Translations under genes and position numbers: made by a program
The notes under the pieces: model-generated
Database searches by the model: none
Told to the model about the DNA's origin: nothing
The model's input: only the letters and a program-made list of their open reading frames with translations
From: Paludisphaera mucosa
GTDB taxonomy: Bacteria > Planctomycetota > Planctomycetia > Isosphaerales > Isosphaeraceae
Assembly (NCBI RefSeq): GCF_029589435.1
Contig: NZ_JARRAG010000002.1
Coordinates: forward strand, 744,001-808,000
Length of the DNA: 64,000 bases
Reading direction: 5' to 3'
In this document: piece by piece, positions 1 through 64,000 of the stretch
How the letters are laid out: every line of letters begins with the position of its first letter
How positions within the stretch are numbered: position 1 is the first letter of the stretch

Positions 1-834
1 GCCGGCGGACGGGTTGACGAAGTCGCCCGTGTTGGCGTTGCGAGTGACGATCACGCCGTCGTACGGGGACGTCAGCGTGATGTAGCCGACCCACGCCTCG
101 ATCCGCTTCTGCTCGCTCTGGGCCACGCCCAGGTCGGCGCGGGCGACGCCGACGTCCACCTTGGCCTTGGCCAGCGAGGCCTGGCGCGAGAGCACGTCGG
201 CGCGCGACTTCTCGATCGTCGCCCGGGCCGCGTCGCGGGCGGCGGCGTTGGACTTGAGCTGGTTGGTCGACTCCAGGAGGATCTGGGGGTCGACGACCCC
301 GCGCTTGACCTCGCGGTCGAGCCGCTTGACCTCGGTGTCCCAGCGGTCGACCTCGGACTGGTACTTGCCCAGGATCGCCTCCGACTCCTTGAGCCCCGCC
401 TCGGCCGCCTGGACGTCGGCCTCGGCGACCTGCACGAGCTTCAGGGCCAGCTCGACGCGCTCCTCGTCGAGCTTGACGGTCGCCTTCTTGGTCCCGAAGT
501 CCTCGACCAGTTCGGGGACGAAGAGCGTGGCGAGCACGTCCCCCTTCTTGACCCTGTCGCCGATGTCGACGTTCCACTTCTCGATGTAGCCGGTGAGCTT
601 CGGGTAGATCGAGGTCCGCTCGTAGCTCTCGATGAAGCTCGGCTGGCCGACGACGCGGACGATCTTGCGGCTCTCCGGCCTCGTCAGGCGGACGACCTGC
701 GGCCGGGCGACGCTGGTGTATCGGCTCGCCTCCTCGCGGCCGCAGCCCGCCGTCGCCGCCGCCGCGAGCCACGTCGCGACGAGGATGCGGCCGGCGATGC
801 GACGCGGGATCGAGGGCCGGGTGGCGGGGGGCAT
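1..834 (-). CDS. RND efflux periplasmic adaptor (HlyD/MFP family), partial
   Basis: Membrane-fusion protein that would link the inner-membrane RND pump encoded just upstream to an outer-membrane channel. Reading the minus strand from the ATG at 834 gives an N-terminal hydrophobic segment with a lipobox-like ATAGC (Cys about residue 31), so it is probably a lipoprotein. A biotinyl-lipoyl-like beta segment (YPKLTGYIEKWNVDIGDRVKKGDVLATL) is followed by a long alpha-helical hairpin rich in Ala, Glu and Lys. Then comes the second half of the lipoyl domain (SPYDGVIVTRNANTGDFV), where the window ends. The C-terminus is missing. It lies 47 bp after the permease stop on the same strand, so the two are almost certainly one operon; the order permease then adaptor is the reverse of the common one. 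No outer-membrane factor is visible and it may lie beyond the edge. Confidence 0.9.
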   Translation of the reverse strand, partial: MPPATRPSIPRRIAGRILVATWLAAAATAGCGREEASRYTSVARPQVVRLTRPESRKIVRVVGQPSFIESYERTSIYPKLTGYIEKWNVDIGDRVKKGDVLATLFVPELVEDFGTKKATVKLDEERVELALKLVQVAEADVQAAEAGLKESEAILGKYQSEVDRWDTEVKRLDREVKRGVVDPQILLESTNQLKSNAAARDAARATIEKSRADVLSRQASLAKAKVDVGVARADLGVAQSEQKRIEAWVGYITLTSPYDGVIVTRNANTGDFVNPSAG

Positions 835-881
835 CGGGGACCTCCGGAGATGAAGCGGCCGGGCCGCGTGAAGGGAGATGT

Positions 882-3800
882 TCATCGGGAGCCTCCGCCG
901 AACGGGTCTTCCGGACCCCGGCCCGGGCCGCCGGGCCCGGCGGCGTCGCCGCCGTCGAGGTCGGAGTCGGACGCCTGGTCGGTCCGGGTGAAGCCGAGCG
1001 CGTCGCGGAGGTCGTCGATGGTGTAGTGCGTGACCATGTCGTGCCGCTTGGCCCGCGACTCGTCGAGGATCTTGCGGAGGAAGACGAGGGCGTCCTGCTC
1101 GTGGCGGGACTCCGCGCCCCGGGTCTCGTCCCCGTCGCCCTCGTCGCCTCGATGATCGGGCACCGCGCGGCCGTGGCCGGCGACGTCGACGAAGACGTCG
1201 GGGTCGTAATAGGCGCTCTCGGGGTCGTCCGGGTAGATCGAGGGCGATTTCGCCGTCTTTCGGCCCATGACCATCGCGAAGACCGACGGCACCACCAGCA
1301 GGGTGGCGAAGGTCGACATGACCAGGCCGCCGATCACCGCCCGGCCCAGCGGGGCCTGCATCTGGCTGCCGCGTTCGAGGGCCAGGGCCATCGGCACCAT
1401 GCCCACGCTCATCGCGCAGGCGGTCATCAGGATGGGCCGGAGCCGGTCCGCGGCCCCCTTCACGGCCGCCTCGGGCGCGGGCGCCCCCCCCTTCCAGTAC
1501 TCGTTCATGAACGTCACCAGCATGACCGAGTTCGACACCGAGACGCCCAGGCACATGATCGACCCCATGAACGACTCGATGTTCAGCGAGGTGTTCGTGA
1601 CGAACAGGATCGTCGCGATGCCCGCCAGCACGCCCGGAACGGCGCTGACGGAGATCAGGGCCGTCCGGGGCGACTGGAAGTAGGCCGTCAGCAGGACGAA
1701 GATGACGAAGACCGCGACGCCCAGGCCGGTCCCCAGCGCCTTGAACATCTCCAGCATCGGCGGGAGCTGGCCCATCGTCTCGACGCGGACGCCGCGGGGG
1801 GGCTCGCCGGCGGCCTCGATGGCCTTGGAGACCTGCTTGGAGGCCCGGCCCATGTCCTCGCCCTCGACGTTCGCCACCAGCGTCAGGTAGCGCTGGGACA
1901 TGTCGCGGTCCACCTCGCCGGGCCGGACGCCGCGGTGGACCTTCGCCACGTCGCGGACCATCAGGTTGACCAGCGGGTTGACCGAATCGAGCGGCAGGGT
2001 CTCGACGTCCTCGGGCTTGTCGAGCCGCTTGGGCGGGATCTGGAGCTGCACCAGGTAGTCGAACCCCGTCGCGGCGTCGATCCAGTAGTTCAGGTTGGTG
2101 AAGCGGGTCGAGGCGGTGGCCATCACCAGCGCGTGGACCACGTCCTCGACCTTCGCGCCGCTGAGGCCGGCCTTCTCGCGGTCGATGTCCACCTCGACGG
2201 ACGGGTAGTCGAGCATCTGCTGGAACTGGACGTCGCGGAGGAAGGGGATCTTCTTCATCTCCGCGGAGATCTTCTCGGCGTAGCGGCGGACCTCCTTCAG
2301 GTCGGTGCCGACCACCCGCACCGCGATCGGCATCGGCGACCCGAAGCTCATGACGTTGGTCACGATGTCGCCCGGCTCGAAGCCGAAGATCGACAGGGCG
2401 GCCTGGCGCTTCGCCTCGTCCTTCGCCAGCCCCCCCTGCTCCAGCCGCGCCTCCAGCCAGGGGACGACCTTCTCGGGCAGGACCTTGCGCAGCCGCTCGC
2501 GGAACGGGGCCAACTTGATGCCGCTCGACTCGGTCAGGGCCACGCGGAGCTGGCCGTCGTCGGGTCCCCGCATGAACAGCACCATGTTGTCGATGCCGAA
2601 GTTGGGCGCGACCTGGCCGACGAAGCCCATCGAGATCTGGATGTTCTTGGGCCCGGCCTCCTCCTCGATCACCTCCAGGCACTTCACGGCCATCTCGCGC
2701 GTCAGCTCGAAGTTCGACCCCGGGGGCGGCCGAAACCGGAGCACGAACTCGCCCGAGTCGATCTGCGGGAACAGCTCGGTGCCGACCTCCAGGCCGACCG
2801 TCCCGAGCACCGCGATGCAGGCCGCCAGGTAGGCCGGGACCACCAGCCAGCGGACCCCGACGAAGCGCGAGACGACGGCGCGGTAGGCCGTCAACAGCTT
2901 GTCGAACAGCCCGGGCTTCTCGTCGCCCCCGCCCTTGTGCCTCAGCAGGTTCACGCACATGATGGGCACGAACGTGCTGGAGAGGAGGTACGACGAGATC
3001 ATCGCGAAGCCCACGCCCAGCGTCAGCGGCATGAACAGCGACCGCAGCGGGTCGCCCATGATGAACGCCGGGATGAACACCGAGAGGATGCACAGCAGGG
3101 CCAACAGCCGCGGGACCGCCGTGATCAGGTTGCCGTGCAGCACGGCCGAGGCGACGTTGTGCGTCCGCTTCATCTGCGCGTGGACGTTCTCCACCTCGAC
3201 GGTCGCCTCGTCGACGAGGATGCCGATCGCCAGCGCCAGGCCGCCCAGCGACATGATGTTGATCGTGTTGCCCGTCAGCCAGAGCCCGAACAGCGACCCC
3301 AGCAGGGCCAGCGGGATGTTCGACACCACCACGATCACGCTCCGCAGGTCGCGGAGGAAGAGCATGATCATCAGGCCCGTCAGCACGGCGCCGATGAGGC
3401 CCTCGGTCGCCACGCTCCGGACGGCCGCCACCACGGTGGGCGACTCGTCGAACTCGAAGCCGACGGTCACGTCCTTGGGGACGGCGTCGCGGAACAGCGG
3501 CATCGCCTTGTGCACGTCGGCGACGACGGTCAAGGTCGAGCCGGTGTCCTTCTTGATGATCGGCAGGTAGACCGACTTGCGGCCGTTCACCAGCGCGTAG
3601 CCGTAGGTGATGTCGGTGTCGTCCGAGATGGTCGCCACGTCGCGAAGGTAGACGTTCAGGCCCAGCTTCACCGGGATGTCGCCCAGCCGCCGGATGTCGG
3701 TGACCGTCGCGTTGTTGGCCACGACCGGCATCGAGTCCTTGATGTAGATGTTGCCCGCCGGCGCGACGGTGTTCCCCTGCGCCACGGCGTCGACCAGCTG

Positions 3801-4406
3801 CTGGGGCGTCAGGTTGTAGGCCAGCAGCTTCTGGGGGTCGACGTTGACGACGATCGACCGCATGTTGGGCCCGAACGGCGAGATCGCGACCGTGCCCGGG
3901 ACGTACTTCTGCACCAGCGGCCGGATGATGTTCTGCGCCAGGTCGCCCATCGCCCCCAGCGACGTCTTCTCGCTTTCGAACACGAGATAGCCGACCGGCA
4001 CGCTGCCGGCGTCCATCCGCATGATCATCGGCGGCAGCGTCCCCTTGGGCATCCACGACATCGCTCGACTCGACATCGCCACGACCTGGGCCATGGCCTG
4101 GCCCATGTCGGTCCCGGGATAGAACGACAGCTCGCAGAGCGAGACCTGCTGGATGTTCCGGGTGTTGATGTCCTCCACGCCGTCGACGTACTGGAAGAAC
4201 AGCTCCAGCTGGTTGACGATGAAGCCTTCCATCTGGTCGGGGCTCATCCCGACGTAGTCCAGGAAGACGTAGATCTTGGGCGTGTTCAGCGAGGGGAAGA
4301 TGTCCACGCGCATCCGGCTGTAGGCCAGGACGCCGCTGCTGATCAGCGCCACCACCAGCATCAGCGTGGTGACCGGGCGGCGCATCGCGAAGACGATCGG
4401 ATTCAT
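882..4406 (-). CDS. RND family efflux transporter permease (AcrB/CzcA-like)
   Basis: Proton-driven inner-membrane pump of the resistance-nodulation-division superfamily, 1174 aa from the ATG at 4406 (MNPIVFAMRRPVTTLMLVV). The open frame continues upstream to 4646, but that part is Arg/Pro-rich and the chosen start gives the classic RND beginning, with TM1 straight after the Met. Two similar halves each carry a periplasmic porter loop and a group of membrane helices. The relay motif in TM4 reads GILVDEATVEVENV (about residues 393-406), so a D-E pair stands where AcrB has D-D. After the last helix there is an unusual hydrophilic extension of roughly 120 aa rich in Asp, Glu, His and Gly, containing a YTIDDLRDALGFTR helix, that ordinary AcrB proteins lack. 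Substrate cannot be told from the sequence; drug versus metal is open. Confidence 0.93.
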   Translation of the reverse strand: MNPIVFAMRRPVTTLMLVVALISSGVLAYSRMRVDIFPSLNTPKIYVFLDYVGMSPDQMEGFIVNQLELFFQYVDGVEDINTRNIQQVSLCELSFYPGTDMGQAMAQVVAMSSRAMSWMPKGTLPPMIMRMDAGSVPVGYLVFESEKTSLGAMGDLAQNIIRPLVQKYVPGTVAISPFGPNMRSIVVNVDPQKLLAYNLTPQQLVDAVAQGNTVAPAGNIYIKDSMPVVANNATVTDIRRLGDIPVKLGLNVYLRDVATISDDTDITYGYALVNGRKSVYLPIIKKDTGSTLTVVADVHKAMPLFRDAVPKDVTVGFEFDESPTVVAAVRSVATEGLIGAVLTGLMIMLFLRDLRSVIVVVSNIPLALLGSLFGLWLTGNTINIMSLGGLALAIGILVDEATVEVENVHAQMKRTHNVASAVLHGNLITAVPRLLALLCILSVFIPAFIMGDPLRSLFMPLTLGVGFAMISSYLLSSTFVPIMCVNLLRHKGGGDEKPGLFDKLLTAYRAVVSRFVGVRWLVVPAYLAACIAVLGTVGLEVGTELFPQIDSGEFVLRFRPPPGSNFELTREMAVKCLEVIEEEAGPKNIQISMGFVGQVAPNFGIDNMVLFMRGPDDGQLRVALTESSGIKLAPFRERLRKVLPEKVVPWLEARLEQGGLAKDEAKRQAALSIFGFEPGDIVTNVMSFGSPMPIAVRVVGTDLKEVRRYAEKISAEMKKIPFLRDVQFQQMLDYPSVEVDIDREKAGLSGAKVEDVVHALVMATASTRFTNLNYWIDAATGFDYLVQLQIPPKRLDKPEDVETLPLDSVNPLVNLMVRDVAKVHRGVRPGEVDRDMSQRYLTLVANVEGEDMGRASKQVSKAIEAAGEPPRGVRVETMGQLPPMLEMFKALGTGLGVAVFVIFVLLTAYFQSPRTALISVSAVPGVLAGIATILFVTNTSLNIESFMGSIMCLGVSVSNSVMLVTFMNEYWKGGAPAPEAAVKGAADRLRPILMTACAMSVGMVPMALALERGSQMQAPLGRAVIGGLVMSTFATLLVVPSVFAMVMGRKTAKSPSIYPDDPESAYYDPDVFVDVAGHGRAVPDHRGDEGDGDETRGAESRHEQDALVFLRKILDESRAKRHDMVTHYTIDDLRDALGFTRTDQASDSDLDGGDAAGPGGPGRGPEDPFGGGSR

Positions 4407-4733
4407 GACTCGCACCCCAGGCCGATACCGGGCCGCTCGGTTCCGCGATGTCCCGACGCGGCGGACGGTCCGCCCGCGGGGACGCCTCCGACTGCGAGGG
4501 AGCGGGGCGCCCCCACATCTTAGCAGGCGTCTCGCGAGACGCCTCGACCCGACCGGTCGATCGGGCGGAATTTGCGACCTCCGCGCGGGCGGGCCGGGCC
4601 GCTTACTCCCTTTCGGAAGGTCGGCGCGAGGGATACGATGTGGCATTCGCGGCGGCGACCGGATCGTCGCGACGCTCTCCGGACCCCGCCCCTCGGGCGG
4701 CCCTCCCGTTCCCGCGCCAGGAGAACACGCGCC
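4407..4733. other. Divergent intergenic region between RND operon and esterase gene
   Basis: About 330 bp separating two outward-facing genes, so it should hold both promoters. The sequence stays GC-rich and I see no convincing -35/-10 pair, no RNA gene and no repeat. Open frames crossing it are compositional extensions of the flanking genes. Confidence 0.5.
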
Positions 4734-7094
4734 ATGCGGACGTCATCCCAGCTCCGATCGCCCCTCGAATCGGCCCGACGGCTCACACGCCTCGGGGCGT
4801 CCTTGTTCGTCGCCCTCGCGGCCGGGGCCGTCGCCGCCCAGGGCCAGGGCGTCGGCCAGTCCTTGGGCCGACAACCTGGGCAGCCGCGCAGCGCGCCCGG
4901 CGTGGCCATGACCACGATCCGGGCCGACGGGATCATCAAGGCCCCGGCCCCGCACCAGGTCTTCCAGCGCGACGCCAACGGCAACGCCGACGTCCCGATC
5001 GTGCTCGACGAATCGCTCAAGGACGCGAAGAACATCCGCGCCACCGTGAACGGGCCCGCGGCGAATTTCGCGCCGCCGCTCGTCGACGGCAAGATCGCCG
5101 GCGTGCCGACTGGCGGGCCGTACACCGTCAGCATCGCTTACGAGCACGGCGGCTCCATCCAGCAGGTCGCCGTCGGCCCGATCTACGTCGGCGACCTCTG
5201 GGTGCTGGCCGGGCAGTCGAACATGGAGGGCGTCGGCGACCTGCTCGACGTCACGCCGCCGAATCCGAGCGTCTCAGCCCTGGGGATGGACGGCAAGTGG
5301 GGGCAGGCGACCGAGCCGCTGCACTGGCTCGTCGACTCGCCCGACCCGGTCCACTCGGGCGACCCGGCGAACCGCGCCGAGCGGTCGGCCCAGCAGCACA
5401 AGACGCGGACCAAGGGCGCCGGCCTGGGCCTGCCGTTCGCCGTCGAGATGGTGAGCGCCACGAACGTGCCGATCGGCCTAGTGACCGCCGCGCACGGCGG
5501 CACGAGCATGCAGCAGTGGGACCCCGCCAAGAAGGGCGAAGGGGGCAACAGCCTGTACGGCTCGATGCTCCGCCAGGTCCAGCTCGCCGGCGGCCGCGTC
5601 AAGGGCGTGCTCTGGTACCAGGGCGAGAGCGACTCGTCGCCCGACGCCTCCAAGATCTTCGAACGCGTCTTCGCCGACTTCATCGGGGCCGTCCGCAGCG
5701 ACCTCGGCCAGGCCGACCTGCCCTTCTACTACGTCCAGATCGGCCGGTTCGTCAACGAGGGCGACCCCGCCGGCTGGAACCGCGTCCAGGAGGCCCAGCG
5801 CATCCTGCCCGACCGGCTGGCGAACACGGCCGTCGTCTCGGTCATCGACCTGGAGCTGGACGACGCGATCCACGTCGGCACCCAGGGCCTGAAGCGCGCC
5901 GGCCGGCGGCTGGCGCAGATCGCCCTCCGCGAGCAGTTCGGCCAACTCGGCGCGTCGACGCCGACCCTCGACCGCGTCGCCCTGGGCCCCAACAACACGC
6001 TGGAGGTCAAGTTCCGGGGCGTGAACCTGATCGACAAGTCCATCAACGGTCGGTCGATCGCGACGATGGCCGCCGGCCTGAAGCCCGCCACCCACATCGC
6101 CGGCTTCTCGATCCGCAAGGAAGACGGCACGCCGATCGCCATGATCTACGAGGCCCGCGTCGGCCGCAGCCGCGACGCCGTCGTGCTGAAGCTCGCCAGG
6201 CCCGTCCCGCCGGGCTCGTTCCTGTGGTACGGCCACGGCTACGACCCGAGCTGCAACCTGGTCGACGGCGCCGACATGGCCGTCCCCGTCTTCGGCCCGG
6301 TCGCCCTCGACCCGATCGCCCCGCAGCCCGCGCCCGCCGCGGCCTCCGCGCCGGCGCCCGCCCCCAAGCCCGAGGAGAAGAAGGCCGAGGCCGCGCCGAT
6401 CAAGGCCCTGATCATCACCGGCGACGAGGTCGGCGCCCACGACTGGAAGGCGACCCACGAGGTCCTCAAGGGGATCCTCGCCGAGGGGGGCAAGATCGCC
6501 GTCGACGTGACGACCACGCCGGGCAAGGACCTGACCGACGAGAACCTGGCGAAGTACGACGTGCTGGTCCTCAACTACCGGAACACCGACAAGGGCGCCC
6601 CCGAGTCCAAATGGTCCGACGCCAACAAGGCCGCGTTCCTGAAGGCCGTGCACGACGGCGGCAAGGGCCTCGTCTCGTACCACTTCGCGTCGAGCGCCTT
6701 CACCTCGCCCAACTGGGAGGAGTACGAGAAGGCCCTCGGCGGCTGGCGGGCCCAGGGCTTCCACGGCCCGGCGCACGCCTTCACCGTCAAGAAGACCGAC
6801 GCCAAGCACCCGATCTCAGAGGGCCTGCCCGCGCAGTTCGACCACGTGGTCGACGAGCTGTACCAGAACTCCAAGCTCCCCGAAGGGGCCGAGGTCCTCG
6901 CCACCGCCTACTCCGACCCCGCCAAGCCCAAGGGGACCGGCAAGGACGAGGCCGTGATCTGGGTCAACCCGTACGGCAAGGGCCGCGTCTTCAGCTGCGT
7001 CCTGGGCCACGACGTCAAGGCCCTGGCCGACCCCAACGTCCCCCCCTGGATCCGCCGCGGCGCCGCCTGGGCGGCGACGGGCAAGGTGGAGTGA
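4734..7094 (+). CDS. Sialate O-acetylesterase (SASA/DUF303) fused to a ThuA domain
   Basis: Exported 786-aa two-domain protein. The start at 4734 gives a signal peptide (Arg-rich n-region, then LGASLFVALAAGAVAAQG). The SASA/SGNH esterase domain shows the nucleophile motif GQSNMEG near residue 160, the HGGTSMQQWDP block near 252, WYQGESDS near 293 and a candidate catalytic His in DDAIHVGTQGLKRAG near 380. An Ala/Pro linker (about 525-550) leads to a ThuA (trehalose-utilisation-like) domain, ALIITGDEVGAHDWKATHEVL to the end, with the SYHFASSAF block. The fusion implies deacetylation of a sugar plus a ThuA step in the same extracytoplasmic complex; the substrate is unknown. It is followed after a repeat element by three more same-strand genes with export or membrane signals. 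Confidence 0.85.
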   Translation: MRTSSQLRSPLESARRLTRLGASLFVALAAGAVAAQGQGVGQSLGRQPGQPRSAPGVAMTTIRADGIIKAPAPHQVFQRDANGNADVPIVLDESLKDAKNIRATVNGPAANFAPPLVDGKIAGVPTGGPYTVSIAYEHGGSIQQVAVGPIYVGDLWVLAGQSNMEGVGDLLDVTPPNPSVSALGMDGKWGQATEPLHWLVDSPDPVHSGDPANRAERSAQQHKTRTKGAGLGLPFAVEMVSATNVPIGLVTAAHGGTSMQQWDPAKKGEGGNSLYGSMLRQVQLAGGRVKGVLWYQGESDSSPDASKIFERVFADFIGAVRSDLGQADLPFYYVQIGRFVNEGDPAGWNRVQEAQRILPDRLANTAVVSVIDLELDDAIHVGTQGLKRAGRRLAQIALREQFGQLGASTPTLDRVALGPNNTLEVKFRGVNLIDKSINGRSIATMAAGLKPATHIAGFSIRKEDGTPIAMIYEARVGRSRDAVVLKLARPVPPGSFLWYGHGYDPSCNLVDGADMAVPVFGPVALDPIAPQPAPAAASAPAPAPKPEEKKAEAAPIKALIITGDEVGAHDWKATHEVLKGILAEGGKIAVDVTTTPGKDLTDENLAKYDVLVLNYRNTDKGAPESKWSDANKAAFLKAVHDGGKGLVSYHFASSAFTSPNWEEYEKALGGWRAQGFHGPAHAFTVKKTDAKHPISEGLPAQFDHVVDELYQNSKLPEGAEVLATAYSDPAKPKGTGKDEAVIWVNPYGKGRVFSCVLGHDVKALADPNVPPWIRRGAAWAATGKVE

Positions 7095-7112
7095 GACGCC
7101 TCCGAGGCTTGT

Positions 7113-7280
7113 CCTTCTCCCCTCGTGGGATAAGGTGGCCCGAAGGGCCGGATGAGGGGGATCCCAATGGAGTCCTCGGACATCGAGGCCGAAGCGGCAC
7201 GCGAACGACGACGGCCGGCGTCGGATGACGAGCCCCTCATCCGGCCTCCGGCCACCTTCTCCCACGGAGGGGAGGAGGAC
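7113..7280. repeat. Composite palindromic intergenic repeat, copy 1
   Basis: Two inverted units, 7113-7160 and 7233-7280, flank a 70-bp core. Each unit reads (in one orientation) CCCTCATCCGGCC, a short GGCC loop, CCACCTTCTCCC and a GGAG-rich end. The whole lies between two same-direction genes. Related units occur at 10616, 38343, 49806 and 51917 in this window, always between genes. It resembles REP/BIME elements or a small MITE; I see no coding capacity. Confidence 0.8.
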
Positions 7281-7342
7281 GATCCACCACCGCCCCGCGC
7301 GGGGATCATCCACAGAGCACATCATTCTTCAAGGATCGGAAC

Positions 7343-8614
7343 ATGAGAACCTTCTTCGTCGTGGGACTGACGCTCTCGACGCTCGCCCTCGCCGCGCCGC
7401 TCCGGGCCGATGACCAGGTCAAGGAGCGGCGGCTGTCGCGCGAGGAGTATCGCGACAAGATGAAGGCCGGCTGGATCGGCCAGATGGCCGGCGTGGGGGT
7501 CGGCGGGCCGACCGAGTTCCGCTGGCAGGAGGCGACCGTCCCGGCCGACAGGGTGCCGGCCTGGAAGCCCGAGACGATCAACCAGTTCGACCAGGACGAC
7601 ATCTACGTCGAGATGACGTTCCTGCGGACCCTTCAGAAGTACGGGCTCGACGCCACGTCGCGGCAGGCGGGGATCGACTTCGCCAACAGCAAGTATCCGC
7701 TCTGGCACGCCAACGCCGCCGGCCGCAAGCGGCTGCGCGAGGGGATCGCCCCGCCCGACAGCGGCCACCCCGCGTTCAACGACCACGCCGACGACATCGA
7801 CTACCAGATCGAGGCCGACTTCTCCGGCCTCATCGCCCCCGGGCTCCCCAACACGGTCATCCGCCTGGGCGAGACCTTCGGCCGGCTGATGAACTACGGC
7901 GACGGCCTCTACGGCGGCTGGTTCGTCGGCGCCATGTACTCCGAGGCCTTCTTCGAGACCGACCCCGAGAAGATCGTCCTCGCCGGCCTCGCCGCCATCC
8001 CCAAGGGATGTCAGTACCACGAGTGCGTCTCCGACGTGATCGCCTGGCATCGCGAGAACCCGAAGGACTGGGAGGCGACCTGGAAGAAGATCGAGGCCAA
8101 GTACCAGAAGGACCGCGCCTACCGCCGCTTCTCGTGCAGCAAGGCCGAGAAGGAGCCGTACAAGTTCAACATCGACGCCAAGCTCAACGGCGCTTACATC
8201 GTCATGGGCCTGCTCTACGGCGAGGGCGACCCCGAGAAGACCATCGTCGTCTCGACCCGCTGCGGCCAGGACTCCGACTGCAACCCGTCGAACGCCGCCG
8301 GCGTCCTCTTCACCAGCATCGGCGCCGCGAAGCTCCCGGCGAAGTACACGAGCGCCCTCGACACCCACACCAAGTTCAACTCGACCGACTACGCCTTCCC
8401 GGACGTCCTCGCGGTCTGCGACGACCTCGCCGCGCAGGCCGTGGCCAGGGCCGGCGGCCGGGTCGAGAAGTCGGCCGACGGCGCCGAGACGTTCGTGATC
8501 CCCGTCGAGGCCGCCCGTCCCGGCCCGCTCGAATCCTGCTGGGAGCCCGCCGCGAAGGCCGACAGCCGCTTCACCGCCGCCGAGAAGGCGAAGATCACGG
8601 AGACCGACAAATGA
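7343..8614 (+). CDS. Exported ADP-ribosylglycohydrolase family protein
   Basis: 423 aa with a clear signal peptide (MRTFFVVGLTLSTLALAAPLRAD). The mature part has the ARH/DraG-like all-helical fold signatures: GWIGQMAGVGVGGPTEF near the N-terminus, an acidic cluster DQDDIYVEM (about residues 88-96) where the family has its first metal-binding acidic group, NDHADDIDYQIE in the middle, and a C-terminal GQDSDCNPSNAAGVLFTSIGA matching the family's GGDTDTNA magnesium site. Cytoplasmic family members remove ADP-ribose from proteins; a secreted member without an obvious ADP-ribosylated partner more likely hydrolyses another glycosidic bond (inference). Its stop overlaps the next start as ATGA, so the two are translationally coupled. 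Confidence 0.85.
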   Translation: MRTFFVVGLTLSTLALAAPLRADDQVKERRLSREEYRDKMKAGWIGQMAGVGVGGPTEFRWQEATVPADRVPAWKPETINQFDQDDIYVEMTFLRTLQKYGLDATSRQAGIDFANSKYPLWHANAAGRKRLREGIAPPDSGHPAFNDHADDIDYQIEADFSGLIAPGLPNTVIRLGETFGRLMNYGDGLYGGWFVGAMYSEAFFETDPEKIVLAGLAAIPKGCQYHECVSDVIAWHRENPKDWEATWKKIEAKYQKDRAYRRFSCSKAEKEPYKFNIDAKLNGAYIVMGLLYGEGDPEKTIVVSTRCGQDSDCNPSNAAGVLFTSIGAAKLPAKYTSALDTHTKFNSTDYAFPDVLAVCDDLAAQAVARAGGRVEKSADGAETFVIPVEAARPGPLESCWEPAAKADSRFTAAEKAKITETDK

Positions 8615-9228
8615 GCCGGCGCGTATCTATTGCGATCCTGCCGCTCGTCGCCACGCTCGCGCTGGTGACGTCCTCGCGGGGCGACGAGCCCCGGAAGATC
8701 GACCTGCGGACGAAGGCGGGCGTCGAGTCGGTCAAGGGCGAGTGGCGCTGGCACGACGTCACGCTCGTCCCCGTCGCGGGCAAGAACCCGGACGGCTCGC
8801 CCAACAAGACGTACAACTACGAGCCCCGCGCCATGGCCGCGGACTACGACGACGCGAAGTGGGAGGTGATCGCCCCCGAGACGCTCAAGGATCGCCGCTC
8901 GACGGGCCAGATCTGCTTCTGCTGGTACCGGATCAAAGTCACGCTGCCCCCCGGGGTCGAGGGGAAATCCGTCTTCTTCCAGACGGTCGTCGACGACTAC
9001 GGCGAGGTCTGGGTCGACGGCAAGCTGCCGTACAAGGTGGGCCAGGCCGGCGGCAACGTCGCCTCCGGCTTCAACTACCCGAACCGCGTCGAGCTGGCCG
9101 ACCCGCAGCCGGGCAAGACGTACTCGCTGGCCGTCTTCGGCATCAACGGCCCGATCTCGGTCACGCCGACCAACTGGATCTTCCTGGGCCCGACGTTCCT
9201 GGAAATCGTCGACAAGACCAAGAAGTGA
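8611..9228 (+). CDS. Secreted jelly-roll (sugar-binding-like) protein
   Basis: 205 aa starting at an ATG that overlaps the preceding stop by 4 bases. It has a signal peptide (RRVSIAILPLVATLALVTSSRG). The mature part looks like the galactose-binding-type beta-sandwich seen at the N-terminus of glycoside hydrolase family 2 enzymes: YDDAKWEVIAPETL, then WYRIKVTLPPG and FFQTVVDDYGEVWVDGKL, ending in NWIFLGPTFLEIV. No catalytic residues are recognisable. As a stand-alone binding module coupled to the ADP-ribosylglycohydrolase-like gene, it may hold the substrate or form a complex with that protein (inference). I cannot name a closer family. Confidence 0.75.
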   Translation: MSRRVSIAILPLVATLALVTSSRGDEPRKIDLRTKAGVESVKGEWRWHDVTLVPVAGKNPDGSPNKTYNYEPRAMAADYDDAKWEVIAPETLKDRRSTGQICFCWYRIKVTLPPGVEGKSVFFQTVVDDYGEVWVDGKLPYKVGQAGGNVASGFNYPNRVELADPQPGKTYSLAVFGINGPISVTPTNWIFLGPTFLEIVDKTKK

Positions 9229-9235
9229 GGATGCG

Positions 9236-10600
9236 TTGACGAATCCCGACGCCCCGACCGACGCGACGCCCGCCCCCGCGCCCCCGGCCGAGACGCCCTC
9301 CCCGGAGGCCCCGCCCGTCGCGGCCGGCCGGGTGGACTCGGTCGACGTGCTGCGGGGGCTGACGATCCTTTTGATGGTCTTCGTCAACGATTTGGGCCAT
9401 GCCGCGCCGTCGTGGCTGCACCATATCGAGCCCCCCGACGCCGACGGCATGACGGTGGCCGACCTGGTCTTCCCCTGGTTCCTGTTCATCGTCGGCGTGT
9501 CGATCCCGCTGGCCTTCCAGTCCGCCTTCGCGCGGGGGGCGACGACGGCCGGGCAGGTCGGCCACATCCTGCTGCGGACCGTGAGCCTGCTCTTCCTGGG
9601 CGTCGTGTACGAAGGCGCGGGCGGCGACCGGACGCTGGGCGGGGCCCGGTGGACGCTGCTGGCCTTCGTCGCGATCATGCTGGCCTGGACGAGCCCGCCG
9701 CGCGAGCCGGGACGCAAGCGGACGACCTTCCTGGTCCTGAAGGGGCTGGGAGCCGTCGCCCTGATCGCGCTGCTGGCGATCTACCGCCGGCGGCCCGCGG
9801 ACACCTCGCTGCTGTTCTACGGGCCGGTCGAGGGCTGGCCCTGGTTCCGTTCCGAATGGTGGGGCATCCTGGGGCTGATCGGCTGGGCCTACCTGACCGT
9901 GGCGCTGCTGACGCTCTGGCTGGGGAAGCGCCGCGAGTGGCTGATGGGCGCGCTCGGCGTCCTGATCCTGCTGCACCTCGTGATGAACCAGGGCGGGCTG
10001 TTCAAGCACGTCGAGAGCAAGGCGTGGCTCGCGCCCGTCGGTCCCGCCGTGTCGTGGCTGCGCGGGGTCGTCGACTGGATCGGCTCGTACGTCGGGATCG
10101 GCGAGGCGACGGGCTCGCTGGCGGCGATCACGATGGCCGGCTGCCTGCTGGGGTCGATCCTGCCGAGGGGGTCCGACGTGGCGACGCCCCGCGAGCGGAC
10201 CTCATGGACGCTCACCTTCGCCCTGGGCCTCTTCGTCGCGGGCCTCGTCACCGACGGCTTCGCGGGGATCAACAAGATCGGGGCGACGCCGACCTGGTGC
10301 CTCTGGACGGCGTCGCTGGCCGCCCTGCTCTGGTTGGCCCTCTACCTCGTCGTCGACGTCGCGGGTTGGCGCGCCTGGTCGATCGTCGCCCGCCCGGCGG
10401 GCGCCAACCCGATCCTCGCCTACTTCCTGCACCCGATCGTGACCGAGGCCCTCTCGGTCGCAGGGATCGGCGGCCAGGTGATGGCCTACAAGGACTCGGC
10501 GAACCCGGGGATCGTCGTCGCCGGCTCGCTCGGCATGGCGCTCTTCGTCTGCGCCCTCACCGGCCTGCTCGCGCGGCTGGGGCTGAGGGTGAAGCTATAA
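9236..10600 (+). CDS. HGSNAT/DUF5009-type membrane acyltransferase
   Basis: Multi-pass membrane protein of 454 aa beginning at TTG (9236), 7 bp after the previous stop, with GTGAGG as ribosome binding site; the nearby ATG at 9231 runs straight into a stop. After a Pro/Ala-rich cytoplasmic tail the sequence VDSVDVLRGLTILLMVFVNDLGH and FPWFLFIVGVSIPLAF is the hallmark of heparan-alpha-glucosaminide N-acetyltransferase-like and DUF5009/DUF1624 proteins, followed by about ten hydrophobic helices and NPILAYFLHPIV near the end. Known relatives move an acetyl group across a membrane onto a sugar amine. Together with the upstream esterase this suggests acetyl turnover on an extracytoplasmic glycan. 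Confidence 0.85.
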   Translation: MTNPDAPTDATPAPAPPAETPSPEAPPVAAGRVDSVDVLRGLTILLMVFVNDLGHAAPSWLHHIEPPDADGMTVADLVFPWFLFIVGVSIPLAFQSAFARGATTAGQVGHILLRTVSLLFLGVVYEGAGGDRTLGGARWTLLAFVAIMLAWTSPPREPGRKRTTFLVLKGLGAVALIALLAIYRRRPADTSLLFYGPVEGWPWFRSEWWGILGLIGWAYLTVALLTLWLGKRREWLMGALGVLILLHLVMNQGGLFKHVESKAWLAPVGPAVSWLRGVVDWIGSYVGIGEATGSLAAITMAGCLLGSILPRGSDVATPRERTSWTLTFALGLFVAGLVTDGFAGINKIGATPTWCLWTASLAALLWLALYLVVDVAGWRAWSIVARPAGANPILAYFLHPIVTEALSVAGIGGQVMAYKDSANPGIVVAGSLGMALFVCALTGLLARLGLRVKL

Positions 10601-10615
10601 AGGCGAGCGCCTCGG

Positions 10616-10766
10616 CCTTCTCCCCTCGGGAGAAGGCGACGCACAGCGGCGGATGAGGGTCGTCGGAGTTCGGATGGCGTGACGGATCACGAGGGCTTCC
10701 TCGAAGCGCCATGACCCTCATCCGGCCCTTCGGGCCACCTTCTCCCGGGGGGAGAAGGGCGATCCT
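10616..10766. repeat. Composite palindromic intergenic repeat, copy 2
   Basis: Both ends carry the same 9-bp hairpin, CCTTCTCCC-nnn-GGGAGAAGG, at 10616-10636 and near 10738-10758. Inside lie GCGGCGGATGAGGG and, inverted, CCCTCATCCGGCCCTTCGGG. Bases 10644-10672 (29 bp) are identical to the reverse complement of 52001-52029. It sits between two convergent genes and may also act as their terminator. Confidence 0.85.
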
Positions 10767-10773
10767 CGGCGGC

Positions 10774-12063
10774 TCACGCGCCGACCACGCCGTTGCTCGT
10801 CTCCGCGGCCGGGGCCTCGACGGGGGCGCAGCCGGCCTCGCCGGCGCAGCAGGGGCGCGGGGGGAGGATGTGGCCCATCTTGTCGCGCTTGGCGTCGAGG
10901 TACTTCTGGCGCTCGGCGTGGGGCGGGGCGATGATGGGGACCTGGTCGACGACCTTCAGGTCGTAGCCGTAGTAGACGAACGCGTTGGTCTTCTTGGGGT
11001 TGTTCGTCAGCAGGCGGATCTTGGTCAGGCCCAGGTCCTTGAGGATCTGCAGGCCGATGCCGTAGTCGCGCATGTCGGCGCGGTGGCCGAGGGCGAGGTT
11101 GGCCTGCACGGTGTCCATCCCCTTGTCCTGCAGGTTGTACGCCCGGATCTTCTCGATCAGGCCGATGCCCCGGCCCTCCTGCGGCAGGTAGATCAGCGCG
11201 CCGACGCCCTCCGAGCCGATCATCTCGAGCGCCATGTGGAGCTGGTCGCCGCAGTCGCAGCGGAGCGAGTCGAGCAGGTCGCCGGTGAAGCACGAGGAGT
11301 GGAGCCGGACCAGCGGGGCCTCGACCGACTGGAGGTCGCCCATCACGAAGGCCACCGGCTCGTTGCCCGGCTCGTGCTGCACGCGGTAGCCCAGGATGCG
11401 GCCGTTGCCGTACCGCGACGGCAGGTCGGACTCGGCCACGCGGTTGACGAGCTTCTCGCGCATCCGGCGGTAGCGGATCAGGGCCTCGATCGAGATGATG
11501 GGCAGGCCGTGCTCGCGGGCCACCGCCTGCAGCCGCTCGCCCCGGGCCATGCCGACGCCGTCGGTGATCTCGCAGATGACCCCGGCCGGCGTCAGGTTCG
11601 CCAGCCTCATCAGGTCGACGGCCGCCTCGGTGTGCCCCGCGCGGCGGAGCACCCCCCCCTCCTTGGCGACCAGCGGGAAGAGGTGCCCGGGGCGCAGGAG
11701 GTCGCCGGGCTTGGTGGCGGGATCGAGGATCGCCGCGACGGTCCGCGCCCGCTCCTCGGCGCTGATGCCGGTGCGGCACGACGCGTGATCGACGGGGATC
11801 GTGTAGGGCGTCTCGTGGGCCGAGGTGTTGTGGTCGACCATCGGGTTGAGCCGCAGCCGGTCGGCGACGTCGGGCATGATCGGCATGCAGACCAGGCCGC
11901 GGCCGTGGGTGATCATGAACTCGATCACCTCGGGCGTCGCCCGCTCGGCCGCGACGACGAAATCGCCCTCGTCCTCGCGATCCTCGTCGTCAACGACGAC
12001 GATCACCCGGCCGATTTTGAGGGCCTCGATCGCGTCCTCGATCTTCGAATACTCGTACCGCAT
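10774..12063 (-). CDS. ribBA: Bifunctional DHBP synthase / GTP cyclohydrolase II
   Basis: Cytoplasmic enzyme that makes both riboflavin precursors: 3,4-dihydroxy-2-butanone 4-phosphate from ribulose 5-phosphate and the pyrimidine precursor from GTP. The 429-aa start at 12063 (MRYEYSKIEDAI) is chosen because AAGGA lies 11 bp upstream and RibB proteins usually begin here; an in-frame ATG at 12075 has no proper spacing. The N-terminal RibB domain (1-205) has VDDEDREDEGDFV and DHASCRTGISAEERA. The C-terminal RibA domain (208-398) has HSSCFTGDLLDSLRCDCGDQ with the three zinc cysteines and PQEGRGIGLIEKI. An extra 30-residue tail carries three more cysteines (PCCAGEAGC), not needed by the family. 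No FMN riboswitch is visible upstream. Confidence 0.97.
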   Translation of the reverse strand: MRYEYSKIEDAIEALKIGRVIVVVDDEDREDEGDFVVAAERATPEVIEFMITHGRGLVCMPIMPDVADRLRLNPMVDHNTSAHETPYTIPVDHASCRTGISAEERARTVAAILDPATKPGDLLRPGHLFPLVAKEGGVLRRAGHTEAAVDLMRLANLTPAGVICEITDGVGMARGERLQAVAREHGLPIISIEALIRYRRMREKLVNRVAESDLPSRYGNGRILGYRVQHEPGNEPVAFVMGDLQSVEAPLVRLHSSCFTGDLLDSLRCDCGDQLHMALEMIGSEGVGALIYLPQEGRGIGLIEKIRAYNLQDKGMDTVQANLALGHRADMRDYGIGLQILKDLGLTKIRLLTNNPKKTNAFVYYGYDLKVVDQVPIIAPPHAERQKYLDAKRDKMGHILPPRPCCAGEAGCAPVEAPAAETSNGVVGA

Positions 12064-12148
12064 CGACCCATCCATCCTTTTGCGGACCGAAAGCCACGTC
12101 GCCGGGCTGCGCAACGTCGAGAAGCCCCGGTCGCCCCGGGCCTGCTCC

Positions 12149-12177
12149 ATTCTACGCGCGAGGTCGACCGAAATCAG
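12149..12177 (-). promoter_or_regulatory. Possible ribBA promoter
   Basis: On the minus strand, CTGATT (12177-12172), a 17-bp spacer and TAGAAT (12154-12149). The -10 matches five of six consensus bases, but the -35 only three. It would give a leader of about 80 nt. Confidence 0.3.
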
Positions 12178-12258
12178 GTCGCAGCCCCGTCGAAGGGGTC
12201 GGAGACGCCTCGCCCGAGCCCGAGTTGCGCCGTCCGCGGGCCTGCGGACGGGCCGTTT

Positions 12259-13470
12259 CTAGCGGACGCCCGCCTTGTCGGCGACGACCTTGAGGTCGAA
12301 GCCCGGGGCGGCGTAGACGACCTTGCCGTCGGCGGCGATCACGACGGCGGAGGGGACGTCCTTGACGCCATAGGCCGCGGAGGCGGCGTCCTGGGGGTCG
12401 ACGAGGATGGTGGGGAGTCCGGCGACGCCCTGGATCCGGGCCTTCACCTGGTCGGCCGTGTCGCCCATGCTCACGACGAGCAAGCGGGCCCGATCGCCCA
12501 GGGCTCGGTTCAGCGCGGCGACCTGGCCGAGCGACTCGCCGGAGCCGGCGGCCCAGGTCGCCCAGAAGACGAGCACGGTGGGCTTGCCGGTGGTCGCGGC
12601 GAGCGCGACTTCCTCGCCTTCGAGGTTGGCCAGCGCCAGTTCCGGCGCCGGCTTGTCGAGGATCGAGGGCGTCCGCGCCGCGATCATGGCGGCGAAGACG
12701 TCGTCGACCCGCTTCGCCTCGGCGGGGACGGCCAGGACGAACGCGGAATCCGGCACGTCGACGTCGAGCGTCCAGGTCAGGTCGGAGCGTCGCGCGGTGA
12801 CGAGCTTCGGGCCCCCCGGCGCGGCCGACTCGAAGGTCAGCTCCATCCTCCGGAGCAGCGGCGCGTCCTTGGGGCCGACCCACATGACGACCGGCATGCC
12901 GTCGTAGTCGACGCGGAACCGGGTCGTCGGCACGCCGTCGACGACCTCCTCGCCGTCGACCGAGGCGGAGCGGGCGTGCCGCAGGACGTGCTCGCGCAGG
13001 TCGGGCCGGGCCATCACGCTCAGGCCCGAGGCGTCCAGGGTCGACTCGACGATATGCTGGTGATAGACCTGCACGCCGGGGTCGGGCCCTTCGTATTCGG
13101 CGTAGAGGCCGTCGGGGACGTAATAGGTCACGAGCTTGCGGCCGTCGCAGGCCACCCGCAGGGCGGGCCGCTCCTCGGCCTCGCCGAACGCGGCCCAGTC
13201 GGAGGCGACGGCGAATCGTCCGGGCCGGCTGGCGACGATCGTCTGGGTCGACGTCGACCCGCTCACGGCGTCGGGCCCGCCGGCGGGGTCGGTCAGGGTC
13301 GACTTCACGCGGGCCGCGACGGAGTAGCTCTTGAGCCCCGCCATCGTCGCCTGGGCCTTCTCCAACGTCGCGACGAATTCGGGCGCCACGCGTCCCGGCT
13401 CGGCGAGCGGCTGGTCGGCGAGGGCCTGACCGAGGAGGGTCAGGGCCAGGACGAGGGAAGACGCGAGCAT
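12259..13470 (-). CDS. Exported thioredoxin-fold protein without redox cysteines
   Basis: 403 aa with a signal peptide (MLASSLVLALTLLGQALADQ). The first 250 residues resemble the DUF2092/LolA-like beta domain that planctomycetes often place before a thioredoxin domain (VAARVKSTL, CDGRKLVTYYVPDGLYAEY). The last 140 residues are a TlpA/AhpC-type thioredoxin fold, PAPELALANLEGEEVALAATTGKPTVLVFWATWAAGSGES to the end. Where the family has WATWCGPC, this protein has AAGS (about residues 307-310), so disulfide chemistry is impossible at the usual site. The rest of the fold is intact (DVPSAVVIAADGKVVY), so it looks like a stable variant. The gene at 52050-53459 has the same two-domain plan with an intact CGPC. 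Confidence 0.8.
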   Translation of the reverse strand: MLASSLVLALTLLGQALADQPLAEPGRVAPEFVATLEKAQATMAGLKSYSVAARVKSTLTDPAGGPDAVSGSTSTQTIVASRPGRFAVASDWAAFGEAEERPALRVACDGRKLVTYYVPDGLYAEYEGPDPGVQVYHQHIVESTLDASGLSVMARPDLREHVLRHARSASVDGEEVVDGVPTTRFRVDYDGMPVVMWVGPKDAPLLRRMELTFESAAPGGPKLVTARRSDLTWTLDVDVPDSAFVLAVPAEAKRVDDVFAAMIAARTPSILDKPAPELALANLEGEEVALAATTGKPTVLVFWATWAAGSGESLGQVAALNRALGDRARLLVVSMGDTADQVKARIQGVAGLPTILVDPQDAASAAYGVKDVPSAVVIAADGKVVYAAPGFDLKVVADKAGVR

Positions 13471-13525
13471 GATTCGAGGCTCCTGGGATTCGTCGGGGCG
13501 CGTCGGACGTCGGCTCGCGGCCGGC

Positions 13526-14857
13526 TCAGGGGAGCATCTGGTTCATCCGCCGGAGGGACTGGTCGGCGGCGCGGAACTGGGCGACCATCGGCCCGCCCGC
13601 GGCTCCGACGATCGCGTTCATGTGCGCGGTGATCGTGTCGGAGTGCCGCAGGGCCAACTCCAGGGCGCCGCGGAGCTCGCGCCGCGGGGCGCCGTCGCGG
13701 ACGCGCTGATAGAGCCCCTCGAGCGCGCCGCGGAGCTGCTGGGCCTCGGACTGGAACTGGCGACCCTGCTTCACCTGGTTGACGTGGGCGCCCAGGGTCT
13801 GGAGATAGCCGTCGAGCTGGCCGATCGCCTCGTTGAGGAGCGAGACGAACTCCGGGCCCGGGCGGAAGCCGTGGCCGGGGCCGACGGGAGGCCGGGGCGG
13901 CCGGATCCCCGGCGGCGGCAGGATCGGAGGTTGGATCGGCGGCTGGATCGGGGGCGGGCCCCCGTAGGCCGGGTCGGGGGGCGGCGGCCGGACGATGCGG
14001 TTGGAGCCCGGCGGGTACGCGGGGTCCTCGATGGGTCCCCTCGGGTCGATCGCGAAGAAGCCGCAGAGCCGGTCGAGCTGCTGCCGGACGCCGACGATCG
14101 CGTCGCGGGTCGGCGGGTCCACCGCCGCGATCGTCGGGTAGAGGAACAGGTCCCAGGCGACCAGGCGGATCTGCTGGACCATCTGCCAGAGGTCCTCGGC
14201 GCGGGCCGTGGAGGTCTGCATCCCCTGGAAGTACCGGTTCTGCTCCAGCAGGCTCGCGGCCGAGGCCGACGCCCGCACGCCGGCCGGGTCGCGACGCCCC
14301 GCGAGCATCTGGCTCGCGCGGTCGGCGGCGATCTGCAGGTTGCTCGTGGCGGCGCCGACTCCGCGCGCGTCCCACCGGGGGTCGCGGTTCGGCGGCAGGC
14401 CCGGCGAGCCGGCGTCGTACGAGCCGATCACGCTGCGGATCTGATACGAGAGCCGCTGGATGCGGTCCAGCGCGTTCGACGCCCGCGGCGCGCTGACGCG
14501 GCCACCGCCGAGCACGCCCGCCAGCGCCGTGTAGGCGCGGTCCACGTCGAGGAAGGCCCCCTGGAGATTGGGCGCGCCGCGCCGCGCCTGATCGCGGAAG
14601 GACGCGGCCGACCGCGCCAGGGCCTCGGCCCGCATGCCGGCCTGGTTGGCCAGGTACGACCCCGCCAGCTCGTAGCGGACGTCGTCGGCCGCCTGCCGGG
14701 CCTCGTCGGCGAGCGAGTCGGCCAGCCTCGGCAGGCTCCCCGAATCGGGCCGCCCCGGCGGGAAGAATTGCGGGGCGCCGGGATACGACTGCCCCCGGGC
14801 CGCCGGATCGGCGAGCGCCGCGAGGAGCGCGGCCAGGGCGAGGATGCGGAGCGGCAT
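13526..14857 (-). CDS. Secreted protein of unknown function, Pro-rich linker
   Basis: 443 aa from the ATG at 14857, chosen because it begins a good signal peptide (MPLRILALAALLAALADPAARGQS); the frame remains open another 69 bases upstream. The body is helical, with Ala/Arg/Gln-rich stretches (SLADEARQAADDVRYELAGSY, ASLLEQNRYFQGM). A Pro/Gly-rich linker of about 60 residues (PPPPDPAYGGPPPIQPPIQ) is followed by a second helical part (FVSLLNEAIGQLDGYLQTL) and an end with DTITAHMNAIVGA. I recognise no enzyme motif. The helical repeats and the linker suggest a periplasmic structural or binding role, but this is a guess. Confidence 0.7.
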   Translation of the reverse strand: MPLRILALAALLAALADPAARGQSYPGAPQFFPPGRPDSGSLPRLADSLADEARQAADDVRYELAGSYLANQAGMRAEALARSAASFRDQARRGAPNLQGAFLDVDRAYTALAGVLGGGRVSAPRASNALDRIQRLSYQIRSVIGSYDAGSPGLPPNRDPRWDARGVGAATSNLQIAADRASQMLAGRRDPAGVRASASAASLLEQNRYFQGMQTSTARAEDLWQMVQQIRLVAWDLFLYPTIAAVDPPTRDAIVGVRQQLDRLCGFFAIDPRGPIEDPAYPPGSNRIVRPPPPDPAYGGPPPIQPPIQPPILPPPGIRPPRPPVGPGHGFRPGPEFVSLLNEAIGQLDGYLQTLGAHVNQVKQGRQFQSEAQQLRGALEGLYQRVRDGAPRRELRGALELALRHSDTITAHMNAIVGAAGGPMVAQFRAADQSLRRMNQMLP

Positions 14858-14970
14858 GGCGGTCGACTCCGTCGCGATCGGGTGCGGTTCCAGAGGATGC
14901 CCGACGATGCAGCTCGCGCGCCGCAAATCGGTGACGAGAGGCGGACGGCCGCTCGAACGCCGGCATCCTT

Positions 14971-14999
14971 GTTATAGGTCCGGTTGACACGTCGAGCAA
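14971..14999 (-). promoter_or_regulatory. Probable promoter of the 13526-14857 gene
   Basis: Minus strand TTGCTC (14999-14994), 17-bp spacer, TATAAC (14976-14971), in the otherwise GC-rich gap between divergent genes. It would give a leader of about 105 nt. Confidence 0.4.
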
Positions 15000-15096
15000 G
15001 CCGCGGGCGCCCCGCTTCCTCACGGTTCGTGGGCGGTGTACCATTCCCCGGGCGGGCGACGCGCGGCGCGTCGAACCTCGGCGAGGGAGGCGGGTG

Positions 15097-16110
15097 ATGG
15101 ACGATCGGGTGCGATTCTCCCTGGACGAGGTCCGCGAGTTGGTCGCGTCGGTGCTGACGCGGCACGGGCTGGCGCCGGCGCACGTCGAGGCCTGCGCCGA
15201 CGTGATGACGGCCGGCGAGCGCGACGGCGGCGGGTCGCACGGGATCTTCCGGCTGCTGATGTGCATGAATTCGATCCGCGCGGGGAAGGTGACGCTCGAC
15301 GCCGAGCCGGTCGTGCACGACGTCGCGCCGGGGGTCGTCCGCGTCGACGCGGGCGGGGCGTTCGCGCCCCTGGCCTTCCGCCGCGGGCTGCCGCTGCTGG
15401 CGAAGAAGGCGAAGGCGGTGGGCGTGGCGGCGATGGCGGTCAACGATTGCTGCCACTTCGCGGCGCTCTTCCCCGAGGTCGAGGCGATCGCGCGCGAGGG
15501 CCTGGTCGGCTTCGCGTTCACGCCCAGCCACGCGTGGGTCGCGCCGGCGGGGGGCTCGCGGCCGCTGCTGGGGACGAACCCGATCGCCTTCGGCTGGCCC
15601 CGGCCGGGGGGCGACCCGTTCGTCTTCGACTTCGCCACCAGCGCGTCGGCCCGGGGCGAGATCGAGCTGCACCGCCGCGAGGCCCGGCCCACGCCCCCGG
15701 GATGGGGCGTCGACCCCTCCGGCGAGCCGACCACCGACGCCGACGCCATCATGGCCGGCGCGATGCTCCCCTTCGGCGGCCACAAGGGCTCGGCCCTCTC
15801 CCTCATGGTCGAGCTGATCGCCGGCCCCCTGATCGGCGACCTGACGAGCGTCGATTCGATCGCCTTCGACGACGGCGCGCGGGGCGCCCCGCGCGGCGGC
15901 GAGCTGCTGCTGGCGATCGACCCGTCGCGGATCCTCGGCGCGGCCGCCGGCGACCACCTCGCCCGCGCCGAGGCGATCTTCGACGGCGTCGTCTCGCAGG
16001 GCGCGAGGCTCCCCTCGCTCCGCCGCTACGAGGCCCGCCGCCGCAGCCTGTCCGAGGGTGCGCTCATCCCTCGCAAGCTCGTCGAGGAGGTCCGGGCGCT
16101 CCTGGACTGA
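15097..16110 (+). CDS. Ldh family NAD(P)H-dependent oxidoreductase (LDH2/MDG2 type)
   Basis: 337-aa member of the malate/L-sulfolactate/ureidoglycolate dehydrogenase superfamily, unrelated to Rossmann LDH. The ATG at 15097 is 6 bp after GAGGGAGG; a GTG one codon earlier is also possible. Family features are an N-terminal helical part (ACADVMTAGERDGGGSHGIFRL, with the conserved SHG), VGVAAMAVNDCCHFAALFPEVEAIAREGLVGFAFT, GTNPIAFGWP, DFATSASARGEIELH and the GGHKGSALSLMVELIAGPLIGD nucleotide-binding block. It is similar in layout to delta1-piperideine/pyrroline-2-carboxylate reductases, so an imino- or keto-acid substrate is likely, but the sequence does not fix it. It ends 12 bp before a convergent gene. 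Confidence 0.88.
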   Translation: MDDRVRFSLDEVRELVASVLTRHGLAPAHVEACADVMTAGERDGGGSHGIFRLLMCMNSIRAGKVTLDAEPVVHDVAPGVVRVDAGGAFAPLAFRRGLPLLAKKAKAVGVAAMAVNDCCHFAALFPEVEAIAREGLVGFAFTPSHAWVAPAGGSRPLLGTNPIAFGWPRPGGDPFVFDFATSASARGEIELHRREARPTPPGWGVDPSGEPTTDADAIMAGAMLPFGGHKGSALSLMVELIAGPLIGDLTSVDSIAFDDGARGAPRGGELLLAIDPSRILGAAAGDHLARAEAIFDGVVSQGARLPSLRRYEARRRSLSEGALIPRKLVEEVRALLD

Positions 16111-16122
16111 CCCCGACGGCCG

Positions 16123-16707
16123 TCACTTCACGGAATCGTCGATCAAGGCGGCCAGCTTGGCGTCGAGGGAGGCGGCGACCTTCGAAACGGCGTCGTCCTG
16201 GAACTGGCCGAAGAGCGATGAGGGCAGGTCGTACTCGATGCACGTCACGCCGGCCTCGGGCTCGTGGATCAGCACGCGGAGCGGCGCGTAGAGGGCGGCG
16301 CCGACGGCGTGGCGGGTCATCTCGACGGCGAAGAGCGGGTTGCCGACGACGTACTGCACGGCCTTGCGACGGGGTCCGACGAGGCCCAGCAGGGTGCCGT
16401 GGTCGTTCTTGCCGAACAGCATGAACCCGCTCGGCCCGGCCATCTTCTCGATCGCGGCCCGGACCGTCGCCGGATCGGCGCCCTGGGCCAGCGTGGCGGT
16501 CGGCCCCGGGTCGTGCCGCCCCAGGCCCCGCTCGAAAGCGGCGGCCACCGCATCGAACGGCCGGTCCACCGTCAGGCGGACGTGCTCCACAGCGACCTGC
16601 GAACGCTCCTCGTTCCGCTTCTCCGGCATGGCGCCCTCCCCCGCTCCCTCGCCCCCGACCGCCGCGGCCAGCAGGCCGATCGCCGCACAGGTCCAGATGA
16701 AACGCAT
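16123..16707 (-). CDS. DUF302 domain protein, exported
   Basis: 194 aa with a signal peptide (MRFIWTCAAIGLLAAAVGGEGAGEG). The mature part fits DUF302: VAVEHVRLTVDRPFDAVAAAFERGL at the start and, near the end, a FAVEMTRHAVGAALYAPLRVLIHEPEAGVTCIEYDLPSSLFGQF block. DUF302 proteins are small alpha/beta proteins of uncertain function, often exported or membrane-linked. The gene stands alone, convergent to the Ldh-family gene and divergent from a sigma factor gene. A sigma-70-like promoter lies 65 bp upstream of its start. Confidence 0.8.
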   Translation of the reverse strand: MRFIWTCAAIGLLAAAVGGEGAGEGAMPEKRNEERSQVAVEHVRLTVDRPFDAVAAAFERGLGRHDPGPTATLAQGADPATVRAAIEKMAGPSGFMLFGKNDHGTLLGLVGPRRKAVQYVVGNPLFAVEMTRHAVGAALYAPLRVLIHEPEAGVTCIEYDLPSSLFGQFQDDAVSKVAASLDAKLAALIDDSVK

Positions 16708-16771
16708 GGGGATCCCTCCTCTCGTTCCCTTCGAAACCGCGGGACGCGCGCCCCGCCCGCCGACTGAAAGT

Positions 16772-16800
16772 AGTATATACAACAAAACTCCTCGGGTCCA
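16772..16800 (-). promoter_or_regulatory. Promoter of the DUF302 gene
   Basis: Minus strand TGGACC (16800-16795), 17-bp spacer, TATACT (16777-16772). The -10 matches five of six bases and sits in a distinctly AT-rich patch (GTATATACAACAAAACT on the plus strand). Confidence 0.5.
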
Positions 16801-16908
16801 GTGCCGTCGACGGAGACCGGCACCGGCGGAGATTCTGGAGATTCCGGTCGCATTCCCCGCCTCGATCGCCTCTATCTGATGGATGACGAGGCCGAGGGGG
16901 GAACGCCC

Positions 16909-17433
16909 ATGCAGCCGGACGCCGAGATCGTGCGCGACGTGCTTCGAGGGGACCGGACGGCGTTCGCCGCGCTCGTCGCGCGGCATGAGCGGGCCGCGTG
17001 GGCCACGGCCCGGCGCGTCCTGCGCGACGACCATGCGGCGGCCGACGCGGCGCAGGAGGCCTTCCTCCTCGCCTTTCGCCGGCTCGGCGACCTCCAGCGG
17101 CCCGAGCGGTTCGGCGTCTGGCTCCTGCGCATCGCCCGCCGCGAGGCCGTCCGGATGGCGAGGGCCCGGGCGCGCTCGCCGGATCACGCGTTCGACGAGC
17201 CCGCCGAGGAGCCCTTCGAAGCCTCCCGACTCTCGGCCGACTCCGAAGAGCTGCTGGCGGCCGTCGCGCGGCTGCCGGAGCACGAGCGGCTCGTGGTCGC
17301 TCTCCATTATCTCGAAGGCCGCACCGTGGCCGAGGTCGCCTCGGCGCTGGGGAGGCCCGTCGGCACCGTGACCAAGCAACTGTCCCGCGCGATCGGACGT
17401 TTGAGGCTCAAGACCGGGGGGGTGATCGGATGA
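16909..17433 (+). CDS. ECF-type RNA polymerase sigma factor
   Basis: 174 aa from the ATG at 16909, preceded by GAGGGGGGAA at good spacing; the upstream ATG at 16879 has no ribosome binding site. Sigma region 2 is FAALVARHERAAWATARRVLRDDHAAADAAQEAFLLAFRRLGDLQRPERFGVWLLRIARREAVRMAR. Region 4 is LPEHERLVVALHYLEGRTVAEVASALGRPVGTVTKQLSRAIGRLRL, with its helix-turn-helix. The next gene starts within its stop codon (ATGA) and encodes a single-pass membrane protein, the usual arrangement of a sigma factor with its membrane regulator. Confidence 0.92.
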   Translation: MQPDAEIVRDVLRGDRTAFAALVARHERAAWATARRVLRDDHAAADAAQEAFLLAFRRLGDLQRPERFGVWLLRIARREAVRMARARARSPDHAFDEPAEEPFEASRLSADSEELLAAVARLPEHERLVVALHYLEGRTVAEVASALGRPVGTVTKQLSRAIGRLRLKTGGVIG

Positions 17434-19001
17434 CGAACGACGATCTCGAAGGCCGCCTGGCCCGGCTCCGCGCCGAGTGGCCCGTCGACTCGATGGTGGA
17501 CGCCGTGACGGCCCGGATCGAGGCCGAACCGCCCCGCCGCAGGCCGCGACGGGCGCGACGGCTCGCCGGGATGGCGGCCTCGGGCCTGGGCCTGCTGGGG
17601 GTGCTGACGCTCGCCTGGCTCATGATCGCGAGCCGACCGACGACGCTGCTCGCGGCCGTTCAGCGAGGCCTGGAGAAGGCGAACGCGGCGCACCTCATCT
17701 TCAACGGCACGGACGAAAAGGGCGTGGAGCATCGCGGCGACGCCTGGTACGTCAAGGGCCGGGGCGTCCGCATGGAGGAACCCGGCCGGGTGATCGTCGA
17801 GGACCTGACGAACCAGTGGTCGTGGCGGACCGACGCGGGCGAGCCGGTCGTGATCCGCCAGCGCACGCCCGGGTTCTTCGCGACCCAGCTCCCGCAGATG
17901 ATGGCCCTGCAGGCGAGCCCCGACGGCTGGAAACGCGAGCGGTCGCCCGAGCTGGATCGCGACGTCGACGGCCGCGCCTGCCGGGGCTACACCTTCAACG
18001 CCCCCCCCGAACTGTTCCCCGGCCGCCCCGCCCCCCGCGCCGTCCTCCTGGCCGACGCCGAGGAACTCGTCCGCGAGCTGGCGGTCGAGGAGCGTCGCGA
18101 GGACGGGACCTGGCGGCGGGCGCGCGAGGTCCGGATCGAGTACGACCCGCCGATCCCGCCCGGGAAGCTCGCGTTCGGCCCGCCCGACGGCGGCCGCGTG
18201 ATCGACCGCGATGAGGCCTTCCACGGCCGCTTCCCGCTCGACCGGGCGCTGCACCGCGTCGAGCTGGGGGGGCTGATCCTGGCGGTCCACGTCGTCCAGC
18301 CCCTGGTGGATCGCGAGGGTTTCTACGTCGTCTCCTCGGTGCGCGGGACCGCCGAGTTCCTCAGGCGACACCCGCCCCGCCGCCGCCCGCTCAACCCCGA
18401 GCGGGTCGACCTCGACGTGGCCTTCCAGCGGATCGGCAACGGGATGTACGGGACGTCGTACGACATGGTCGGCCTGGGCGACGCGACCCGCGACGGCGTC
18501 GAGTACGGCTGGTGGCTGATCGTCCCCCGACGGTTCTTCCGGCTCAAGGACGGCCGCCGCGAATACGTGCGCGACGGCGAGCTGGGGCCGGCGGCGGGCG
18601 AGCCCGCCCGCCTCGACGACCTTCCCGGCAAGGCGCGAATCCCGCTGCGGGCGACCTACTGGGATCCCGCGTTCCGCGACCAAAGGGGGGCGCTCGGCGA
18701 GGTCTCGACGTGGGCCGAGGTCCCCATCCCGCCCGACCGCGACGCGACGACGATCGAGGCCGTCGCCGCCCGCGCCCGCCGCGACCTGATCGACATGGGG
18801 GGCGGCGCCGCCGGCTACACGCTCCTCGGCATCGCCGCCGACGCGAAGCCCGACGCCTCGAACGGCCGCCCCATGTCCCACTTCCTCCCCGAATCCATCA
18901 CCGACGCCGACTTCGCCGCCGCCGTCCGTCGCGGCCTGGACGACCTTCGCGGCTGGGACCAGATCGGCGACGTCGAGATGTCTCAGCCGCCCCCGCCCTG
19001 A
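17430..19001 (+). CDS. Single-pass membrane protein, putative anti-sigma partner
   Basis: 523 aa, coupled to the sigma factor by an ATGA overlap. A short N-terminal cytoplasmic part of about 45 residues (MTNDDLEGRLARLRAEWPVDSMVDAVTARIEAE) is followed by an Arg-rich stop and one membrane helix (LAGMAASGLGLLGVLTLAWLMIA, about residues 47-69). Next comes a large extracytoplasmic region of 450 residues beginning VQRGLEKANAAHLIFNGTDEKG, like the outer-membrane-lipoprotein-sorting-type beta domains planctomycetes attach to anti-sigma proteins. I see no zinc-binding HxxxCxxC motif, so if it is an anti-sigma factor it is not of the ZAS type. Its last 19 bases overlap the convergent DUF4261 gene. Confidence 0.72.
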   Translation: MTNDDLEGRLARLRAEWPVDSMVDAVTARIEAEPPRRRPRRARRLAGMAASGLGLLGVLTLAWLMIASRPTTLLAAVQRGLEKANAAHLIFNGTDEKGVEHRGDAWYVKGRGVRMEEPGRVIVEDLTNQWSWRTDAGEPVVIRQRTPGFFATQLPQMMALQASPDGWKRERSPELDRDVDGRACRGYTFNAPPELFPGRPAPRAVLLADAEELVRELAVEERREDGTWRRAREVRIEYDPPIPPGKLAFGPPDGGRVIDRDEAFHGRFPLDRALHRVELGGLILAVHVVQPLVDREGFYVVSSVRGTAEFLRRHPPRRRPLNPERVDLDVAFQRIGNGMYGTSYDMVGLGDATRDGVEYGWWLIVPRRFFRLKDGRREYVRDGELGPAAGEPARLDDLPGKARIPLRATYWDPAFRDQRGALGEVSTWAEVPIPPDRDATTIEAVAARARRDLIDMGGGAAGYTLLGIAADAKPDASNGRPMSHFLPESITDADFAAAVRRGLDDLRGWDQIGDVEMSQPPPP

Positions 19002-19867
19002 TCCCGATCGGCGCGCCCGGCCGCCGTGTGGGGCGGGCCGGGGTCGACGTTCAGGACGATGCGGGCGGGGTTGAGGATGGAGTCCTCGTGCCGGCACATC
19101 CAGCGGCTGCCGGGCGTGAGGCCTTCGATGGTGTGGCCGTCCGCGATGAGGTCGCCCTCGTCGAAGAGGTAGCAGCCGGTGTTCGCCAGCAGGGTCGCCA
19201 CCTCGCTCGGGTCGAGGTCGCGGAAATGGCATTGGAGGTCGCGCACGCCCAGGGCCGCGAGGCCCAGCGTGTCCATGAGCATGTCGCCGGGGGAGTCGCT
19301 GATCTTGTAGAACCGGACGTTCATCGCGCCGGCGAAGAGGCGGTCGGCGCCCCCTTCGCGATAGGCTTCCAGCCAGATCGCCGGGTCGACGAACCGCCCG
19401 GCGGGCCACCAGTGGATCGCCAGCGCCGGCGCGACCTGGAGCACGGCCGCCAGCACGTCCTCGAAGATCTCGATCCGCGCCTGGTAGTCGAGGGAGCCGG
19501 TCATCATGTCGGTCAGCAAGGCGCTCGAACGGCGGCGGGCGAAGGCCTGCCGGGCGTCCGGGAAGCTCCACGACTGGCCGAGGTGGTCTTCCATCATCGC
19601 CGTGAGCCGCAACGGCGCGTCGGTCGCCAGCAGGAACGTCTGGGGGCGGATCACCGCGCCGCTCAGCTCGACGGCGTGGTCGGGATGGACGAACCCCAGG
19701 GTCTTCACCTCGCCCCCGCCCGCGCCGAGGTCGCCCAGGGGCTGCGCGGCGGGGCGGCGGACCCGGACCGCCCGCAGGAGTTCCTCGCCGTCGATCGCCA
19801 GGGGCGTCTCGTAGAGGATCTCGACGCCGTAGGTCTGGGCGAATCCGGCGGGCTCGGCCTCGGCCAT
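18983..19867 (-). CDS. DUF4261 domain-containing protein
   Basis: 294 aa, cytoplasmic by composition (no signal peptide). The block DYQARIEIFEDVLAAVLQVAPALAIHWWPAGRFVDPAIWLEAY and the later NVRFYKISDSPGDMLMDTLGLAALGVRDLQCHFRDLDPSEVATLL are typical of DUF4261 proteins, which also include members encoded near type VI or toxin-immunity loci. No such partner is visible here. The start at 19867 (MAEAEPAGFAQTYGVEILYE) is the first in-frame ATG; upstream AGGAGT on the minus strand fits a ribosome binding site. Function unknown. Confidence 0.75.
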   Translation of the reverse strand: MAEAEPAGFAQTYGVEILYETPLAIDGEELLRAVRVRRPAAQPLGDLGAGGGEVKTLGFVHPDHAVELSGAVIRPQTFLLATDAPLRLTAMMEDHLGQSWSFPDARQAFARRRSSALLTDMMTGSLDYQARIEIFEDVLAAVLQVAPALAIHWWPAGRFVDPAIWLEAYREGGADRLFAGAMNVRFYKISDSPGDMLMDTLGLAALGVRDLQCHFRDLDPSEVATLLANTGCYLFDEGDLIADGHTIEGLTPGSRWMCRHEDSILNPARIVLNVDPGPPHTAAGRADRDQGGGG

Positions 19868-19891
19868 GGGTGACTCCTGAGAGGTTGGATC

Positions 19892-21412
19892 TCATTCGGG
19901 TGGGGTCGTGGCGAAGATCCGGACGGAGCCGGCGCCGACGTCGAGCGCGAAGACCTGCCGCACGGCCGCCGGTCGATCGGCCGCGAACCGCTCCAGGGGC
20001 GAGGCGACGGCGCGGGCGTAGCGGTCGGAGTCGACGACCAGATAGGCCACGCCGTATCGGCGGATCGTCGCGGCGATCGCGTCGGGGTCGGCGTCGAGCG
20101 AGCCCGGGCGTTCGGAGGTCTCGACTTCCAGGGCCTGCCGGCCGGTGCGCAGGAAGACCTCGCCGGGGTGGCGGGTCAGGACCGGGCCGGGGCGCTCGGC
20201 GTCGTCGCGGAGCCAGGCGCAGGCCGCGTCGAACGCCGGGTCGCGATCGCCCCTCAGTCGGAGGTCGGCGGTGGCGGCCGCGTAGGCCGAATACGGCAGC
20301 GCTGCCAGCAGCACGAGCCGCGCCGCGAGGGTCCGCACGCGTCGCAGCCCCAGCTTCCGTGCGACCCGCGCCAGGCCTTCGACCGCGCCGACGAGCAGGC
20401 AGGGGATCGTCGGGATCAGGAAGCGGCCGGCCTCGGTGTAGGGCCAGACGACCAGCAGGCCGAGCGTCGCGAAGCCGACCAGGCCCGCGAGCCGGCGTCG
20501 GGGATCTTTCAGAGCGAAGAGCCAGCCCGCGAGCACGATCGACGTCGCCAGCGCCGCCCACGCGACGGCCGCCGCCCGCGCCTTCGGCGACCGGCCGAAG
20601 ACCGTCGCGAACTCGACCGCCGGCGCCGTCAGCTGGTCGGGGATCCGCCCGGCGTAGAAGACGAGCTGCTCGGGGAACGTCGCCGCGACGCCGAACGCCG
20701 CCCGCCACAGCAGCCCCGCCTGGGTCCGGCTCGCGCCCTCGCGGCCGACCGCCGCCGACCAGGCGACCCAGGGCGCGACCAGCAGGCCGGCCGCGACGAT
20801 CGCCGTCGCCAGCGTCCGCCGCCGGCCCCGGGCGGCCTGGTCGAGGATCACGGCCGCGAGCAGGGCCAGGCCGACCTGCCTCGTCAGCATCGCCGCGCCG
20901 AGCGTCGCGCCCAGCAGCAGCCCGCGGACGAGCTCGTCGCGAGGCCGGCGCGCGGCGGCCAGCAGGACGGCGACACAGCCCAGCAGCTCGAAGAGGGGCT
21001 CCGACTGGATCCCCGACCCGGTCCGGGTCCAGGCCCAGTTCACCGCCAGGGCCAGGCCGAGGGCGAGCGCGGCGGGCCGGGCGTACATCGTCCGGAACCA
21101 TCGCCAGGCGGCGAGCGTCGCCCCCGCGGCGCAGGCGATCGAGGCCGCGTGGGCCGCGCGGTCCGAGGGGCCCGCCAGGGTCCCCGCCAGCGCCAGGAGG
21201 GTCGGATAGCCGGGCGGGAAGTGGGCGTGGCGAGGCTCGTCGGGGTGGTCGATCGCCCGGTAGCCCCGGCCTTCCCGGAGCGATCGCGCGAGCACCGCGT
21301 AGCCCGCCCCGTCGTAGCGCGGCGGGGCGTCGAGATCGGCCTGGACGACCATCACGGAGGCCGCGACGAGGGCCACGAGCAGCCCGTCGATCCCTCCCCT
21401 GCGCATCCGCAT
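19892..21412 (-). CDS. GT39/ArnT-like membrane glycosyltransferase
   Basis: 506-aa polytopic protein resembling the dolichyl-phosphate-mannose/lipid-linked sugar transferase superfamily (PMT_2). The N-terminal helix is followed by an extracytoplasmic loop with the acidic motif ADLDAPPRYDGAGYAVLARSLREGRGYR, where family members have their catalytic Asp, and HFPPGYPTLLALAG. About ten helices follow, then a soluble C-terminal region (PVLTRHPGEVFLRTGRQALEV). The start at 21412 has GGGAGG seven bases upstream; a Met 35 codons further up overlaps the DUF502 stop (ATGA) and is the alternative. It probably transfers a sugar from a lipid carrier on the outer face of the inner membrane. Confidence 0.8.
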   Translation of the reverse strand: MRMRRGGIDGLLVALVAASVMVVQADLDAPPRYDGAGYAVLARSLREGRGYRAIDHPDEPRHAHFPPGYPTLLALAGTLAGPSDRAAHAASIACAAGATLAAWRWFRTMYARPAALALGLALAVNWAWTRTGSGIQSEPLFELLGCVAVLLAAARRPRDELVRGLLLGATLGAAMLTRQVGLALLAAVILDQAARGRRRTLATAIVAAGLLVAPWVAWSAAVGREGASRTQAGLLWRAAFGVAATFPEQLVFYAGRIPDQLTAPAVEFATVFGRSPKARAAAVAWAALATSIVLAGWLFALKDPRRRLAGLVGFATLGLLVVWPYTEAGRFLIPTIPCLLVGAVEGLARVARKLGLRRVRTLAARLVLLAALPYSAYAAATADLRLRGDRDPAFDAACAWLRDDAERPGPVLTRHPGEVFLRTGRQALEVETSERPGSLDADPDAIAATIRRYGVAYLVVDSDRYARAVASPLERFAADRPAAVRQVFALDVGAGSVRIFATTPPE

Positions 21413-21513
21413 CGTCCGACCTCCCGCCCCGAGGATCCCGCCCCCTGATTGGAGCAGCCGGGGGGCGGCCGGGGCAAGGGGCGAGCGAGTCGGCGGGCGC
21501 CGCCGCGTCATCT

Positions 21514-22149
21514 TCATCGAAACTGTTCGGCGGGCTCCCGTGCCTCGGGCTCCCGGCCGGCCAGGACGCTCTCGGCGAGCGCGCCCGCCCCGGTCCCGGA
21601 CCGGGTCAGGCAGGCCAGCAAGCTGAGCATCGAGGCGTCGAGGGGCCGCACCCGTTCGGCCGCGACGATGCGCACGGCCCCGCTCGTGGGCGTGGGCGAG
21701 TCGGGCAGGAAGACCGTGCAGAACCCCGGGGGCCCCCGCTCGACCAGCAGGGCGAACGCCCAGCCGTCGTCGGTCTCCACCAGCGCCGGCTCCGGCCGCG
21801 CCTCCCCGCCCAGGCCCGGGAAACCGCCCATCGCGCCGCGAACCAGGAGATACCCCGGCACCCGGTAGAGGACGGAGCGTTCCAGGAGGTCGCTGATCGA
21901 CCGGCCCGGCCGGGTGGCGACGAAGAGGCCGGCGATCAGGAAGACCGCGAGGACGGCCGCGACCGACACCAGGTCCTCGGCCAGGATCCCGAAGAAGCGA
22001 TCCTCGGGGAGCAGCCTGGCCACCGGCTGGGCGATGCGACGGAGCATCTGGTAGCCCTCGCGCGCCAGCAAGGCGACGAGCACGACGGGCGCCAGGAACA
22101 GGACGCCTCGCACGAGCGAGGCGACGAGGAACCGGCCGAGTTGCCGCAT
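21514..22149 (-). CDS. DUF502 family membrane protein
   Basis: 211 aa with two membrane helices near the N-terminus (FLVASLVRGVLFLAPVVLVALLA and LVSVAAVLAVFLIAGLFVATRPG) and the DUF502 signature between and after them (LERSVLYRVPGYLLVRGAMGGFPGLGGEARPEPALVETDDGWAFALLVERGPPGFCTVFLPDSPTPTSGAVRIV). The family is widespread with no settled function. The start at 22149 is preceded by GGAAGGG. It sits between the sigma-70 gene and the glycosyltransferase on the same strand. Confidence 0.85.
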   Translation of the reverse strand: MRQLGRFLVASLVRGVLFLAPVVLVALLAREGYQMLRRIAQPVARLLPEDRFFGILAEDLVSVAAVLAVFLIAGLFVATRPGRSISDLLERSVLYRVPGYLLVRGAMGGFPGLGGEARPEPALVETDDGWAFALLVERGPPGFCTVFLPDSPTPTSGAVRIVAAERVRPLDASMLSLLACLTRSGTGAGALAESVLAGREPEAREPAEQFR

Positions 22150-22211
22150 GACGATCCACCCTTCCGTTCGGCCCGGGGCCCGATCGCCCCGGCCGTCCTC
22201 CGATGGTCGGC

Positions 22212-23207
22212 TCATCGCGTGCGAGGAACAAGGCGGCTCCGCCCGAAGGCGGCGACTTCGGCCCCTTCGGGGCGACGGCCCCTCTCCCGCGTCAGCAGGC
22301 GGCGGCGGCGAGGCGGGGCTGGGTGTAGGCGGCGGCGGGCGGCGGGCGGGGCGGGCTTCGACGCGGCGGGGGCGGGGGGCGGCCGGGCGGCCGTGTCGAG
22401 CTTGCGGATGGCGCGGAGTTCGAGCTTGCGGACCCACTCGCGGGTGATGCCCAGGCGGTCGCCGATCTCCTTGAGGGTCAGCGGGGCGACGCCCTGCAGG
22501 CCGTAGCGGTAGGTCAGGACCATCCGCTCGCGCTCGTCGAGCACCCGCATGCGGCGGAAGAGGTCGGCGCGGTCGTCGCGGGCCTCCAGGTCGGCGGACG
22601 GGCCCTCGTCGGGGTCGACGGAGTCGTCGGGCGACCAGTAGTCGTCCTCGTCGGCCGCGCCGCTCTCCAGCTTCACCTGGTTCGCCCGCTTCGCCTTGAC
22701 GACCAGGGACTTCTGCATCTCGGTCAGGCCGAGGTGGCCGGCGATCTCGTCGAAGCTCGGGGCCCGGACGAGTTCGCGGGTCAGCAGCCGCTCGGCGCGC
22801 CGCCACTTGGTCAGGAGCCCGACCATGTGGGCCGGCAGCCGGATCGTCGTCGCCGTGTTGATCAGGGCGTGGCGGATGGCCTGCTTGATCCAGTAGCCGG
22901 CGTAGGTGCTGAACCGGGTGCCGAACCGGGGGTCGTACTCCTCGGAGGCGCGGATCAGGCCCAGGTTGCCCTCGCCGATGAGGTCGTCGAGCGTCATGCC
23001 GCGGCCCTGGTAGTCGCGGGCGATCCGGACGACCAGGCGCAGATTGGCGGCGATCATCCGGGTCCGGGCGTCGTCGTCGCCGAGGGCGATCTCGGCCGCC
23101 AGGCGACGCTCGTCGTCGGCCGTCAGCAGGGACACCTCGTTGATGTCGTGGAAGTAGGTTTGCAGGTCGTGCGAAACGCCGCAGTCCTTCGCTTCGATGC
23201 GAGACAT
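22212..23207 (-). CDS. Primary-like RNA polymerase sigma-70 factor (RpoD/SigA family)
   Basis: 331 aa from the ATG at 23207, with GGGAG seven bases upstream. It has sigma region 1.2 (DLQTYFHDINEVSLLTADDERRLAAEI), region 2 (RMIAANLRLVVRIARDYQGRGMTLDDLIGEGNLGLIRASEEYDPRFGTRFSTYAGYWIKQAIRHAL), region 3 (IRLPAHMVGLLTKWRRAERLLTRELVRAPSFDEIAGHLG) and region 4 (LDERERMVLTYRYGLQGVAPLTLKEIGDRLGITREWVRKLELRAIRKL). It lacks the long region 1.1 of housekeeping RpoD, so it is probably a group 2-type factor. The tail after region 4 is about 55 residues rich in Arg, Pro and Ala. Confidence 0.93.
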   Translation of the reverse strand: MSRIEAKDCGVSHDLQTYFHDINEVSLLTADDERRLAAEIALGDDDARTRMIAANLRLVVRIARDYQGRGMTLDDLIGEGNLGLIRASEEYDPRFGTRFSTYAGYWIKQAIRHALINTATTIRLPAHMVGLLTKWRRAERLLTRELVRAPSFDEIAGHLGLTEMQKSLVVKAKRANQVKLESGAADEDDYWSPDDSVDPDEGPSADLEARDDRADLFRRMRVLDERERMVLTYRYGLQGVAPLTLKEIGDRLGITREWVRKLELRAIRKLDTAARPPPAPAASKPAPPAARRRLHPAPPRRRRLLTRERGRRPEGAEVAAFGRSRLVPRTR

Positions 23208-23747
23208 GAACGTACTCCCGGCCTTGGACGCCGTTTCGTGGTGCGTTTTCACGGAGGCGGATTCATTCGCTGGTGGCGGGCGCTCCGGGGAGGAGGAGGG
23301 AGACGTGGCGCCGGCTCCGAAAGCCGCCTTGCGTCCGCCGCACGTCCATGCCTCCAGCCTTGGAAGGAGCAACACACGATCAGTTGCAATGGCCTGAGAA
23401 AACCGGACATGGTTTCTGAATTTTTTTAGGCTCAAGACCCGATCATCGAGCTGGCGGCGGGAGGAGGATGCCGACGACCTGCACCCATCGGCCCGGCGGA
23501 CGGGTGCAAATCGGGCGCAGGGGGACCGGCGTGCGATCCGACAGATTCGGCGCGATCGGCCGATGCGGAAGAAATTCCGGAAGGGAGGCTGGTATTCCCC
23601 TCCTCGACATTGTTTAATTAACCAATATGCGGCCTGACCCCTCCATGCGATCATCAACGGAGGTTTCCCCCACGATCCCCATGCGACGATGAGGTCGCGT
23701 GAATTCCTCGGTTCCCGTATGACGGCGGTTCCTGGAAGAGGCGGCGC
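23208..23747. other. 540-bp divergent intergenic region between two sigma factor genes
   Basis: The longest gap in the window. It has two AT-rich patches unusual for this genome, near 23380-23440 (including a TTTTTTT run) and 23608-23632 (TTGTTTAATTAACCAATATG). On the plus strand TCGACA (23605-23610), 16 bp and TATGCG is a weak candidate promoter for the ECF sigma gene. I see no RNA gene or repeat. Confidence 0.5.
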
Positions 23748-24512
23748 GTGAGCGAGGGCGGCGCGCCCACGCCGCGAGGCCGGCCGACGCGTTCCACGCA
23801 AGGGGACGAACCGGTGAAGAAGCCGACGGATGAAGACGAGACGGACGTGATCCCCACGATGGCGCCGACGCCGGCGTCGGATCTCGACGCGGATCCGCAG
23901 GTCGAAGACGACCCGGGCGAGGACCTCTCGCGGGACGTCCCCGAGCTGATCGCGCGAGCCCGGGCCGGGGACGACGACGCGATCCGGACGTTCGTGGGCC
24001 GATACGAGCCCGAGGTCCGGATGATGGTGCGCGAGCGCCTGCCGCGCCGCCTGCGCACGCAGTTCGACTCGATGGACTTCGTGCAGGCCGTCTGGAAGAG
24101 CTTCCTGGTGGACCTCAAGGGGGGCTCGCAGGAGTTCGCCAACTCGCGGCACCTGCGGGGGTTCCTGGCGGGCGTGGCCCGCAACAAGGTGTACGAGCAG
24201 GACCGGCGGCTGACCCGGACCGCCAAGTACGCGGTGGGCCGGGAGGAGCCGATCTACGTCCGCCGGGGCGACCGCGAGATCGCGATCGACCTGCCCGCGG
24301 CCGACCCGTCGCCCAGCGAGAACGTCCAGGCGAGCGACCGCCTGGCGCTCCTGACCGCCGGCCGGCCCACCCAGGAGGTCGAGGTCTTGTCGCTCCGCCA
24401 CGAGGGCCGGACGATCGACGAGATCGCCGCGCGGCTGAAGGTCGACGAGCGGACGGTGCGGCGGATCATCCAGGCGGCGCGCGAGCGGATGGAGGCCCGG
24501 GGATGGGCGTGA
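23748..24512 (+). CDS. ECF-type sigma factor coupled to a Ser/Thr kinase
   Basis: 254 aa, GTG start with GGAAGAGG upstream. An acidic, disordered N-terminal extension of about 65 residues precedes sigma region 2 (LIARARAGDDDAIRTFVGRYEPEVRMMVRERLPRRLRTQFDSMDFVQAVWKSFL). Region 4 is RPTQEVEVLSLRHEGRTIDEIAARLKVDERTVRRIIQAARERM. The spacing and wording match the planctomycete ECF groups that are encoded next to protein kinases. The kinase gene begins 10 bp inside this gene, so the two are co-translated and the kinase is the likely regulator of the sigma factor. Confidence 0.9.
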   Translation: MSEGGAPTPRGRPTRSTQGDEPVKKPTDEDETDVIPTMAPTPASDLDADPQVEDDPGEDLSRDVPELIARARAGDDDAIRTFVGRYEPEVRMMVRERLPRRLRTQFDSMDFVQAVWKSFLVDLKGGSQEFANSRHLRGFLAGVARNKVYEQDRRLTRTAKYAVGREEPIYVRRGDREIAIDLPAADPSPSENVQASDRLALLTAGRPTQEVEVLSLRHEGRTIDEIAARLKVDERTVRRIIQAARERMEARGWA

Positions 24513-27500
24513 CGTCGGACGGCCTCTCCTCCAGGCTCGCCGCGCGGGCCGGCGGGGCGGCGGCCGACGACCCCTCCGACGCCTTCTCGGCGGCGCTCGC
24601 CGACCTGGCGGACCGCTGGGAGCGGGGCGAGGCCGCGCCCGCCGAGTCCTACCTGGGCCGCGCCCGGGGCTGGTCGGCCGAGCGCGCCGTGGAGCTGATC
24701 TACCGCGAGTACCGCCTGGCGAAGTCGGCCGGCATGTCCCCCTCCAAGGCGACCTACCTGGCGCGGTTCCCCGAGTACCGCCCCGCCCTGGAACGGCTGC
24801 TCGACTTCGACGTCGCGTGCCCCGACTCGCTGCTGGACGGGCTCGACGACGACCCCCTGCCCCGGGTCGGCGACGCGATCGGCCCGTACGTGCTGGAGCG
24901 GGAGCTGGGCCGGGGCGGCTTCGCGCGGGTCTTCCTCTCCCGCCAGGCCGACCTGGAAAACCGCCCGGTCGTCGTCAAGATCACGACCAAGCCGACCCGC
25001 GAGCCCTGGCTGCTGGCCCGCGCCCGGCACCCGAACATCGTCGAGATCCTCACCCACGCCGAGGTCGACGACGGCGCGCTGCAGCTCATCGCCATGCCGT
25101 TCCTCGGCGGCGCGGCGCTCTCGACCGTCCTGGCGCGGCGGCGGGCGGGCCCGGCGGCCGGGGACGCGGGCGGGCGGCGGTTCCTCGACGACCTCGACGC
25201 CGTCTCCGCCCCCGAGCACCAGGCGACGGGCGCGCCCGGCTCCTCGCGCGCCAACCTGAGGGCGATGACCGACGCGCAGGCGTTCGCCTGGGTCGCGGCG
25301 CGGCTCGCCGAGGCGCTCGACCACGCGCGGCGGCGGGGCGTGGCGCACGGCGACGTCAAGCCGTCGAACGTCCTGATCGCGGCCGACGGGACGCCCATGC
25401 TCCTCGACTTCAACCTGGCCCAGGACTGGTCGCGGGCCGGGGCCGCCGACGCCGGCGGGACGCTCGCCTACATGGCGCCCGAGCGGCTGCTCGCGCTGGC
25501 CGGGGGCGACGAAGACCGGGCGGCCGCCGGGGTGGACGACGAGCGGGCGCACCGGGCCGACGTCTACTCGCTGGGGATGGTGCTGCTGGAGGCCCTGACC
25601 GGCTGGTCGCCGGCGCGCGAGGCCGACATGGCCCGGGGCCCGCGCCGCGGAGCGTTCGCCGAGGCCGCCCGTCGCTGCGCCGCGACCCGCGAGCGGTCCG
25701 CCTGGGTGGTCCGCCGGGCCGAGGCCGAGGCCGGCCGGGCGCTCCCCGCCGGGCTCCGCGCGATCCTGGTCCACTGCCTCCAGGCCGACCCCCGGACGCG
25801 GTACGGGCAGGGCCTGGAGCTGGCCGAGGACCTGGACCGCTGGCGGGCCGACCGGCCGCTCGCCTTCGCGCCCGAGCCCTCCCGCCTGCACGCCGCCCGC
25901 CGCTGGTCGCGGCGCAACCGCCGGCCGCTGACGGTCGCCGCCGCCGTCGCCGCCGTCGCGGCCCTCGTCGGGTCGATCCTCGTCGGCGGCGGCCGGACGC
26001 TCGAGGCCCAGGTCCGCGAGCAGGCCCTGCACCTGGTCGCCCAGCTCTACGACGACCCGGGCTCCCGGGCCATCATGCACCAGCGCCCGGGAGAGCCCGC
26101 CGCCGCCCGCCGCAACCCCTCGGACACGGCCGCCGCCGCCCTGCGCGCCCTGGGGGCGTACGACGTCCTGGAGGGCGGCGACTGGCGGGCCCGCGACCGC
26201 TTCCGCGGCCTGCCCGCCGCCGACCGCGAGGACCTGGAGCTCTGGCTGCTGGAGCAGGCCCTGCGCTACGGCCGCGTCTGGGCCCGCCGGCCCGACTCGC
26301 CCGACGACTGGAAGCGAGCCCGGGCCGTGCTCGACGCCGCCTGCGGGGGGACGTGGCCGGCCCCCCTGCGCGAGCTCCGCGACCGCCTCGCCCGCCAGAT
26401 CGGCGACGCCGGCGCCCCGGCCGCGGGACCGGCCGTCCCGCCCGGCCCCGCCCCCGCCTGGATCGACGCCTACCTCCGGGGGGTCGCCGCCGAGGTCGAC
26501 GACGAGGAGAGCGAGGGGGGCTCGGACGCCGGCGCACGCCGCGCAGCCGGGTTCTACCGCGACCTGCTGGCGCTCCGCCCGGGCTCGTTCTGGGGCCGTT
26601 ACCGCTCGGCCGTCGTCGCCTTCACCCTGTCGCGCTGGGCCGAGGCCGAGGCCGACGTCGCGGCCTGCTGCCTGCGGCGGCCCGGCAACGCGGCCCTACT
26701 CCTGGTCTACGGCACCTGCCTCCACAAGCTGGGCCGCGACGACGAGGCCCTCGAGCAGTGCAACCGCGCGATCGACGCGGCCCCCGACCAGGCCGAGTTC
26801 GTCCAGCTCCGCGCCTTCATCCGGGCCGAGGGGCCGGCGCTCGACGTCCTGAAGCGGGACATCGACCGCTACGAGATGCTCCGCCGGGCGCTCCCCGAGC
26901 GGTTCCTCCAGGAGGCCCCGGAGGGGGGCGACGAACTCTCCACGACCGGCCGCGACCTGCCCCTGGCCCCGCGGCGGGCGGACGGCGAGCGGCCCGCGCA
27001 GGACGAGGTCGGCGCCGGCGAGCTGGACGCCCGGGCGGTCCTCGCCTCCCGGATCCGCGAGGCCGAGCTGCCCCCGGGCCGACCCTCGCGCCCTCCCACC
27101 CTCCGCGAGCGCGACCCGCGTCGGCTCGCCCTGGCCGTCGCCGAGGTCGGCAAGCTCCTGGCCCTCGACCCGTCCAACCTGGTGGCGCGAGTCGACTGGA
27201 TGTGCCTGGCGATCTGCCAGCATCGTCCCCTCGAGGCCGAGCGGGAACTCGAACGCGTGCTCTCCGACCCCCGCCTGCTCGAGTACGCGCGGTACGCCCC
27301 CGAGCGGCTCGACGCCCTGCACTTCGCCTGCACCCTGTTCGCCGGCGAGAAGCAGTTCACCCAGGCCCTCCGCCTGGCGCGCAAGATCGTCGACCTGAGC
27401 CTGGAGGTCGGCGGCCGCGCCCCCGGCCGCGCCCTCTACACGCTGGCCATGGTCGAGGGCGTGGGCGCGGCCTACAACCGCAAGTGGGTCGTGCACTCGG

Positions 27501-27682
27501 CCGAGCACCTGGAGCAGGCCATCGCCGGCAATCCCAAGTACGAGACCTGGTTCCGGAACGACCCGTTGTTCGCGCCGGTGCGGATCCAGCTCCAGGCGAT
27601 GCTCGACGCCGGCCGCCGCAAGGGTTCCCGCGGCCCCGCCGAGAAGTCCGACCGCCTACTCGCCGACGCCGCCCGCCGCTGA
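24503..27682 (+). CDS. Serine/threonine protein kinase with TPR-like C-terminal domain
   Basis: 1059 aa. After about 110 helical residues comes a Hanks-type kinase domain: glycine loop LGRGGFARVF (near 134), catalytic Lys in VVVKITTKP (near 157), catalytic loop HGDVKPSNVL (near 282), metal motif LLDFNLAQ (near 300, so DFN replaces DFG) and YMAPERLL. A long acidic insert lies between strands and the catalytic loop. A membrane helix (LTVAAAVAAVAALVGSILVGG, about 476-497) leads to a large, mostly alpha-helical region with TPR-like stretches (LLVYGTCLHKLGRDDEALEQCNRAIDAAPDQAEFVQLRAF). The kinase sits in the cytoplasm and the TPR part would lie outside. The 3' end overlaps the convergent PSP1 gene by 27 bp. 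Confidence 0.9.
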   Translation: MGVTSDGLSSRLAARAGGAAADDPSDAFSAALADLADRWERGEAAPAESYLGRARGWSAERAVELIYREYRLAKSAGMSPSKATYLARFPEYRPALERLLDFDVACPDSLLDGLDDDPLPRVGDAIGPYVLERELGRGGFARVFLSRQADLENRPVVVKITTKPTREPWLLARARHPNIVEILTHAEVDDGALQLIAMPFLGGAALSTVLARRRAGPAAGDAGGRRFLDDLDAVSAPEHQATGAPGSSRANLRAMTDAQAFAWVAARLAEALDHARRRGVAHGDVKPSNVLIAADGTPMLLDFNLAQDWSRAGAADAGGTLAYMAPERLLALAGGDEDRAAAGVDDERAHRADVYSLGMVLLEALTGWSPAREADMARGPRRGAFAEAARRCAATRERSAWVVRRAEAEAGRALPAGLRAILVHCLQADPRTRYGQGLELAEDLDRWRADRPLAFAPEPSRLHAARRWSRRNRRPLTVAAAVAAVAALVGSILVGGGRTLEAQVREQALHLVAQLYDDPGSRAIMHQRPGEPAAARRNPSDTAAAALRALGAYDVLEGGDWRARDRFRGLPAADREDLELWLLEQALRYGRVWARRPDSPDDWKRARAVLDAACGGTWPAPLRELRDRLARQIGDAGAPAAGPAVPPGPAPAWIDAYLRGVAAEVDDEESEGGSDAGARRAAGFYRDLLALRPGSFWGRYRSAVVAFTLSRWAEAEADVAACCLRRPGNAALLLVYGTCLHKLGRDDEALEQCNRAIDAAPDQAEFVQLRAFIRAEGPALDVLKRDIDRYEMLRRALPERFLQEAPEGGDELSTTGRDLPLAPRRADGERPAQDEVGAGELDARAVLASRIREAELPPGRPSRPPTLRERDPRRLALAVAEVGKLLALDPSNLVARVDWMCLAICQHRPLEAERELERVLSDPRLLEYARYAPERLDALHFACTLFAGEKQFTQALRLARKIVDLSLEVGGRAPGRALYTLAMVEGVGAAYNRKWVVHSAEHLEQAIAGNPKYETWFRNDPLFAPVRIQLQAMLDAGRRKGSRGPAEKSDRLLADAARR

Positions 27683-28372
27683 TCCGCCCCCGCCCGCCCG
27701 CCAGGCCGCGACGCCGCACGACGAGCAGCCCGAGCCCGAGGACGTCGCGCACGGGCTCGGGCCGGGCGCGGCCTCGGCCGCGTCGGCGCGGGTGCGCGGG
27801 GCCTTCTTCTTCGAGCACCCGCCGCCGCCGCAGTCGCAGTCGCCGCAGCGGCCCGCGGCGGGCGCGGGCGCGTCCTCGGCCGCGGCGGGCGGGTCGCCCG
27901 GGCTCTCGACGTGGACGTCGAAGTCGCAGGAGACCCGGAAGCGGGCCCGGATCGGCGCCGGGTCCAGCTCGTCGAAGGCCAGGACGTGGAGGACCGTCGA
28001 GAGGTCGAGCAGCGGCTCCACGTCGACCAGTTCCAGGGGCCAGCCCTCCTCCTCGACGATCCGACGGCAGAGGTCGAACCGCGGCCCGCGGAGCCGCCCG
28101 GCCTCGCCGCCGCGCGCGAAGTCGTCGGCGTCGGCCCGCCGCAGGACGCGGAAGGCGCCCACCGAATCCTCGCCCGCCCGGCCGCGGCCGGCGTCGGCCG
28201 TCAGGACCTCGCCCAGCTCGACCCCCCGGCTCGTCCGGATCACCACGGCCTCGCCCCGCCCCGGGGCCGCCAGGCCCGATTCGAGCGTGAACCAGCCGAC
28301 GCGCCCCGCCAGCCCGTAGCGCACCAGGCACTCGGCCGCGCCCACCGTCCCGGCCTCGGCTCCCGCTTCCAT
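27656..28372 (-). CDS. PSP1/RicT (YaaT)-like protein with Cys-rich tail
   Basis: 238 aa. The first 130 residues match the PSP1 C-terminal domain found in RicT/YaaT: VRYGLAGRVGWFTLESGLAAPGRGEAVVIRTSRGVELGEVL, a middle LCRRIVEEEGWPLELVDVEPLLDLSTVLHVLAFDELD, then RVSCDFDVHVESPGD. Known RicT works with RicA and RicF as an iron-sulfur-containing complex that guides RNase Y. Here the family-typical core is followed by a tail with a cysteine cluster (CGDCDCGGGGC, about residues 175-185) and a second one (GCSSCG, near 220), separated by Ala/Pro-rich sequence. These look like metal- or cluster-binding sites. It is divergent from a metal P-type ATPase gene. Confidence 0.8.
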   Translation of the reverse strand: MEAGAEAGTVGAAECLVRYGLAGRVGWFTLESGLAAPGRGEAVVIRTSRGVELGEVLTADAGRGRAGEDSVGAFRVLRRADADDFARGGEAGRLRGPRFDLCRRIVEEEGWPLELVDVEPLLDLSTVLHVLAFDELDPAPIRARFRVSCDFDVHVESPGDPPAAAEDAPAPAAGRCGDCDCGGGGCSKKKAPRTRADAAEAAPGPSPCATSSGSGCSSCGVAAWRAGGGGSAAGGVGE

Positions 28373-28436
28373 GTGTCGCCCCCCACCCGGACCGGATCGA
28401 ACCGGACGCCCCGCCTGTTCCCCTTACCGATGCGGG

Positions 28437-28442
28437 ATTATA
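28437..28442 (-). promoter_or_regulatory. Perfect -10 box for the PSP1 gene
   Basis: TATAAT on the minus strand, 65 bp upstream of the PSP1 start. No good -35 hexamer stands at 16-18 bp, so the call rests on the -10 and the AT-rich context in a divergent gap. Confidence 0.4.
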
Positions 28443-28517
28443 CCGTATCATGGGGAATATCGCCGCATCCGGCCGGGTCGGGGGGCGAGGTCCGGTGAAG
28501 CCGACGAGGTGGGGCCG

Positions 28518-30692
28518 ATGAGTCGAGCGCGGTGCACGTTCCACGTCCGGGGTCTCGACTGCGAGCATGAGGTCGCGCTGCTCCGAGCCGCCTTGAAGGA
28601 CGCGCCGGGGATCGAAGGCCTGGGCTTCGACCTGATCAACGGCCTGATGACCGTAGACTACGACGACCAGCGGGTCGACCCCGCGCGGCTGGCGGGCCAG
28701 GTGACCGCGCGCAGCGGCCTGGAGACCGTCCCGGTCGGCGCGCCCGAGGCCGAGGCCCCCCCCCCGTGGTGGTCGCGGCGGGGGCTGCAGGCGTCGACCG
28801 CGGCGTCGGGCCTGGCGCTCGCCGCGGGCATGCTGCTGCACTATTTCGGCGCGAAGGCGGGGCTTTCCGACGGCGCCGCCGAGCGGGCGTCGACGGCCTC
28901 CTGCGCCCTGGCGATCGCCGCCGGGGGCGTCTGGCTCTTCCCGCGCGCCTGGCGGTCGCTGCGCGGGCTCCGGCTCGACATCGACGTCCTGATGACGCTG
29001 GCGATCTTCGGGGCCGTGGCGCTCGGCCAGTGGGACGAGGCGGCGACCGTGGCCTTCCTCTTCGGCGTCTCGGAATCGCTCGAGGCCCTGAGCGTCGCCC
29101 GCGCCCGCCGCGCCATCCGCCGGCTGCTGGAGGTCGCGCCGCCGACCGCCGAGCGGATCGTCGCCGCCGGCGTCGAGACGATCGCCGTCGACCGGATCGA
29201 CGGCGGCGACCGGATCTTGGTCCGCTCGGGCGACCAGATCCCCATCGACGGCGTCATCCTCAAGGGCCGTTCGGGGGTCGACCAGAAGGCGATCACCGGC
29301 GAGTCGACGCCCGTCGAGCGCGGGCCCGGCGACCCGGTCTACGCCGGCACGGTCAACGGCGAGGGGACGATCGAGATCGAGGCCTCGGGCCCGATCGGCG
29401 AGGCCCTCATCAGCCGGATCGTCGACCAGGTCCGCGCGGCGCAGGCCGGGCGGGCGCCGGTGGAGCGGCGGATCTCGCAGTTCGCCCGCTGGTACACGCC
29501 CCTGGTCGTGGTCATCGCCCTGCTGACCGCCCTGCTCCCGCCGGCGTACGCCTGGGCGGCGGGGGGGCCGGTGTGGGCCACCTTCCTCGCCTGGTTCGCC
29601 AAGGCGCTCGTGGTCCTGGTGATCGCCTGCCCCTGCGCCCTGGTGATCGCCACGCCCGTGGCGGTGGTCAGCGGCCTGGCCGCCGCGGCGCGGCGCGGGG
29701 TGCTGATCAAGGGGGGCGAGTTCCTGGAGGCGGTGGGCCGGCTCCGCGCCCTGGCGTTCGACAAGACCGGGACCCTGACCCTGGGCCGGCCCGACGTCGT
29801 CGAGGTCTTCGCCTCGGGACAGGGGGACCAGGCCGACGTCCTGCGGATCGCCGCGGCGCTGGGGGACCGGGGCGGGCACGTCCTGGGCAAGGCGATCGCG
29901 CGGCACGCCCGCGACCTGCGGATCGACGTGCCCCGCGCCGACGACTACACGGCGATCCCCGGCAAGGGGGCGCAGGGCCGGATCGACGCCGTGGAGTACC
30001 ACCTGGGGAGCCACCGCTACATCGACGAGGCGGGGCTCTGCCGCCCCGAGTTCCACGCCGAGATGGGCGAGGCCGAGGGCCGGCCCGGGACCGAGGTCGC
30101 CGTGACCGCCGCGACCGGCCCGCTGGGCTGGATCCGCCTGGCCGACCGCCCCCGCCCCGAGGCCGCCGCCGTCGTGGCCGAGCTGCACGCCCTGGGCCTG
30201 CGGACCGTCATGCTCACCGGCGACAACCCCCGCGCCGCCGCCGCCATGGCCCGCGAGCTGGGCGTCGGCGACCAGCGCTCCGAGCTGCTGCCGGCCGACA
30301 AGGTCCTCGCCATCGACGAGTACACGGCCGCGCACGGCCCGACCGGCATGGTCGGCGACGGCGTCAACGACGCCCCGGCCCTGGCCGCCGCCCGCGTCAG
30401 CATCGCGCTGGGGGGCGTCTCCAGCGGCGCCGCCCTGGAGACGGCCGACGTCGTCCTGATGGCCGACGACCTCCGCCAGCTCCCCTGGCTCGTCCGCCAC
30501 GGCCGCGCCACGCTGCGGATGATCCACCAGAACATCGCCCTGGCCATCGGCGTCAAGGCCGTCGTCCTGGTCCTGGCCCTGTTCGGGATCGCCAACATGT
30601 GGATGGCCATCCTCGCCGACGTCGGCACCACGCTCCTCGTCGTCGCCAACGCCCTGCGCCTCCTCCGCGCCGGCGACCCGGCGACCCGCTGA
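28518..30692 (+). CDS. Heavy-metal translocating P-type ATPase (P1B)
   Basis: 724-aa inner-membrane pump. An N-terminal HMA-like domain (residues 4-70) has only one cysteine in the metal loop, GLDCEHEV (Cys15), instead of CxxC. About eight membrane helices follow, with the actuator motif TGES (near 260), ion motif CPC (VIACPCALVIATP, near 370), phosphorylation site DKTGT (near 414) and hinge GDGVNDAPALAAA (near 613). CPC with an acid-containing HMA loop points to Zn/Cd/Co-type (ZntA/CadA-like) export rather than copper, but this is inference. The start at 28518 follows GAGGTGGGG. Confidence 0.92.
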   Translation: MSRARCTFHVRGLDCEHEVALLRAALKDAPGIEGLGFDLINGLMTVDYDDQRVDPARLAGQVTARSGLETVPVGAPEAEAPPPWWSRRGLQASTAASGLALAAGMLLHYFGAKAGLSDGAAERASTASCALAIAAGGVWLFPRAWRSLRGLRLDIDVLMTLAIFGAVALGQWDEAATVAFLFGVSESLEALSVARARRAIRRLLEVAPPTAERIVAAGVETIAVDRIDGGDRILVRSGDQIPIDGVILKGRSGVDQKAITGESTPVERGPGDPVYAGTVNGEGTIEIEASGPIGEALISRIVDQVRAAQAGRAPVERRISQFARWYTPLVVVIALLTALLPPAYAWAAGGPVWATFLAWFAKALVVLVIACPCALVIATPVAVVSGLAAAARRGVLIKGGEFLEAVGRLRALAFDKTGTLTLGRPDVVEVFASGQGDQADVLRIAAALGDRGGHVLGKAIARHARDLRIDVPRADDYTAIPGKGAQGRIDAVEYHLGSHRYIDEAGLCRPEFHAEMGEAEGRPGTEVAVTAATGPLGWIRLADRPRPEAAAVVAELHALGLRTVMLTGDNPRAAAAMARELGVGDQRSELLPADKVLAIDEYTAAHGPTGMVGDGVNDAPALAAARVSIALGGVSSGAALETADVVLMADDLRQLPWLVRHGRATLRMIHQNIALAIGVKAVVLVLALFGIANMWMAILADVGTTLLVVANALRLLRAGDPATR

Positions 30693-30822
30693 GGCCGAGT
30701 CCCGGGCCGCCGCGCCATTTCCGAATTCAACCCTTGCAATCGATTCGGAACGCCGCTAGCCTCACACGGCGGCACTTCCTCAAACCGATTCGATCTTATG
30801 TGACATCACGGGGTGGAATTCC

Positions 30823-31503
30823 ATGCGCCGGATCTTGCTTCTCTGTGCGCTCGCGACCCTGGCGTCGCCCGCGCTCGTCCGGGCCGAGCCGCTGATCTTC
30901 ACGTCGCACATCATCGCCGACTTCGAGTTCTCGCTGGTGGCGGGCACGCCGTTCAATCCGAGGCCGTTCGACTCGCCGCCCATCCCCTTCCAGGCGGTCG
31001 GCGACCTGACGTTCGAGCTGGCGGCGTCGCTCAACGACCCGGGGGCGACCACGGTGCCGTTCGTGAACGCGACGGGCGTGCTGCAGGGCGTTTACCCGAT
31101 GATCTACGGGCCGTTCACGATCAGCCCCAACGTCGCGTTCATCGGCGGCGAGCTGACCAACATCGTCCGCGACGGCGGGGGCGAGGTGGTCTCGGCGGAC
31201 GTCACGGGCCTCTCGATGGAGTGGGAGCTGGTCGGCCCCAACTACGGCAGGCTCTACGGCCGGGCCCCGCTCGTCTTCGACGGCCAGGGCCTCTCGATCC
31301 CGTTCGCGGTCGGGAACGTCCTCGCGGGCCCCATCCCCTTCAACGTGTACGCCGACGACGGCGACCGCGACCCGAGCAACGACATCCTCGTCGCCATCGG
31401 CAGCAACCGGACCCTGACCGTGGTCCCGGAGCCGCACTCCGCCGCGCTGCTCGCCGTGGGCGCCGCCGGCCTGCTGGCCGCCGCGGCCCGCCGCCGGGCC
31501 TGA
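30823..31503 (+). CDS. PEP-CTERM sorting domain protein
   Basis: 226 aa with a signal peptide (MRRILLLCALATLASPALVRAEP) and a C-terminal sorting signal: VPEPHSAALLAVGAAGLLAAAARRRA, that is PEP, a hydrophobic helix and an Arg cluster. Such proteins are normally cut and anchored by an exosortase; none is encoded in the window. The mature region is beta-rich (FTSHIIADFEFSLVAGTPF) with no enzyme motif and contains an Asp-rich stretch (YADDGDRDPSNDI) that might bind calcium. It is probably a surface or extracellular-matrix component. A hairpin terminator follows at 31519. Confidence 0.85.
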   Translation: MRRILLLCALATLASPALVRAEPLIFTSHIIADFEFSLVAGTPFNPRPFDSPPIPFQAVGDLTFELAASLNDPGATTVPFVNATGVLQGVYPMIYGPFTISPNVAFIGGELTNIVRDGGGEVVSADVTGLSMEWELVGPNYGRLYGRAPLVFDGQGLSIPFAVGNVLAGPIPFNVYADDGDRDPSNDILVAIGSNRTLTVVPEPHSAALLAVGAAGLLAAAARRRA

Positions 31504-31518
31504 CGATCCGAGGCCGCC

Positions 31519-31564
31519 GCCCCGCCTCCCGTCCGGAAGAAGCGCCGCGACGGGAGGGCGGGGC
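31519..31564. terminator. Bidirectional hairpin between convergent genes
   Basis: Left arm 31519-31533 (GCCCCGCCTCCCGTC) pairs with 31549-31564 with one bulged G. It fills the gap between the PEP-CTERM stop and the DUF4432 stop. There is no T-run, so it may work with Rho or as an mRNA end stabiliser. Confidence 0.6.
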
Positions 31565-32737
31565 TCAGCCCTCGGCCGCGAAGGGCTCGCAGGGCCCGGG
31601 GTGGACGACGGGCTCGCCCTGGGCCTGGATGCGGGCGATCTCGGCCTCGACGCGGGCGACGGCGTCGCGGCCGGCGACGATTTCGAGGGTCGTCTCGGTG
31701 ACGTGACGGCCGCCGACGGGGAGCGACGTCACGCGGCCGCGGGCCTTCTCGAACGGGCGGGGGTTGGGGAAGTTCACGCCCGGCTCCAGGCCGGTGACGT
31801 AGCCGTCGCGCAGGCCGCCGGTGTTCTTCCAGAGGCTGAAGCACGGCAGGCCGTCGACCCCGTAGCGGAGCACCACGGCCTTGTCGCCGCCGCGGTTGCG
31901 GAGCATCGCGGCCGTGCGGCCCCCCTCGGCGTGCAGGTCGCAGAAGTAGACCTGCTCGACGAACCCGGGCTCGGGCGGCCCGTAGGCGTCGTAGGCCGCC
32001 AGGCCCGCGACGGCGCGGGGGTTGCGGGGGACGACCGTCTTCAACGGCGCGACGAACCGCGAGCCCTCCTCCAGGTGGGGCGGGCCGAAGTTCCAGTGGT
32101 AGAGGACCTGCATCTCGACCGCCTGGTCCTTCACGTTCGCGAACTCGTCGCGGACCGTCACCGCGTTCGAGCCCGGCGTCGTCGTGTAGGTCGTCGCCAG
32201 CTCGACGCCGCCGCCGAACAGGAACGACTCGGAGACGCGGCCCTCGACCGTGATCGCGTACGGCGGCTCCAGGTCGACGTGCACGGCGACGTACCAGGCC
32301 GGGATGTTGCCGATCCGGCCGTGCAGGGGATAGGCCGCGTCGCCCTCGCGGTAGGGCGCGCCGTTGTTCATCAGGCCGCACCGCACCATCAGCTCGTCGA
32401 AGCCTTCGAGCCAGCCGATCCCGCCCAGGTCGTGGGGCTGGACGAACGCCGGGTGGACCGGGCCGTCGCGGGTCGGCGAGTCCCAGCCCGCGCGGTCGCC
32501 GCCGCAGGCCGCCTTCCACAGGCCCATGCCCCGCGTCGGCACGATCTGGAACGCCAGCGCGCCGTTGTCGACCCGGATCAGGTCCACGCCGTCGCGACGC
32601 CCGCCCCGGAGCCGGCGCTTGGTCACGCCGCATCCCCCCAAAGCCGGCGGCCCCAGGTCCGCGCCGTCGAGCGTGAAATCCTCGACCCACACGTCATGGC
32701 TTGCATCGATCAGCACGAAGCTCCGCCGTTCGCTCAT
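31565..32737 (-). CDS. DUF4432 family (aldose 1-epimerase-like) protein
   Basis: 390 aa, no signal peptide. The sequence shows the galactose-mutarotase-like beta-supersandwich of DUF4432: RVDNGALAFQIVPTRGMGLWKA, WLEGFDELMVRCGLMNNGAPY, YPLHGRIGNIPAWYVAV, VLYHWNFGPPHLEEGSRFVAP, and GLPCFSLWKNTGGLRDGYVTGLEPGVNFPNPRPFEK near the end, with conserved His and Glu positions for sugar binding. Family members probably act on the anomeric carbon of a sugar or sugar acid. The gene is alone and faces the PEP-CTERM gene. The start at 32737 is the first in-frame ATG. Confidence 0.85.
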   Translation of the reverse strand: MSERRSFVLIDASHDVWVEDFTLDGADLGPPALGGCGVTKRRLRGGRRDGVDLIRVDNGALAFQIVPTRGMGLWKAACGGDRAGWDSPTRDGPVHPAFVQPHDLGGIGWLEGFDELMVRCGLMNNGAPYREGDAAYPLHGRIGNIPAWYVAVHVDLEPPYAITVEGRVSESFLFGGGVELATTYTTTPGSNAVTVRDEFANVKDQAVEMQVLYHWNFGPPHLEEGSRFVAPLKTVVPRNPRAVAGLAAYDAYGPPEPGFVEQVYFCDLHAEGGRTAAMLRNRGGDKAVVLRYGVDGLPCFSLWKNTGGLRDGYVTGLEPGVNFPNPRPFEKARGRVTSLPVGGRHVTETTLEIVAGRDAVARVEAEIARIQAQGEPVVHPGPCEPFAAEG

Positions 32738-32976
32738 CGCCCCACCGTTTCGTATCTCGCCCCGCCGATCGACCCGAGACGACCCCCCCGGGCCCGATCG
32801 ACGGAACTTCGCATCAATATCTGATCGTTCGGCGCACGTTTCGCGAGAGTGTTTCAGCGAAAGTCAAGCGTAGTCCGCGATCAGGGCCGACGCCAGTACC
32901 CGACGGCCCCGCGAACGGCCCTATTCAAGTCGATCCTCCGCGGCCCGCCGGCTGCGGTCGCCATGGAGCTACACCG

Positions 32977-33732
32977 ATGAATCGCACGCGCACCTCGACC
33001 CTGAAGCGACGCCTCGTCCTCGAGACCCTCGAGACCCGCCTCACCCCGGCCGTGATGAACCCCCTGGCCGCCTTCGGGACCGCCCTGAGGGCCGGCACGA
33101 TCGCCACCGACGCCGCCGCGACCGCCGCGAACACGGCGGCGACCACGACGACCGACGCGACCGGGACCACGACCACGCCGGCCTCGTCGTTCGACGGCTC
33201 GCTCGCCTTCCTCCAGCGGCCCTTCCTGAGGGCGGGCGCGACCGCCACGTCGACGGGCGCGACCGGGACCGGCACGGTCGGCGGCACGACCACGACCACC
33301 ACCGGGACGGGGACGGTCACCACGACCACGCCGGCCTCGTCGTTCGACGGCTCGCTCGCCTTCCTCCAGCGGCCCTTCCTGAGGGCGGGTGCCGCGACGG
33401 CCACCCCGACCGGCAACACCACGGGCGCCGCGACCGGGCTCGGCTCCGGCGTCACCACGCCGTCGACGATCAATCGCTTCCAGTCCACGTTCCTGCGCGC
33501 CGGGACCAACGGCGGCGCGGTGGTCGCCAGCCCCGGCACCACGACGGGCAACACCACCACGATCGGCGGATCGGGCTCCGGCGGCGTGACGACGCCCGGC
33601 GTGACCGTGCCCAGCTCGACCTCGCGGTTCAGCACCAACTTCCTGCGGGCGGGCTCCGGGACCCTCACGACGCCCGGCGTGACGGTCCCCTCGGTGACCA
33701 CGAATCCGACGTCGACGGGTTCTTTTTTCTGA
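32977..33732 (+). CDS. Secreted repeat protein with planctomycete LEPR-type leader
   Basis: 251 aa starting at the ATG at 32977. It begins NRTRTSTLKRRLVLETLETRLTPA, the leader found on large planctomycete surface proteins, though here no true hydrophobic core is obvious. The rest is low complexity: Thr/Gly/Ala-rich linkers joining five copies of a short motif ending in LRAG (AAFGTALRAG, LAFLQRPFLRAG twice, RFQSTFLRAG, RFSTNFLRAG). Two copies are identical at DNA level over 71 bp. No enzyme domain. The Thr-rich linkers could be glycosylated. It ends with TSTGSFF and is followed 83 bp later by a small gene on the same strand. Confidence 0.75.
   Translation: MNRTRTSTLKRRLVLETLETRLTPAVMNPLAAFGTALRAGTIATDAAATAANTAATTTTDATGTTTTPASSFDGSLAFLQRPFLRAGATATSTGATGTGTVGGTTTTTTGTGTVTTTTPASSFDGSLAFLQRPFLRAGAATATPTGNTTGAATGLGSGVTTPSTINRFQSTFLRAGTNGGAVVASPGTTTGNTTTIGGSGSGGVTTPGVTVPSSTSRFSTNFLRAGSGTLTTPGVTVPSVTTNPTSTGSFF
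33166..33389 (+). repeat. 71-bp exact direct repeat, period 153 bp
   Basis: Bases 33166-33236 and 33319-33389 are identical. They encode the same 23-residue segment inside the LEPR-type protein; the period is a multiple of three, so copy number changes keep the frame. Confidence 0.9.
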
Positions 33733-33815
33733 GGGGGGGACGTAGTGTAGGAGTCGCCCCGCCGACGCCCGACGCGTCGGCGGCCCCGACGCCCTCCCCC
33801 GAGACGACGGACGCC

Positions 33816-34166
33816 ATGACGACTCCGACCGACCCGGCCTCCGCGGCCGCCGCGACGACCCTCCCCGCGAACGTCGGCCGCGTGCTGGACGTCGTCTACC
33901 AGTTCCACACCGGCGCCTCGACCGTCGCGCCGCCGTCTTATATCAAGATCGTCGACGGGGCCGTGAGCGTGATGATCAGCGGGACCGTCGACGGCGACTT
34001 CGCCGCGCTCGTCGACTCGCTCCGCAACCTCGGCATGCAGATCAACGCGACCGACGCGACGATCCTGGCCGTCACCGGCCTGCTGCCCATCGACCAGCTG
34101 CCGACCGCATCCCAGATCCCGCAGGTGCGCAGCATCACCGCCGGCGACTCCCCCTTCCTGAGGTGA
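33816..34166 (+). CDS. Small protein of unknown function downstream of the LEPR protein
   Basis: 116 aa. No signal peptide or membrane helix. The pattern SVMISGTVDGDFAALVDSLRNLGMQINATDATILAVTGLLPIDQLPTASQIPQVRSITAG resembles the small alpha/beta domain found in front of planctomycete subtilisin-like and surface proteins, similar in plan to inhibitor I9/propeptide domains (inference from pattern only). The last residues, DSPFLR, echo the PFLRAG motif repeated in the protein encoded just upstream, which suggests a common origin or a shared partner. A start ATG at 33816 is reasonable but has no strong ribosome binding site. Confidence 0.65.
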   Translation: MTTPTDPASAAAATTLPANVGRVLDVVYQFHTGASTVAPPSYIKIVDGAVSVMISGTVDGDFAALVDSLRNLGMQINATDATILAVTGLLPIDQLPTASQIPQVRSITAGDSPFLR

Positions 34167-34391
34167 GACGCGGGCCGATCCGCCCCCCCGACACCCCTAT
34201 CGACCCGGCGCGACCCGCGAGGCCGCGACCGGGTCGCTTCGTTTTCCCCGCTTTTTCGCTTTGCAGGGGGCTCGACCCTGGACCTGCGCCCATGCGGGTA
34301 CTATTACTGACAGGACCCAGCGATCGTCGCGTCCCGTCCCCGAGTCCCCCGGGACAGGCCGGTCGCGCACCCGCTTGCAGCGAGAACGACC

Positions 34392-35459
34392 ATGCGAACG
34401 CAGCTCACGAAGACCATCGCGGCCACCTTCGCGGCCGTCGGACTGGTGACGGCCGCCGGCGCGCGCTGGCAGGCCCCGGCGCCCGCGCCCGCACAGGCCC
34501 CCGCGGCCGCCCCGGCCCCGAAGACCGCGCCGGCGACGCCGCCGGCCGCGACCACGACCGCCCCCGCGGCGGCGACGACGGCCGCCTTCCAGCCCACGAC
34601 CCCGGCCGAGAAGGCCGTGGCCGTCCAGGTCGGCGAGTTCGTCAAGGCCTACGAGGCCGGCGACGCCCAGGCCCTGGCCGCCCTCTACGCCGACGACGCC
34701 GTGATCGTCGACCCCGACGGCCTGGAGATCAAGGGCAAGGAGCAGATCGCCCGGCTCTACGCCGAATCCTTCGCCGTCGCCGCCGGCCTGAAGCTGGACG
34801 CGCAGATCGAGGCGCTCCGCTTCCTCACCCCCGACGTGGCGCGGATCGAGGGCCGGTCGCGGCTGGCGACGCCCGCCGGCGACGCCGCCGACTACACCCG
34901 GTACAGCGGCCTGCTCGTCCAGAAGGGCGGCAAGTGGACGATCGCCGAGATCCGCGAGTACCCCGCCGCCGCCGAGGACGTCGAGCCCTACGAGCGGCTC
35001 AAGGACCTGGAGTGGATGGTCGGCGAGTGGGTCAACGAGGGCCAGCACGACAAGGTGACCGCCGAGATCAAGTGGGCCGACAACCGCAGCTACCTCGTGC
35101 GGACCTACGCCGCCGAGCTCGACGGCCAGAAGAAGTCCTCCGGGACCATGTTCATCGGCTGGGACCCCCAGTCGGGCCAGATCAAGTCCTGGCTGTTCGA
35201 CTCCGAGGGGGGCCACGGCGAAGGCGTCTGGACCCGCACCGAGGAGAACCAGTGGGTCGTCAAGGCCCAGGGCGTCCTGCGCAACGGGCTGCCGACGTCG
35301 GCGACCCAGGTGCACACGATCCTCAACAAGGATTCGGTCAAGACCGACGCCGTCGACCGGATCCTGGGCGGCCTCGTCGCCGAGGACGTCCTCGACGTCG
35401 TCATGGTCCGCAAGGCCCCCGCGCCGGCGCCGGCCGCCGACGCGACCAGGGCGAAGTGA
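34392..35459 (+). CDS. Exported SnoaL/DUF4440-like protein (SgcJ/EcaC type)
   Basis: 355 aa. A signal peptide (LTKTIAATFAAVGLVTAAG) is followed by an Ala/Pro/Thr-rich spacer of about 50 residues. A cystatin-like SnoaL domain comes next (AVQVGEFVKAYEAGDAQALAALYADDAVIVDPDGLEIKGKEQIARLYAESFA, to GKWTIAEIREYPA, about residues 75-195). The C-terminal 140 residues (LEWMVGEWVNEGQHDKVTAEIKWADNRSYLVRTY) resemble lipocalin-like or DUF1579-type beta-barrels (GTMFIGWDPQSGQIKSWLFDSEGG). No catalytic set can be assigned. It is likely periplasmic; planctomycetes encode many of these with unknown ligands. Confidence 0.8.
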   Translation: MRTQLTKTIAATFAAVGLVTAAGARWQAPAPAPAQAPAAAPAPKTAPATPPAATTTAPAAATTAAFQPTTPAEKAVAVQVGEFVKAYEAGDAQALAALYADDAVIVDPDGLEIKGKEQIARLYAESFAVAAGLKLDAQIEALRFLTPDVARIEGRSRLATPAGDAADYTRYSGLLVQKGGKWTIAEIREYPAAAEDVEPYERLKDLEWMVGEWVNEGQHDKVTAEIKWADNRSYLVRTYAAELDGQKKSSGTMFIGWDPQSGQIKSWLFDSEGGHGEGVWTRTEENQWVVKAQGVLRNGLPTSATQVHTILNKDSVKTDAVDRILGGLVAEDVLDVVMVRKAPAPAPAADATRAK

Positions 35460-35582
35460 AGTAACGCCCGCACCTCGTTCTCGATCCCCCCGGGACGCGG
35501 CCCGCCGGCCGCGCATGGACATCCCGACCCCAACGCCCGCACGGATCGCGGACCTTCTCCCCGTGCTGCGCGAGGCCCGGTC

Positions 35583-38311
35583 ATGTTCAGGCATCCTCTG
35601 ATCTCCTCGGTCGCGTGTCTCGGCGTCGTCCTCGGCGCCGCCGACCTCGCCTTCGCCCAGCGCGGGGGCATGCGGGGCGGGGGCGGCATGGCCCGGCCAG
35701 GCGGCGGCGGGGGCATGGCCCGTCCGGGGGGCGGCGCGGCCCGTCCCGGCGGCGGCATGACCCGACCGGCCATGCCCATGAACCGTCCCGCCACGCCCCA
35801 GACCCGGCCCAACTTCGGCGCCGCGAACCGGCCCGGCAACATGACCCGCCCCGCCATGCCCAACCGCCCCGGCGGGGGCGTCGGCGGCGGGATGCCCAAC
35901 CGGCCCGGCGGCGGAGTGGGTGGGATGCCCAATCGGCCTCCCGGCGGCGGCATCGGCGGCATGCCTAACCGCCCCGGCGGCGGCGGCCTCCCGGGGAGAC
36001 CGGGCGGCGGGGTGGGCGGCGGCATGCCTAACCGCCCCGGCGGCGGGATCGGCGGCATGCGTCCGCCCGGCGCGGGCGGCGGCGTCGGCGGCTTGCCCGG
36101 TCGTCCCGGCGGCGGAGTGGGCGGACTTCCCGGCCGGCCCGGCGGCGGCGGCGGTGGAGGGATCCCCGGTCGGCCCGGAGGCGGCGGCGGCGGCTTGCCG
36201 GGGCGTCCTGGAGGCGGGATCGGCGGTATGAGGCCTCCCGGCGGGGGCGTCGGCGGACTGCCCGGCCGTCCTGGTGGAGGCGTCGGCGGACTGCCCGGTC
36301 GACCCGGCGGGGGCGTCGGCGGGTTTCCGGGAAGGCCCGGCGGCGGGATCGGCGGCGGCATTCCTGGGCGGCCGGGTGGCGGGATCGGCGGCAATCGGCC
36401 CGGTTGGGGCGGCGGCATGCGGCCCCCAGGCGGCATCGGCGGCGGCGGCACACCCCCGCCGTGGGGCGGAAACCGTCCCGGCGGCGGCATCGGCGGCGGG
36501 ATTCCCGGCCGGCCGGGGCCGGGACCTGGCGGCATCGGCGGCAACCGCCCCGGATGGGCGGGGAATCGGCCGGGCTGGAACGGCGGCGGCGTCCAGCGGC
36601 CTGGCTGGAACGGCGGCGGCGTGAACCGCCCCGGCTGGAATGGCGGCGGCGTCCAGCGCCCGGGATGGAACGGCAACAATCGACCGAACTGGAGCGGCGT
36701 CAACCGCCCCGGGTGGAACGGCGGCGGCGTCCAGAGGCCCGGCTGGAACGGCGGCAATCGGCCGGGCTGGAACAACGGCGGCGTGAACCGCCCCGGATGG
36801 AACGACAACCTCGGCGGCTGGAACCGTCCCGGGTGGGGCGGCGGCTCGAACGTCAACAATATTAATAATATCAACAACATCAACAACACGAACGTCGTCA
36901 ACAACTCCAACAACTGGTGGGGCGGCGGAGGCGGCGGCGGCTGGGGCGGCGGCGGCTGGGGCGGCGGCGGCTGGAACGGCGGCGGCGGTTGGAACGGCGG
37001 CGGCTGGAACGGCGGCGGCGGCTATGGCCCCGGGGCCTGGGGCGGCAACTGGTATCGCGGCGGCTGGGGCGGCAACGGCTTCTGGACCGGCTTCGGCGCC
37101 GGCGCGCTGACCTCGTTCGGCCTGGGGGCCATGACCAACAGCTGGTTCCAGCCCACGGTCATCGGCGCGCCGATGATGTCCACGATGGGCGTCTACGACT
37201 ACTTCCCGACGTGGAGCGTGGGCGCCTACGACACCTGGGGCCTGGGCTCCGTCGCCGGCACGGCGATCTACAGCGACTACGCCAACCCCTACAACACGGC
37301 CCTCGTCGCGGCCCAGCCCGTGCAGGTGCAGCAGGCCGCGCCGGTGTACGACTATTCGCGGCCGATCAACCTCGCCGCCGAGCCCCCCGCGCCCGACGTC
37401 GCCACGACGAACGAGCAGATCTTCTCGGCCGCCCGCGACGCGTTCAAGTCGGGCGACTACAACCAGGCGCTCGCCCTCGTCGACCAGGTCCTGACCAAGA
37501 CGCCCGACGTGCCCGTGATCCACGAGTTCCGCGCGCTGACCCTCTTCGCCCTCGGTCGCTACGACGAGGCGGCGTCGGTCCTGTACGCCGCGCTCTCGGC
37601 CGGCCCCGGCTGGAACTGGGAGACCCTCGTCGGACTCTACGCCAACGTGTCGACTTACACCGACCAGGTCCGGGCGCTGGAGGCCGTGGTCAAGGGCAAG
37701 CCCGCCGACGCCGCGCCCCACTTCCTGCTGGCCTACCACTACATGGTGCAGGGCCACAAGGCGGCGTCCGCGATGCAGTTCGACGAGGTCGTCAAGCAGG
37801 CCCCGAACGACACCCTCTCGGCCTCGTTCGCCAAGGCCCTCAAGAAGGCGATCGAGCCGGCCCCGACCGCCGTCGCCGCGGCCGCGGCGCGCCGGCCGCG
37901 GCCCAGGCGCCGGCCTCGCCCCCGCAGGCGCCGGATCCGACGCCGGCCCAGGCGCCCGCCGGGACGGTCGTGCAGGCGACGACGACCGCGGGCGACGCCA
38001 AGGCGGAGCCCGAATTCGAGCCCCCGCCGCCCCCGCCGGCGACCCTGATGGGGACGTGGAAGGCCAAGCCCGCCGCCGACCTGACGATCTCGCTGACCAT
38101 CGAGGAGGACGCCGTCTTCACCTGGGAAGTCGACGCCAAGGGCCAGAAGCAGACTCTCACCGGCATGGCCGGCTACAAGGACGACACCCTCGGCCTCTTC
38201 CAGCAGGAGGGCCCCCCCCTCGCCGGCAAGGTCACCGAGATCCAGCCCAACTCCTTCAAGTTCAGCCCCGCCGACGGCGGCAAGGGCCCGGCCCTGACCT
38301 TCACCCGCTGA
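35583..38311 (+). CDS. Gly-rich exported TPR protein, frameshifted near C-terminus
   Basis: Exported protein (signal peptide MFRHPLISSVACLGVVLGAADLAFAQ). Residues 27-420 are low complexity: dozens of PGRPGGG/GVGG units, then RPGWNGGGVQ repeats, then an Asn-rich stretch (VNNINNINNINNTN) and GGWGGGG. A short domain follows (YDYFPTWSVGAYDTWGLGSVAGTAIYSDYANPYN), then TPR-like helices (ARDAFKSGDYNQALALVDQVLTK) to about residue 765. From about 37885 the open frame turns into Arg/Pro nonsense and stops at 38048, while the -1 frame continues APAAAQAPASPPQAP and a clean beta domain (LMGTWKAKPAADLTISLTIEEDAVFTW) to 38311. One missing base at 37880-37895 explains this. As read, the protein is 821 aa without the last domain. 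Confidence 0.8.
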
Positions 38312-38314
38312 CGA

Positions 38315-38338
38315 CGACATCCAGTTGAATTGATGTCG
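38315..38338 (+). terminator. Weak hairpin after the Gly-rich gene
   Basis: CGACATC (38315-38321) pairs with GATGTCG (38332-38338) around an AT-rich loop, four bases after the restored stop. No T-run. Confidence 0.35.
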
Positions 38339-38342
38339 ATAT

Positions 38343-38372
38343 CCCTTCTCCCCTCCGTGGGAGGAGGACGAT
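38343..38372. repeat. Partial unit of the composite palindromic repeat
   Basis: CCTTCTCCCCTCCGTGGGAG followed by GAGGACGATCC. It matches one end of copy 1 (7255-7285) and lies between convergent genes. Confidence 0.6.
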
Positions 38373-38398
38373 CCGCGACGGCCCGTCGACGCCTCACG

Positions 38399-39322
38399 TC
38401 ACGGCTTCGGCGTGAGCAGCTTCATCGTCCGCAGCCACTCCTCGCAGCGCTTCGGCCAGGTCGAGCACGGCTTGTCGCTGGGGCGGAGGCCGAAGCCGTG
38501 GCCGCCGGTCGCGTAGATGTGGAGTTCGGCGGGGACGCCGGCCTGCTTGAGGGCCGAGTACATCGCGACGCTGTTCATGGGGCTGACGCCGTCGTCGCCG
38601 GCGTGGGCGAGGAACATCGGCGGGGTCCTGGCCGAGACGCGGAGCAGCGGGTTGTCGACCTCGTTCTTGTCCTCCATGCCGCCGGGATAGATCAGCACGG
38701 CGAAGTCGGGCCGGGCGCTCAGCTTGTCGACGTCGTCCTTCTGGGGGTAGACGGGCTCCTCGAACCGGGTCGACGCCGCGGCCGAGAGGTGGCCTCCGGC
38801 CGAGAAGCCCAAAACGCCGACGCGGGCCGGGTCGAGGCGCCATTCGGCGGCCTTGCTGCGGACGAGCTTCACCGCGCGCTGGACGTCCATCAGGGGCTGG
38901 ATCGGCTTCTCGGCGTCGGGCGTCCCCTCGCGCCTCGGCACGCGGTACTTGAGCACGATCCCGGTCACGCCGATCGAGTTCAGCCAGGCCGCGACCTCCT
39001 CCCCTTCCAGGTCCATGGCCAGGATGAAGTAGCCGCCGCCGGGGCAGATCACCACCGACGCGCCGGTGTCCTTGTCGGGCGCGGGGCGATAGACCGTCAA
39101 CGTCGGGTGCGACACGTTCGCCAGCCGCTTCACCGGCTTCTCGTCGAGGTACTTCTCGGGCTCCAGCTTGCCGACCTCGCCGGGCGGCGGCCCGGGCCAG
39201 ACGTCCAGGACGAGCGGGGCGGCGGGCTCCTCGGCGGTCGCCGGGGCCGCCGGCGACGCCCCCGCGAGGGCCAGTCCGACCAGGGCGAGGACTCCGATGC
39301 GGGGCGTCGTGCGGTGCGGCAT
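38399..39322 (-). CDS. Exported alpha/beta hydrolase (BD-FAE-like esterase)
   Basis: 307 aa with a signal peptide (IGVLALVGLALAGASPAAPATAEE). Oxyanion-hole motif CPGGGYFILAMDLEGEEVAAWLNSIGVTGIVLKYRVP, nucleophile elbow VGVLGFSAGGHLSAAAS (GFSAGG, Ser near residue 170), acid in FLAHAGDDGVSPMNSVAMY and His in YATGGHGFGL form the complete triad. This is the class of acetyl-xylan/feruloyl-type esterases encoded with polysaccharide-degrading enzymes; the exact ester is unknown. It is convergent with the frameshifted Gly-rich gene and divergent from a small membrane-protein gene. Confidence 0.9.
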   Translation of the reverse strand: MPHRTTPRIGVLALVGLALAGASPAAPATAEEPAAPLVLDVWPGPPPGEVGKLEPEKYLDEKPVKRLANVSHPTLTVYRPAPDKDTGASVVICPGGGYFILAMDLEGEEVAAWLNSIGVTGIVLKYRVPRREGTPDAEKPIQPLMDVQRAVKLVRSKAAEWRLDPARVGVLGFSAGGHLSAAASTRFEEPVYPQKDDVDKLSARPDFAVLIYPGGMEDKNEVDNPLLRVSARTPPMFLAHAGDDGVSPMNSVAMYSALKQAGVPAELHIYATGGHGFGLRPSDKPCSTWPKRCEEWLRTMKLLTPKP

Positions 39323-39393
39323 GGCGGGCGATTCCTCGTGCGAGTGGGGCCCGGCCCGGGCGACCGAGGCCCGGGCGGGGACGCGGATTCGCC

Positions 39394-39422
39394 TTGCGGC
39401 GATCGCGACGTTCGGTTGTAAT
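39394..39422 (+). promoter_or_regulatory. Promoter of the small membrane-protein gene
   Basis: TTGCGG (39394-39399), 17-bp spacer, TGTAAT (39417-39422). The -10 matches five of six consensus bases; the start codon lies about 75 bp downstream. Confidence 0.5.
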
Positions 39423-39501
39423 CCCGGCCCTCACCTCGAACAAGCGGGACGCCCTTCCCCCGCCGTGAAAACGAATTCATCTTCACCATAAAGGACGATG
39501 C

Positions 39502-39747
39502 GTGATGACGCCCTTATTCGCCTACTTCGGCCCGGAAACCGTCCTGCCGGCCACGTCCATCATCGCCACGATCCTCGGAGTGGCCCTGATGCTCGGGAAG
39601 AGTTCGGTCCGCTGGTGCTTCGGCCTGGCGAAGAGCGTCGTCGACGCCGGCCTGGGCCGCAAGGCCGACGAGACGCCGGCCGTCCCCGCCCCCCACTTCC
39701 CCCACGCGGCCAGGACGCGCGTCGTCGAGGACGCCCAGGCCCGCTGA
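39502..39747 (+). CDS. Small single-pass membrane protein
   Basis: 81 aa from GTG at 39502 (an ATG is the next codon), with AAGGA just upstream. One hydrophobic segment near the N-terminus (VLPATSIIATILGVALMLG, about residues 14-32) is followed by SSVRWCFGLAKSVVDAGLGRK and a polar tail with His and Arg (PHFPHAARTRVVEDAQAR). No known family. A promoter with good -10, a ribosome binding site and clean codon use support a real gene. It ends 7 bp before the stop of the convergent P450 gene. Confidence 0.65.
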   Translation: MMTPLFAYFGPETVLPATSIIATILGVALMLGKSSVRWCFGLAKSVVDAGLGRKADETPAVPAPHFPHAARTRVVEDAQAR

Positions 39748-39754
39748 CCCCGGT

Positions 39755-41122
39755 TCAGGCCGGTTGGATCGTCATCGGGAGCCCGTCGCGGGGTCGCAGG
39801 CTCAGCACCGCCTTCGGCTCGACCGCGACGCCCGGCGCGGGGTGCAGGCGGAACTCCTGGGCGATCATGGCCACGACCAGCACGGCCTCCATCATCGCGA
39901 ACTCCTGGCCGATGCACTGGTGCGGGCCCCCCAGGAACGGGAACCAGGCGAACCGGGGCCGGGCCGCGGCGCGTTCGGGCAGGAACCGATCGGGGTCGAA
40001 CGCCTCGGGGTCGGGCCAGAAGTCGGGATGGCGCTGGGTCACGTAGGGGCTCAGCAGGACCTGCGACCGGGCCGGGATGCGGCAGCCGCCGATCGCGTCG
40101 GCGCGGCCGGCGGACCGGAGCACGCCGAAGACCGTCGGGTAGATCCGCAGCGATTCCTCGACCACCCGGCGCGCGTATCCCAGCCGCGGCAGGTCGGCGG
40201 CGGCGGGCGTGCGGCCCTGCAGCACGTCGGCGACCTCGGCGTGGAGGCGACCCGCGGCCTCGGGGTTCCGTCCCAGCAGGTGGAACGTCCAGGCGAGCGC
40301 GGCGGCCGTCGTCTCGTGGCCGGCCACGATGAAGGTGAGGAGCTGGTCGCGGATCTCGCGGTCGGTGAGGCCCTCGCCCGTCTCTTCGTCGCGCGCGGCC
40401 AGCAGCCGCGCGAGCAGGTCGTCGGCGTCGCGGCACGGCTCGCGGCGGCGGCCTGCGATGATCTCGAAGACGAGGGCGTCCAGCCGGCCCATCGCCCTGC
40501 GGAACCGCAGGTTCCTCCGCGTGGGGAAGACGAGCGGCGGCGCCAGCATGTTGTCGATCCGATACTGGACGTACTCCATCGCGGTCGCGATCGCCGGCCC
40601 GATGCGGTCGGCCGCGCCGCCGAGGTCGACGCCCAGCAGCGTCCGGCCGACGATGCGGAGGGTCAGGTCGATGAACTCGGCGGCGACGTCGAGCGGGCCC
40701 TCGCCCGATGGACGGGCCCGCCAGCGCCGTCGCAGGACCTCGGTCGCGTCGGTCATCGCGACGGCCATGGCCTCGATCTTCTGGCGGTGGAAGGCCGGCT
40801 GGATCATCCGTCGCAGGCGTCGCCAGGCCGGGCCGTCGGTCGTGACCAGGCCCTCGCCGGCCGCGAGCCGGGGGATGTTATAGGCCCACCCCCGCTCGTA
40901 GTTCGCCTGCTCGTCGACCAGCACGCGTTTGACGTGATCGGGGTGCGCCAGCAGGTGGATCACGAACGGACCGACCTGGAACCGGAAGACGTCGCCGAAC
41001 CGCCGCCGGCCGTCGAGCAGGAAGCCCAGCGGGTCGGTCCGCAGCCGGGCCATGGGCCCGAACGACATGGGCAGGAACTGCCTCAGGCCTGGGGCGGTCT
41101 TCGGGGCGAGTGGACGATTCAT
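39755..41122 (-). CDS. Cytochrome P450
   Basis: 455 aa starting at ATG 41122 (MNRPLAPKT); the open frame reaches a TTG at 41200, but that TTG is the -35 box of its own promoter. All P450 marks are present: I-helix oxygen site AGHETTA (near 267), ExxR in EESLRIYP (323-326), the meander FDPDRFLPERAA, and the heme loop FPFLGGPHQCIGQEFA with the proximal Cys near 403. It lacks an N-terminal membrane anchor, so it is soluble. The type (CYP110/CYP102-like fatty-acid or terpene oxidiser) cannot be decided, and no ferredoxin or reductase is nearby. Confidence 0.95.
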   Translation of the reverse strand: MNRPLAPKTAPGLRQFLPMSFGPMARLRTDPLGFLLDGRRRFGDVFRFQVGPFVIHLLAHPDHVKRVLVDEQANYERGWAYNIPRLAAGEGLVTTDGPAWRRLRRMIQPAFHRQKIEAMAVAMTDATEVLRRRWRARPSGEGPLDVAAEFIDLTLRIVGRTLLGVDLGGAADRIGPAIATAMEYVQYRIDNMLAPPLVFPTRRNLRFRRAMGRLDALVFEIIAGRRREPCRDADDLLARLLAARDEETGEGLTDREIRDQLLTFIVAGHETTAAALAWTFHLLGRNPEAAGRLHAEVADVLQGRTPAAADLPRLGYARRVVEESLRIYPTVFGVLRSAGRADAIGGCRIPARSQVLLSPYVTQRHPDFWPDPEAFDPDRFLPERAAARPRFAWFPFLGGPHQCIGQEFAMMEAVLVVAMIAQEFRLHPAPGVAVEPKAVLSLRPRDGLPMTIQPA

Positions 41123-41172
41123 GGCCCGACCCCCGCGAGGGACGTCGCCCGGGAGCCGAGGCGACCGCGCCA

Positions 41173-41200
41173 GGATAGGGCCCCCTATGACATTTGTCAA
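41173..41200 (-). promoter_or_regulatory. Sigma-70 promoter of the P450 gene
   Basis: Minus strand TTGACA (41200-41195, perfect), 16-bp spacer, TATCCT (41178-41173). The start codon is about 45 nt downstream of the predicted start site. It lies just beyond the nrdJ terminator, so the P450 is an independent unit. Confidence 0.7.
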
Positions 41201-41214
41201 TCATGCGGTTCGAA

Positions 41215-41257
41215 AACGACCAGGGCCGCCGCCTCGAGGTGAGGCGGCGGCCCTGGT
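41215..41257 (-). terminator. Intrinsic terminator of nrdJ
   Basis: A perfect 17-bp stem (41219-41235 with 41241-41257) and a 5-base loop, followed on the minus strand by CGTTTTCG. It starts about 27 nt after the nrdJ stop. Confidence 0.85.
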
Positions 41258-41283
41258 TCATTCGTCGGTCGATCGGGATCAGG

Positions 41284-44200
41284 TCACGAGCAGCCCATGC
41301 TGTTGCCGCAGTTGAAGCAGCGGTAGCAGGTGCCGCAGCGGACGGTCAGGGCGCCGCAGTTGTCGCAGGCCGGGGCGTCGCTCTGGAAGGAGGCGAACTG
41401 GCGGTCCTGGACGTGCAGGGCGGCGGTAGGCTCGATGGCCTGGGGCTGGCTCGACGGCTGCTTGGGGGGGGCGGTCCCCAGCACGGCCTCGGCGTGCTCC
41501 AGGTCGGCGATCGTCGCGGAGCGATGGCCGTTGACCTTGAGGACCGGGGTCGCGGTCAGCTCGGCCGACGCCTTGGGCGCGGGCTCCTCGGCGCCGCGGT
41601 TGGGCGAGTTGGCCTCGCGGTAGCCCTCGATGAACTCCATGCCGAGCCACCGGAAGATGTAGTCGGCGATGCTCTTGGCGATCGGGATGTCCGGGTTCTT
41701 GGTGAACCCGGCGGGCTCGAACCGGCTGTGGGCGAACTTGTTGACGAAGACCTCGAGCGGCACGCCGTACTGCAGGCCGATCGAGATCGACGTCCCCAGG
41801 ACGTCCATCAGGCCGCCGATGGTGGACCCTTCCTTCGCCATCGTGATGAACAGCTCGCCGGGGCGGCCGTCGGGGTAGAAGCCGACGTTGATGTAGCCCT
41901 CGTGCCCCTGGATGTCGAACTTGTGGGTGATGCTCCGCCGCGTGTGCGGCAGCCGCTCGCGACGGGGCTTGGAGACGATCGTGGTCGTCACCGGCGTCTG
42001 CACGGGCTTCAGCGACTCGACCGAGACCGCCGCGGGCTGCGCGGCCGCCTCGACGGCCGCGGCGACGGCGGCGACCGCGGCCGCGGCGGCCTCGGAGGCC
42101 GCCTTGTCGGCGGCCGCGCCGGTCTCCGACTTGGTCGAGACCGGCTGGCTCCCCTTGGAGCCGTCGCGGTAGATGGCCAGGGCCTTGAGGCCCAGCCGCC
42201 AGCCTTCCAGGTACGTCTCGCGGATGTCCTCGACGGTCGCCTCGTTGGGGAGGTTGCACGTCTTGGAGATGGCGCCCGAGAGGAACGGCTGGACGGCCGA
42301 CATCATCCGCAGGTGGCCCAGGTAGTGGATGCTGCGGCCGCCCTGCGGCGGGGCGAAGGCGCAGTCGAAGACGGGCAGGTGCTCGTCCTTCAGGCCGGGG
42401 GCGCCCTCGATCGTGTCTTTGGCGTCGATGTAGTCGAGGATGCCGCGGACCTCGGGCTCGTCGTAGCCGAGCTTGCGGAGCGCCGCGGGGACCGTCCGGT
42501 TGACGATCTTGAGCATGCCGCCGCCGGCGAGCTGCTTGTACTTGACCAGGGCGATGTCGGGCTCGATGCCGGTGGTGTCGCAGTCCATCATGAAGGCGAT
42601 GGTGCCCGTGGGCGCCAGCACCGTCACCTGGCTGTTGCGGTAGCCGTTGGCCCGGCCGACCTCCAGGCACTCGTCCCAGATCGCGTGCGCGGCCAGCCGG
42701 ACGGCCTCGGGCGCCGAGGCGTCGATGGCGTAGGCGGCGTCGCGGTGCATCTCCATGACCTTGAGCATCGGCTCGCGGTTGATCGCGAAGCCGTCGAACG
42801 GCCCGACCCGGCCGGCGTGCTCGGCGCTCGTCAGATAGGCTTGGCCGTGCATGACGGCCGTGATCGCCGCGGCGACCGAGCGGCCGGCGTCGGAGTCGTA
42901 CGGCAGGCCCGACGACATCAGCATGCTGCCCAGGTTCGCGAAGCCCAGCCCCAGGGGGCGGAACTTGTGGCTGTTGGCGGCGATCTTCTGCGTCGGGTAG
43001 CTGGCGTGGTCGACGAGGATCTCCTGGGCCGTGATGAAGATCCGCACGGCCGCGCGGAACCGCTCGACGTCGAACGAGCCGTCGTCGGAGACGAACCGGG
43101 CCAGGTTCAGCGAGGCCAGGTTGCACGCCGAGTCGTCGACGAACATGTACTCGCTGCAGGGGTTCGACGAGTTGATCGGCGCCGTGTTGGGGCAGGTGTG
43201 CCAGCGCTGGATCGTGTCCTCATACTGGACGCCGGGGTCGCCGCAGAGCCAGGTCCCCTCGGCGATGCGGTCGAGGAGCATCTTGGCCTTGTACGTGTCC
43301 ATCGGCCGGCCGGTGAGCACGGCCTTGGTCGTCCACTCGCCGTCGGCCTCGGCCGCCTCGAGGAAGGCGTCGGAGCAGCGGACCGAGAGGTTGGCGTTCT
43401 GGAAGAGGACCGAGCTGTAGGCCTCGCCGTTGAAGTTGGCCTCGTACCCCTGCTTGATGAGGGCCTGGGCCTTGGCCTCCTCGTTGATCTTGCACTCGAT
43501 GAACTCGAGGACGTCCGGGTGCCAGATCTTGAGGGTCTGCATCTTGGCGGCGCGGCGGGTCTTGCCGCCCGACTTCACGACGCTGGCGACGGCGTCGTAC
43601 ACCCGCATGAAGCTCACGGGGCCCGACGGCTTGCCGCCGCCGGCGAGCTTCTCGCGGCTGGAGCGGAGCGTCGACAGGTCGGTGCCGGTCCCCGAGCCGA
43701 ACTTGAACAGCATGGCCTCGCTGTGCGCGAGCCGCATGATGCCGTCCATGTCGTCGGAGACGCTCTGGATGAAGCAGGCCGACGACTGGGGCGTCTCATA
43801 CGCGTTCGACGCCGCCACGACCGTCCGCGTGTCCTCGTCCCAGCGCCAGTTGTTGGCCGGGCCGGCGATGCCGTAGGAGTGGAACAGGCCGACGTTGAAC
43901 CAGACCGGCGAGTTGAACGAGCCGTACTGGTTCAGGCAGAGGGCGGACAGCTCGTCGTAGAACCGCTCCGAGTCCTCGACGGACGCGAAGTAGCCGTCCT
44001 CGCGGCCCCAGTCGGCGATCGTCCGCGTGACGCGGTCGACCAGCTGACGGACGGAGAACTCGCGCTTGCCCTCGGCCGGCGAGCCGTTGCCGCCGGAGAC
44101 GTCGCCGTAGAAGTACTTGCTCACCACGACGTTGGTGGCGAGCTGGCTCCACGCCTTGGGGATCTCGCAGTCGAGCTGCTCGAAGATCGCCTTCCCACGC

Positions 44201-44391
44201 TCGTCCTTGATCGCCGCCGAACGCAGGTCCCACTCGACGAGGTCGAACGGGCTGACCCCTTCCGTGCTGAAGACGCGCGGCACCGCCATCCCCGAGCGAC
44301 CCTTGGCCTGATCCTTCGCCTTCGCCGTCGATCCCTCGGGCTGTTGCTGTTCCACGGAGGTCGTCCCCTCCCGCCTTCCTGCATTCGCCAT
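41284..44391 (-). CDS. nrdJ: Vitamin B12-dependent ribonucleotide reductase (class II)
   Basis: 1035-aa cytoplasmic enzyme that converts ribonucleotides to deoxyribonucleotides with adenosylcobalamin. Visible are the N-terminal LCLNQYGSFNSPVWFNVGL, SSACFIQSVSDDMDGI with an active-site Cys, GSGTGTDLSTLRSS, NPCSEYMF with the finger-loop cysteine and glutamate, and PTGTIAFMMDCDTTGIEPD. An Ala-rich linker (AAADKAASEAAAAAVAAVAAAVE, about residues 745-775) separates the barrel from a C-terminal domain. The end is a zinc/redox tail (CDNCG, CGTCYRCFNCGNSMGC). A strong promoter and a small palindrome lie upstream and a hairpin terminator downstream, so it is monocistronic. No class I genes are visible. 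Confidence 0.97.
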   Translation of the reverse strand: MANAGRREGTTSVEQQQPEGSTAKAKDQAKGRSGMAVPRVFSTEGVSPFDLVEWDLRSAAIKDERGKAIFEQLDCEIPKAWSQLATNVVVSKYFYGDVSGGNGSPAEGKREFSVRQLVDRVTRTIADWGREDGYFASVEDSERFYDELSALCLNQYGSFNSPVWFNVGLFHSYGIAGPANNWRWDEDTRTVVAASNAYETPQSSACFIQSVSDDMDGIMRLAHSEAMLFKFGSGTGTDLSTLRSSREKLAGGGKPSGPVSFMRVYDAVASVVKSGGKTRRAAKMQTLKIWHPDVLEFIECKINEEAKAQALIKQGYEANFNGEAYSSVLFQNANLSVRCSDAFLEAAEADGEWTTKAVLTGRPMDTYKAKMLLDRIAEGTWLCGDPGVQYEDTIQRWHTCPNTAPINSSNPCSEYMFVDDSACNLASLNLARFVSDDGSFDVERFRAAVRIFITAQEILVDHASYPTQKIAANSHKFRPLGLGFANLGSMLMSSGLPYDSDAGRSVAAAITAVMHGQAYLTSAEHAGRVGPFDGFAINREPMLKVMEMHRDAAYAIDASAPEAVRLAAHAIWDECLEVGRANGYRNSQVTVLAPTGTIAFMMDCDTTGIEPDIALVKYKQLAGGGMLKIVNRTVPAALRKLGYDEPEVRGILDYIDAKDTIEGAPGLKDEHLPVFDCAFAPPQGGRSIHYLGHLRMMSAVQPFLSGAISKTCNLPNEATVEDIRETYLEGWRLGLKALAIYRDGSKGSQPVSTKSETGAAADKAASEAAAAAVAAVAAAVEAAAQPAAVSVESLKPVQTPVTTTIVSKPRRERLPHTRRSITHKFDIQGHEGYINVGFYPDGRPGELFITMAKEGSTIGGLMDVLGTSISIGLQYGVPLEVFVNKFAHSRFEPAGFTKNPDIPIAKSIADYIFRWLGMEFIEGYREANSPNRGAEEPAPKASAELTATPVLKVNGHRSATIADLEHAEAVLGTAPPKQPSSQPQAIEPTAALHVQDRQFASFQSDAPACDNCGALTVRCGTCYRCFNCGNSMGCS

Positions 44392-44430
44392 CGGCTCGCA
44401 CTCCCCCTGGGACGTCGGGCCCAGGATCGA

Positions 44431-44445
44431 TCAGGTGCGACCTGA
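44431..44445. promoter_or_regulatory. Perfect palindrome at the nrdJ transcription start
   Basis: TCAGGT-GCG-ACCTGA, immediately downstream of the predicted start site. It may be an operator or a 5' leader hairpin. It does not match the NrdR box. Confidence 0.4.
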
Positions 44446-44452
44446 GCGCACC

Positions 44453-44481
44453 ATTTTAATCGATCGCTGTCCACCAGTCCA
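44453..44481 (-). promoter_or_regulatory. nrdJ promoter
   Basis: Minus strand TGGACT (44481-44476), 17-bp spacer, TAAAAT (44458-44453); four and five of six consensus bases. Leader about 55 nt. Confidence 0.6.
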
Positions 44482-44718
44482 GATGTACATTCCGGCCGCC
44501 ATTACGTCGGTTCCCGAGATACACGAACTTGAGTCGCGCCTCGATGATGTCGAAGCGATCCCGACGAATCGGCCTGGGCCGGCGCGGCGGGATGGTCGCG
44601 AAGAAACGGGATGCGGGTGCTCCCGAGAAATGGCTTCCTCGACGATTTCCTCACGGCGGCGGTTCTCTGCGCTCACGACTCGGCTTCTAGAATGCCCGCG
44701 CCCCGGGGGGTGGGCGCG

Positions 44719-44754
44719 AAAAAAAACGCCCTCGCTCGGCGGGTGCGCCGGGCG
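44719..44754 (-). terminator. Intrinsic terminator of rplU
   Basis: On the minus strand CGCCC (with an inner GGCG/CGCC stem) pairs with GGGCG and is followed directly by eight T. It lies about 50 nt after the rplU stop. Confidence 0.8.
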
Positions 44755-44802
44755 CGGGCGGAAGATGTAGAAAAGGTGTCGAATCAGGAAACGAGCCGTC
44801 GC

Positions 44803-45120
44803 TCAGGAAGCGGTCGCGAAGCTCGTGATCTGGACCGTCGTATAGTACTGACGGTGGCCGCGGCGACGACGCATGTTCTTGCGGCGGCGGAACTTCTGGA
44901 TGATGATCTTCTTGGCGCGGAAGTGGCTGGCGATCTTCGCGTTGACGCTGGCCCCTTCGATGGTGGGGGCCCCGAAGGTCGGCTCGCCGTCGCCGGCGAA
45001 CAGCAGGACCTTGCTGAAAACGACGTCGGTGCCGGCCGGACCCTGGCGGCGGTCCACCTGGATGAAGTCGCCTTCCTGAACGCGATACTGGTGGGAACCG
45101 TCTTCAAAAACAGCGTACAT
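44803..45120 (-). CDS. rplU: 50S ribosomal protein L21
   Basis: 105 aa, the normal L21 length. MYAVFEDGSHQYRVQEGDFIQVDR at the start and KIIIQKFRRRKNMRRRRGHRQYYTTVQITSF at the end are the classic L21 beta-barrel and its rRNA-binding basic region. The protein binds 23S rRNA in the large subunit. In most bacteria rpmA (L27) follows directly; here a terminator follows and no L27 is within the window. A promoter 150 bp upstream leaves a long 5' leader. Confidence 0.97.
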   Translation of the reverse strand: MYAVFEDGSHQYRVQEGDFIQVDRRQGPAGTDVVFSKVLLFAGDGEPTFGAPTIEGASVNAKIASHFRAKKIIIQKFRRRKNMRRRRGHRQYYTTVQITSFATAS

Positions 45121-45271
45121 GGTCTTTCCGAAGCTCCTGAGCGGACGACGGCCCGCGCTCTGCGAGTACGGGACTCGGGATCGCCCGCCCCCCGACCTCT
45201 CTCGTCACTCTTGTTCTGACGGTGGTTCGCCTTCGCCGCGCGGAATCCCCTCCGCGCGAGAAGAAAACGCA

Positions 45272-45301
45272 AGCATAGCGTACCGGGCGGCCGGCGATCA
45301 A
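45272..45301 (-). promoter_or_regulatory. Probable rplU promoter
   Basis: Minus strand TTGATC (45301-45296), 18-bp spacer, TATGCT (45277-45272). Four of six consensus bases in each hexamer. The leader would be about 145 nt, long enough for regulation. Confidence 0.5.
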
Positions 45302-45351
45302 GAGGCATCGACGCGGCCGGTCGCGAAAGATCGCCGGCGAGGAGGCCCGCC

Positions 45352-46203
45352 CTACCGACGCGCCGCCACGACCCGGAACCCGATGTGGTCGTACCGCCGT
45401 TCCGGCTCGAACCGCAGGCGGAAGGCCGAGCGGCACGGCCAGCCGTCGTCGGTCCAGACGCCGCCCCGCCGGACGCGCGAACTCGCCGGCGCCGAAGACA
45501 GGTCGGGGTCGTCGCCGCCCGGCAGCTTCGGGTGGTACCAGTCGCGGCACCACTCGAAGGTATTGCCGTGCATGTCGTGGATCCCCCAGGAGTTGGCCGG
45601 ATAGCGGCCGACCTCGGAGGCCCGCCCTAGCGAGGGGCCGTCGTCGGCCGCTCCGTTGTAGGGCCGGCCCTGGAAGTTCGCCTGGGCCCGCCCGAGCGAG
45701 TCGCCGAACGCGGTGGCGGTGGTCGTCCCGGCGCGGCAGGCGTACTCCCACTGGGCCTCGGTCGGCAGGCGGAATTCCCAGCCGGCGGGCAATTCTTCCG
45801 TCGCCGTCGCCTTCAGGGTCAGCCGGCGGCAGAAATCCTCGGCCTCGGCGAAGTTGACGTTCCCGACCGGGTAGGCGTCCCCCCCGGGCAGCTCCGCCGT
45901 GAGCGGGCCCGGCAGGTCGCCGACCACCCGCTTCCAGTCGCCCTGCGTCGCCTCGTACTTGCCGATCCAGAACCCCCTGGCGAGCCGGACCTCGACCCGA
46001 TCCTCGCCGGGCCGGCGCTCGGGCTCGTCGGGCGGGCTGCCCATGAGGAACCGCCCGGGCGGACACCAGCACAGCGCGACGCCCGCGACGCGGCGTTCCT
46101 CGCCGGCCCGGACGCCGGCGAACGCGTCGTCCTGGGCCGCGGCCGGGCGAACGAGGCCGAGGGCCAGGGACGCGAGCGCGAGGCGGGCTTGTCGAGTCGT
46201 CAT
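45352..46203 (-). CDS. SUMF1/FGE-domain protein, exported
   Basis: 283 aa from ATG 46203, with GAGGGAG upstream and a signal peptide (RQARLALASLALGLVRPAAAQ). The formylglycine-generating-enzyme-like fold is clear: PPGRFLMGSPPDEPERRPGEDRVEVRLARGFWIGKYEATQGDWKRV, AEDFCRRLT, FRLPTEAQWEYACRAGTTTATAFGD, NSWGIHDMHGNTFEWCRDWY, RRGGVWTDDGWPCRSAFR and GFRVV. True FGE uses two cysteines near the C-terminus; here only one is present (WPCRSAFR), so sulfatase activation is doubtful. Planctomycetes use such domains widely in surface and regulatory proteins. Confidence 0.9.
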   Translation of the reverse strand: MTTRQARLALASLALGLVRPAAAQDDAFAGVRAGEERRVAGVALCWCPPGRFLMGSPPDEPERRPGEDRVEVRLARGFWIGKYEATQGDWKRVVGDLPGPLTAELPGGDAYPVGNVNFAEAEDFCRRLTLKATATEELPAGWEFRLPTEAQWEYACRAGTTTATAFGDSLGRAQANFQGRPYNGAADDGPSLGRASEVGRYPANSWGIHDMHGNTFEWCRDWYHPKLPGGDDPDLSSAPASSRVRRGGVWTDDGWPCRSAFRLRFEPERRYDHIGFRVVAARR

Positions 46204-46429
46204 GGGGCGTCTCCCTCGGGGCCTCCCTCTCAGCAGAGCCTCGCGGCGACGAACGAGCAAGTCCGTCCCGCCCCCGGGCGAGGATCGCGGCCGTACGGCG
46301 CGCCGTTTTCAAGCCGATCCTTCCCGACCGGTCTCACGGCGCGTTCGGCGGCGGCCTCGTCCGTCGCGGCCGCTCGGGGCGATTCCCGGTCGAAGGGGGC
46401 GGGGCCCGTCGCTGGGTCCCGAGCGTGCG

Positions 46430-47593
46430 ATGAGCGAGACGAAACGGCCGTTGATCGTCGGCGCCGGGCCGGTGGGCCTGGGTGCGGCGCTGTTCCTGGC
46501 GCGGCAGGGCGTGACCGCTCGGGTCGTGGACCAGCGCGCCGAGCGGGCGCTGGAGTCGAAGGCGCTGGCGGTCAATCCGAGGACCCTCGAAATCCTGGAG
46601 CCTTCCGGCGTCACCCGGCGGATGCTGGAGCTGGGCCGGCGGATCCACGGGGCCCAGCTGCACCGGAAGGGCCGGGTGGTCGCGACGATCTCGTTCCCCG
46701 ACCTGCATCCCCGCTACCCGTTCATGCTCGCGCTCTCGCAGGCGACCACCGAGCGGCTGCTGGCCGAGGCCCTGACGGCGCTCGGCGGCCGGGTCGAGCG
46801 CGGGACGAAGCTGACGGCCTGCCGCTCCGCGGCCGAGGAGGTGGAGGCGGTGCTGGAGCCGGCGTCCGGCGGCACCCCGGAGGTCTTCGCCTGTTCGTGG
46901 CTCCTGGCGGCCGACGGCGCGCACAGCATCGCGCGGCGGCAGCTCGGGATCGCCTTCGACGGGTCCTCGTTCGCCGAGCCGTGGTACCTGGCCGACGCCC
47001 CCTTGCGGACGGACCTGGCGGACGACCGCGCCCACGTCGCGCTCGGCGCCGCCGGCGGGTTCCTCTTCCTGCTCCCGGTCGTCGACGATGCGCACGCCGT
47101 CGAGCCCGGCGGGCCGATCTGGCGGGTGCTGGGCAACCGCCCGGATCCGCTCTCGCGACTGGCCGAACTCGGGACCGAGGCGACGGGGCCCCCGGTCTGG
47201 GAGTCGAGCTTCCACATCGCGCACCGGATCGACGCGACCCTGGCGGCCGGCGGCGTCTACTTCGCCGGCGACGCCGCCCACGTCCACTCGCCCATGGGGG
47301 CCCGGGGCATGAACCTCGGGATCGAGGACGCCTGGGTCTTCTCCGAACTCGTCCGGACCGGCCGCCTCGCCGACTATGACGCCCTGCGGCGTCCGGTCGA
47401 CGCCCGCGTGGTGCGCCAGGTTGAGATCATGTCGCGCATGGTGGCGGCCGAATCGACCCCCGTCCGGCTGCTGCGGAACCTGCTGATCCCCGTGCTGACC
47501 CGGATCGGCCCCCTCCGCGACCGCATGGTCCGGACCCTCACCGGCCTCGATCACGAGCTTCCCCGCTTCGACGGCCCCGGCGCGAAGGCGTGA
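46430..47593 (+). CDS. FAD-dependent monooxygenase (PHBH/UbiH type)
   Basis: 387 aa, cytoplasmic. FAD-binding Rossmann motif LIVGAGPVGLGAALFLARQGVTARVVDQ at residues 8-36, an NTLE-like block (NPRTLEILEPSGVTRRMLELG), ALSQATTERLLAEAL, a DG motif in LLAADGAHSIARRQLG, and the second FAD motif YFAGDAAHVHSPMGARGMNLGIEDAWVFSELV (near 278-300). These define the group A flavin monooxygenases that hydroxylate aromatic or polyketide substrates with NAD(P)H. The substrate is not predictable. It is divergent from the SUMF1 gene. Confidence 0.9.
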   Translation: MSETKRPLIVGAGPVGLGAALFLARQGVTARVVDQRAERALESKALAVNPRTLEILEPSGVTRRMLELGRRIHGAQLHRKGRVVATISFPDLHPRYPFMLALSQATTERLLAEALTALGGRVERGTKLTACRSAAEEVEAVLEPASGGTPEVFACSWLLAADGAHSIARRQLGIAFDGSSFAEPWYLADAPLRTDLADDRAHVALGAAGGFLFLLPVVDDAHAVEPGGPIWRVLGNRPDPLSRLAELGTEATGPPVWESSFHIAHRIDATLAAGGVYFAGDAAHVHSPMGARGMNLGIEDAWVFSELVRTGRLADYDALRRPVDARVVRQVEIMSRMVAAESTPVRLLRNLLIPVLTRIGPLRDRMVRTLTGLDHELPRFDGPGAKA

Positions 47594-47731
47594 CGTCGCC
47601 TGTATCCCGACCGTCCGGACCTCGATAGCCTGACCTGGATCGAATCTCGGGAGAAATCCGGGGCCGATCGGGCGTTCCCTCGCATGGTAGGGACGAGGGC
47701 GTCGGGACATCCAGGTGCAGGCGGGCGGCTC

Positions 47732-49384
47732 ATGACGAGATCCACTTCATCGCCGGCGGGGCTTCGGGCCCTCTTCCACGGCGGGACCGCGACGGGAATG
47801 ACGGACGGCCAGTTGCTGGAACGGTTCCGGTCGCGCGACGGGTCTTCGGACCCGGCGGCGGCCGAAGCCGCCTTCGGCGCGCTGGTGGACCGTCACGCGG
47901 CGCTGGTCTGGGGGGTCTGCCGGCGGGGCCTGCGAGACCGAGCCGACGCGGAGGACGCGTTCCAGGCGACGTTCCTGGTCCTCGTCCGCAAGGCCGGGTC
48001 GGTGCGCGTCGACGAGCGAGGCTCCCTCGGGCGATGGCTTTACGGCGTCGCCCGGCGGGTCTCCGGCCGCCTTCGCCAGGAAGCGGCGCGGCGGCCCGCG
48101 GCGACCGTCGACCCGACGTCCGGCGACGATCCCGCGGTCGCCGCCGAGCGCCGGGAGGCCTGCGACGCGGTGGCCGCCGAGCTGGATCAGCTCCCCGCGA
48201 AGTACCGACGCCCGATCGAATTGTGCCACTTCGAGGGCCTGACGTACGAGCAGGCGGGCCGCTCCCTGGGCTGGCCGACCGCGACGCTCAAGAGCCGCCT
48301 CGCCCGGGGCCGGCTCCGCCTCAGGGGCCGCCTCGCCCGCCGCGGGCTGGCGCCGCTGTCGGCGATCGCCGCGGCCCATCTCGCCCGGGAATGCCGCGCC
48401 GGCGTCCCTCGGGTCTTCATCCCCCCCACCATCCGGGCCGGCGCGATCGCCTCGGGGGTCGTCCCCGCGGCCGTCGCCCGGCTCGCCGAAGGAGCGATTC
48501 GAACCATGATGTGGGACAAGTTGAAGCCCCTCGCCCTGATCCTCGTCGCCGGTGCCGGCGCGGCCGTGGTGGCCGTCGCAGGCCCGCTCCAGGAGGGCTC
48601 ACCCCGATCCGAGCATGCGGCGATCGCCGCGAAGGCCGAGGACGCGCCCGACCCGCGATTCACGAGGAAGCTCGCCGACGGGACGGTCGTGCAAGTCGTG
48701 GCGGTCTCGACCTATCCTTCGGGCCCCGACACCTGGTGGCGGCCGGACGGGACGCCGTTGAAAACGGCCCCGTGCGAGCCGATGGCGGCGGCGGGAGAGG
48801 CCGCGCCCGTCGACTCGGCCGAGAGGACCAACGAAGGACGTCGCGAGATCCTCCTCAAGGTCGTCGATCGCCCATCCGACGGCGAGGACCTCCTGATGTA
48901 TCTTGCGAACAGCTCCACCCTGGGATGGCGGGTCGAGCGTCAGGGCAAGGTCGTTCCCGAGCTGAAGCGGCTCATCCAGTGGTTTCCGGAGGTCCCCGCC
49001 GTCGTCCCCGTGAGATTCCGGGAGACGCGAGGGCCCTGGAAGACGCTCCGGAAGTGGGGGATGCAAGGGACCATCGCCGGCCAGGAGGGCCACACCGTGA
49101 TCGCCAGCGACGCCATCGCGACGAGGGCCGGGACCGCGGCCTCGATCACCCACGATTTCTCGTTCGAGATCCCCATCCGGCTCATCGCCGTCGATCAGGA
49201 CGGCCTTTCCCATCCGGGAATCCTTTTCGGAGGAGGGTACGCCAGGAATTTCGCCCAGCTCTCCTGGGAATTCGCGGTCCCTATCGAGAACGTCGAGGCG
49301 TTCCACTTCCAGACCCGCCCGTTCGAAGTCGCCACGATCCCCGGCGTCGCCCTGCATCCCCGCAAGCCGGCCGATTCGCGTTGA
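47732..49384 (+). CDS. ECF sigma factor fused to a membrane anchor and extracytoplasmic domain
   Basis: 550 aa from ATG 47732; an ATG 16 codons upstream is also in frame. Residues 20-105 are sigma region 2 (MTDGQLLERFRSRDG, then AAFGALVDRHAALVWGVCRRGLRDRADAEDAFQATFLVLVRKAGSVR). Region 4 follows (AELDQLPAKYRRPIELCHFEGLTYEQAGRSLGWPTATLKSRLARGRLRLRGRL, to about 200). A membrane helix (LKPLALILVAGAGAAVVAVAGPL, about 263-285) is followed by 260 extracytoplasmic residues of unknown fold (TRKLADGTVVQVVAVSTYPSGPDTWWRPDGTPL, later ITHDFSFEIPIRLIAVDQDG). The fusion puts sensor and promoter recognition in one chain. Confidence 0.88.
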   Translation: MTRSTSSPAGLRALFHGGTATGMTDGQLLERFRSRDGSSDPAAAEAAFGALVDRHAALVWGVCRRGLRDRADAEDAFQATFLVLVRKAGSVRVDERGSLGRWLYGVARRVSGRLRQEAARRPAATVDPTSGDDPAVAAERREACDAVAAELDQLPAKYRRPIELCHFEGLTYEQAGRSLGWPTATLKSRLARGRLRLRGRLARRGLAPLSAIAAAHLARECRAGVPRVFIPPTIRAGAIASGVVPAAVARLAEGAIRTMMWDKLKPLALILVAGAGAAVVAVAGPLQEGSPRSEHAAIAAKAEDAPDPRFTRKLADGTVVQVVAVSTYPSGPDTWWRPDGTPLKTAPCEPMAAAGEAAPVDSAERTNEGRREILLKVVDRPSDGEDLLMYLANSSTLGWRVERQGKVVPELKRLIQWFPEVPAVVPVRFRETRGPWKTLRKWGMQGTIAGQEGHTVIASDAIATRAGTAASITHDFSFEIPIRLIAVDQDGLSHPGILFGGGYARNFAQLSWEFAVPIENVEAFHFQTRPFEVATIPGVALHPRKPADSR

Positions 49385-49873
49385 CCGTTTCGCCCGCCTG
49401 GGATACCAAGCCGGATGAGGGCCGCCTGGGGGTTCGAAATCCCAACGCGGGCTCGGAGGCGGGTTCTCGTTGTTCCGAGGCGGACCGTCCGCGATCGGCG
49501 ATCGTGGACCATTGTCTCGAAATGAGGGGCTGCATCGGGAAGCCTGAATGGGGGGCGACGGACGGCTGTTTTCCTATTCGAAATCGCACTAACGAACCCA
49601 ATTTTTCGAGCCGCGATCAAATTTTAAATTCCTTTCAGCGATGGCTTTACGTCGAGACTCGCCGCAATTGTTGCGCAGACGACGGACCCAAACGGACCCG
49701 ATGGGCCGCGGCCTCGCAGAATCCGTCGGTCGAGACGCTGCGGGCCTCGGATTTCGGGGCCGGCGCGGCGTCGTGAAAAGGGGAGGGTCGGCGTCGGGTG
49801 GGGAGCCCCTCATCCGGCCTTTCACCTTCTCCCACGAGGGGAGAAGGACGTTCGACGTCAGAGGAGGTTTGCC
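49385..49873. other. 489-bp intergenic region
   Basis: No credible gene. It has an AT-rich patch at about 49567-49645 (CGAACCCAATTTTTCG, then CAAATTTTAAATTCC) that stands out against the genome, and a unit of the palindromic repeat at 49806-49850. The sequence GGTTCGAAATCC near 49432 resembles a tRNA T-loop, but no cloverleaf can be built. Confidence 0.5.
49806..49850. repeat. Single unit of the composite palindromic repeat
   Basis: CCCCTCATCCGGCCTTTCA followed by the hairpin CCTTCTCCC-ACGA-GGGGAGAAGG. Its upstream flank (GGCGTCGG, then GGAGCCCCTCATCCGG) matches copy 1 at about 7218-7248, so copies 1 and this one form a subgroup. It ends about 24 bp before the next start codon. Confidence 0.75.
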
Positions 49874-50962
49874 TTGATCCTCGCACATCTCCTCGTCCTT
49901 GCGGTGCTGGGGCAGTCGGACGCGGTCGAGGCCCGGGTTACGGCCGAGCGGCTGGAGGTCCTCGACGAGGCCGGGGAATCGGGGTACGTCGTGGCCGCCC
50001 TGAAGCGGGGCGACGCCGTGCGGGTGCGGCCGTCGGAGAACCCCCGGCACGGCTGGCTGGCGATCGAGCCGCCGGCCTCGGTCCTCTGCTGGGTCGAGGA
50101 GTCGGCCTTGAAGATGGCCGAGGGCGAGGACGGGTCCGTCCCGCGCATCGCCAAGGTCCGGTCGACCACGGCCGTCCGGTCGGGGAACCCGCGGGCGAAG
50201 CTGCCGGGGCCGCCTCGGGGTTCGCTGAAGCCCGGCGACCGCGTGCGGCTGGCGGACCGCCCGGCGCTGGAGTCGGGGAGCAAGTCCCCGCAGCGCTGGC
50301 GGGCGATCGCGCCGCCGCCGGGCCGGGCGTTCTTCGTCGCGGCCGACGGCGTCGCCTGGGACGCGGCGACCTCCCCCCCTTCCCCGCCGGCCGAGGTCCA
50401 GACGTCGTTCACGACGGCCGGCGACGACCCCGAGCTGAGGCGGGCCGACGGCATGCTGCTGGCCGAGACCACCGGGCAGCCGGTCGAGAAGTGGCGGCTG
50501 GGGGCGATCCGCGAGGCCTACGAGGCCCGGATGAAGCAGGCCGACGGCGACCCCGAGAAGCGGCGGACGCTCGAAGCCCGGCTGGCGCAGGTCGCGCGCT
50601 ACGAGCGGGCGTCGAAGGCCGCGCAGGGGTTCGTCGAGGCGGCCTCGCGCACCCGCGAGCTGGACTCGGACTTCGCCAGGATCGAGCGCAAGCTGGCCGA
50701 CGCCGAGCGCGAGCGGAGCCGGGCGTACGACGCCGTGGGCTTCATCCAGCCCTCGGCGAAGATGCTCGACGGCCGCAAGCTGTTCGCCCTGATCGGCCGC
50801 GAGGGGACCGTGGTCGCCTACCTCGACGTCCCCGCCGGCCTCGACCCCCAGCCGCTCACCGCCCGCCGCGTCGGCGTCCGCGGCCAGTCGCGCTACAACG
50901 CCGAGCTGAAGGCCCGGCTCATCGCCGTCCGCGACCTGGTCAACCTCGAGCCGAAGGGTTGA
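49874..50962 (+). CDS. Secreted SH3-like protein of unknown function
   Basis: 362 aa with a TTG start, preceded by the near-perfect ribosome binding site AGAGGAGG. A short signal peptide (ILAHLLVLAVLGQSDA) is followed by two SH3b-like repeats: VTAERLEVLDEAGESGYVVAALKRGDAVRVRPS and VRSTTAVRSGNPRAKLPGPPRGSLKPGDRVRLAD. A charged coiled-coil-like helix comes next (RARLAQVARYERASKAAQGF, DSDFARIERKLADAERERSRAYD, about 225-285), then a small beta part (MLDGRKLFALIGREGTVVAYLDVPAG). Bacterial SH3 domains usually bind peptidoglycan or peptides. The 3' end overlaps the convergent dehydrogenase by 23 bp. Confidence 0.8.
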   Translation: MILAHLLVLAVLGQSDAVEARVTAERLEVLDEAGESGYVVAALKRGDAVRVRPSENPRHGWLAIEPPASVLCWVEESALKMAEGEDGSVPRIAKVRSTTAVRSGNPRAKLPGPPRGSLKPGDRVRLADRPALESGSKSPQRWRAIAPPPGRAFFVAADGVAWDAATSPPSPPAEVQTSFTTAGDDPELRRADGMLLAETTGQPVEKWRLGAIREAYEARMKQADGDPEKRRTLEARLAQVARYERASKAAQGFVEAASRTRELDSDFARIERKLADAERERSRAYDAVGFIQPSAKMLDGRKLFALIGREGTVVAYLDVPAGLDPQPLTARRVGVRGQSRYNAELKARLIAVRDLVNLEPKG

Positions 50963-51875
50963 GCCCGGCGGCCTCGACGCGGTCGATGCCCGCGCGGATG
51001 GCGGCGGCGCTCTGGTGCAGCAGGGCCGTCTCGTCGTCGTCCAGGTCGATGGCCAGGATCCGCTCGACGCCTTGGCGGCCGACGACGCAGGGGAGGCTCA
51101 GGCAGACGTCGCCCAGCCCCTTGTAGCCGTCGACGAGCGTGCTGACGGGGAGGACCGTCCGGGCGTCGTCGGCGACGGCCTCGCAGATCGAGGTCGCGGC
51201 CAGGGCGACGGCGTAGTTCGTGTAGCCCTTGGAGCGGGCGACCAGGTGCCCCCCCTGCCGGGCCTCCTCGGCGAAGGCCCGGACCGTTGAGTCGCGGGGC
51301 TCGAACCGCACGCCCCCGGCGCTGGCGACCGAGAGCGCCGGGAACTGGGTCTCGCCGTGCTCGCCGAGGATGTAGGCGCGGACGTCCTGGGCGTTGATGC
51401 CCGTCTCGCGGCTCAGCAGGCTGCGGAACCGCATGGTGTCGAGCAGGGTGCCCGTCCCCAGCACCCGGCCCGGCGGCAGTCCCGAGGCCTTCAAGGTCAC
51501 GTACGTGCAAACGTCGACCGGGTTGGTCATGACGAGGAAGACGGCCGACGGCGAGGCCTCGGCCAACGGCGGGACGATCTCGCGGAGGAGCCGCGCGTTG
51601 GCCTCGGCGTGCGCCGCCCGGCCGCCCGCGACGTCGTCCGCCGCCGCGCTGACGGCCAGGATCACGACGTCGCTGGCGGCGGTGTCGGCCGCGTCGCCGG
51701 CGACGACCCGCATCGGCCGCACCAGGGCCGAGGCGTGCAGCAGGTCGAACGCGTCGCCCACCGTCCGCTCCTTCGTCCGCCCCACCAGCACCAGCTCGTG
51801 CGGGATCCCCCGGGCCACCAGCGCGAAGGCCGTCGCCCCCCCCACGCGCCCCATGCCGACGACGCTGATCTTCAT
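50940..51875 (-). CDS. LDH/MDH-fold NAD-dependent dehydrogenase
   Basis: 311 aa, the usual length for L-lactate/malate dehydrogenases. ATG 51875 gives MKISVVGMGRVGGATAFALVARG with the NAD-binding GxGxxG. TNPVDVCTYVTLKASGLPPGRVLGTGTLLDTMRFRSLL contains the substrate Arg (Arg171 equivalent), and the catalytic His is in YILGEHGETQFPALSV. The mobile specificity loop is aberrant: SAAADDVAGGRAAHAEAN replaces the VPQKPGETRLQLLGRN of LDH, so position 102 (Gln in LDH, Arg in MDH) is Asp. The substrate is probably a different 2-hydroxy/2-keto acid. Confidence 0.88.
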   Translation of the reverse strand: MKISVVGMGRVGGATAFALVARGIPHELVLVGRTKERTVGDAFDLLHASALVRPMRVVAGDAADTAASDVVILAVSAAADDVAGGRAAHAEANARLLREIVPPLAEASPSAVFLVMTNPVDVCTYVTLKASGLPPGRVLGTGTLLDTMRFRSLLSRETGINAQDVRAYILGEHGETQFPALSVASAGGVRFEPRDSTVRAFAEEARQGGHLVARSKGYTNYAVALAATSICEAVADDARTVLPVSTLVDGYKGLGDVCLSLPCVVGRQGVERILAIDLDDDETALLHQSAAAIRAGIDRVEAAGLNPSARG

Positions 51876-51916
51876 GGGCGGTGGAGAACTCCCGGAAACG
51901 AGCCGAGGATGATCGT

Positions 51917-52037
51917 CCTTCTCCCGCCGGGAGAAGGTGGCCCGAAGGGCCGGAAGAGGGTTGCGGGATTTCGGGGACGCCTTCGAAGCCAAGCTCCTCG
52001 CGAACTCCGACGACCCTCATCCGCCGCTGCGCGGCGG
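51917..52037. repeat. Composite palindromic intergenic repeat, copy 3
   Basis: Starts with the hairpin CCTTCTCCC-GCC-GGGAGAAGG (51917-51937), then GGCCCGAAGGGCCGG. The inverted end contains CCCTCATCCGCCGC. Bases 52001-52029 are the exact reverse complement of 10644-10672 in copy 2. It lies between two same-strand genes. Confidence 0.85.
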
Positions 52038-52049
52038 CCGGCCGCAAAG

Positions 52050-53459
52050 TCACTCCTTCTTCGCGGCGGCCTCCTTGGGCTCGTCGTCCGCCTTGGGGAG
52101 GGGCTTGCCGGCGAGGAGGGCGTCGATCTCGGCGGCGAGCTTCTCGCGGATGTCGGGGCTGAAGCCGACGTGGGCGGCCTGGACGACGCCCTTGGCGTCG
52201 AGGACGACGAGGGTGGGCAGGGCCTCGACCTGGAACAGCTCGCCGACGGAGCCGCTGGGGTCCAGGCCGATGGCGGCGACCGGCTTGCCGGCCAGGTCGA
52301 TCTTCTTCTCGGCCAGGGTCTTCTCGACGAGCTTGCGGACCTCCGCCAGCTCGGAAGGTTGGTGGTCCTGGCTGAGGGCGACGACGAGGACTTCCTTCTT
52401 GTCCTTGGCCAGCTCCTCGACGAGCTTCTGGATCTCGGGCAGCTCGACCAGGCAGGGGCCGCACCAGGTGGCCCAGAAGTCGATGACGACGACCTTGCCG
52501 GCGAGGTCGGCCTTGGTCACGTTCTTCGTCTTGTCGGGGCCGTCGAGGAGCGTGAGGACGAAGTCGGGCGCGGGCTGGCCGATCTTCGACTCCACGGCCA
52601 TCTTGGGACGGCCGGCCGGCCCGGCGCCGGGCTCCTGGAACGAGTCGACCTTGGTGAAGCCCTCGGGGGCCTTGAAGGCGAACGCGGCGGCGTCGGCGGG
52701 CTCGGTCGCGACCGCGCCAGAGGACCAGCCGAGCTTCTCGACCTTGACCGGGTTCCCCTGCTGGGCGCTTCGCTCCAGGGTCTTGGGGTCGATGACCAGG
52801 TCGATGTCCTTGAAGAGCCTGGTCTTCGCGTCGATCGTCAGCCGGAGGTCGGGGCCTTCCTGCTGGTCGATCAGGATCGTCGGGGCCGCGTCGTCGCCGG
52901 CCAGTTGCAGCGAGCCGCCGAGCTGCTCGACGGACTTGGCCGGGTCGGGCGCGGTCAGCATGTTCGCGAGGATGTACATCGGCACGCCCGAGGGCCCGCC
53001 GAACAGCACCGCGCCGACGGGGCCCTCGCGGAAGACCTCGAGCGTGACGGCCTTGGGGGCGGGGGTCGCGATGTACTTCTTGAGGGGCTCGACGACGGTG
53101 GTCAGGGTCTCGCCGTCGCTGACGAGCTTGACCGGCCCGGCGTCGAGGCTCAGCTTGTTGGGCCGGACGAGGGTCAGCCGCAGCGGCGACTCCTGCTTCT
53201 GGGCCTTGCCGCCCACGGTCATCGAGACGACGAAGCGGCCCTCGTCGCGATAGGACGCGAGCGCCTGGTAGGCCTTGGCGACCTCGCCCAGCAGCGCGAC
53301 GGCCTTGGGGTCGTCGGGCTTGTCCTCGGGCCGGGCCGCCGGCGGCTTGGGGTCCTGGGCCGGCGCCGTGGCGGCGGCCGAGGCCAGGAGCAGCCCCAGC
53401 GCCCCGGCGAGCCGCGAAGATCGGAGCCGCGCCAGGCGCGTGGGGGATGGGAAACGCAT
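52050..53459 (-). CDS. Exported TlpA-type thiol-disulfide protein with DUF2092-like domain
   Basis: 469 aa from ATG 53459, with GAAGGA upstream and a signal peptide (RLAGALGLLLASAAATAPAQ). The N-terminal half resembles the DUF2092/LolA-like domain (LGEVAKAYQALASYRDEGRFVVSMTVGGK). The C-terminal half is a TlpA thioredoxin fold with an intact active site WATWCGPC (Cys 333 and 336) and the cis-Pro in EALPTLVVLDAKG. It ends in a Lys/Glu-rich tail. It should reduce or isomerise disulfides outside the cytoplasm. It shares its layout with the cysteine-less protein at 12259-13470. Confidence 0.88.
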   Translation of the reverse strand: MRFPSPTRLARLRSSRLAGALGLLLASAAATAPAQDPKPPAARPEDKPDDPKAVALLGEVAKAYQALASYRDEGRFVVSMTVGGKAQKQESPLRLTLVRPNKLSLDAGPVKLVSDGETLTTVVEPLKKYIATPAPKAVTLEVFREGPVGAVLFGGPSGVPMYILANMLTAPDPAKSVEQLGGSLQLAGDDAAPTILIDQQEGPDLRLTIDAKTRLFKDIDLVIDPKTLERSAQQGNPVKVEKLGWSSGAVATEPADAAAFAFKAPEGFTKVDSFQEPGAGPAGRPKMAVESKIGQPAPDFVLTLLDGPDKTKNVTKADLAGKVVVIDFWATWCGPCLVELPEIQKLVEELAKDKKEVLVVALSQDHQPSELAEVRKLVEKTLAEKKIDLAGKPVAAIGLDPSGSVGELFQVEALPTLVVLDAKGVVQAAHVGFSPDIREKLAAEIDALLAGKPLPKADDEPKEAAAKKE

Positions 53460-53636
53460 GAGACGTCCTTCACAAGTCGGCCGCGAAAGCCCGGATCGAC
53501 GGCCGCGCCCCGGGGGCCCGCCCACACGCCCGATCCGGACGCCGAGTCCATCCTAGCCGCCGGCCGAGCCCACCGTCGAGACGACGCGGCGACCGGGCGC
53601 GGGAGGCCCGACGCCGGCCCGCCGCCTTCGAAACGC

Positions 53637-53676
53637 GAGACGGGGCCCGCACCGGCCTCGGCGCGGGCCCCGTCTC
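53637..53676 (-). terminator. Hairpin terminator after the DUF1559-lipoprotein operon
   Basis: Perfect 14-bp inverted repeat, GAGACGGGGCCCGC (53637-53650) with 53663-53676, loop of 12. It lies 27 nt after the lipoprotein stop. Only a weak TTT follows on the minus strand. Confidence 0.7.
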
Positions 53677-53703
53677 GTCGATCGTCCGGCGCTTCGCGGC
53701 CGG

Positions 53704-53868
53704 TCAGCCCTTCTTGGCCTTGGGGGCCTTGGGCACCTCGGGGCCGTCGGTCGGCACGCCGGGGGCCTTGGGGCCCTCGTCGCCGGCGGGCGCCGGGGTC
53801 GAATCGCCGCAGCCGGCGACGGTCCAGGTCAGCGAGGCCATCAGGGCGAGCAGCAGGAACTTGCGCAT
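53704..53868 (-). CDS. Small lipoprotein downstream of DUF1559 gene
   Basis: 54 aa. The signal peptide (RKFLLLALMASLTWTVAGC) ends in a lipobox, AGC with Cys20. The mature part is only 35 residues, rich in Pro, Gly, Ala and Lys (GDSTPAPAGDEGPKAPGVPT). Tiny lipoproteins of this kind commonly follow DUF1559 genes in planctomycetes. It lies 41 bp after the DUF1559 stop, so it is in the same operon. Its function is unknown; it may anchor or help assemble the pilin-like partner. Confidence 0.75.
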   Translation of the reverse strand: MRKFLLLALMASLTWTVAGCGDSTPAPAGDEGPKAPGVPTDGPEVPKAPKAKKG

Positions 53869-53909
53869 GCGGGGCGTTCTCCTCTCGGTGGGGATGGATG
53901 ACGGGGCGG

Positions 53910-54932
53910 TCAGAGGGCGTCGGAGCTGATGATCTCGCCGCCCTGGGTCGTGCTGAGGGCCCGCCACGACTCGATGTTGACCGAGTCCTTGACGTACCGG
54001 ACGCTGCCGTCGGCGAGCACCGTGTTGACGCCCCCCGGGTGCCGGCTGCGGGCCCCGTAGGTGTCGCCGTTGATCGCCGGGGTCGTGTCGCCGGTATAGG
54101 CCGGCGCCGCCGTGTTGCGGAACTTGCACGGCGGGTTGTTGCTGAAGGGATAGGCGCAGTAGTTGGCGTCGTTCAGCATGTCGGGCTGCTTCGAGTTGGG
54201 CCCGAGGTAGGTCGCATAGCCGCACGAGGAGCCGTACTGGATGAAGCCGCGAAGGTCGGTCTTCGTCCCGTTGACCTTGCCCTGGACCGTCTCCGACAGC
54301 AGCATCGTGTTGCTGGTGCCGTCGCTGATGCTGGAGATGTTGTAGGTCGAGGCGAACGACTGGGCCGGGGCCGTGCCGATCTTGATCCACGAGAACGGCG
54401 CGCCCAGGAAGATCAGGCCGTTGTAGGTGGCGCAGCAGTAGGTCGCGTCCTTGATCTGGAACAGGCCGGTGCCGGTGTTGCCGAAGTTCGCCACGTAGTT
54501 GCCCGAGGGGACGCCGCTGAGCGGGGCGACCGGCTCGTCGCTGGGGCACTGCATCGAGTTGATCCGGGCCGTCGTCGCCGTGGAATTCTCGGGGCTGAGG
54601 TACCCCATCTGGGGGACCGTGACGTTCGACCCCATGAAGTTGAACGCGTTGTAGATGCCCCCCTGTTCCATGAACGACAGGGAGTAGTGGTACCACGTGC
54701 CCCAGCCGACGTAGCGGGCGCCCGGCGGGAACGAGCCCAGGGCGTCGTGGTAGTTCTGCAGGGCGAGGCCGAGCTGCTTCAGGTTGTTCGTGCACTGGAT
54801 GCGGCGAGCCGCTTCGCGCGCCGACTGCACGGCCGGGAGGAGCAGGGCGATCAGGACCGCGATGATCGCGATGACGACGAGGAGCTCGATCAGGGTGAAC
54901 GCTCGGCGCAGCGAGGCACGGCAACGTGCCAT
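53910..54932 (-). CDS. DUF1559 prepilin-like protein
   Basis: 340 aa with a type IV pilin/type II pseudopilin N-terminus: [36 protein letters not shown], where a prepilin peptidase would cut before the F. The DUF1559 body follows ([28 protein letters not shown]) and ends with [26 protein letters not shown]. The family is expanded to dozens of copies in planctomycetes and probably forms surface or periplasmic fibres. GGAGGTGTCTC upstream of the ATG is a good ribosome binding site, and a promoter lies at 55079-55107. Confidence 0.95.
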
Positions 54933-55078
54933 GAGACACCTCCGTTGGAGATCACGATTTTGGAGTGTAGAGGTTCGAGGGCGCGGGCGAGGCGGCCGCG
55001 CCGGCCGGGGGCCGGTCGAGGCCGGATGAGGGAAAGCGGGACCGTGCGGGGGCGCGCCCCGCCGTCCCGGAGGGCTTC

Positions 55079-55107
55079 ATTACACCGAAGATCCTAGGAG
55101 AATGCAA
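55079..55107 (-). promoter_or_regulatory. Promoter of the DUF1559 operon
   Basis: Minus strand TTGCAT (55107-55102), 17-bp spacer, TGTAAT (55084-55079). The spacer contains the palindrome TCCTAGGA (55092-55099), a possible repressor site. The leader would be about 140 nt. Confidence 0.5.
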
Positions 55108-55173
55108 GGGACCACCCCGGCATTCGCTGTCATCTATACATTCCGATCATGGGCCGGGCCCGCGGGCGAGGGC

Positions 55174-56501
55174 TCAGGCGGCCGGGCGGAGGGGCAGGCG
55201 GATGGTGACGAGCAGGCCGGGCCGGGCGTCGGCGGCGGCGATGGATCCGCCGTGGAGGTCCACGGCGCGGCGGGCGATGGCCAGGCCCAGGCCGACGCCG
55301 CCGCTGGCCCGGCTGCGATCGTCCTCGATGCGGAAGAAGGGCTTGAAGATGTCGGCCAGGTGGGCCTCCGGGACCCCCTCGCCGTGGTCGCGGACGGCGA
55401 TCGTCGCCCCGGCCGCGTCCGAGCGCAGCGAGACGTCGACGGCCGACCCCTCGGGCGCGTGGCGGACCGCGTTGCGCAGGACGTTCTCGACGGCCCGGCG
55501 GATCAGCTCGGGGTCGCCCGCGACGGCGACCGGGGCGTCGATCCAGAGGTCCAGCCGGCAGCCCTTGGCCTCGGCCTCGACGGCGCAGGCGTCGACCAGG
55601 TCGTCGAGCAGGTCGTCGAGCCGGACCTCGTCGCGGCGGCGGGCGTGGGGGTCCTCCTCGGCCGAGTTGAGCCGGAGCAGCTCGTCGACCAGGGTCGAGA
55701 GCCGGTCGGCCTCCTTCTTGATCCGCTCCATCGCCGTCTCGCGGTCGCCGGCGCGGCCCAGCCGGACGGCCAGGCCCAGCCGGGTCAGGGGCGAGCGCAG
55801 CTCGTGGGAGACGTCCTGGATCAGCCGCCGCTCGGCCGCCATCAACGACTCGATCCGGTGCGCCATCAGGTCGAACGAGCGGGCCAGCTCGCCGATCTCG
55901 TCGCGGCGGGTCGAGCCGATCCGGGTCGTCAGCTCGCCCTTGCCGAACTCGTCCACGGCCCGCCGCAGCCGCCGCAGGGGCCGCACCAGGTGGACGGCCA
56001 GGGCGTAGATCAGGGCCAGGACGAGCAGCAGGATCCAGGCGTAGTACGGCAGGGTCTGGAACCAGGGGAACCGCATGCGGGGCAACGCCACGAACCGCAG
56101 GCCGTCGGCCGTGGGGGGGCTGACGAGCACGGGGGGCCCGCCGCCGAGGGGGGCGGCCTGCGGCCCGGCGAGTCCCCGCCGCCGTGGGGCCCGCGGCCCC
56201 GCGCGAGGACGTCGCCGCGGTCGCGGCCGTCGACCAGGTCGCGGCCGCGGGCGTCGACGAGGAAGTGCTCGCCCTCGAACGAGGCCCCCATCTCGGCGAG
56301 GTAGGCCCGCAGGCCCTCGGGGCCGCCGTCGCGGAAGGCCCGCGCGGCACCGTCGCGCTGGAGCCTGATGATGCCGTGGAAGAACCGGGTCTCCGCCGAC
56401 CGCGACTCGGAGAGGTACCAGAAGGTGGCGACGAACCCGATCGACGAGAGGGCGACCGTCGCCGCCGCCCAGGCCAGGATCTTGGAGTAGATCGACCTCA
56501 T
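55174..56501 (-). CDS. Sensor histidine kinase, interrupted by a frameshift
   Basis: Two-component sensor whose start (ATG 56501) overlaps the response regulator stop as ATGA. TM1 is LAWAAATVALSSIGFVATFWYL, followed by an extracytoplasmic sensor part (FFHGIIRLQRDGAARAFRDGGPEGLRAYLAEMGASFEGEHFLVDARGRDLVDG). Near 56120-56185 this frame turns into Arg/Pro/Ser nonsense (and stops at 56010), while another frame takes over with LAGPQAAPLGGGPPVLV, TM2 (YYAWILLLVLALIYALAV), HAMP, DHp box (DVSHELRSPLTRL) and ATPase boxes (ENVLRNAVRHAPEG, DHGEGVPE, GVGLGLAIA) down to 55174. One lost base explains it. Without correction only the part from a GTG at 56130 can be read. Confidence 0.85.
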
Positions 56502-57238
56502 CGCGGCGCCTGGTCCTCGGGGTCGGAACGGAACAGGTAGCCCGCGCCCCGGACGGTCCGGACGGCCGCCCCCAGCGGGCCGAGCTTCTTGCGGAGCCGG
56601 CTGACGTGGACGTCGATGGCGCGGTCGAAGGGGGTGCTGCGGCGGTGGTACAGGGCCGCGGTCAGCTCGTCGCGCGAGACGATCCGCCCGGCGGCCCGGA
56701 CGAGGTATTCGAGGATCTCGTACTCGAACGTGGTGGTCGCCACGACCTCGCCGCCGACGCGGACCTCGCGCGCCGTGGGGATCAGGCGGATCCCCTCGGC
56801 GTCGAGCGGGGCGACGGGCTGGGGCGCGCGGCCGACGCGGCGGAGCACGGCGCGGACGCGGGCCAGCAGCTCGTCGGGGTCGAACGGCTTGGGGACGTAG
56901 TCGTCGGCCCCCGCCCCCAGGCCCGCCAGCCGGTCGGCCTTGGCGGAGCGCGCCGTCAGCATGATGACCGGGACCTGGCTCCGCCGCCGCAGCAGCCGCA
57001 GCAGCTCGAAGCCGTCCAGGCCGGGCATCATCACGTCGAGCAGGACCAGGTCGCGGTCGGAGTCGAGGGCCGCGCCCAGGCCGCGGCGGCCGTCGTTGGC
57101 CGTCTCCAGCCGCATCCCCTCCTGGGCGAAGAACTCGCGCAGCAGGTCGCACAGCTCCAGGTCGTCGTCGATCAGGAGGATCGACGGGCTCGCCGCGGCG
57201 TCGTCGTCGGCTCGCGTGTCGGTCGTGGCGTCGATCAT
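56498..57238 (-). CDS. OmpR/PhoB-family response regulator
   Basis: 246 aa. The receiver domain has the acidic pair IDDD, phospho-acceptor Asp68 in LLDVMMPGLDG, the Thr in IMLTARS and Lys in PKPFDPDEL. The C-terminal winged-helix DNA-binding domain is VGGEVVATTTFEYEILEYLVRAAGRIVSRDELTAALY, then RAIDVHVSRLRKKLGPLGAAVRTVRGAGYLF. It closely follows the CpxR/PhoB plan. It is translationally coupled to the kinase and 32 bp downstream of the DUF4956 gene, so it may be induced with the CotH and DUF4956 genes. Confidence 0.95.
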   Translation of the reverse strand: MIDATTDTRADDDAAASPSILLIDDDLELCDLLREFFAQEGMRLETANDGRRGLGAALDSDRDLVLLDVMMPGLDGFELLRLLRRRSQVPVIMLTARSAKADRLAGLGAGADDYVPKPFDPDELLARVRAVLRRVGRAPQPVAPLDAEGIRLIPTAREVRVGGEVVATTTFEYEILEYLVRAAGRIVSRDELTAALYHRRSTPFDRAIDVHVSRLRKKLGPLGAAVRTVRGAGYLFRSDPEDQAPR

Positions 57239-57270
57239 GTTTCCGGGCCTCGCCCCGTCCGGGCCGGCGG

Positions 57271-57957
57271 TCAGTCGGAGGATCGATCCGAGCGGCGGAG
57301 CTCCACGCCCTCGACGCCCGGCGTCTGGTTCAGCTCGGCCGCCGCCTGGACGGGCGACGACTCGGGCCGCAGGCGGACGCGGTACGTCAGGTCGATCGAG
57401 GCCCCCTGGCGGGCCGTCTCGACCGAGAGCAGCGTCGCTCGGACGGCGAAGGCCGCGAGCAGCTGGTCGGCCGCGGCGCGGACGTTCTGGCCGGCGGCGA
57501 GGCGGATCTTCATGTCGACCTCCACGCCCGCCCAGCCCGAGTTTTTCCGGGGCGGCCAGAGCAGCGGGGCGGCGAGCCCCGTCACGCCCAGGCCCACCAG
57601 GGCCACCGTCAGGTTGTTGGCCCCCGCCGCCATCCCGACGACCACCGCCAGGATGACGAACGCGGTGTCCTGCGTGTCCTTGACCACCGTCCGGAAGCGG
57701 GCGACCGACAGCGCGCCGACCAGGCTGAAGGCCCGCGCCACGCTGTCGCCGATGACCTGGGTGGCGATGGCGATCGTCACCGAGAGCAGGACGAGCGTGG
57801 TCAGGAACGTCGCCTGCGCGTACTGCTCGCGGCGGGCCCAGCGGTAGATGCCCGCGACCACCCCTCCCAGCACCAGCGCCGAGGCGATCCGCCAGGCCAT
57901 CACGGCCCCCGGCAGCCCCTGGTTGTTCGACAACGACTCGCTCATCCAGGACGGCAT
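57271..57957 (-). CDS. DUF4956 membrane protein
   Basis: 228 aa with three or four helices (IASALVLGGVVAGIYRWA, FLTTLVLLSVTIAIATQVI, FVILAVVVGMAAGANNLTVALVGLGVTGLAAPLLW) and the family hallmark GALSVARFRTVVKDTQDTAFVILAVVVGMAAGA. A soluble ACT-like C-terminal domain follows (EVDMKIRLAAGQNVRAAADQLLAAFAVRATLLSVE). DUF4956 genes are often found beside CotH and VTC-domain (polyphosphate polymerase) genes; CotH is directly upstream here, but no VTC gene is visible. Function unknown. Confidence 0.88.
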   Translation of the reverse strand: MPSWMSESLSNNQGLPGAVMAWRIASALVLGGVVAGIYRWARREQYAQATFLTTLVLLSVTIAIATQVIGDSVARAFSLVGALSVARFRTVVKDTQDTAFVILAVVVGMAAGANNLTVALVGLGVTGLAAPLLWPPRKNSGWAGVEVDMKIRLAAGQNVRAAADQLLAAFAVRATLLSVETARQGASIDLTYRVRLRPESSPVQAAAELNQTPGVEGVELRRSDRSSD

Positions 57958-58067
57958 CGCAAACCCCTCCGCCGCCGTCGCGGCGGTTCGACTCCTGCAA
58001 ACCTTGATCTCAATGTTATGCGGACCGCGTCCCGAAACGCCGTCATTTCGCGGACTTCGCCCGGGCT

Positions 58068-60449
58068 TTACCGGTACTCCGCCTTCTGCACGGCCGGCAG
58101 GCCCAGCAGGAACTTCCGGCGGGCGTCGGCGAAGGCCCGGAGGTTCATCCCGCCGCCGCCCGGCCCCCGGCCTCGCTGCGGCCCCTTGGCCGCGGGGCCC
58201 TCGGCCCCGGGCTGGGAGGACGTGGCGGCCTGGTACGCGGCGTAGGTCGAGAGCTTCTTCGCGTCGGCCTCGATCTCGACGTCGATGAGGTCCTTGAACT
58301 TCTGCACGACCGGCCCGAGCGTCTTCCAGTCGAGATCCTTCTCGGCGATCGCCTTCACGTAGCCGAGATACTTCGCCTTCAGCTCGGGGACCGCCAGCAG
58401 CTTGCTCCGCAAGGGCGTGCGCGTGCCGCCGGCGGCGTCGAGCCCGATCAACGGGTCGAGTTCGACGTTCCCGCCGCCCGGCCCGCCGGGACCTCCCGGA
58501 CGACCGGGACCGCCTCCCGGAGGGCCGCCAGGCCCACCCGGGCCGCCGGGGCCGAAGCCCGGCCCGCCCCCCGGAGGAGGCCCGCCGGCGAAATCAGGAC
58601 CACCGCCCGGAGGGCCGCCGCCGGGGCCACGGCCCGGGGGGCCGCCGGGACCGCCGCCAGGTCCGAATCCGGGACCGCCCCCCTGAGGACCGCCCCGCCC
58701 GCCGCCGCGACGGCCGAAGCCCCCCGGCCCGCCCGGGCCGCCGAACATCATCGCCGGCTGGAAGGCCTCGTTCATGTCGTGGGGGACGACGTGGAACTTC
58801 CCCTTCGGGTCGAGGTAGATGCTGTAGTCGCTGGCGCGGGTCCAGTAGCCGTCGCCGTTGATCAGGGCGTTGTCCAGGGCGAGGAACCGCAGCACGCCGT
58901 CGACGTCGAGGATCGGCTCGAGGGCCTTCTCCAGCCGGTCGGTCGGCGTCTCGTCGAGCGTCCGGCAGAGGGCGACCAGCGCCGTCCAGGCGACGTCCTC
59001 CCCCTTCTTGGACGACTTCAGCTCGTAGCGCTGCTTGTAGGGGGCGAGGTCCTCGCCGTGGTAGCCGAGGCCGCCGTCGGCACCGGGGTTCCCGGGGACC
59101 TTCCAGCGGGCCCCTTCCTCGGTCCCGTAGTTCTCGGCCAGGAATTTCTTGTCGAACTGCTGGACGTTGGCGTACACGCCCCAGTTCTCGCCGTTGATGA
59201 CCACCCGGACGAAGTTCGCCTTGGGGGCGGGGATGTAGCGGCGGGCGATCGTCGAGTAGAGCACGGTGTGAAGGAACGTCGCGTCCTCGTGGGCGTTGAG
59301 GAGGTTGAGCGTCTTGTAGCCCTCCAGCCGCCGGTCCGGGTCGGTGAAGTCGACCGAGACGTTGAGCGACCGCTTGCGGCCCTCGGGGACGCTGAAGTAC
59401 GACGACTGGCCGCGGAAGTGGACCCCCACGCCCGGGATCACGCCGCCGTCGACCGTGAGGGTGGCGGGGACCTCGACGTCCGACTTGTAGAAGGCGGCCA
59501 TCTGCGACTCCCAGGCGTCGTCCTCGAAGTCGAGGAAGAGGGTGCGGAGCACGCCCGGGTCGTACAGCGGCTTGCCGGGGAAGGTAACGACCTCGGACTT
59601 GGCGACCTTCGCGCCCGGGCTCGCCGGCCCCTGCTCGCCGCCGCCGAAGCCCGGAGGCCCGAAGCCCGGCCCGCGACGGCCGCCGGGGCCGCCGCGTCCG
59701 CCCGGCTGCGACTTCTCGCCCGCGACGGCGGCCTGGCGCTCGTCGCCGTTCAGGCGGCCGTCGCCGTCCTTGTCGTACTTCTTGACCAGCTTGCGCTCGC
59801 CGCCGCCCATCGGCCCGCCGGGCCCGCCCATGGGACCGCCGCGACCGCCCGGACCCCCGGGGCCGAAGCCCGGCGGGCCGGGGAGGCTGGAGTTCACGGC
59901 CGCCGCGAGGGCCTCGGCGTCGAGGGAGCCCTTCTTGTCGGCGTCGCCCTGGCGGACGAAACGCACGGCGGCCGCGCCGGCTTCTTTCGGGGTCAGGCGG
60001 CCGTCCTTGTCGGCGTCGGCCGCCTCCAGCAGCATGGGGCCGAAGAACGTGCCGGGGCCGAAGTCCGGGTCGTCCGGGGCCGGCATCCCGGGGGGGCCCG
60101 ACATCCGCCGGTTCAGGGCGCGTCCCAGCGCCTGGGCGTCGAGCGAGCCCTTCTTGTCGGCCTCGGCGACGAACTTCGCGGCGGCCTTGCCGGCCTCCTC
60201 GGGCGAGAGCCGGCCGTCCCGGTCGGCGTCCGCCTCTTCGAGGAGCATGCCCGCCATGAACCCGCCGGGGCCGAAGCCCCCCGGGCCGCCGGGGGGCGGG
60301 CCGAACCCGTCGGGCGGGCCCGGCTCCTGGGATCGCCCCAGGGCCTCGGGATCGAACTCGGGCGCCGGGAACGTCGCCCCCAGGATGGCGAGCCCGACGG
60401 CCGCGCAGGCGCCGGTGGACATGAGGATTCGCAGGATGGCCGTCGGCAT
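58068..60449 (-). CDS. CotH kinase family protein with EF-hands
   Basis: 793-aa exported protein (signal peptide ILRILMSTGACAAVGLAILGATF). Three EF-hand-like calcium loops stand in the first 240 residues (DADRDGRLSPEE near 75, DADKDGRLTPKE, DKDGDGRLNGDE) between Gly/Pro-rich linkers. The CotH kinase domain follows: VHFRGQSSYFSVPEGRKRSLNVSVDF, LLNAHEDATFLHTVLYSTIARRYIPAPKANFVRVVINGENWGVYANVQQFDKKFL, and FLALDNALINGDGYWTRASDYSIYLDPKGKFHVVPHDMNEAF with the DxN/HD metal residues. A 90-residue collagen-like GGPGGPPGG stretch interrupts before a helical C-terminus. GAGGGGGGAATC precedes the ATG. CotH enzymes phosphorylate proteins; the target here is unknown. Confidence 0.93.
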   Translation of the reverse strand: MPTAILRILMSTGACAAVGLAILGATFPAPEFDPEALGRSQEPGPPDGFGPPPGGPGGFGPGGFMAGMLLEEADADRDGRLSPEEAGKAAAKFVAEADKKGSLDAQALGRALNRRMSGPPGMPAPDDPDFGPGTFFGPMLLEAADADKDGRLTPKEAGAAAVRFVRQGDADKKGSLDAEALAAAVNSSLPGPPGFGPGGPGGRGGPMGGPGGPMGGGERKLVKKYDKDGDGRLNGDERQAAVAGEKSQPGGRGGPGGRRGPGFGPPGFGGGEQGPASPGAKVAKSEVVTFPGKPLYDPGVLRTLFLDFEDDAWESQMAAFYKSDVEVPATLTVDGGVIPGVGVHFRGQSSYFSVPEGRKRSLNVSVDFTDPDRRLEGYKTLNLLNAHEDATFLHTVLYSTIARRYIPAPKANFVRVVINGENWGVYANVQQFDKKFLAENYGTEEGARWKVPGNPGADGGLGYHGEDLAPYKQRYELKSSKKGEDVAWTALVALCRTLDETPTDRLEKALEPILDVDGVLRFLALDNALINGDGYWTRASDYSIYLDPKGKFHVVPHDMNEAFQPAMMFGGPGGPGGFGRRGGGRGGPQGGGPGFGPGGGPGGPPGRGPGGGPPGGGPDFAGGPPPGGGPGFGPGGPGGPGGPPGGGPGRPGGPGGPGGGNVELDPLIGLDAAGGTRTPLRSKLLAVPELKAKYLGYVKAIAEKDLDWKTLGPVVQKFKDLIDVEIEADAKKLSTYAAYQAATSSQPGAEGPAAKGPQRGRGPGGGGMNLRAFADARRKFLLGLPAVQKAEYR

Positions 60450-60574
60450 GATTCCCCCCTCGGATGGTCGACCTTCGCGGGCGTCGCCTCTTCCCCTCCA
60501 ACGCTCCTGGTCGGATTATGTGGGATTCGAGAAGCTCGGTCCGTAACAGAATGTAAACACCCCGGAGGACGGCC

Positions 60575-60961
60575 ATGCGGCTGGGGCGAATCCACCACGC
60601 GGCGATCATCTGCTCGGACTACGACCGCTCGCGGCGGTTCTACGTCGAGACCCTCGGCCTGGCCGTCGTCCGCGAGGTCCACCGCCGCGAGCGCGACTCG
60701 TACAAGCTCGACCTGGCCCTCCCCGACGGCGCCCAGATCGAGCTCTTCTCCTTCCCGAGCCCGCCGCCGCGGCCGAGCTACCCCGAGGCCCGGGGCCTGC
60801 GCCACCTGGCCTTCGAGACCCCCGACCTCGACGAGGCCGTCCGCGACCTGGAGGCCCGCGGCGTGATCGTCGAGCCCGTGCGCGTCGACGAGCACACGGG
60901 CAAGCGCTTCACCTTCTTCGCCGACCCCGACGGCCTGCCGCTGGAGCTTTACGAGGCCTGA
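60575..60961 (+). CDS. VOC family protein (glyoxalase-like)
   Basis: 128 aa, preceded by GGAGGACGGCC. The vicinal-oxygen-chelate fold is clear: RIHHAAIICSDYDRSRRFYVETLGLAVVREVHRRERDSYKLDLALPDGAQIELFSF, then GLRHLAFETPDLDEAVRDLEARGVIVEPVRVDEHTGKRFTFFADPDGLPLELYEA. The four metal ligands, His near 7-8, Glu in IELF, His in LRHLAF and Glu in LELYE, are all present. It resembles the YaeR/SMU1112c lactoylglutathione-lyase-like subgroup. The substrate is uncertain. It is divergent from the CotH gene. Confidence 0.92.
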   Translation: MRLGRIHHAAIICSDYDRSRRFYVETLGLAVVREVHRRERDSYKLDLALPDGAQIELFSFPSPPPRPSYPEARGLRHLAFETPDLDEAVRDLEARGVIVEPVRVDEHTGKRFTFFADPDGLPLELYEA

Positions 60962-61207
60962 GTTCGGGACGGGCGATCCGGCAAGGGGGCCGCGATCGGC
61001 CTCCAGGTCCGCCCAGACCTCGCGAAACCAACCGTTTCGGGACGTCGAATCGGCCCGACGCGGCGTTCGGCGCCGGGCTTGCGTTATCCCTCCTGCATCA
61101 CTTCGAGACCCGCACCTCGATTCGCGGAACCCACAGGACGCGCCGCCGTTTTCGGCGGCTTCACGATATCAAGGCCCACGCCCCGGCGCGGGCCAGGAGG
61201 GGATCCC

Positions 61208-61549
61208 ATGCGCGCCACGATCCGGAACCTGTCCGTCGCCCTCGCGATCGCCACCCTCAGCGGCTGCACGGCCGTGGGCTCGCGCTGCCTGCACCGCCCT
61301 TGCACCTCGGAGTGCGCCGCCTCGTTCGACTCGCCCGCGCCCTTCGCGGTGACGTCGATGACCGGGAGACCTTCGCTCATCAGCCGCGTGCGCAGCCGCC
61401 TCTGGGACCGCGACGAGACCCCTCGCGACGTGACCGTCCGCCCCGAGACGACGCCCATCCCGGGGGCGACCGTCGCGCGTCGCTCCCCCGCCGCGAGCGG
61501 CGTCCTCGACCTGCCGCCGGTCACGGCGGAGGCCGCGCGCGAGGATTGA
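61208..61549 (+). CDS. Small lipoprotein, unknown
   Basis: 113 aa starting at ATG 61208, with AGGAGGGG seven bases upstream. The N-terminal signal ATIRNLSVALAIATLSGC gives a lipobox LSGC (Cys20). The mature part starts with a cysteine-rich stretch (CLHRPCTSECAASF, three Cys), then becomes disordered with Pro/Thr/Arg (RDVTVRPETTPIPG). I do not recognise a family. It should be anchored in a membrane and may have disulfide bonds. Confidence 0.7.
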   Translation: MRATIRNLSVALAIATLSGCTAVGSRCLHRPCTSECAASFDSPAPFAVTSMTGRPSLISRVRSRLWDRDETPRDVTVRPETTPIPGATVARRSPAASGVLDLPPVTAEAARED

Positions 61550-61686
61550 CGGCGATTCCCCGAATCTCCGACCGACGGATGCGAATAGAATGGGGGAATC
61601 GGATCCACGCGACCGCCCGACGCGGCGCGTGCGAAGGCGGACCGAACGCCGCCGACAGCCGCTTTCGTTCGTTGGGGGATCGTACG

Positions 61687-61980
61687 ATGGGACTCTGGAA
61701 GGGCCTGATGCGGGGGATGACCGATCTGACGAGCCGGGGGCCGGCCTCGTACCTGGCGGGCGGGCGGACGGTCTGCTGCCCGCACTGCGAATCGGACCGC
61801 TTCGTCGAGGGCCGGACCCTGATGAACACCCCCGGCATGACGTTCATGAATCTCGACTGGGCGAACAGGCAGGCAACCACCCTGATGTGCGATCGCTGCG
61901 GGCTCGTCCAGTGGTTCGGCGTCCGGCCGTCGCGGCAAACGGGCAAGCCCCGCGACCCGGACGACTGGTCGAACGGCTGA
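61687..61980 (+). CDS. Small zinc-ribbon protein
   Basis: 97 aa from ATG 61687, with GGGGGA upstream. CPHC (31-34) and CDRC (68-71) are spaced like a zinc ribbon, with an aromatic patch between and after them (GMTFMNLDWANRQATTL, LVQWFG). No further family is recognisable. Ribbon proteins of this size bind nucleic acid or another protein. The frame remains open upstream to 61300, but that part is out of character and lacks a ribosome binding site. Confidence 0.7.
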   Translation: MGLWKGLMRGMTDLTSRGPASYLAGGRTVCCPHCESDRFVEGRTLMNTPGMTFMNLDWANRQATTLMCDRCGLVQWFGVRPSRQTGKPRDPDDWSNG

Positions 61981-62012
61981 CGACATCGCCGATTCGAAGG
62001 AGGCTCGCCATC

Positions 62013-62369
62013 ATGAATCCCGACCTTCCGCCGCGGCCCCGCAAGGCCCGTCGCACCCTACGCCCGTCCCGCCGGGTCCTGCGCGCGGCCGTCGCGGCGG
62101 TCGTCCTTGCGGGCGTTCTCCAGTACCTCACCGCCACGGTCGGCGTAGGGGCCGTGCGGGCCTCGCTCGCGGGCGAGTACGGGCCGGGCAAGACGGTCTA
62201 CGCCGTCGATTGCCGAGCGATCGCGCCCGGCCTCATCGTCTGCTCGTACTCCACGCGGACCAACCCGTCCCCCGGCCCGAAGGCCTGCTCGTGGGCCTGG
62301 GAGGCGCGGTACGCCTGGTACGGCCTCGGCTGGCGCCGACTCGATCTGCAAATGACCGCGGTGAGCTGA
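62013..62369 (+). CDS. Small membrane-anchored protein, unknown
   Basis: 118 aa from ATG 62013, with AAGGAGG upstream. An Arg/Lys/Pro-rich N-terminus (NPDLPPRPRKARRTLRPSRR) precedes one hydrophobic helix (AVAAVVLAGVLQYLTATVGVGAV). The rest is a small extracytoplasmic part with three aromatic-rich lines (CSYSTRTNPSPGPKACSWAWEARYAWYGLGWRRLDLQMTAVS) and three Cys. No family recognised. It lies 32 bp after the zinc-ribbon gene and may share its operon. Confidence 0.65.
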   Translation: MNPDLPPRPRKARRTLRPSRRVLRAAVAAVVLAGVLQYLTATVGVGAVRASLAGEYGPGKTVYAVDCRAIAPGLIVCSYSTRTNPSPGPKACSWAWEARYAWYGLGWRRLDLQMTAVS

Positions 62370-62389
62370 CAAGGCCGGCGCCCGGGACG

Positions 62390-63238
62390 TTACGGCGCGA
62401 TCGCGAACACGCGGGCCGGGAAGCCCGAGCCCCCGCGCGGCTTGGGGAAGGCGGCGACGACGATCGCGCCCGATTCCGGCACCTGATCGAGGTTCGCGAG
62501 CGCCTCGATCTGATACTTGTCCCGGCCCAGGACGTAGGCCTCCAGGGCGTAGTCGCCCCGGCTCCCGGCCGAGCCGGGGTCGGTGTCCAGGGTCTCGTGG
62601 CCGATCGCCGCGGCCTTGCAGTCTTCGAAGAGGTACCGCAGAACCTCGCGGCCCCAGCCGGGGGTGTGGGAGACGCCCTGCGCGTCGAGGTTGCGCATGG
62701 CGGCGGGGTCGGGCCAGCGTTTCGACCAGTCGGTCCGCAGCGCGACGAACGAGCCGGCGGGGATCGGCCCGTGGCGGCGTTCCCAGCCGCGGACGTCGTC
62801 CAGGGTCGGCGTGGCGTCGGGGTCCTTCGCGACGGCCTCGTGGAGGTCGAGCACGACCAGCGGCAGCAGCATCTCGCGGACGTCGATCTGGTCGACGGTG
62901 CGCAGGCCCTTGACGAAGTGGGCCGGCGGGTCGACGTGCGTGCCCCACTGGCCGACCAGGCTGTAGCGGTGCATGAGCAGGCCCTTGCCCATCGAGCCGC
63001 CGCCCGGCTCGAAGTCGTACAGCGTCTCGACGGCCTCGTCCGGCGCGCCCCCCCAGTGCGGCGCGCCGGGCCCGAACGCGTGCGTCAGGTCGACGAACCG
63101 CCCCTGCCGGAGCCTCGCCAGGACCTCCCAGAGCGGAGCCCCCTCCTCCTTCGCCCCACCCCGCCCCAGGGCCAGCGCCGCCGTCGCCAGCAGCCCGAAG
63201 GCCGCCAGGAATCCCACGCGAATCCGCCGCTCTCGCAT
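62390..63238 (-). CDS. Exported cyclase family protein (kynurenine-formamidase-like)
   Basis: 282 aa with a signal peptide (VGFLAAFGLLATAALALG). The cyclase superfamily metal motif appears as SLVGQWGTHVDPPAHFVKGLRTVDQI, where the usual HxGTHxDxPxH has lost its first His (Gln instead). LVVLDLHEAV, GSFVALRTDWSKRW and HTPGWGREVLRYLFEDCKAAAIGHETLDTD with a conserved His and Glu follow. The family includes arylformamidases and other amide or lactone hydrolases. Export and the changed first ligand argue against a kynurenine role; the substrate is unknown. Confidence 0.88.
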   Translation of the reverse strand: MRERRIRVGFLAAFGLLATAALALGRGGAKEEGAPLWEVLARLRQGRFVDLTHAFGPGAPHWGGAPDEAVETLYDFEPGGGSMGKGLLMHRYSLVGQWGTHVDPPAHFVKGLRTVDQIDVREMLLPLVVLDLHEAVAKDPDATPTLDDVRGWERRHGPIPAGSFVALRTDWSKRWPDPAAMRNLDAQGVSHTPGWGREVLRYLFEDCKAAAIGHETLDTDPGSAGSRGDYALEAYVLGRDKYQIEALANLDQVPESGAIVVAAFPKPRGGSGFPARVFAIAP

Positions 63239-63311
63239 GACGCGTCCCCCACGATCGTCGTCCCGCCCGGTCGCCGGCCCGAGGGGCGCATCATACCCCG
63301 CGAGGCGGCCC

Positions 63312-63317
63312 TATAAT
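63312..63317 (+). promoter_or_regulatory. Perfect -10 box upstream of the DUF2079 gene
   Basis: TATAAT in an AT-rich patch, about 63 bp upstream of the start codon. No recognisable -35. The overlapping TATTAT on the other strand could serve the divergent cyclase gene. Confidence 0.4.
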
Positions 63318-63379
63318 ATCGCGATCGAGGCCGGGGCGGTTCCCGCGGCGTCGGCTCGACCCGGAGGCACGACGACGCG

Positions 63380-64000
63380 ATGCGGATCGACGAGAGGACC
63401 GGGGCCTGGCTGATCGTGGCGGCCTTGACGGCGACGCTCACGGCGACGACCACGACCCAGGCTTTGCGGCGGTATCACGACCTTCGCACCGGGTGGTCGT
63501 GGGACCTGGCGTACTTCAACCAGTCGATCTGGACGGTGACGAAGGGGGACGGCCTGATCACCGTCCGGCCCATCGGGTCGGTCTCGACGGAGGGGCCCTC
63601 GGCCTGGAAGTCGAACCACCTGGGGCCGATCCGGCTGGCGATGGTCCCGTTCCACCTCGCCTTCCCCGACCCGCGGACGCTTTTGATCTTCGCCAACATC
63701 GTCTTCTGGTGGCTGATCCCGGCGGCGTACACGCTGGCGAGGTCGGAGTCGGGGTCGGACCGCGTCGCGCTCTCGGCCGTCGCGCTCGTGCCCCTCACCC
63801 CCCTGCTCTGGCCGATGGCCTGGAACGACTTCCGCGAGATCCAGGCGGGGATCCCGTTCGCGCTCTGGGCCTTCCAGGGGGTGCGGAGCCGGCGGGCCGG
63901 GCTGACGGCGGCGGGCGTGGCGGGGATGCTGGCGTGCCGCCAGGAGTTCGCCGTCGTCGTCATGTCGCTGGCGTTCCTCCCCCCGCGCGAGGACGAGGAC
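63380..64000 (+). CDS. DUF2079 membrane protein, partial
   Basis: Translating from ATG 63380 gives 207 residues without a stop before the window ends. A helix at the N-terminus (WLIVAALTATLTATTTTQ) is followed by YHDLRTGWSWDLAYFNQSIWTVTKGDGL, which matches the start of DUF2079 predicted membrane proteins (the Asp-Leu and Asn-Gln positions resemble a GT39-like catalytic loop). SNHLGPIRLAMVPFHLAFPDPRTLLIFANIVFWWLIPAAY and ALSAVALVPLTPLLWPMAWNDFREIQAGIPFALWAF are further family blocks. The C-terminal part lies outside the window. It is likely a multi-pass glycosyltransferase-like protein. Confidence 0.8.
   Translation, partial: MRIDERTGAWLIVAALTATLTATTTTQALRRYHDLRTGWSWDLAYFNQSIWTVTKGDGLITVRPIGSVSTEGPSAWKSNHLGPIRLAMVPFHLAFPDPRTLLIFANIVFWWLIPAAYTLARSESGSDRVALSAVALVPLTPLLWPMAWNDFREIQAGIPFALWAFQGVRSRRAGLTAAGVAGMLACRQEFAVVVMSLAFLPPREDED

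Follow-up and report, generated by a model that had tools for sequence, protein, structure and literature searches.

A conserved Cpx-type box ahead of a predicted CotH-DUF4956 operon in Paludisphaera suggests that a sensor turns the CotH-type kinase on

Among the accessory genes of Gram-positive Pel clusters, those encoding CotH, a polyphosphate polymerase and DUF4956 have been described (PMC7112168; PMC12345266), and in a Clostridium locus a CotH gene lies near VTC genes. The protein SIR_1592 was characterized as MgtC-like, with four TM segments and an ACT domain (PMC12345266); we equate it here with the DUF4956 protein, a designation absent from that paper. Deletion of the CotH-like or the MgtC/ACT gene in S. 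intermedius lowered aggregation by more than half at 10% ASM and changed Pel levels, with Pel still being produced, and section 20 of the same report names no comparable effect for the polymerase gene (PMC12345266). For the well-known stress regulator CpxR, the published binding site is GTAAA-N4-8-GTAAA (PMC5063474). No literature connecting CotH with CpxR was found in a search whose coverage did not extend to most subscription journals.

Paludisphaera are soil bacteria, and no spores are known in these organisms. In the window, i.e. the whole 64-kb stretch of DNA analysed, whose coordinates are used throughout, the minus strand carries a run of genes encoding a CotH-type kinase, a DUF4956 protein, an OmpR-type response regulator and a histidine kinase (HK), with spacings of 110, 32 and -4 bp as derived from the coordinates. 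The initial annotation had described four genes on one strand with these distances, which was retained with the exception of the HK as a single gene frame, since this frame is broken in the assembly. The regulator (56498..57238) had the CpxR equivalog as the best of 96 NCBIfam families with 183.5 bits, without reaching its cut-off of 341. The N-terminal part of the HK (56130..56501) overlaps the regulator gene by 4 bp and its frame stays open until 56010; it was judged by eye to comprise the first membrane helix and the sensor region and matched no Pfam family. The C-terminal part with HAMP, HisKA and HATPase domains (55174..56130) is encoded in a different frame, and reading from 56501 to 55174 encounters seven stops. 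This part alone found CpxA equivalogs as its two best matches among 84 NCBIfam families (230.0 and 225.5 bits; cut-offs of 800 and 486 not reached). The HK is unbroken in five of the seven loci with the same gene order (see below) and frame-broken here and in the relative G031; an altered number of Cs in a C homopolymer, whether from sequencing or from slippage, seems a simpler explanation than a programmed frameshift.

The CotH gene (58068..60449, minus strand) encodes a predicted CotH-type kinase, which scored 123.8 bits against PF08757 (cut-off 23.8) and aligned to Spore coat protein H (5jd9) with an E value of 1e-4. Both candidate catalytic residues are present: Asp533 and Asp558, numbered by counting from the coordinates, align with both Asp residues of 5jd9 and, judged by their spacing, would be the counterparts of D228 and D251 of the Bacillus enzyme. 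Export is predicted from a hydrophobic N-terminal stretch recognized by eye. The EF-hands ascribed to CotH were confirmed, as three canonical motifs occur on the minus strand at 60195..60230 (DADRDGRLSPEE), 59982..60017 (DADKDGRLTPKE) and 59739..59774 (DKDGDGRLNGDE), with coordinates obtained by counting, and three EF-hand families exceeded their cut-offs in the profile search. A Gly/Pro-rich insert (residues 564-660; 58470..58760, minus strand) directly follows the DMNEAF motif. Its designation as collagen-like had to be abandoned, because glycine is not confined to every third position: it is scattered across the three registers (19/33, 17/32 and 18/32) without a Gly-X-Y register, and the longest strict Gly-X-Y run anywhere in CotH comprises six triplets.

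The DUF4956 gene (57271..57957, minus strand; PF16316, 40.7 bits, cut-off 30.6) codes for predicted helices, from which a membrane role is inferred, and for a C-terminal domain that may be similar to the corresponding part of MgtC. In the structure model, built from eight sequences, the mean pLDDT was 63.4, and the usable portion is the C-terminal part alone, with about 78. The top PDB match was 2lqj, the MgtC C-terminal domain (E 7.8e-4), with a TM score of 0.55 by target length at low overall model confidence and with other ACT and ferredoxin-like folds close behind. Of the 248 genomes sampled from the class, 91 contain relatives of this DUF4956 protein.

Linkage of two-component genes to CotH-DUF4956, as proposed in the initial annotation, was recovered in relatives. 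Among the 15 DUF4956 loci of the order, 7 show regulator and kinase downstream of CotH-DUF4956, against 0 of 78 loci of the class outside the order. The linked loci comprise all six Paludisphaera genomes, whose mutual relatedness is a caveat, and one genome of another genus (G024); because the gene order is kept across these, it exceeds what chance would produce. G024 is not sister to Paludisphaera, neither in the tree of the signalling pair nor in that of DUF4956 and CotH, several nodes of which are weak, so that the linkage may have had two origins or may be old with subsequent losses.

A CpxR-type box ahead of CotH is the new finding of this work. This predicted binding site, GTAACAGAATGTAAA on the plus strand at 60543..60557 and TTTACATTCTGTTAC when read on the operon strand, is followed 22 bp further by the -10-like hexamer CATAAT (60515..60520, minus strand), to which a promoter role is assigned tentatively. 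With up to one mismatch to the original pattern GTAAM-N5-GTAAA, the box is the sole match in the 64 kb, where 0.08 were expected and 8 of 100 shuffles contained one. At the same tolerance it occurs upstream of CotH in 7/7 linked and 0/6 unlinked loci of the order, a comparison omitting L025, which is rearranged and has a fragment of CotH, and L031, where the contig ends and DUF4956 is incomplete, and in none of 57 regions upstream of CotH elsewhere in the class. Within the 7 linked loci the spacing is fixed and nAnAAT is invariant. In the anchored alignment the box columns reached a conservation of 6.53 of 7, versus 3.61 across all other columns, and most columns flanking the box are not conserved. 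Conservation extends to about +26, and the conserved element therefore exceeds the box itself. The 8.2-Mb genome contains two exact matches to the pattern, including the one at the CotH locus, and genome-wide counts over six genomes show no excess of the pattern over its reversed control (15 vs 13). The form GTAAA-N5-GTAAA occurs exactly in G024 only; the box at CotH here, GTAAC-N5-GTAAA, is one base off the published form. A sigma-70 scan of 54900-60700 returned zero promoters, and since the proposed promoter was missed as well, the scan is uninformative on internal promoters. The gap between CotH and DUF4956 gave a modest fold signal (z -1.98), from which no conclusion is drawn.

A second predicted target operon was found in the genus. 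In all six Paludisphaera genomes a GTAAM-N5-GTAAM box lies in the same orientation at -65 to -104 of a gene encoding a secreted dioxygenase-like protein. This pattern is a post hoc widening of the original one, made after one-mismatch matches and followed by a strand-aware rescan; under the original pattern the box is exact in G028 only and carries one mismatch in the other five genomes, and the sites are one or two bases off the GTAAA-N4-8-GTAAA form. In the relative G008 the orthologous regulator and kinase are direct neighbours of the dioxygenase-like gene and an EF-hand gene, all on one strand, and no box within one mismatch was found in this neighborhood. The dioxygenase-like family alone was rejected as a marker of the pair, being present in 41 of the 45 genomes of the order (loci scanned in 30 of the 41); only the box found ahead of it in Paludisphaera and its position in G008 are taken as evidence. 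An EF-hand gene stands beside the dioxygenase-like target in four of the six genus genomes and was not seen in two, with the match in G029 limited to the EF-hand part of the protein. The EF-hand protein of the source genome (G000) reached 17.7 bits against LTXXQ, below the cut-off of 24.3, and two other EF-hand proteins scanned gave no such match.

Since gene order is shared and a single conserved box/-10-like element precedes CotH, the signalling pair is probably functionally tied to CotH-DUF4956. We regard it as likely from these sequence data that the run is an envelope-stress operon, Cpx-like and under positive autoregulation, from which a CotH kinase for export and a membrane protein of MgtC-like type are made. 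The sensor kinase would monitor the envelope for a signal and phosphorylate the OmpR-type regulator, which would then bind its GTAAM-N5-GTAAA site immediately before the -35 position of a single promoter ahead of CotH. Binding would raise co-transcription of cotH, DUF4956, regulator and kinase genes, and in Paludisphaera the regulator would also raise expression of the second operon, consisting of the dioxygenase-like gene and often the EF-hand gene. As output, the exported CotH kinase would phosphorylate envelope proteins, accompanied by the membrane protein, which is MgtC-like and has a putative ACT-like domain.

Alternatively, the pair could be an independent envelope sensor merely situated downstream, with its real targets elsewhere and the linkage a chance arrangement inherited within the genus. 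Orthologous pairs do adjoin other genes in many genomes, namely PMT/GT2/acyltransferase genes in G001, G002, G010 and G021 and F5 genes in six genomes; G005, G011 and G034 have CotH-DUF4956 but no kinase match (E<=1e-60), and in G001 and G002 CotH-DUF4956 is not linked to the pair. An orthologous kinase (E<=1e-60) is found in 21 genomes of the order, and because 12 of these lack any DUF4956, CotH-DUF4956 is not the exclusive partner of the pair. Nevertheless, the box ahead of CotH follows the linkage, and the linkage recurs in the separate lineage of G024, so that we consider this explanation rather unlikely. That the box is common to the whole two-component family was not upheld: among unlinked pairs a one-mismatch site lies within 450 bp of the regulator in 2 of 20 loci (background 6 of 929 windows), and none was found near the regulator of G010, whose pair is closest to that of the genus. 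The initial annotation also noted a run without a VTC gene, which proved correct, and saw the signalling pair as taking its place, which did not hold. VTC is near 50 of 78 DUF4956 loci of the class outside the order and near 0 of 15 within it, as might be expected had the pair replaced a lost polymerase. However, no VTC was detected in any of the 45 genomes of the order that were searched, including those with a pair-less CotH-DUF4956, and 16 of the 78 outside loci have CotH with neither VTC nor a downstream pair. A regulator pair moreover has no polymerase chemistry with which to substitute for VTC, and such a replacement is extremely improbable.

The calcium-responsive system put forward initially can be rephrased by analogy to Cpx, where CpxP feeds back on CpxA: the EF-hands of CotH and a co-regulated secreted EF-hand protein would act as Ca2+ sensors with feedback to the sensor kinase. 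Three EF-hands were counted in 12 of 13 full-length CotH proteins adjoining DUF4956 in the order and two in the remaining one (the L025 fragment being omitted), and the EF-hand gene at the second operon in four of the six genus genomes keeps the idea alive, as does the sub-threshold LTXXQ match. However, CotH EF-hands are present with or without a linked pair, which argues against a special tie between calcium and the pair; in the class outside the order, at least one was also counted in 38 of 57 CotH frames, and the EF-hand gene is not universal at the second target within the genus. Feedback of this kind thus appears quite unlikely, calcium control of the operon being possible. We also deem unlikely the broader scheme of a Cpx-type Paludisphaera regulon with potential genes for secreted EF-hand proteins in each of its two predicted operons. 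In this scheme a secreted EF-hand protein with LTxxQ-like motifs would serve as a Ca2+-dependent sensor gate, extracytoplasmic protein phosphorylation by CotH would be the output and the association of CotH-DUF4956 with the pair would have arisen more than once in a VTC-less family.

With the autoregulated operon as the preferred reading, the widespread pair CotH-DUF4956 gains a testable regulator, promoter and regulon, and exported protein phosphorylation is suggested as part of the planctomycete envelope-stress response. CotH-DUF4956 moreover appears separable from the polyphosphate polymerase, as the pair persists in a family in which no VTC was found.

Compared with known systems, the locus resembles CpxRA in that CpxR and CpxA are the best curated matches of regulator and kinase, in the box of the same kind upstream of the predicted Paludisphaera targets and possibly in a co-regulated small secreted protein that in some genomes shows LTxxQ-like motifs. 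It differs in scores below the curated cut-offs, in the N-terminal HK part without a Pfam match, in its predicted targets, CotH-DUF4956 and the dioxygenase-like operon, and in the EF-hands of the small secreted protein. As in the Gram-positive Pel clusters, CotH and DUF4956 are clustered, whereas VTC is missing here and a signalling pair belongs to the run. With the Bacillus CotH spore-coat kinase (PMC7821199; 5jd9) the protein shares the sequence family and the Asp spacing of D228/D251; unlike that enzyme, it is predicted to be exported and carries EF-hands as well as a Gly/Pro-rich insert that follows the second Asp motif.

The gene order described in the initial annotation was borne out by Pfam: CotH with EF-hands (58068-60449), DUF4956 (57271-57957), an OmpR-type regulator (56498-57238) and a HAMP-HisKA-HATPase histidine kinase (55174-56501) all lie on the minus strand, at the stated spacings of 110, 32 and -4 bp. 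The domains of the kinase are present, but the gene is not one open frame, with seven stops in 55174-56501 when read from 56501. Its N-terminal and C-terminal parts are in different frames in the window and in the congeneric genome G031, while it is a single frame in G032, G030, G029, G028 and G024, the five other genomes in which the pair follows CotH-DUF4956. Both breaks, the one in the window at 56130-56180, are located near a run of C, which is similar in G031; either an assembly error or phase-variable slippage may account for them. The 8.2-Mb genome itself contains one CotH and one match to the window's DUF4956. The same-genus set comprised five further genomes, and in all six Paludisphaera genomes a DUF1559 pseudopilin-like gene (53910-54932 in the window) follows the kinase on the same strand.

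For the comparison of gene neighborhoods 15 DUF4956 loci from the order Isosphaerales and 78 from outside the order (one joined from two adjacent pieces) were used, and neighbors were typed by profiles built from the same loci. CotH was counted if it lay no more than 4.5 kb away on the same strand, VTC polyphosphate polymerase if within about 6 kb, and the pair if a same-strand regulator and then a kinase lay up to 3 and 4 kb downstream. With a narrow CotH profile and many loci truncated by the ends of contigs, the resulting counts are lower bounds: within the order, CotH was found at 14 of the 15 loci, the pair at seven and VTC at none; outside, VTC was found at 50 of the 78, CotH at 47, both at 31, neither at 12 and the pair at none. 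Linkage of the pair to CotH-DUF4956 in relatives is supported. The suggestion that the pair takes the place of VTC did not hold. None of the 45 genomes of the order, all from one family, contains VTC, relatives of the window's DUF4956 and CotH being present in 14 and 21 of them, and 16 of the 78 outside loci carry CotH without VTC or the pair. VTC has therefore been lost more widely than the pair is present. In the class sample of 248 genomes DUF4956 relatives occurred in 91, CotH in 138 and VTC in 66.

The best model matches of regulator and kinase, both below cut-off, are CpxR and CpxA. Within the order the kinase was detected in 21 genomes (E<=1e-60) and the regulator in 26 (E<=1e-50), with scoring in large genomes limited to the top 50 or 61 candidates from a first look. 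Twelve of the 21 genomes with the kinase have no DUF4956, and G001 and G002 encode the pair away from CotH-DUF4956. Glycosyltransferase or acyltransferase genes, of which one example each was scanned, are among the pair's neighbors in G001, G002, G010 and G021. In the tree of regulator and kinase the genus and G010 are set apart from the rest (support 100) and G024 groups with G008, G021 and others (91); the CotH and DUF4956 tree, whose inner nodes are weak, likewise separates G024 from the genus (split 100). The pair is a member of a wider family of envelope-type sensors, located beside differing envelope genes across the bacterial family and, in Paludisphaera and one other lineage, behind CotH-DUF4956. 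On contig 70 of G027 (L025 6300-10600) a second DUF4956 copy and a CotH fragment are inverted, with a regulator and broken kinase start on one side and the end of a kinase on the other; the G037 locus shares four of the flanking gene families.

CpxR sites are given as GTAAA-N4-8-GTAAA in PMC5063474. A candidate box of this type, GTAACAGAATGTAAA (60543-60557), lies between CotH and a divergent glyoxalase gene and is the only match to GTAAM-N5-GTAAA with at most one mismatch in the 64 kb (0.08 expected). The box was found with zero or one mismatch at all seven linked loci, five times exactly; at up to one mismatch it was absent from six unlinked loci and from 57 regions upstream of CotH in other parts of the class. 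With the loci anchored on the box, column identity averages 6.53 of 7 within it versus 3.61 in all other columns, and conservation continues to about +26. G024, in which DNA farther from the element shows identity at the chance level, has GTAAA-N5-GTAAA. All seven loci share nAnAAT 22 bp after the box; if this is the -10 element, the box centre would be near -42, a position at which OmpR-family activators bind. Since the six genus genomes hold 15 exact matches versus 13 for the reversed control, frequency is uninformative and position is the informative part. A second exact box on contig 3 of the window's genome (L214 1501-1515) precedes a gene judged by eye to be TetR-like, at a distance of about 70 bp. 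The sequence GTAAACCGCTGTAAA is present five times across three genomes of the genus (L212, L216, L220, L221, L222) and is perhaps part of a repeated element.

A further predicted target is a secreted-looking dioxygenase-like gene, which in G028 follows an exact box and precedes an EF-hand gene. Upstream regions were scanned at one locus per genome in 30 of the 41 genomes with a match. With the pattern widened after the first look to GTAAM-N5-GTAAM, a site was found 65-104 bp upstream in the same orientation in all six genus genomes; the 24 non-genus loci gave no exact match and one single-mismatch site at -205. Among ten fetched stretches, the EF-hand gene follows in four of the six genus genomes (G000, the window's own, G028, G032, and G029, there matched by the EF-hand part only) and in G024, G038 and G008; no such gene was detected in G030 or G031, nor at a more distant second copy in G000. 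On one strand of G008, the orthologous regulator and kinase adjoin the dioxygenase-like and EF-hand genes, although no box with one mismatch or fewer was found there. Gene position in G008 and the box in Paludisphaera accordingly link the same predicted target to this regulator. One of three EF-hand proteins scanned gave a sub-threshold LTXXQ match (17.7 bits, cut-off 24.3), by which such a motif is only suggested.

The proposed promoter region ahead of CotH-DUF4956 in Paludisphaera and one other lineage carries, judged from sequence, a candidate site of the pair's own type. A Cpx-like sensor driving its own operon is the simplest reading: the pair would activate transcription from this region and raise the putatively exported CotH kinase and its predicted membrane partner along with itself.

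Of the 13 full-length CotH proteins encoded next to DUF4956 in the order, 12 have three canonical EF-hands and one has two, whether the pair is linked or not; outside the order 38 of 57 CotH frames have at least one EF-hand motif. The Gly/Pro-rich insert lies directly after the DMNEAF motif. In the alignment to Spore coat protein H (5jd9), Asp533 and Asp558 fall on two Asp residues of that protein whose spacing of 23 residues is that of D228 and D251. Asp533 and Asp558 may therefore correspond residue by residue to D228 and D251, positions at which B. subtilis CotH variants are reported as catalytically inactive in PMC7821199.

According to PMC12345266, loss of the CotH-like or the MgtC/ACT gene in S. 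intermedius more than halves aggregation in one medium with Pel still produced, and the polymerase gene is not among the genes named in section 20 as having an effect. The MgtC/ACT protein SIR_1592 is described in the same paper as an MgtC-type membrane part plus an ACT domain. The DUF4956 model, weak overall (pLDDT 63.4), consists of helices and a beta-alpha-beta domain with the MgtC C-terminal domain (2lqj) as best match of its C-terminal part, and agrees with this MgtC-like plus ACT architecture.
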